From: a virus
IMG/VR virus record: IMGVR_UViG_3300009149_000329
Location: 1-22,045 of that record
DNA: 22,045 nt
Direction: 5' to 3' (one strand)
The notes beneath the pieces are model-generated. The model had not been told where the DNA came from. It saw only the letters and a program-made list of their open reading frames with translations, and ran no database searches. Position 1 is the stretch's first letter. Each line of letters opens with the position of its first letter. Shown here piece by piece: positions 1 to 22,045 of this stretch. The translations under genes and the position numbers were made by a program.

Positions 1-138
1 CTGGCTGACTGCCCAACTGGTGACACCATTAGCAATCCCCAAGCTCAAAGGCTCAAAAGCTGCCCCTCCGAAAGAGAAGCCCCCTGAAGCTTTGTTGGCT
101 ACCATCATGGAATAGATGGTGCCTGGGGTTAAGGTCAT
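1..138 (-). CDS. Partial ORF downstream of the spike gene (N-terminal 46 codons)
   Basis: An ATG at 136-138 opens a reading frame on the minus strand that stays open to base 1, giving 46 codons before the window ends. The ATG overlaps the TGA stop of the spike gene in an ATGA arrangement, the classic layout for translational coupling, so the two products are probably made together. The visible protein begins MTLTPGTIYSMMVANKASGG and is rich in Gly, Ala and Ser, with no signal peptide or recognisable domain in this short piece. Its position right after the spike suggests another baseplate or tail-tip component, but that rests on gene order alone. I do not recognise the family. Confidence 0.7.
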   Translation of the reverse strand, partial: MTLTPGTIYSMMVANKASGGFSFGGAAFEPLSLGIANGVTSWAVSQ

Positions 139-2423
139 GGAGTCACCAAATGATTCTTCGCTCCCAGTCCCCACGTGGCAAATGGAAGGTTTGTAAAGGG
201 CTCTAAAGAACCCGCGCATAAGATTGGACCTTGATCAGGACCCGCTACAGGAGCACTCAAAATCATCCCCGAAGCCCCCTTCACAGTGGCTACTCCTCCA
301 CTTGAAACCAAAGTTACACCTGACATTCCCGACATTGTCGCAGATCCAGCCACAGCAGTCAAAGAAACAGTTCCTGAAACAGCAGTAGCTGACACACCAC
401 CAGCACTCAACTCCACGGAGTTCCCGACTGCGGACGCCTTCCAAGAGCCGAGAGCAACCTCATAAGACATAGTACCCACCAACACCGTGGTAGTGTGCTT
501 ACCAAATACAAACATCTCTTCCCGGTCACCTTGATTGTAAGTCACCTTCTCGGCAATGAGCCCTGGGAAGAGCGAGGTGTAAGACCTCTCATGGAGAGGC
601 ATATTTGTTGGGAGCAGATCCTTGGGGCCTGCAAAGCTCTGCTGGCACCGACCATTAACTGTAGTCATCCACTTGTCGGAAGTCATGGACAACTGCTTAA
701 TCCCATCAATGCTGACACTCTCCTGACCTGTAATCTTCACCTGAGAGGCAACCTCTTCGATAGTGGCTCCCTTGATAAATACTTTTTTCTGAGCCTGGAG
801 CCAAGCGTTTGTCCTTGCCTGAATATCTACAGAGGGTAAATCCCCTTCCCCACCACCTGTACCAGATAATCTCTCAGCTACAGCTGAGCCGCCTCCCTCA
901 GTTCCACCACCATAAATCTTGACCGGGCCTTCTCTGGCTGTGAGATGTAGACTGTTCTTGGCCAGAGTCCCAAACTCAACATGCCCGTCCATCAGGACTT
1001 CAAACCCACCTTTAATCCCCAACTTCAAACCACCTGCCAAGAATGCCTCTACAGAGTTCTCTCTACGGTCCCCTCCAATGGAAGCTTTGAACTGCCCTGC
1101 CTTATTGACAGACCAGAATGTGTCCTGTTGGTTTCCTGGCAAAGGAGGAGACAAACGGAAAAGGGTTGCAGCTTGCTCCCCCAAGGGTGTTGAAGAGAGA
1201 CCCTCTTCATCCTCTGTGATTGAAGCCGCCTCAATTCGAGGGACAGGAGTATTCCCTTCAAAGATAACTGTCTTCAGGGGAAGCCCATATTGTTCTCTCC
1301 CCCTTGTTGTAAAGGGGTCATTCCCGACCACACTTCCCATGACCATTTCAATGTAAGAGCCCTTTTCCTGCCCTATCTTGGGAACCGAGGGATCCTCATC
1401 AGGGAGACGGTCTGCATCAAATTGGTCTGTTTGCTCTGTGACTGGCAACCTTCCATCAGAAGTATGGGCGACTTCTAACCGCCACTCTGTCAGAGTGGCC
1501 GCCTGGGGATCCAGAACAGCATTCCCCTTTTTCTGATTGGCTACCCGGAAGATGGGTTTTCCACCATACAAACCATCAGCAATGTGTTTCTCATCTACCA
1601 CATAGCCGGATTCATTAATGAAACCCCCTCGACGGAAGAAGTCATAAGGATCAATATAAGGGTCAGGAGCTATGGTGCTCCTCCCCAAATAACCCTTCTC
1701 TGCTGACAGGGGTTGCTTACGTAGCATCATAGCTGGGGTCAAAAAACCTTCTGGAGCAGTAGGGTCTCCAGGAAGCTCAGTCTCATTGATTGGATCCCCT
1801 AACAGTGCCTGACGATTTCCATCCCAAATCTTGCCATCAGAAACCATGTAGGGAGCAAGGAGGGTAGCATCTCTTTGAACCATCCCGGCATAAATCCGGG
1901 CTCCTGCCATTGCATGGAATTGTTGGAGGGATCTGGCTACAATGGCCTGATCCTGATCTCTCAGAATAAATTCGTTCCCTCTCCTGTTGGATAGAGTAGC
2001 ACTCTCATCCAAAACCAGATCAGACCCTTGGGCAGAACACCCAATGATGTTCCCCGGCTGCATGTGACGCAACTTATGTCGGATTCGATCATGAGTCCCT
2101 TCCACCATGGCCTGATCCTTGGGGGCATCAAAATCATACTCATCAAGAGGAAAATCTGACCCAGTCACCCAATCACGCCCCAACCAAACACCTGGGAGTA
2201 CCCAACCAAGGATGATGGGAATCTTTGTGTACTCGCCTTTATCCGAGGACTCTGACTGCATCCAGCCCACGATACAAAGGTCTCCCTTCATGGGAGGCCC
2301 ACCCAAAAAATGACGTGAGCCCGCCATCGGGTATACCATAGGGACTGGCACCCGCTCAAAGGATTGTGATGTCCCAGAGACAGTCCTGAGGGTTACATAA
2401 TGCTCCTCATAGTCAATGTTCAT
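135..2423 (-). CDS. Baseplate spike / puncturing protein (gp5- or gpV-like, OB-fold plus beta-helix)
   Basis: The 762-residue product from the first available ATG looks like the membrane-puncturing tip of a contractile tail. Residues 1 to about 100 are beta-rich and contain GDLCIVGW, as in the OB-fold of gp5/gpV/VgrG-type spikes. The last third (about residues 470-730) is a long run of short alternating polar and small hydrophobic stretches (for example SAGGVSATAVSGTVSLTAVA), as expected of a trimeric beta-helix needle. I see no lysozyme-type catalytic domain. The gene follows the hub gene and its TGA overlaps the next ATG. This start has no Shine-Dalgarno, and the frame is open for 37 more codons upstream with apparently coding sequence that fits the first OB-fold strand (residues FALGICKVMNI run across the start). 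The true N terminus is therefore probably upstream (see 2424-2567). Confidence 0.8.
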   Translation of the reverse strand: MNIDYEEHYVTLRTVSGTSQSFERVPVPMVYPMAGSRHFLGGPPMKGDLCIVGWMQSESSDKGEYTKIPIILGWVLPGVWLGRDWVTGSDFPLDEYDFDAPKDQAMVEGTHDRIRHKLRHMQPGNIIGCSAQGSDLVLDESATLSNRRGNEFILRDQDQAIVARSLQQFHAMAGARIYAGMVQRDATLLAPYMVSDGKIWDGNRQALLGDPINETELPGDPTAPEGFLTPAMMLRKQPLSAEKGYLGRSTIAPDPYIDPYDFFRRGGFINESGYVVDEKHIADGLYGGKPIFRVANQKKGNAVLDPQAATLTEWRLEVAHTSDGRLPVTEQTDQFDADRLPDEDPSVPKIGQEKGSYIEMVMGSVVGNDPFTTRGREQYGLPLKTVIFEGNTPVPRIEAASITEDEEGLSSTPLGEQAATLFRLSPPLPGNQQDTFWSVNKAGQFKASIGGDRRENSVEAFLAGGLKLGIKGGFEVLMDGHVEFGTLAKNSLHLTAREGPVKIYGGGTEGGGSAVAERLSGTGGGEGDLPSVDIQARTNAWLQAQKKVFIKGATIEEVASQVKITGQESVSIDGIKQLSMTSDKWMTTVNGRCQQSFAGPKDLLPTNMPLHERSYTSLFPGLIAEKVTYNQGDREEMFVFGKHTTTVLVGTMSYEVALGSWKASAVGNSVELSAGGVSATAVSGTVSLTAVAGSATMSGMSGVTLVSSGGVATVKGASGMILSAPVAGPDQGPILCAGSLEPFTNLPFATWGLGAKNHLVTP

Positions 2424-2567
2424 GACTTTGCAGATGCCTAGGGCAAAGTTTGAGTCTGGACTTGATTCCTTGACTTGCTTCTGTGCCCTGGCAGTAGAGT
2501 TGATCAGACTAGCCCATGAAACTGACTCATACCCCTATGCCGGTCTTTTACCATCTTTCCCTGCCAT
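2424..2567 (-). other. In-frame 5' extension of the spike gene interrupted by an amber codon
   Basis: Directly after the hub stop (TAA, 2568-2570) comes an ATG (2565-2567), preceded by a purine-rich AGAAGGGGG about ten bases upstream. It reads MAGKDGKRPA, then TAG (2535-2537), then 37 sense codons (GYESVSWASLINSTARAQKQ and so on, ending GICKV) that run without a break into the ATG at 2423. No ATG, GTG or TTG lies in frame between the TAG and 2423. The segment could be an amber-interrupted N terminus, a readthrough site, or the result of a base-call error. An alternative is a short frame starting MVKDRHRGMSQFHGLV, which would need a -1 shift near 2512-2520 to join the spike frame. Confidence 0.6.
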
Positions 2568-5500
2568 TTATTCATCGCCCCCTTCTATATTCAAAGGATT
2601 AAAATCTATCAAGCCATCTGCTAAATCTGTGAAGAGACTTGGAACCCCTTCAGCTGTAGCCACAACCTCTTCCGTGATCTGCTCAGTTTGTTTCAAGGTA
2701 TTCTCAAAAGCTTCCCCTGTGAAGAGGTTTCTCCCAGCGTTGATAGTAGGAGCCCCTCCAGCACGGTCCACACCTTCCCCCCTCAATGCTCTCTGGCTTT
2801 GCTCCCAGTCTATCCCTGAGAACGTTGAGGCGGAGATCTGCCACTTGGTGATGTTGTCCAAGCTCTCTACATCCACACCCTCTGGGAGGGCCAGCTGGAC
2901 AAAGTTAGCTACTCCTACATTGCTTAACAGCACATCTGCTTCTGCTGCTTTGCACTGACACACATGCTTGGATCCCGGCAAACTGATATCTGCCAGGGAG
3001 TAGGCTGCATTTGCCAGCGGGACTTTCATCACCCCTTCCTTGTTCTTGGTGGCAAAGAAGTTTGCCAAGCCCAGATCCAAAGAAAGCGGCTCACCATCTT
3101 TTTGAACTGCCATCCCATAATCAAGAATCTGGCTATCTGTCATATTTTGCTGCAATTGCTTAATAATTCTTGCCTCTAAATCTGAAGCTATCCCATTTTC
3201 TTGAACAATTTGAGTAAGTGCCGCCTCGACATCCTCACGATTTACAAAAGAGAGAGGGTCCTGAGCCCTTATGACATCATAGACCCCATTGGGTTCGATG
3301 CTGATCCCGCGCCCGTACCGGTAGGATCCAATCACCTCATATCCCTTTGCATCAGAGACTGGGAAAATAGGACTCTGAATAGATTTTGTGTTCAGAGCAG
3401 TAACCTGCTGTTTTTCCCTTTCTGGGGACAGAGCAGTCAAATTGAATTTCGAGATCAAAGCGGAGTTGAATAATGAATTCACTCTCCCCTCAAATTGAGT
3501 CTGCCAGATGGCTTCCCAACTTTTCTTTGCTGTGAGGAAGGACTGGAAAACTTTAGAGCCATAATCCTGAGCAGCCCTCTTCCAAAAAACTTCTGTGGAG
3601 TCACTTGGGGATGAAGGGTAAGTGATGTCCCCACCCTGATCTTTGAGGTTTAGGTCCCCTGGGATTGTGGTCACAGGGAGCAACTTCCCTCTTATGGAAA
3701 TGCTCTCAGGTTCTGCAATGTCTGGGAAATCAGGGAGAGGGACTGCAAAAGGCCCAAAGTCTGCATCCCCTTCTTTTGCCATCTCCCGTGCCAACCTAGC
3801 AGCTGCATCTACCTTAGAGGAGATGTCAACATACCAGCTCTGGAAGGCCCCATTAATTGACAAGGTATTATCGCCACTCAAATAAGCCCTCTTTGCCAGT
3901 AACTTCACCTCTTTCCGCCATACCGTGAGCAAAGAGTTTTTGACTGAAATCACTTGATTCCTTCGTCGGGTACTGGAAGCTCTTCTTCTGAGATCCGCAT
4001 TATGAACAGCAAAGGTCAATTCCTTGATCTCATTGGTAGCCAAGACCTTCACAGGCTCTGTGGATGTCCCAGTTAAAACTGCAATCCCTCTTTGTGGGCG
4101 ATGGTTTGAGGTCAGTTCTGCCTCTGGCTTAATCCCCCCTTCTCGGGCTACAATCCTACTTGACGCCAGATACCCATCAATGGGAGCGCCCCCATTCTCC
4201 AAAGGAGCATCTGTCAGAGATACTGTTGAGCCTCCTTCCACATTCTGTTTGAAGTGAAGCTTTTGCTGCCCCTGGTTATCTGGGATTGGATGGCTGGCCG
4301 AATAGTAACGATAGCTTCCGGGCAACTTCCCATTGGTCATAATAGCTTTGGACTCGGAGAGCAAATCCAATAGGTTGACTGTGGAAGTGAAATCCTTGTA
4401 GGCATCATGACCGATAGACCTAGCGTAGGCTTCTCCAATTTGCTCCACAATCCTAATGAGGAACCCAATCCCAATCTGGGTTTCCTGATCTAAATAATCC
4501 ATGAAAGATGCCCGAGAACTTTCGTACTCTGCAATCATTTTCCCCAGTTCCCCCTCTAATCCTGTTGTCAACAGGGCGATCCTTCTTTTCCCTGCGGCGC
4601 TAGTTCTATTCAACCCCCTGAGAGCACTATTGGGGATGGTACCCCCTTGGTAGCCACCCAACTCCCTATCAATTTCTTCTACCCTTTGTGCCTTTAGAGG
4701 GTCATTCATATCCTGAGACTGATCCCGGCGCTCAATCTGCAATTGTGCAATCTTATCGCGGATTTCTTTGATTTTTTCCTGCCGAGTTTCCAAACTCTCA
4801 TTGATCTCTTGCTGCTTTTCTGCAAATTTAATGGCAGCACGTCTCAGGTTCACAGCTCCCGTAGGGATGGCTTCATTCTCAGCATTTCCCGAGTACCCAA
4901 AGTCAAAGTACAATTCTTTTCTCAGATTATCCCCAATGGTCATGGTATAGAGAGGCCCATCCTGCCCTCCCTCGGGGAAACCCAGGATCTTAAATTCTTC
5001 ACTTGTTGCAATCCTCAGAATCCCCTGCAAAGTATAAGGGTTATCAATCAAATCCAACCCTGAACCCACCATGAAGAACAGAGGATTGACCTGAGAAGGA
5101 TCCAATGCCATAACCACATTGGGGAACCCACTCAATCGAGGTTGCCCGAGCCCATCCACGATTTTCAAAGGTTTCTGTGGTGCTGTCAGGTTGCCTAGAT
5201 CTATCGCTTCCACCCCATCCCGAGTTGGATCCCCTGGAGCATAAAACTTGGCTCTCTTGCCCACCAAATCCAAGTTGGTTGTGCAAGAGCCGCCGACGTT
5301 GAAAGAATGGGAGAGACCTTGGATGTAATAGAAAGCATCCAAATAAGGAATGTAGACAGGATACCCAGGACGAATCTCTGGGCGGATCGGGATTGTTATT
5401 GTGGCCTTGTTCATTGGAGCATTGAGCACATCCAACCTGTTGATGGCAGCAAAAAACATGGACTTCCGGTCTGCTAGATAGTTGGTCTCCAGATCTTCCC

Positions 5501-6962
5501 CTCTCCATCCATATTTGGCTACCAGCCGGTAATCAATGAACTGCCCCCTCACTCCCCACTCATTCTCCAACCCGTGCCCCTGCATATTTTTGATAGCACC
5601 ACCCTGAATGGTCACATAAATGGCGGCAGGCTCAGACTCATTGAAATTGATGGAAATCAGATCAATATCTTCAATCCGATAAACCCTGGACTCTGAGGTA
5701 TCCAAGTTGTAGAAGGGAGGCTTGAAGACCAGATCCCCATCTACATCCTGATAGAACTCAAAACCTGTGACCTGAGCTACTTTTTGGGCAATGTTCATCT
5801 TGGATTCATAGCTGGACTCAAAAAGATTCACCTGACCCAATTGAGGAATGTTTGTGACAAAGGCCTGCATCTCAACTAGATTGATATCCATCTGAGGATC
5901 ATCTGTACTCCCTTGTGGACGTGCAGCCCTTACAAACTTCAGAGACTCTAAGACATCAGGATTGGCCAACCCAACCACCTGTGCTCTTCTTAACACCTCT
6001 GGCTCAGCTCCCTTTGTATGCCCAAAGCGGCCCCTCAACAATTTGGTTAGGCTCCTACTGGAAGTGTTCCCTAGGAAAACAGCTTGTGCTGTGTTGAACA
6101 GAGCCCCAGTGGCTCCGTGTAAACGAAGTTTGACCTCATTCGACCGGAATCTTTGCCTCCAATATTCAGTATAGAGGTCATAGAGACTAGTCCCGTCCAG
6201 CACAGAGCTTCTTGCCTGTTGGTTGGTCTCTGATCCCATGACAAAAGCCACTCCACCGGCTGCTCCTGACCAATCCCTGTGGAGGGTGTACATGATCTCG
6301 TAAGGGTGCATCCCGGTAAAGTTGTGCCCCACCAATGAGGTCTTCAACCGGCTGTTCAAAGGTCTTGCACCGAAGAGACCTGCATTTGTGGATACCGGTT
6401 GGTAAGACCAAAAATGCAACAAAGACTGACACTGGACAGTAATTGATTGCACCCCTGAGCTGTAGGAGTTGGCCACCTGGACTACCACTCCCCTGAAGGT
6501 GTGGTAGTAAGGATAGGACAGAACATCCTCGATATTATTCCCCAACAAACTATCTCCAAGACGGTTCTGAGGACTGGAATCTAACCCTGTTTCATCTGTA
6601 AAACTATTGGAATCCGGGTCCCCCGTGTTGGAGTAGAGGCCCTTGACAGGGAAATAACCTCGGGTATACACCTGGACTTCTAACCCTGGGTGAAGGATGA
6701 ATTTGGCATCCCTGGCAAAGGCTTCATTGTAATGCACAGGCACAGACAAGGTGAAGGATGCGGAAGCTGCTCCAGGGTCCACCCCTGCATCCACAGTGAC
6801 CTCTGTGAGGAATTGTTGGATATTGATCTTGCCATTGCACTTGGGGCATCCTGGGATAGAGATGTCCCCATTGAGGTACACCAATGCATCCGGGGTGTAC
6901 TGGACAAGTTGTTCTCTCCCCAACCTCCAAGATCCTACATATGGTCTATTTTCAATTCCCAT
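2568..6962 (-). CDS. Baseplate hub protein (gp27/gpD-like) with a very long C-terminal extension
   Basis: This 1464-residue protein probably forms the hub that joins the tail tube end to the spike. Roughly the first 575 residues resemble hub proteins: a beta-rich start, then about residues 388-445 (NIAQKVAQVTGFEFYQDVDG, followed by YRIEDIDLISINF) and 525-575 (IRPEIRPGYPVYIP, YYIQGLSHSF, LVGKRAKF), the typical pattern by which such hubs describe a tube-like domain. Residues 39-42 form a CPKC motif with no obvious second Cys pair nearby, so it may be half of a metal site or an intermolecular site. Residues about 705-770 are strongly charged and likely coiled coil. The remaining 700 residues match nothing I recognise. 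T4 gp27 is about 390 residues, so this is several times longer. Four bases separate it from the upstream baseplate gene, and the spike follows it, both fitting the role. Confidence 0.75.
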   Translation of the reverse strand: MGIENRPYVGSWRLGREQLVQYTPDALVYLNGDISIPGCPKCNGKINIQQFLTEVTVDAGVDPGAASASFTLSVPVHYNEAFARDAKFILHPGLEVQVYTRGYFPVKGLYSNTGDPDSNSFTDETGLDSSPQNRLGDSLLGNNIEDVLSYPYYHTFRGVVVQVANSYSSGVQSITVQCQSLLHFWSYQPVSTNAGLFGARPLNSRLKTSLVGHNFTGMHPYEIMYTLHRDWSGAAGGVAFVMGSETNQQARSSVLDGTSLYDLYTEYWRQRFRSNEVKLRLHGATGALFNTAQAVFLGNTSSRSLTKLLRGRFGHTKGAEPEVLRRAQVVGLANPDVLESLKFVRAARPQGSTDDPQMDINLVEMQAFVTNIPQLGQVNLFESSYESKMNIAQKVAQVTGFEFYQDVDGDLVFKPPFYNLDTSESRVYRIEDIDLISINFNESEPAAIYVTIQGGAIKNMQGHGLENEWGVRGQFIDYRLVAKYGWRGEDLETNYLADRKSMFFAAINRLDVLNAPMNKATITIPIRPEIRPGYPVYIPYLDAFYYIQGLSHSFNVGGSCTTNLDLVGKRAKFYAPGDPTRDGVEAIDLGNLTAPQKPLKIVDGLGQPRLSGFPNVVMALDPSQVNPLFFMVGSGLDLIDNPYTLQGILRIATSEEFKILGFPEGGQDGPLYTMTIGDNLRKELYFDFGYSGNAENEAIPTGAVNLRRAAIKFAEKQQEINESLETRQEKIKEIRDKIAQLQIERRDQSQDMNDPLKAQRVEEIDRELGGYQGGTIPNSALRGLNRTSAAGKRRIALLTTGLEGELGKMIAEYESSRASFMDYLDQETQIGIGFLIRIVEQIGEAYARSIGHDAYKDFTSTVNLLDLLSESKAIMTNGKLPGSYRYYSASHPIPDNQGQQKLHFKQNVEGGSTVSLTDAPLENGGAPIDGYLASSRIVAREGGIKPEAELTSNHRPQRGIAVLTGTSTEPVKVLATNEIKELTFAVHNADLRRRASSTRRRNQVISVKNSLLTVWRKEVKLLAKRAYLSGDNTLSINGAFQSWYVDISSKVDAAARLAREMAKEGDADFGPFAVPLPDFPDIAEPESISIRGKLLPVTTIPGDLNLKDQGGDITYPSSPSDSTEVFWKRAAQDYGSKVFQSFLTAKKSWEAIWQTQFEGRVNSLFNSALISKFNLTALSPEREKQQVTALNTKSIQSPIFPVSDAKGYEVIGSYRYGRGISIEPNGVYDVIRAQDPLSFVNREDVEAALTQIVQENGIASDLEARIIKQLQQNMTDSQILDYGMAVQKDGEPLSLDLGLANFFATKNKEGVMKVPLANAAYSLADISLPGSKHVCQCKAAEADVLLSNVGVANFVQLALPEGVDVESLDNITKWQISASTFSGIDWEQSQRALRGEGVDRAGGAPTINAGRNLFTGEAFENTLKQTEQITEEVVATAEGVPSLFTDLADGLIDFNPLNIEGGDE

Positions 6963-6965
6963 GAG

Positions 6966-8288
6966 TTAAAATCCAAACGGCTTTGCTTCACCTGAAAAAG
7001 ATTGAGAAACTGCTCTGCCCCCTACAGATTGGGTGTCCCCATCCTGAAAACCATCATCCCCAACCTCCTGATTTCCAGCCCCTTGAGAAGAGGGGTTTCT
7101 GACTCCCCCAAAAGATCCAAGGTTGGATCCTGACAAGGGGGTCCCATCAGAGTTTCCACGGAGCGGGCCTCTTGTTGCACTATCCCAGCCCCCAGAATAT
7201 TTGAACCCCCATCTGGAGTTCTTGTCAGACCCAGACCACGTATTTGGAGGGTCATTCATATATCTCCAATCCTCTGGCCCAGGATTCGGGGATTTCATTG
7301 GGAGCACAGCAAAACTGGACTGAGAAGTGTCAAAGGACTCGGAGACCACGAAATCTATCGAAAATTCAATCCCGCCCAACTGAGTGCTCTCATCATAAGA
7401 AAAGGACAGGTTCTCCATGTGTCCATAATAAACCCATTGGTCATAATGGATGGAGACAGATCCCACAGCATGGTTAGCATAGGACCCGTCAACCGTGTTG
7501 TAGATGTACCCGCTGTTCTGGTAAATGTGAAAGAGACCCATCAAGTTTTGCCAAGAGGCTGAATCCCTTTTGGATGCATATTGAACTCCCTTGCCCCCAG
7601 CCATGAAAGCTCCACACTTGGCAGTAATCTGCATCCGTACTTGTTCCTCACCCCATGCATGATGCACGTAACCATACCGGGTCCTATCCTGGTACTGTTG
7701 GATTTTGGTGAAGGTCTTATTGAAGGTTGTGGGGTTGATCAGCAAAGTCAATGGTGGTGTCTTCAAAATGGTGTTCAGCTGCCAAGCAATATCGATTGCT
7801 GAGTATGTGTCTGCAATAGCAGGCTCCCCTAAACGACTTGTTCCATACCCATCGCTATTCAAGGGCCTCCCCACTGCATCCATGTTGCGGTTGGAGCCGC
7901 TTCTGCTATTTTTGACAACAAACTCTTCCACACTGTCTGCCAAAGAATCCAGACTGACCATTCCAGATTGGGCAATTGCTTTCCTCGCTTCTGTGTAGCT
8001 GGAAAAAGTTTGGGAAGCTTTTGCAAAGACATTCAGATTGACATTGTTGGTAGAAGCCGCCAGGAAGCCGCCATCCCTCCCATAAATGATAGGAGGCTCC
8101 ACCCGCAGGACAAAGGGAGAAAGGACCCTCAGCATCTCATCAGATGCCGTGATAACTGTCCCCTCCTGCTCCTCATACTCAAAGGACATGTCAGGACTGA
8201 TTCTCAACCCTCGGAATGCATCCGGTGGTGGGGGCTTCCTGACGGACGCCTCTACAAGTTCCTGCTCTTTGGCAAAATCTTTGGCCAT
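6966..8288 (-). CDS. Baseplate protein, larger paralogue of the 215-residue neighbour
   Basis: The 440-residue product is probably a baseplate or tube-end structural protein. Residues about 180-325 contain LLINPTTFNKTFTK, GYVHHAWG, AFMAGG, LFHIYQNSGYIY and a final beta section ending FSIDFVVSE. These match, in order and spacing, segments of the 215-residue protein encoded just upstream, so the two share a domain. Similar NP..(n)..T..GGY..WG signatures occur in small baseplate proteins of other contractile phages (gp53/LysM-type or XkdP-like), but I cannot assign the exact family. The N-terminal 170 residues are an extra domain, and the last 100 are Gly/Ser/Asn-rich low complexity. The start codon lies one base after the preceding TAA, indicating coupled translation. 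Tail role is well supported by context; the specific name is not. Confidence 0.6.
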   Translation of the reverse strand: MAKDFAKEQELVEASVRKPPPPDAFRGLRISPDMSFEYEEQEGTVITASDEMLRVLSPFVLRVEPPIIYGRDGGFLAASTNNVNLNVFAKASQTFSSYTEARKAIAQSGMVSLDSLADSVEEFVVKNSRSGSNRNMDAVGRPLNSDGYGTSRLGEPAIADTYSAIDIAWQLNTILKTPPLTLLINPTTFNKTFTKIQQYQDRTRYGYVHHAWGEEQVRMQITAKCGAFMAGGKGVQYASKRDSASWQNLMGLFHIYQNSGYIYNTVDGSYANHAVGSVSIHYDQWVYYGHMENLSFSYDESTQLGGIEFSIDFVVSESFDTSQSSFAVLPMKSPNPGPEDWRYMNDPPNTWSGSDKNSRWGFKYSGGWDSATRGPLRGNSDGTPLSGSNLGSFGGVRNPSSQGAGNQEVGDDGFQDGDTQSVGGRAVSQSFSGEAKPFGF

Positions 8289-8289
8289 T

Positions 8290-8937
8290 TTACACTGCTC
8301 CGCTCAAAAAATCCATACCTGTCCTGGCATAGGGCTCTGTCTTGAATCTTTGGATTTCTTTTTCTATCGTGAATGAAGTAGTCATTTCAAAGAGATAGGG
8401 TCTGTCTGCTGCCTCATTTACCGTGAAGTTGTTGAACCATCCGGTGTAAATACCTCCATCAAATGTAATCTGGATGACCCCCTGGAAAACAATCTTCCCT
8501 GTCAGGTCATAGACAGAGCCATTGTTGTGAAACAGGGCCAGAAGATCCAGATATTTATCATAGGCAATGGTCTCTCTTCGGGTTCCACCTGTATTGAAGG
8601 CACCAAATCCTCCTGTGATGTTGGAAAGCCCGCTGAAGGCTCGCATGAACCCCCCAGAGACCATATTGAACTCGATAGTGTCCACTCCTTTGCCCCAGTG
8701 CTGCTCAACATAGCCTCCTTTTGTCTGAGTCCTTTCAATGACCTTGGTGTAGGTCACCGACATTGTTTTTGGGTTTGCATGGAGCACCATTTTCATGCCC
8801 TCTGGTAGGACACTGGTTTCCTGGTCTGGGCTCAACACATCAAACACAACAGGACGTACCCCCAAGGAGGTATTGAACTCATCCTCGGGAGATGTGAAGG
8901 CAGATTCGAATAATGGGGTTTGGTTAGACCTTGTCAT
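8290..8937 (-). CDS. Small baseplate / tube-terminal structural protein
   Basis: This 215-residue protein sits directly after the tape measure gene, where contractile phages usually encode the first baseplate component (gp53/gp54 or LysM-type). Its core (about residues 48-195) shows HANPKTMSVTYTK, GGYVEQHWG, GGFMRAF, LALFHNNGSVYD and a beta-rich end with FEMTTSFTIEKE. Arrays of this sort (NP.....K......GG.....G) are seen in proteins that bind the tube end. The same domain recurs in the next gene. No signal peptide or membrane segment is visible. The ATG begins one base after the tape measure TAA, and GGGGTG within the end of that gene may serve as Shine-Dalgarno. The assignment is by pattern and position, not by a decisive motif. 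Confidence 0.55.
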   Translation of the reverse strand: MTRSNQTPLFESAFTSPEDEFNTSLGVRPVVFDVLSPDQETSVLPEGMKMVLHANPKTMSVTYTKVIERTQTKGGYVEQHWGKGVDTIEFNMVSGGFMRAFSGLSNITGGFGAFNTGGTRRETIAYDKYLDLLALFHNNGSVYDLTGKIVFQGVIQITFDGGIYTGWFNNFTVNEAADRPYLFEMTTSFTIEKEIQRFKTEPYARTGMDFLSGAV

Positions 8938-8938
8938 C

Positions 8939-11900
8939 TTAGGAAATCACCCCGGCTTTCTGTGCCTTCTCAATGTTCCTCAAGACCCCTGGACCATCAT
9001 TGTACATGTGGTAAATGTTTGTCACTTGGCCTGCTCCTGCACCTCTTGCAACCCCCCCTTGTGCCCCTGCGCCGCCTTCTGTTGCTGTAATCAACCCACG
9101 GGAGGTTTTTTGGTCAATAGCGCCCCCTGGTTTCATGCCCGTTAGGACATCCCCAGAATCAATCCTCATGGCATCCACCCCAGAAGCCCCAAACCGAAGG
9201 ATGAAGTCATTCATCTTTTCTCCCGGAACGAGGGCTCGAATTTGGCGCATCCAAGGACCAAGAGACTCAGCACCCATTTCTCCAAACTCTTGAGCGACTG
9301 AGGATTTCCCCAAAGCACGAACTAATTGTGCAGAAATATTTCCAGATAATGCCATTCCCTGAGCCATCTTATCTAATTGCTCTGAGGTACCCCCCACACC
9401 GGCAGCTTCTAAGAGAGTTCTAGCTTTTTCAGCCCTCTCCTTATCTACTAGAGCTTTAGCTGTTTCCTTTGGAAGCTCATCCAAAGTACGTGCGATTTTC
9501 CTATAATCAATCAATATATTTCTCAGGTAACCAGCTTGCCTCACCTGAACTACATTTCTAGCTTCATCACTCTCAAGAGTTTTAGCAAGAATCTTTTCAG
9601 CTTCCGCTTGATAGTCCTCCTCTGAAAGATAGACACTAGCAAGCATTTTCATCTCTTCCTGAAACTTTGCCAGGATACCGGAGGAGGCCAAAGCAGATTG
9701 AGCAAGTTCTTCTAATTTCTCTTGGCCTGCCTCTCCTTGGGTCTTCAGGAAAATCTCCATTGCTTTTTCCACATTAATAGCTTGAGCACTCGTAGTTGTT
9801 GTTCTCTTGCCGTCTCTAGCTACATTAGTAACCCCTGCGGGTAATATCTCAGGAAGAAGTTCCTTGTTTACTACCGCTTCCAACCCTTGGCGTCCGTCAA
9901 AAGACTTGGTTTGTTGCTGAGCTATCTCTTGCCTCTTGGTGTTTGCCTCTATAATTAGATTCATTCTATCCATAGTCGCTCTTAGGGTCTCAATTTTACT
10001 CTCAACCTCTAGACGTTTTCCCCCTTGAGAGGTGTCCCTTTCCCTCTCTAGATCCCCAATTTGAGACAAAATTTCCCCTTTGGTGTTATTGATCTGTCGA
10101 TTCTGATCCTCCAAAGAACTTATCATTTGTTGTTGGATTTTTTGCTCAGCAGGCTCTAACCCAGGAGTCATCCAAGAAAGAATACTCCGAACGGACCCGA
10201 AGATCCCATCCAGGAAGTATTCCACCCCGATTTGGAGATACTTTGCCATTTCCGTAGTGTTCCTGGCCACTTGAAGAGCTGCTGCCTCCTGTTTACTCAT
10301 GGGAGTTTCTATAGCGTCAGAAAAGCGGTTTCCTTGAGCAAGCATGAACTGCTCGTAACTCTTGATCTGTTCATCCCCCACTGCAACAGCCCCCTCTACT
10401 ATAGAAGCCCCTACAATTTCCCATTTGTCTCCAATTTTTGCAACTGTTGCCCCATAAGTTGCAGCTAATTTAACACCATCCTCTGTCATTACCCCGGTTC
10501 TTTGGGCTTCTTTTTGAACATCTTGCAAAACCTCATATTGACCATGAGATATTTTGGACACTTCCTGCAAAATATGTAACTGTTCACCGCTGATTCCTGT
10601 TAGAGCTTCAAATGCCGCAGGCTCAAGGCCTTTCAACTCATGAACTGGAGCCTTTAATAAGGTGGCTGCCCTTTTTAGTTCCATTGCCAGTTTTGCTCCA
10701 GGTTCAAGTCCTTTTATTGCTACTGCTAAATCTGTCAACTTTCCTGTAGACCCTCTGGAAACATCTACCAGTTGACTCATCTGTCTCCCCATTTCATCTG
10801 GAAGAGTCTTTTGCAGATCTGCAAGAAGCATGTCCCTCTTTGTAAGATCTACTGCTTGAATTGCCTTTAATATTTTTTGACCTATTTCGGCCCTTGCCTC
10901 CTTCCCCATTGACCCCCGCTCGCCAGCTGCGGAAATCTGTCCAGGCTCCACATCAAATTCCACACCCGCCCGCTTAAACGCGGAATTTAGTGCAGAGGCC
11001 AGCTCGGTTTCAGACCCTTTAAAGCCCTCCCCTAATTTTCGTGCAAAATCTTTTGCTGTTGCGTCTGCACTCATTGAAACCATTTCCTGTACAAAAGGTT
11101 GGCCTGTCATCACAATTCTCTTTAGACGGGCTGTGAAACCCTCCTCAGTAAACCTCTTGGTCAAACTTTTGAAGAAATCCGGGGCTGCTTGGCTACCCAA
11201 AATCTTGGTCAACTGCATAAGCATTCCAGCAGCCTCCTCAAGACGGATATTGTAAAGACTCATCCCAGAAGTTGCCTGCAAAACCATCCCAAAGAATCTC
11301 TTGGTTCCATACCCAGACTGTACAGCAGCATCATAAATAGCACCAAACCGACTCTTTACCCCATCAAGTGTCAGGCCCAACTCTTCCATGTATGTGGCCA
11401 TGCTCTTTGCCATATCCCCCGCAGATTCGCCAAGAAGCTTGGAATATAGCAAAGCCGCCGAGGTAGCTTTTTGATATGCCTCCATATCTGTAGTGGCACC
11501 TTGAATCTGAGTTCTCATCTCTTTTAATGTGAAACCCGCTTCTGCATAAGATGCAAAAAGCTTAATCTGATCTTCAGCAACTGTACCCCATTTCATGTTA
11601 TTTTTCACATCCCCGGCAGCTTTTCTTACAGTATCCAAGGCATCTGAAACATCATAATAGCCATCTGCAAGATCCCCAATTGCGGCCCCATTCTCCAACA
11701 AAGTTTTGTTCCACTGCTTGGCTTGGTTGTCCACACTAATAAGGACCGCTGCAATTGCAGCAAACCCAGCAGCAATAGCCCCAATAGCGATTAAAGCGGG
11801 AGCAAGCTTACCAACCACACCCCCCAATTTTTTGATCCCTTTGGTTAACCCTGAATCATCCTCATTAGCCTTGGATGCTATCTTTGCTTTTTGGGCTCCA

Positions 11901-12349
11901 CTTCCCAATTTACTGAATGCCTGGGCCATTGAAGGAATATCTTTGGAAGTAAGATCTGTAAAGATATCTTTAATACTAGTCCCAAAAGCTTCCCCTGCCT
12001 TGGCAGATGTCACAACGGCCTGACTGTAGATGCTACCCACCTCTTCCGCTGCTTTCATACGCCGATTAGAAATTTTATTGAGCTGCTTTAATTCTGTGTC
12101 ATGTAATTTTTTTTGGAAGCGATACTCTTCTTCATTATTTCCCCGCTTTGCCTGAGACATTCTGTCCATCAAGGCATTCATTTGAGTCTTGAATTTATCC
12201 ATGTGCTTAAGTGGAATAAGTGCATCAGCGGCCTTGGCATAAGCGGTTGAGAGATCTGTTTCAATCTTCTTGCCAAGAATCTTCCAATCATTGATCAATT
12301 TTGCTTGATCCATTTCAACCCTGATACTAAGGACATCTTGTGCTGACAT
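8939..12349 (-). CDS. Tail tape measure protein
   Basis: The 1136-residue product is the longest helix-rich protein of the block and lies between chaperone-like genes and baseplate genes, the standard tape measure position. The N-terminal 170 residues are charged and helical (likely coiled coil). A strongly hydrophobic stretch at about residues 177-206 (LAPALIAIGAIAAGFAAIAA and following) is typical of tape measures, whose hydrophobic part can enter the host membrane during DNA delivery. Residues 220-450 are Ala/Gly-rich helices with the look of TP901-type tape measures, and the C-terminal half contains further coiled coil (about 735-800). I see no peptidoglycan hydrolase domain. At about 1.5 angstrom per residue, a general relation for tape measures, the tail would be near 170 nm. 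The ATG overlaps the previous TAA (TAATG) and GAGGA lies 11 bases upstream. Confidence 0.92.
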   Translation of the reverse strand: MSAQDVLSIRVEMDQAKLINDWKILGKKIETDLSTAYAKAADALIPLKHMDKFKTQMNALMDRMSQAKRGNNEEEYRFQKKLHDTELKQLNKISNRRMKAAEEVGSIYSQAVVTSAKAGEAFGTSIKDIFTDLTSKDIPSMAQAFSKLGSGAQKAKIASKANEDDSGLTKGIKKLGGVVGKLAPALIAIGAIAAGFAAIAAVLISVDNQAKQWNKTLLENGAAIGDLADGYYDVSDALDTVRKAAGDVKNNMKWGTVAEDQIKLFASYAEAGFTLKEMRTQIQGATTDMEAYQKATSAALLYSKLLGESAGDMAKSMATYMEELGLTLDGVKSRFGAIYDAAVQSGYGTKRFFGMVLQATSGMSLYNIRLEEAAGMLMQLTKILGSQAAPDFFKSLTKRFTEEGFTARLKRIVMTGQPFVQEMVSMSADATAKDFARKLGEGFKGSETELASALNSAFKRAGVEFDVEPGQISAAGERGSMGKEARAEIGQKILKAIQAVDLTKRDMLLADLQKTLPDEMGRQMSQLVDVSRGSTGKLTDLAVAIKGLEPGAKLAMELKRAATLLKAPVHELKGLEPAAFEALTGISGEQLHILQEVSKISHGQYEVLQDVQKEAQRTGVMTEDGVKLAATYGATVAKIGDKWEIVGASIVEGAVAVGDEQIKSYEQFMLAQGNRFSDAIETPMSKQEAAALQVARNTTEMAKYLQIGVEYFLDGIFGSVRSILSWMTPGLEPAEQKIQQQMISSLEDQNRQINNTKGEILSQIGDLERERDTSQGGKRLEVESKIETLRATMDRMNLIIEANTKRQEIAQQQTKSFDGRQGLEAVVNKELLPEILPAGVTNVARDGKRTTTTSAQAINVEKAMEIFLKTQGEAGQEKLEELAQSALASSGILAKFQEEMKMLASVYLSEEDYQAEAEKILAKTLESDEARNVVQVRQAGYLRNILIDYRKIARTLDELPKETAKALVDKERAEKARTLLEAAGVGGTSEQLDKMAQGMALSGNISAQLVRALGKSSVAQEFGEMGAESLGPWMRQIRALVPGEKMNDFILRFGASGVDAMRIDSGDVLTGMKPGGAIDQKTSRGLITATEGGAGAQGGVARGAGAGQVTNIYHMYNDGPGVLRNIEKAQKAGVIS

Positions 12350-13569
12350 TACTCTTTTTCCTCAGACTTGGTGGTAAAAAGTACCTGACGGTTGGCTACT
12401 TGGTCTTGTAGACCTACATTTCCTCCCGCCCCATCCGCAGAGAGACTCCCATCTTCCCCTGGTTTCAATTTTCCAGGATCTGGAGCCCTCTCTAAGTACT
12501 TCTCATAGAGATAATCTCGCTGAACTGCATCTCCACCAGAAATAAAACGAGTTCCTGCGGGTCCGGGACCACGATCTTTAAGGATCTCGCTCAACTGCTC
12601 TGAAGTATAAGCAACCAACGGCTGTACGGTATTTTTACCATTTTCATCTTGGACCAGCAGCCTCTCACGGAATAATCGAGCCCGCTCTTCTTTTTCCTCT
12701 CTTTCTAGTTCATATTTTGTGACAATCCGATTTTTATACCCTGAAACAACCGAGTCATGCCAATCCTCTTTTCCAGCCACCCACCGGTACATCTCATCTT
12801 CCAGATCCACAACAGATTTTGGGCCTGGAACATAAGGGTTCCCATCAGAAACCTTTGTGTCTTCTCGCTTAAGGATCCCCAATTGGACATAGTAAAACTT
12901 GTCCCTTATTGACTGCCTCAAGGCTGTCTCGGTTTGAGCCCTCTCTCTGTCCCTTTGATCAATTTTTTTCACCCCTTTAGGGGATTGTGCTGAAGCTGTT
13001 AGCTTAAAACCTTCCCATTGAGTTTCATCATACAACCGGATGTCCTCAACTTCATTGTGGACTTTCCAAATCTGCTGACAGTGATTCAGCCCCAGTTGCT
13101 CTGCCCCTGGTATCCCGCACAAGGAAGTATTCTTTAGAGCTTTCCATTTGAATCGAGAGGTAGTCTCAAAGCAAAAAGGTTCTACTGCCTCCAGAGCCTT
13201 ATTTTGACGATTAAACAGCCCCAACACAAGGTAGAAAAGGATTTCCTGTTGGATGACAGGAAGATTCTTCACTATCTCAAACATTCTAGGGACAGCGTGT
13301 TTCTCTGTCAGTAAGTTATACCCGTTGACCATCCAAACAGCTGTAGCTACTGCCCAATTCTGCCAAGTTTTGTCTAGCTTACTGCCAGCACGGGCCTGTA
13401 ACAAAAACAGATCCCCAGGAGAAAGACTGCGGATACAGATTTGGACACCCCCCAATCTCAAGGAATGAGTCAAAAACCCCATCCCTATCAGAATTTCTGC
13501 ATCCCCATAAAACTGAGTTCTCTGCTCCAGAGTAGTATGGGCTAGCTGCCTGGGGGGTCCTCCTGTCAT
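12349..13569 (-). CDS. Probable second tail assembly chaperone / tail protein
   Basis: The 406-residue protein lies immediately upstream of the tape measure gene, overlapping it by one base, where phages place the second tail chaperone (the gpGT-type product). The first half is helical with hydrophobic segments (for example WQNWAVATAVWMVNG, IVKNLPVIQQEILFYLVLGL), resembling proteins that bind the tape measure. From about residue 205 it becomes highly charged (DQRDRERAQTETALRQ, ELEREEKEERARLFRERLLV), and the end is disordered. It is in the same reading frame as the preceding gene but separated by tandem TGA TAG stops and two codons, so it is not a simple readthrough product. AGGG seven bases before the ATG could be the Shine-Dalgarno. 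The chaperone role is inferred from position and composition; a structural role is possible. Confidence 0.5.
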   Translation of the reverse strand: MTGGPPRQLAHTTLEQRTQFYGDAEILIGMGFLTHSLRLGGVQICIRSLSPGDLFLLQARAGSKLDKTWQNWAVATAVWMVNGYNLLTEKHAVPRMFEIVKNLPVIQQEILFYLVLGLFNRQNKALEAVEPFCFETTSRFKWKALKNTSLCGIPGAEQLGLNHCQQIWKVHNEVEDIRLYDETQWEGFKLTASAQSPKGVKKIDQRDRERAQTETALRQSIRDKFYYVQLGILKREDTKVSDGNPYVPGPKSVVDLEDEMYRWVAGKEDWHDSVVSGYKNRIVTKYELEREEKEERARLFRERLLVQDENGKNTVQPLVAYTSEQLSEILKDRGPGPAGTRFISGGDAVQRDYLYEKYLERAPDPGKLKPGEDGSLSADGAGGNVGLQDQVANRQVLFTTKSEEKE

Positions 13570-13581
13570 TCCTTTTCCCTA

Positions 13582-14787
13582 TCATGTCTTAGGCTTCTGA
13601 AATCTTGGGTTTGAAGTCCCTTTAGCGCTCTGTGAGTTGAAAGCAGCATCCCCCAGGTCGCCCTTTACGGAAGGCTTCTCCAAGATTTCAGGGGGTCTCT
13701 TTAAGGGATCATCCTGAAAACTCTCAGCTTGATGAACTACAGGGGGTGGTTGCCCCTCTGCTGGCCTATGGGTAGGTGAACGGTCCCCTAGATGAGGAGG
13801 TCTCCTTTGGACGCCTCCAGCCTGATGGACTTGGTTCAAGGCAGACTCTGGAACTTGGACAGCCCCACCTGTGCGTAAGGTGAGGAACCTCTGGGTCTCA
13901 GCTTCCATCTCAGCCTGCAAAGCATCCGAATCTGAAGTATCCACAAAGGATGAGTCAGAAAGAGGCGGCAGGTTTGGATGTCTTTTTGGTGGGGGGACTC
14001 TATTTGGAGCTGCCACCTCACCTGGAATCCTGGGGGGTTCATAGCCTCCTGGGAGGTCTTCATGGGGTGGATACTCAGGGATTGGGGTAGGGGGACTCTG
14101 CCCAACAGGATTCTCATGTTGGATCTTATCCTTTTGGTCATTCACTAAGATCTTGCCCATATTTGATTCACGTCCTTTTTGATCCCCCTGGTCTTCTTTG
14201 ACAATCCCATCCACCTGTGCGCCAAAGACCCCTGAAGCCCTTTGTTCTGCCAAGAGTTCCCGGTCATCTTTGAGCTTATTCAGACGCTCTTCAATACGCT
14301 CAATCTCGGTATCCAAATCAGAGGGAGCATACTCAATTGCATCCTCAGCATCCCTCTCCACTTTCACAAGTAATTCTGAGTACTTCTTGAACAGTCTTGT
14401 CCTCAGAATCCCAGTCCACTGATGAATAATCTGTCTCATTGCCTCATGACGAGAGATCCTGACTTTCATCCCATTATTCAGAACTTCATTGGTCTCCACA
14501 TGAGTGACACCCCGAAAATCCACATCCCCAATACCAACTATGGCATAAGAAAGGGTTGCCAGCTTGAACCTGTCAATATAGCGGTTCCCCGCCCCTGGAT
14601 CCGGGTCCTCTTCCTCTTTTCTGGGCATAGCCTCCAAAGCATACGCCTGCACGTCGTTCTCCTCTTCAGGGAGAGCAACCCGCATTGTCACAGGAACCCC
14701 TTTTACTTGGAATGTGATTTCGTCTTGCCCAACACTTCGGAGAGGCTCAAGGGCACTCGCCAATGCATCAAAGGTCAAATTTTCCAT
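13582..14787 (-). CDS. Probable tail assembly chaperone (gpG-like) with disordered proline-rich tail
   Basis: The product has 401 residues. The first 190 are folded: an N-terminal beta section (ITFQVKGVPVTMRVALP), a helical part with RFKLATLSYAIVGIGDVDF, then RHEAMRQIIHQWTGILRTRL, and a charged coiled coil (about 140-185). The pattern of a short beta section followed by 'R...L.YAIV.I....F' and a Trp-containing helix is common in tail assembly chaperones of large myophages. Residues about 225-401 are Pro, Gly and Gln-rich and look disordered. It lies between the tube and the tape measure, as expected for a chaperone that coats the tape measure. Its start is well defined, with GAGGG four bases before the ATG, but this Shine-Dalgarno is buried in a 9-bp hairpin (14788-14816), suggesting translational control. 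A 238-base leader precedes it. Confidence 0.55.
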   Translation of the reverse strand: MENLTFDALASALEPLRSVGQDEITFQVKGVPVTMRVALPEEENDVQAYALEAMPRKEEEDPDPGAGNRYIDRFKLATLSYAIVGIGDVDFRGVTHVETNEVLNNGMKVRISRHEAMRQIIHQWTGILRTRLFKKYSELLVKVERDAEDAIEYAPSDLDTEIERIEERLNKLKDDRELLAEQRASGVFGAQVDGIVKEDQGDQKGRESNMGKILVNDQKDKIQHENPVGQSPPTPIPEYPPHEDLPGGYEPPRIPGEVAAPNRVPPPKRHPNLPPLSDSSFVDTSDSDALQAEMEAETQRFLTLRTGGAVQVPESALNQVHQAGGVQRRPPHLGDRSPTHRPAEGQPPPVVHQAESFQDDPLKRPPEILEKPSVKGDLGDAAFNSQSAKGTSNPRFQKPKT

Positions 14788-14816
14788 GTTTCCCTCTTAT
14801 CTGAGTTGAGGGAAAC
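14788..14816 (-). promoter_or_regulatory. Hairpin sequestering the ribosome binding site of the chaperone-like gene
   Basis: In the minus-strand RNA, GTTTCCCTC pairs perfectly with GAGGGAAAC over nine base pairs with an 11-base loop, and the ATG follows the 3' arm with no gap. The 3' arm contains the only Shine-Dalgarno (GAGGG). Folded, it should block initiation. Such masking of start sites controls phage T4 genes e and soc on early transcripts. Here the mechanism is inferred. Confidence 0.7.
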
Positions 14817-14880
14817 AGCCACAGGCGAGCCTAGTTAGACAGCACAACTAAAGTTCTCTGCTTGTATCTTATTTGTGCAT

Positions 14881-14902
14881 TCTCTACTCTCCAAAGTAGA
14901 GA
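14881..14902. repeat. Perfect 8-bp inverted repeat
   Basis: TCTCTACT and AGTAGAGA flank the six bases CTCCAA. In RNA from either strand this forms an 8-bp hairpin. It lacks a following uridine tract, so an RNA processing or stability role is more likely than termination. The function is unknown. Confidence 0.6.
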
Positions 14903-14976
14903 GAACAGCGCAAGAAAAATAAATCTATCTATTTTCTGTCTATTTTGGCTGCCAGGACTGTCTCCGGCATTTATTG

Positions 14977-14993
14977 AGGTTCCTCAAGAACCT
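14977..14993 (-). terminator. Weak hairpin after the tail tube gene (possible terminator or processing site)
   Basis: AGGTTC pairs with GAACCT around a 5-base loop, about 30 bases downstream of the tube stop on the minus strand. The bases that follow (CAATAA) are not a good uridine tract. It may attenuate transcription or protect the 3' end of the abundant tube message. The terminator call is tentative. Confidence 0.3.
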
Positions 14994-15025
14994 TTGTCAC
15001 TCTCATCTTACCCAAGAAAATCAGA

Positions 15026-15886
15026 TTAGACAGCTACATTTAGAGCATCCTGAGCAAATAAGCTCGTTTGGCCACCGCCACCGATACCACGACCAGATTG
15101 TGCAATGTTGTTTTCAACACTCTCTGCAAACCGGATTGAACCCAGTTGGCCGATGGTAGGATCATTACCTGTAGCCAGGAACTCACCGTAAACACTGGCA
15201 AAATCGTGAGTGTCCGACGCTTGGACTTCTCCGGTTTCCATGATTACTGCGGCATCCTTGGCATAGGAAGTGTTCCAGCCAGAGAACCAACAGGCTTCAT
15301 AGATCGTGATGATTGCAGTGTGGCCTCTACCTATGGAGCCCGGTGCCCCGCCTGGGTAGTCTCCCCTTGGTACATCATTTGTAACCTGGGGGAATTCAAT
15401 GGATTTGACCCCACCATTGAAGTTTCCTGATTTAGCCCCATAGCCGTCATTAGCATACCCTAAATCATTATCTGCAAGAGTCGAGAATACCAACTGCTGC
15501 TCAATGTCAAAGGGCCACCTATGATGCGCCAAAGACCTCACAGGGCCATCCACTCCACCAGCATAACCCACAGCCTGCCAGAGGTTGCAGAGGTATAACA
15601 AAGTCCTCTCCAGGGATCCCTGAGTGGGCTCTGTTACCCCAGGCACGATTTCAGCAATCTTGTCGCCAAAACCAACACCACGAACAGGCTCAAGAGTCTT
15701 GCTCTGGGAGGGAGCGAAGGAGGACACCACACCCATTTGGTGCAATGCTGTGGTATCCCCATAATGCGGAGTCATTAAGCGTACCTTTTGGGACACTGCA
15801 CTTCGCGTATTTGGGGATGTGCCGAAGTCATAAAGGTACGAAGTACCACCGACACCGGACTGAGGATGATTGTCTAAGTTTGCCAT
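15026..15886 (-). CDS. Probable tail tube protein
   Basis: The 286-residue product is likely the inner tube subunit. It has a strong Shine-Dalgarno (GGAGG four bases before the ATG at 15884-15886), as expected for a highly expressed structural protein. The sequence is beta-rich. Segments such as GVGFGDKIAEIVPGVTEPTQ, followed by an RTLLYL helix, and IITIYEACWFSGWN followed by ETGEVQASDTHDF follow the layout I associate with tube proteins of large myophages: an early loop with a PG.te motif, a helix, and a late strand with a Cys-Trp pair. T4 gp19 is 163 residues, so this would be a longer version. In most myophages the tube directly follows the sheath; here the accessory cassette separates them. 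It could instead be another major virion protein, but the position before the chaperone-like and tape measure genes favours tube. Confidence 0.6.
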   Translation of the reverse strand: MANLDNHPQSGVGGTSYLYDFGTSPNTRSAVSQKVRLMTPHYGDTTALHQMGVVSSFAPSQSKTLEPVRGVGFGDKIAEIVPGVTEPTQGSLERTLLYLCNLWQAVGYAGGVDGPVRSLAHHRWPFDIEQQLVFSTLADNDLGYANDGYGAKSGNFNGGVKSIEFPQVTNDVPRGDYPGGAPGSIGRGHTAIITIYEACWFSGWNTSYAKDAAVIMETGEVQASDTHDFASVYGEFLATGNDPTIGQLGSIRFAESVENNIAQSGRGIGGGGQTSLFAQDALNVAV

Positions 15887-15938
15887 GTTGCCTCCAACAA
15901 AGGAACGGTAGCTACACTACTACACGTGAAATATAGAC

Positions 15939-15973
15939 ACTCCACCGACCCCAAAATAAGGGATCGGTGGAGT
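15939..15973 (-). terminator. Hairpin closing the VIT-vWA operon (U-tract-poor terminator candidate)
   Basis: ACTCCACCGA and TCGGTGGAGT form a perfect 10-bp stem, extended after one mismatch by CCC/GGG around the loop CAAAATAA. It lies just after the TAG stop of the VIT-vWA gene and before the tube gene. The stem is very stable, but neither strand has a run of uridines after it, so it may be a weak or factor-dependent terminator, or a processing site that separates the two messages. Confidence 0.5.
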
Positions 15974-16005
15974 TCTGTTCCTATTGATGGAGGCTAAAAG
16001 GGTAA

Positions 16006-18519
16006 CTATTGGAGTGAGGAAAGAATTTTCCCCCAAATTTCTTGAGGTTCTTTTGTTACTTTTTCCCAGCAATCTTCCCAGCCCCCCTCTAATACTCTCC
16101 CTGAGAGGATTGCATGGATTAGAGAGTCTGCATCTTTTTTTGCAATTTCTTTGGTGGGGATGTTTTTTTCTAGGAAAGAAGCCATTCTTTTTCTTTGCCC
16201 GTCATAGGCTTTTTCTTCCTCTTCTTTTTGGAGGGACCTCAAAGCCAAGAGAGCTGTAGCGAGAAATTCAATGAAAGTGCCCCAAGCAGCAAAACCAAAA
16301 GCACTCCCATCATCCTCCAGCTTCAGAAGATCCGCCAAAAAGGAATCCCCTTTCACAAAAGTGATCTTCTCTGTGAGGGGGGCTCCGTGGTCAGACCCCC
16401 CGAGACACAGAGAATCCCAATCTGGATTTATTGCAGTCAAACCTGGGACTTTCCCCACGAATCCGTAAGAGCCCCCTGAAAGAGACTGGGTGCTACAGGA
16501 GACAGCAAAATTAGTGGGGTCACCAACCCCACTAAAGGATCTCATCATGCTCTGGCCCCTGACTGCATGCTTCATCCCGGAGCCCCCCATCATTGCCCTT
16601 ACATGGTTGACCACTACTGGCTGGGAAAAAGCCTGCTGCATTCCTTCTGGCATACCAACAGGGGCCACTACTTGCTTCATCTTTTTCCCCTCATCTCCCT
16701 TCCTCTTCACCACAGCACAATGAGATGCCTCTTTACTGGCCAGCCCGAAAGCCATAGAAACACCTTGAAGAGTTTCCCGGATTTCCTCTTTGCTCTCTTC
16801 CTCGCTCTCATAGTCCAAAGCAGATTCCAAGTCCTCAATCTCTCTTCCTGCCCATAAAAGAGCAATCAGACCATCTGGGGTCTTTGAAATCTTTGAGATT
16901 GGTACATCAATGGAGCCCCCGGACCAAGAGAACTTGATCCCAGTAGGAATTGCTCTCAAACCCCCCTTGTCGGTCACAATCACAGCCTTGCCTCCCCAAA
17001 TGGTCCCTACCTGGGAAATCTGAGAAGAGAGCCCACTCTTTTTCCGAATTCTGGCACTCACTCCCTCTCTGACTGGGAATTTAATGGCATTGAACATTTT
17101 GGTGGCCTCAAAACCCACATCCTCAGAAGACCCTACCATTCTCTGAATCCCACCTGTCTTACGAGCCAATTGGGCCAGGAACCGGTCTTGAGAGGCTATG
17201 CCAATGCCCATCACATGAACTATGATCTCCGTTTTCCGCACCCTCTCCATGATAGGCCCGGTCTCCCAGACTTGGCCGTCAGTCAGCAAGAAAATTTCAC
17301 CTTTTTTCCTCTTCAGGATTTTCTCTGCTGCTGCCAAACCGTCATCCAGGTCTGTCCCTCCCCGCGCCCCTATATTGGCGAGGAAGTCTACTGCTTTCTT
17401 CCGATTGTTTTTGGTAGCCTTCAAAAGCACAGAGGACAGTTCCTCAATTAGAGTATCAAAGGCCACAATACCAAACTCATCCTTGGGACCCAAGGCAGAG
17501 AGACACACAGAAAGAGCCAACTTAGCACTCTCGATAGGCTTGCCGCCCATAGAGCCAGATCTGTCTAGTACGAAAATGACTCTCCGAGGTTTTTCCTCAC
17601 CCTTAGGGATCATGGAAGACGGAATGATAGCTGACCAACGAGGAGCCTTTGGAGGGGTCTTCCCTCCTTTCTTTGCTGCCTTCCCCTTGAGAAAGCTCTT
17701 GTCCGCAAACAGAATAGGCTTCTCAGTCTTCCCTCTCACCTCAAGAACGAGATCCCGATTGGGAAGATCTGATGCCCCTGCCAAAACCACCTCTGCTGAT
17801 TTCCCGTCATCTCCAATGTTCACCTCCACCCTGTGAGAAGGAGACCCCACAGAAGCCAGGGGGACTCCTGAGTCCACATGGATTTTGAAGGATATAGCAT
17901 GGAGTCCTTTTTCACCTGTTTTCCATTCCGGCAAGATCAGATCCCCAAAAACCTCCTCTGGAAGTTCAATGGTTGAGCAGGATGCTTTGGCACTCTTGTG
18001 GTAAGAGGGAGCCAGGGTGAAGGGGAACCTGAACCTGAAGGAAGAATCTTGAGCATCCACCCCACAGAAGATCTCCAAGACCACCTTGACCTCTTCTCCT
18101 GGGGATAACTGACCCAATGTCAAGGTCATGACCCCATCGGAATAGGTCTCAGCCAAAGCGGACAGATGGCCGTCCTCGATTCCCTTCTCATAAGTCTCCC
18201 GTGCCTTTTCTTTTAGTTTCAGCTCTGATTTCACATCAAACCCAGAACCTTTGATATGAAACCTCCGAAGGGCTCCCGTCCGGGGAAGAGCAAAAGAGTA
18301 GAGAACCTCAAGAGGCATCTCCCCCTCACATTTGAAGGTATGAGTCACCTGCATCAAACCTCCTGCTGGAGTCACCCTCCCTGCCAAATGTAGGTGCTGC
18401 ATTGCCATGGGCACCTCTTTTTTTGTCACCGCATCTGTAAGCCAGGGGCCTCCAGGGTAGGGGGTTGGGAGGGGGCCATAGGTGGGTGGGGGATACACAT
18501 GCATGTAATTAACTGACAT
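16006..18519 (-). CDS. VIT and von Willebrand factor A domain protein (VWA5A-like, cytosolic)
   Basis: The 837-residue protein has a full VIT-vWA architecture. After a Pro-rich start, the VIT domain spans about residues 35-175 (beta strands around FALPRTGALRRF and LGQLSPGEEVKV). The vWA domain spans about 310-480 with an intact MIDAS metal site: D319, S321 and S323 (DRSGSMG), T389 and D414 (LLTDG). The next part (ALLWAGREIEDLESAL, EIRETLQGVSMAFGLASKEA, VVAPVGMPEGM) follows the conserved order of VIT-vWA proteins, and about 715-785 resembles their C-terminal helical region. No signal peptide, membrane anchor or sortase motif is seen, so it should be cytosolic. VIT-vWA proteins mediate metal-dependent protein contacts; the partner here is unknown. 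AGGAG seven bases upstream supports the start. It is 24 bases downstream of the MerR gene, presumably one operon. Its role in a tail gene cluster is unexplained and it may be an accessory gene. Confidence 0.93.
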   Translation of the reverse strand: MSVNYMHVYPPPTYGPLPTPYPGGPWLTDAVTKKEVPMAMQHLHLAGRVTPAGGLMQVTHTFKCEGEMPLEVLYSFALPRTGALRRFHIKGSGFDVKSELKLKEKARETYEKGIEDGHLSALAETYSDGVMTLTLGQLSPGEEVKVVLEIFCGVDAQDSSFRFRFPFTLAPSYHKSAKASCSTIELPEEVFGDLILPEWKTGEKGLHAISFKIHVDSGVPLASVGSPSHRVEVNIGDDGKSAEVVLAGASDLPNRDLVLEVRGKTEKPILFADKSFLKGKAAKKGGKTPPKAPRWSAIIPSSMIPKGEEKPRRVIFVLDRSGSMGGKPIESAKLALSVCLSALGPKDEFGIVAFDTLIEELSSVLLKATKNNRKKAVDFLANIGARGGTDLDDGLAAAEKILKRKKGEIFLLTDGQVWETGPIMERVRKTEIIVHVMGIGIASQDRFLAQLARKTGGIQRMVGSSEDVGFEATKMFNAIKFPVREGVSARIRKKSGLSSQISQVGTIWGGKAVIVTDKGGLRAIPTGIKFSWSGGSIDVPISKISKTPDGLIALLWAGREIEDLESALDYESEEESKEEIRETLQGVSMAFGLASKEASHCAVVKRKGDEGKKMKQVVAPVGMPEGMQQAFSQPVVVNHVRAMMGGSGMKHAVRGQSMMRSFSGVGDPTNFAVSCSTQSLSGGSYGFVGKVPGLTAINPDWDSLCLGGSDHGAPLTEKITFVKGDSFLADLLKLEDDGSAFGFAAWGTFIEFLATALLALRSLQKEEEEKAYDGQRKRMASFLEKNIPTKEIAKKDADSLIHAILSGRVLEGGWEDCWEKVTKEPQEIWGKILSSLQ

Positions 18520-18543
18520 TCTTCTTCTCCTGTTGGATGGCGT

Positions 18544-18891
18544 CTAGACTCTCTTCTTTTTTTCATCAGAGGTCCCAGCACGGAAACAAACTTTCAAATC
18601 TGGACTGACACTTATTTCTTCCCAAAAATCACCCTTGAGCTGAAAAGGTAGTTGAACTTGTGATAGCTCGTCTGGATCTCCCCCATTCAGATAAAACCTA
18701 ATTTCCTGAAGGGTCAAGGTTTTTTCTTTCAATTCTTTAATTTGTGCCAAACGATCCTTGTGCTCATCTTCATACCAAGAATCCTTACTGGTCCCCCTTG
18801 GGGGTTGAAGGAGACTCAATGAGATGTAATAGCGGATGGTTCGGGCAGTGACCCCAGATTCTTTGCTCAGTTCAGAAATTGAATACTTCAT
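18544..18891 (-). CDS. MerR-family transcriptional regulator
   Basis: The 115-residue protein begins with a classic MerR winged helix-turn-helix (MKYSISELSKESGVTARTIR, then YYISLSLLQPP), a helix RLAQIKELKEKTLTLQEIRFYL, and a short C-terminal part of about 45 residues containing WEEISVSPDLKVCFR. The C-terminal part is too short for the usual ligand domain but resembles the small 'W..i.l.p.lel.vr' tails I associate with MerR proteins of this sort. No metal-binding Cys cluster is seen (one Cys only). I chose the ATG at 18889-18891 because GGAGGT lies six bases upstream; a TTG at 18912 would add seven residues but overlaps this site. The gene is first in an operon with VIT-vWA, under its own strong promoter. 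A dyad between the promoter boxes suggests autoregulation, and it may also affect the divergent gene. Confidence 0.9.
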   Translation of the reverse strand: MKYSISELSKESGVTARTIRYYISLSLLQPPRGTSKDSWYEDEHKDRLAQIKELKEKTLTLQEIRFYLNGGDPDELSQVQLPFQLKGDFWEEISVSPDLKVCFRAGTSDEKKKRV

Positions 18892-18913
18892 AGTGAGACC
18901 TCCAGTAAACAAC

Positions 18914-18941
18914 AGTATATGACAGTTTCAGCCAGTGTCAA
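18914..18941 (-). promoter_or_regulatory. Near-consensus sigma70 promoter of the MerR / VIT-vWA operon
   Basis: On the minus strand, TTGACA (18936-18941) and TATACT (18914-18919) are separated by 16 bases, so the -35 box is perfect and the -10 box differs from TATAAT at one base. Transcription would start about 15 bases before the GGAGGT of the MerR gene. A 16-base spacer is normal; classic MerR activators instead use long 19-20 base spacers, so repression is the more likely mode here. Confidence 0.8.
18920..18940. promoter_or_regulatory. Candidate MerR operator (TGACA-N11-TGTCA dyad)
   Basis: TGACA (18920-18924) and TGTCA (18936-18940) form an inverted repeat with 11 bases between. It fills the spacer and touches both promoter boxes. 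MerR-family dimers bind dyads located between the -35 and -10 boxes, so this is a natural binding site for the adjacent regulator. The dyad is short (5-bp arms), and part of it overlaps the -35 box, so chance cannot be excluded. Confidence 0.55.
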
Positions 18942-19048
18942 GAAAAACCAAAAATATTTCTCCATAGGAACAGAAAAAGTTTTTGCAAAAATCGAAAAAA
19001 TGGAGTAAAGGGAATAGTAAGACTTTTTCGCAACTGAAGGATAATCAA

Positions 19049-20770
19049 ATGAGTGATAACAAGAGTTTCTCAAAAATTCTAGATGAGGTCATTGGGCCGG
19101 ACCCTCCCCACTCAATGTATGAGAAAGAGGGTATGTATGATTTGGGGGATGGCTTTGAACCCGAGGATTTAGAGCCCGAGGATTCTTCCCTCATAGGATC
19201 CATTCAACCTCTCACAGACCCCGAAAAGGATACTGAAAAGCCCTCTGATCAGAGCCCCCCAGAAAACCCAACCCCTAAAGCCCCTAAGCAAGAAAGAAAA
19301 GACATGCAAAAGAAAAACGAAGTGAAAGTGTCCTCAGGCAAAGGAGACTTCCATAAGATCCATCTGACTCTCCTGATGGGATATGTAAAAATCCACCAAA
19401 AAACTGGAAGACCCGTTTCATATAGAGAACTTTTCGACTACTTACGGGCAGAAAGCCTTGCCTGGGGTGGCAAGTACCATGATGTTCAAGATACACAGGA
19501 CTTTTTTGCTGATATGGGTAGATTTGCAGGCCACCTATCAAAAGAGGGTCAACTGGAGAGCATCAAAACGGAAAGTTACACAGAACTCAATAGAATGGGA
19601 CATTTCTCTACCTATAAACCCTCAGACAAAGCCACGGAATACTATAAGCTCCTATATGAGACCCCCCCTATTTTCAAAATGCATTACCCAGAGTTTTGGG
19701 ATGGCCCAGAGATGGATGAGGAGGGCAAAAGGATACAAATTAAGTTCCCCTGGAGAGCCCAGGTCATGCTGAATATTTTCGCAACCATGAAAGAAAATAA
19801 CATAAGCCTCAAGAAATTTAGAGAGTTTCTTGACCCTACTATAACTTTGGGTCCGGGTCTGGACAGCCGCCTTTTCCGCCAACAAAGAATGAGGAAAGCT
19901 TTTAAGGCACTGAGAAAACTTAAGATTGCAAGAAATGAGAATGAGAGAGGGAAGGAAATAAAAGTAAAGATCCTTTGGAACAACCCAACTACCATTGAAT
20001 TCATGGAAAAAATCACAGAACCCATGATCAAAGCCCCGCCCACCCCTGTGGCAAGAGCAATGGTTTCTGTAGAAGACCTCTCTCCAGTGGTGGATACTAC
20101 CCCAGTGGTGGATACTACCCCAGTGAAGGTTGTTGCTCCTGTGATGGATATCACCCCAGTGAAGGCTGCCACCCCAGTGAAGGTTGTCGCTCCTGTGTCT
20201 CCCGTTCCAATGAAGATGGATGCTCCTGATCAACTAAAAGTAGGGGATGGGGCATTTATCTTTTCGAGGAAAGACATGGCGAGCCTCCAAAAAAAGATCC
20301 TCCGCATTAGAAGGACAGAGGATATATTGGAAACCAAAAATCCTATTCTCTCCAAAGATTTTGTGTGGATTTTCCTGGCAGGCATGGAGGCACTTACTAA
20401 GAGCCTAGAGAGAAAAGCTGAAGGGAAGCAAGCTGCTTTGATCCTAGAGAAAGAGGCTGAAAAGAAACAAGCCGAAGAGCGGGAACTAGAACTCTCCAGA
20501 CTGAAAAGAGAATATGCTAAAGAGGAGAGAAGCCTGGAAAATGAGACTGAAATAGCAGAGCAGATGAAAAAGAATGTCGCTGAAAGACTTTCCAATCTCT
20601 GCGACCTACAACGCAAAATGGATCTGGCTAGATTAGGCCAAAAGACTCCTGAGCCTCAAAAGACTCCTACTACCCAACCGACACCACAGAGTTTTTTCAC
20701 CCCAGATGCTCCCCCACCCCAACTGAACAGATTCCTCAGCAAGCTGAACAAAGATGAGGATGACAAGTAG
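19049..20770 (+). CDS. Orphan protein: possible tandem winged helices, PV-hexapeptide linker, coiled coil
   Basis: This 573-residue protein is the only plus-strand gene. I do not recognise its family. Residues 1-95 are acidic, Pro-rich and probably disordered. Residues 100-205 (LTLLMGYVKIHQKTGRPVSY, RELFDYLRAE, then a helical part ending SDKATEYYKLL) look like a winged helix-type fold. Residues 232-320 (RAQVMLNIFATMKENNISLK, MRKAFKALRKLKIARNE, IKVKILW) could be a second one. Residues 346-387 are seven hexapeptides beginning PV. Residues 448-530 are a strong charged coiled coil, and the end is Pro/Gln-rich. The start is the ATG with GAAGGA seven bases upstream; an upstream TTG (18983) lacks such support. 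It ends in TAG before a strong terminator. A DNA-binding or scaffold role is possible but not shown. No signal peptide or membrane segment is seen. Confidence 0.85.
   Translation: MSDNKSFSKILDEVIGPDPPHSMYEKEGMYDLGDGFEPEDLEPEDSSLIGSIQPLTDPEKDTEKPSDQSPPENPTPKAPKQERKDMQKKNEVKVSSGKGDFHKIHLTLLMGYVKIHQKTGRPVSYRELFDYLRAESLAWGGKYHDVQDTQDFFADMGRFAGHLSKEGQLESIKTESYTELNRMGHFSTYKPSDKATEYYKLLYETPPIFKMHYPEFWDGPEMDEEGKRIQIKFPWRAQVMLNIFATMKENNISLKKFREFLDPTITLGPGLDSRLFRQQRMRKAFKALRKLKIARNENERGKEIKVKILWNNPTTIEFMEKITEPMIKAPPTPVARAMVSVEDLSPVVDTTPVVDTTPVKVVAPVMDITPVKAATPVKVVAPVSPVPMKMDAPDQLKVGDGAFIFSRKDMASLQKKILRIRRTEDILETKNPILSKDFVWIFLAGMEALTKSLERKAEGKQAALILEKEAEKKQAEERELELSRLKREYAKEERSLENETEIAEQMKKNVAERLSNLCDLQRKMDLARLGQKTPEPQKTPTTQPTPQSFFTPDAPPPQLNRFLSKLNKDEDDK
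20084..20209 (+). repeat. Seven tandem 18-bp units encoding PV-starting hexapeptides
   Basis: Seven in-frame 18-bp units encode PVVDTT, PVVDTT, PVKVVA, PVMDIT, PVKAAT, PVKVVA and PVSPVP. The first two are identical at DNA level (CCAGTGGTGGATACTACC, 20084-20101 and 20102-20119); units 3 and 6 differ slightly. The identical first pair points to recent slippage or duplication. It probably forms an extended, flexible linker between the N-terminal domains and the coiled coil. Confidence 0.85.
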
Positions 20771-20787
20771 AGGCTCCTATGCCCAAT

Positions 20788-20820
20788 AAAAAAGCCCTCC
20801 CGACTTGGGAGGGCTTTTTG
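20788..20820. terminator. Strong bidirectional rho-independent terminator
   Basis: GCCCTCCC (20794-20801) pairs with GGGAGGGC (20807-20814) around the loop GACTT, with six A before and five T after the stem, so a uridine run follows it in both directions. It ends the plus-strand orphan gene (stop at 20770) and the minus-strand sheath gene (stop at 20842), insulating the cassette from the sheath transcript. Confidence 0.93.
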
Positions 20821-20841
20821 TTTTCCTCTAAGGGTCCAAGA

Positions 20842-22045
20842 TTACAGACTGGACCTGAGATGGAAGGTCAAAATGAGGTAGAGAAGTGGGAACACCGGGC
20901 TGTAGTATGCCTCGACTTCGCCAACTGTTGGGTCATCCACTGCCACGCTGGCTTTGACCCCAGTGTATGCTGTGATGATCTGGTTCTTGACCATGCCCTT
21001 GAGCATCATCGCCAACCGACCCTCTACCTGACCCAAGATGCCGGACAGGAACTTGATCCCAATGAACGCCTCCAGGGTGTTCCTGGATTGCCTTTGAACC
21101 TCATCCGCAATCGGGATGATGGTAGGTGTCTTGGTCAGGATGTTGGTCATATCTGTGGTCAGTCCATGACGTACCCGCAAGAAGGGGTAGCGCCCCTCCA
21201 ACACGGTCACACCAGCTGTGGCCACTTGGTTCTGCTCTACTGCATCCAGATTTCTGCCTAGCTGGGTGAACCCAACCAAATTCCGTCCTGTCCATGGAGT
21301 AGCCACATCCACATTGGGGGATGTGATCGACCCAATCAACCCAGCGGCCATCATGGGACCATCCACCAAGGATTCTTTGCTGGTCCCAACAGCGTCAGTG
21401 AGGGTGATTGTTGCTACGTCCGGGTAAACCACTCTCATCCTGGTGTGCCCAAGGGTTCTGGCCAGGGCTTTTACTGCCTCTGGGTTGGATCCCGCAGAGA
21501 GCCCTATGATAGAAGTTCTCTCTGACCGGTACCTGATCCCAGACATCTTGACATCAGAGTTCTTGAGATATGTGTACAAATCAGTACTATCACCCCTCAA
21601 TGGAGTAATGATGTCAGGGACTGCTTGACCTGGAAGGACACCTTCCAACTCATCGATGGCGTCCCTGTAGGAGACCAAGCTAGCCTTTGTCTCGCCTGTC
21701 GCCTTCTGTACCTGCTTAGCTCCAATCAAGATGGCACCGTTCAGGATGCACAGATAGGATGCCAGGGACAGTGGGGAGTCTGTGCTGACTGGTCCGTAAG
21801 AGGATTCCACTGCGGAAATCTTCGTGAAGAAAGAGGTTGTGAAATCCTGCTTCGTGTAAATATAAGTGGTGTAGTACAAGTCGCCAACTGCGGGCTCCTC
21901 GCCACCTCTTTCGAAGGACTCTACAATTGCAGTGTCTCCCGTTGCCACACTGCTGGTATCCGTCACCCTCAATTCCAATCCTGGAAGAGCATTGTGAGGG
22001 ATATTGGCGTCAGTAATGAACGTTGTGGAAACATTGATCCTGAAA
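20842..22045 (-). CDS. Tail sheath protein (C-terminal 400 residues; start beyond the window)
   Basis: The reading frame is open to the right edge, so the gene starts outside the window. A TTG at 21976-21978 lies in frame but 22 more sense codons precede it (ending ITDANIPHNALPG), so it is unlikely to be the start. The C-terminal part is a typical sheath domain: LVDGPMMAAGLIG, GRNLVGFTQLGRNLDAVEQN, then FLRVRHGLTTDMTNILTKTP, then EVQRQSRNTLEAFIGIKFLS and a closing beta strand (FPLLYLILTFHL). The sheath surrounds the tube and contracts to drive it through the cell envelope, so the tail is contractile. It ends in TAA, and the bidirectional terminator follows 22 bases later. Sheath and tube are normally adjacent, so the nearly 5-kb gap to the tube is unusual. 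Confidence 0.94.
   Translation of the reverse strand, partial: FRINVSTTFITDANIPHNALPGLELRVTDTSSVATGDTAIVESFERGGEEPAVGDLYYTTYIYTKQDFTTSFFTKISAVESSYGPVSTDSPLSLASYLCILNGAILIGAKQVQKATGETKASLVSYRDAIDELEGVLPGQAVPDIITPLRGDSTDLYTYLKNSDVKMSGIRYRSERTSIIGLSAGSNPEAVKALARTLGHTRMRVVYPDVATITLTDAVGTSKESLVDGPMMAAGLIGSITSPNVDVATPWTGRNLVGFTQLGRNLDAVEQNQVATAGVTVLEGRYPFLRVRHGLTTDMTNILTKTPTIIPIADEVQRQSRNTLEAFIGIKFLSGILGQVEGRLAMMLKGMVKNQIITAYTGVKASVAVDDPTVGEVEAYYSPVFPLLYLILTFHLRSSL

What the first reader, a model, noticed from the sequence alone, without database searches (positions are those of the whole stretch)
15939..20820. A self-contained three-gene cassette (MerR, VIT-vWA, orphan winged-helix/coiled-coil protein) inserted between tail sheath and tube
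Sheath and tube are normally adjacent and co-expressed. Here 5 kb separates them, with two non-structural genes on the tail strand and one on the opposite strand. The cassette has its own promoter, a candidate operator, a strong bidirectional terminator at one end and a hairpin at the other, the classic shape of a phage moron. The MerR/VIT-vWA pair next to an unrecognised DNA-binding-like protein is a possible undescribed accessory or conflict system. No MoxR AAA+ ATPase, the usual partner of conflict-type vWA proteins, is visible nearby, so it would be a different design.
Basis: partly seen in the sequence, partly recalled or inferred. Interest (0 to 1): 0.8.

Follow-up and report, generated by a model that had tools for sequence, protein, structure and literature searches.

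The report
Bacterial MerR–VIT-vWA operon in huge phages
Between two tail genes, a group of very large phages carries a small self-regulating gene pair related to one found in bacteria (a switch protein and a large binding protein built like animal inter-alpha-inhibitor and vault-associated proteins); phages in the group often lack it, so it is optional cargo rather than a part of the tail, and its job is still unknown.

Summary
A 4.95-kb block separates the tail sheath (ends 20842) from the putative tube (starts 15886). It holds MerR→VIT-vWA on the tail strand and a 573-aa orphan (P573) on the other. The three-gene interpretation holds for two genes. MerR→VIT-vWA is a two-gene operon, apparently undescribed: all 19 phage loci and all 40 bacterial loci with upstream sequence have MerR directly before VIT-vWA. 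A dyad over the promoter (CTTGACASTGKC) is shared. In 14 of 22 bacterial genomes it occurs once, always at this operon, so MerR looks like a dedicated autoregulator. In phages the pair sits only between sheath and tube, within one clade (18 of 26 members), with at least 8 changes of state and two frameshifted VIT-vWA copies that keep MerR. The tube has its own late-promoter-like YCTATA motif, so the cassette looks transcriptionally insulated. VIT-vWA models confidently as a cytosolic ITIH/VWA5A-like, MIDAS-bearing scaffold; no MoxR partner was found. P573 has no detectable relative and is not a shown module member; sister phages put a different DNA-binding-like protein in its place. Most likely: an accessory, autoregulated adaptor operon acquired once and repeatedly lost. 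What VIT-vWA binds is unknown.

The parts
20842..22044 (-). tail sheath gene, 3' part (runs off the window)
   Evidence: phrog_2839 tail sheath E 1e-23
20789..20819 (.). bidirectional terminator-like hairpin (14 pairs with T-run) between the convergent sheath and P573 genes
19049..20770 (+). P573, orphan 573-aa protein with long C-terminal coiled coil; probably not part of the conserved module
   Evidence: no relatives; AF2 pLDDT 45, confident only in the helix at about residues 460-530
18914..18942 (-). sigma70-type promoter (TTGACA-16-TATACT) overlapped by the conserved MerR operator CTTGACACTGGC (18931-18942)
   Evidence: same box in bacterial relatives
18544..18891 (-). MerR-type regulator, 115 aa, ATG with GGAGG Shine-Dalgarno; conserved C-terminal helix missing here
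   Evidence: Pfam MerR_1 3e-17; alignment
16006..18519 (-). VIT-vWA protein, 837 aa; VIT about 18073-18384, vWA with intact MIDAS about 17137-17583, disordered loop, C-terminal helical domain about 16009-16344
15939..15973 (-). terminator-like hairpin after VIT-vWA
   Evidence: 14-pair stem
15932..15937 (-). late-promoter-like motif TCTATA before the tube gene
   Evidence: YCTATA in 18 of 23 tube upstream regions, 2.2% of random 120-mers
15026..15886 (-). putative tail tube gene
   Evidence: conserved in 77 IMG/VR loci; identity as tube by position only

Best explanation
An autoregulated two-gene operon (merR, VIT-vWA) of a kind found in bacteria was acquired once by the ancestor of a clade of huge phages. 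It is kept as optional cargo at a boundary between transcription units, between the sheath terminator and the tube's own late-type promoter. MerR binds the dyad over its own -35 element and represses or tunes merR-VIT-vWA from a host-type promoter, independently of the tail genes. The product is a soluble VIT-vWA scaffold that binds protein ligand(s) through its MIDAS and VIT faces and probably acts as an adaptor on host or competitor proteins during infection. P573 is a separate orphan gene next to it. Shown in silico: gene pairing, recurrence, operator conservation and uniqueness, phylogeny, patchy presence, fold. Inferred: repression by MerR, promoter timing, direction of the gains and losses, and the adaptor role.
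For: MerR directly upstream of VIT-vWA in every phage locus and in 40 of 43 bacterial loci, the other 3 being truncated inside VIT-vWA. The bacterial operator occurs once in each of 14 of 22 genomes, always at this operon, none in the reversed control; the box is within 250 bp upstream of MerR in 35 of 35 bacterial and 14 of 18 phage loci. Same site in all phages. Confined to one 26-phage clade, 18 of 26, at least 8 changes. Frameshifted VIT-vWA with MerR open in L012 and L022. Phage copies form one clade, 100 SH-aLRT, with one bacterial sequence inside. Tube promoter motif. In bacteria no conserved third neighbour and patchy presence: full-strength matches in 11 of 61 genomes of one family. 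AF2 model pLDDT 82, pTM 0.81; ITIH1 Foldseek E 2e-29. No signal-peptide-like N terminus, hydrophobic stretches only marginal.
Against: No expression or binding data. The fixed site next to the tube in every copy could mean a tail-related role. MerR could activate rather than repress. Loss counts rest on metagenomic fragments, and the tree cannot tell gain from loss; the shuffle control was uninformative because unlabelled rows were not counted. The bacterial set was fetched with peptide patterns conserved in phage copies, so it is a biased sample of close relatives, and the family sample contains several genomes already known to be positive.
Confidence: 0.6

Rival explanations
1. VIT-vWA is a virion-assembly co-chaperone or minor tail protein, hence its constant place between sheath and tube.
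For: Always directly upstream of the tube in phages; vWA proteins with MoxR assist virion assembly in other viruses (PMC7824862).
Against: Absent or frameshifted in many close relatives that keep the tail genes, e.g. L015 against the closely similar L095; bacterial homologs stand alone with no tail genes; host-type promoter separate from the tube's motif; no MoxR.
Confidence: 0.15
2. A toxin-antitoxin-like or superinfection-exclusion module: MerR is the autoregulating partner and VIT-vWA the effector.
For: Two-gene unit with one operator per genome; patchy in bacteria and in phages; MerR-type antitoxins are known for PIN toxins (PMC2701414); MerR stays open where VIT-vWA is broken.
Against: No catalytic toxin domain in VIT-vWA; about 840 aa is large for a toxin; no PADLOC match; no addiction or exclusion data.
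Confidence: 0.15
3. A stress operon: MerR senses a metal, redox or small-molecule signal through its conserved C-terminal domain and induces a protective VIT-vWA protein; phages carry it to buffer the host.
For: MerR family precedent; conserved C-terminal motif dVxVxVRxDxxPWR in MerR relatives; an Hsp20-like gene adjoins the pair in L089 and L090.
Against: Below every metal- and redox-MerR equivalog cut-off; operator overlaps the -35 rather than lying in a 19-20 bp spacer; Hsp20 in only two phage lineages.
Confidence: 0.15
4. One reading: MerR, VIT-vWA and P573 act together.
For: A DNA-binding-like protein (winged-helix-like, partly with an integrase-SAM-like domain) sits in the same place on the opposite strand in sister phages L094, L023, L024, L026 and, as a distantly related family, in L012, L015, L016, L021 (hhalign between the two families E 1.3e-5).
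Against: P573 shows no homology to either family (226 of 1000 shuffles score as well); no such neighbour in bacteria or in L039, where MerR follows the sheath directly.
Confidence: 0.08

Closest known systems
Cytosolic VWA5A/Dictyostelium Vwa1 and ITIH/PARP4 VIT-vWA proteins
   Same: VIT then MIDAS vWA then hybrid beta-domain, disordered loop and C-terminal domain; ITIH1 Foldseek E 2e-29, ITIH4 and PARP4 profile hits 3e-42 and 1e-30; binding-hub role proposed for Vwa1 (PMC10539598)
   Different: Prokaryotic and phage-borne, paired with MerR; no PARP domain; the full-length viral structural matches listed are in giant eukaryotic viruses (Fadolivirus, Terrestrivirus, Tupanvirus), not phages
MoxR-vWA(-VMAP) conflict and assembly systems (PMC7159879, PMC7824862)
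   Same: MIDAS-type vWA protein in a prokaryotic accessory locus
   Different: No MoxR ATPase in the locus or in 15 related contigs; has VIT and a MerR partner instead
Marine proteobacterial sortase target proteins (TIGR03788)
   Same: VIT + vWA, distant homology (209 bits, E 1e-61)
   Different: Far below the 551.65-bit cut-off; no signal-peptide-like N terminus
TnrA/GlnR/HspR-type MerR autoregulators
   Same: Short MerR-type HTH protein; inverted-repeat operator over its own promoter (HspR and TnrA models hit at 23.6 and 21.4 bits; operator comparison from own knowledge)
   Different: Below those models' cut-offs; operator found at one operon only; own C-terminal domain; VIT-vWA partner
Phage morons (accessory genes with own promoter and terminator)
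   Same: Own promoter, terminators at both ends, absent from close relatives
   Different: Fixed at one site within one clade; benefit to the host untested

Membership tests
VIT-vWA (ITIH/PARP4/VWA5A-type) superfamily | VIT domain followed by a MIDAS-intact vWA | tested here: met
   Pfam VIT and vWA above cut-off; D319, S321, S323, T389, D414 conserved
VIT-vWA (ITIH/PARP4/VWA5A-type) superfamily | ITIH-like multidomain fold | tested here: met
   AF2 pLDDT 82; 6fpy Foldseek E 2e-29; VIA Z 25, 486 residues aligned, rmsd 6.4
MoxR-vWA conflict systems | MoxR AAA+ ATPase partner | tested here: not met
   none in the window; PF07726 in 0 of 15 related phage contigs, rings in 13 of 14 control genomes; contigs may be incomplete
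TIGR03788 sortase-target proteins | score above the equivalog cut-off | tested here: not met
   209 against 551.65 bits
MerR family | N-terminal MerR HTH | tested here: met
   MerR_1 62.9 bits, cut-off 21.6
Classic metal/redox MerR activators | equivalog score and operator in a 19-20 bp promoter spacer | tested here: not met
   all equivalogs below cut-off; 16-bp spacer in the window, dyad over the -35
Phage moron | own promoter and terminator, absent from relatives at the same site | tested here: met
   in silico only:
Phage moron | expressed independently of lytic genes and benefits the host | not testable with these tools
   needs RNA-seq and fitness assays
Type II toxin-antitoxin | autoregulated two-gene operon | tested here: inconclusive
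   single operator per genome is consistent; binding untested
Type II toxin-antitoxin | toxic effector neutralised by its partner | not testable with these tools
   needs expression assays
Known anti-phage defence (PADLOC) | match to a defence-system protein | tested here: not met
   no PADLOC match for VIT-vWA; MerR hits only the HTH of mad1

The most novel reading that the evidence does not exclude
MerR–VIT-vWA is an undescribed class of autoregulated two-gene conflict or stress module in bacteria and huge phages: an ATPase-free, VWA5A-like scaffold that acts on host or rival-phage proteins and is selected as phage cargo.
Probability: 0.3. Interest if true: 0.75.

Novelty: new variant of a known kind. 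Interest (0 to 1): 0.52.

Why it matters
It identifies a compact, testable operon with a precise operator, shared by bacteria and huge phages and held by the phages at one tail locus. It gives a prokaryotic and viral counterpart of eukaryotic cytosolic VIT-vWA scaffolds, and suggests that the sheath-tube junction in these phages is an insulated cargo site where accessory genes can be sought.

Tried and rejected
P573 homologs: viral scan, 47 related contigs, hhalign against two positional families and shuffled HMM scores all negative; its single-sequence AF2 model is unusable apart from the coiled coil. Phage-isolate search with VIT-vWA: no match. Plasmids: only distant sortase-target-like proteins, 22-27% identity. 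Regulon idea: no second operator in bacterial genomes; 3 phage hits away from the operon (G003, G014, G043) are about what chance gives for a 12-mer over some 5 Mb. Tube identity by PHROG and PDB profiles: no match. Rfam: nothing in the window. Literature searches found no description of a MerR–VIT-vWA pair; the library is incomplete. A fold for the C-terminal domain was not searched alone.

Full report
Observation. The window is a 22-kb linear virus fragment. Tail genes lie on the minus strand. The sheath (phrog_2839, E 1e-23) ends at 20842 and the putative tube begins at 15886. In between are P573 (+, 19049-20770), MerR (-, 18544-18891) and VIT-vWA (-, 16006-18519), with Pfam support for MerR and VIT-vWA. 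Stem-loops stand at 20789-20819 and 15939-15973, and the best promoter-like site of the region is at 18941-18914.

Relatives. The tube protein finds 77 loci in IMG/VR, many on contigs of 100-600 kb. Mapping the window's proteins onto them shows that the sheath-tube gap ranges from about 150 bp (L074, L077) to about 11 kb and holds variable cargo: Hsp20-like, RNA ligase, P-loop kinase, metallophosphatase and zinc-finger/HTH proteins among others. Every phage VIT-vWA lies in this gap, directly before the tube, with MerR before it. Searching whole records finds no copy elsewhere.

Operon. A scan of bacterial genomes with the VIT-vWA alignment gives 43 loci, mostly Acidobacteriota, also Hydrogenedentota, Planctomycetota, Armatimonadota, Verrucomicrobiota and proteobacterial MAGs. 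All 40 that reach upstream carry the same MerR immediately before VIT-vWA; in one (L115) both are in a single open frame. No third neighbour is conserved. A sample of one bacterial family has full-strength matches in 11 of 61 genomes, so the operon is patchy.

Operator. Upstream regions share TTGACA(C/G)TG(T/G)C overlapping the -35. The bacterial form GACASTACTTGACASTGTC, one mismatch allowed, occurs once in 14 of 22 genomes and never in the reversed control; each hit is at the start of MerR-VIT-vWA. The TTGACA(C/G) box is within 250 bp of MerR in 35 of 35 bacterial and 14 of 18 phage loci, against 4% of random stretches; three of the four phage misses (L083, L090, L096) have an N-terminal extension of MerR, so the measuring point lay too far downstream. 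This argues for a dedicated autoregulator. That MerR represses is inferred from the position of the dyad.

Evolution. On a sheath+tube+g4 tree VIT-vWA is confined to one clade of 26 phages (SH-aLRT 99), present in 18, with at least 8 changes of state. L095 has it while its closest row, L015, lacks it. In L012 and L022 VIT-vWA carries internal deletions that shift the frame, while MerR is open. Phage VIT-vWA proteins form one clade (100) with one Myxococcota-type MAG sequence inside; that MAG's contig carries an ABC-transporter gene next door and no tube homolog was found in its genome. One acquisition followed by repeated loss is the simplest reading; the tree alone cannot orient the changes.

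Insulation. YCTATA stands within 120 bp upstream of 18 of 23 tube genes against 2.2% of random stretches. In the window it follows the hairpin at 15939-15973. The tube therefore seems to have its own late-type promoter, while MerR-VIT-vWA has a host-type one. The timing is inferred.

Protein. The VIT-vWA model (36 sequences) has pLDDT 82 and pTM 0.81, with a disordered loop at 631-724 and a C-terminal helical domain. ITIH1 is the best solved match (Foldseek E 2e-29; VIA Z 25 over 486 residues, rmsd 6.4); ITIH4 and PARP4 are found by profile. The full-length viral structural matches are giant-virus proteins. There is no signal-peptide-like N terminus, and hydrophobic stretches are marginal. No MoxR was found in 15 related contigs. 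In Dictyostelium a cytosolic VIT-vWA protein of this type is proposed as a binding hub (PMC10539598).

P573. No relative was found and the model is poor. Sister phages L094, L023, L024 and L026 have at the same place and strand proteins with winged-helix-like parts, and in L024 and L094 an integrase-SAM-like domain. A second family (L012, L015, L016, L021 and others) is remotely related to these. P573 cannot be tied to either. It is best treated as separate cargo.

Verdict. Real, recurrent and regulated as a unit of two genes; accessory rather than structural; of bacterial kinship; function open.

Noticed in passing
L008/L009 6489-7214, L023 6669-7355, L026 6557-7285: MerR carries an N-terminal T5orf172/MUG113 (GIY-YIG-like) domain in these phages (Pfam scan on L026; the others by alignment).
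   Followed up: partly
window 15932-15937 and tube upstream regions of related loci: YCTATA late-promoter-like motif about 36 times more frequent than in random stretches; may mark late genes across this phage clade.
   Followed up: partly
L089 6327-6752 and L090 8689-9105: Hsp20-like small heat-shock gene on the opposite strand just upstream of MerR.
   Followed up: no
L012 about 7100-9000, L022 8262-9477: VIT-vWA is broken by internal deletion with frameshift while MerR stays open.
   Followed up: yes
L110 5422-8325: A Deltaproteobacteria/Myxococcota MAG copy nests inside the phage VIT-vWA clade: possible phage-to-bacterium transfer or misbinning.
   Followed up: partly
L087 7308-8938 and L081 6741-7796: RNA ligase-like genes in the sheath-tube gap, in L087 next to a P-loop (polynucleotide-kinase-like) gene.
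   Followed up: no
window 18544-18600: The window's MerR ends before the conserved C-terminal PWR motif and helix seen in its relatives.
   Followed up: no
window 20085-20210: P573 has a degenerate Val/Pro-rich repeat (VVDTTPV, VKVVAPV) joining its N-terminal part to the coiled coil.
   Followed up: no
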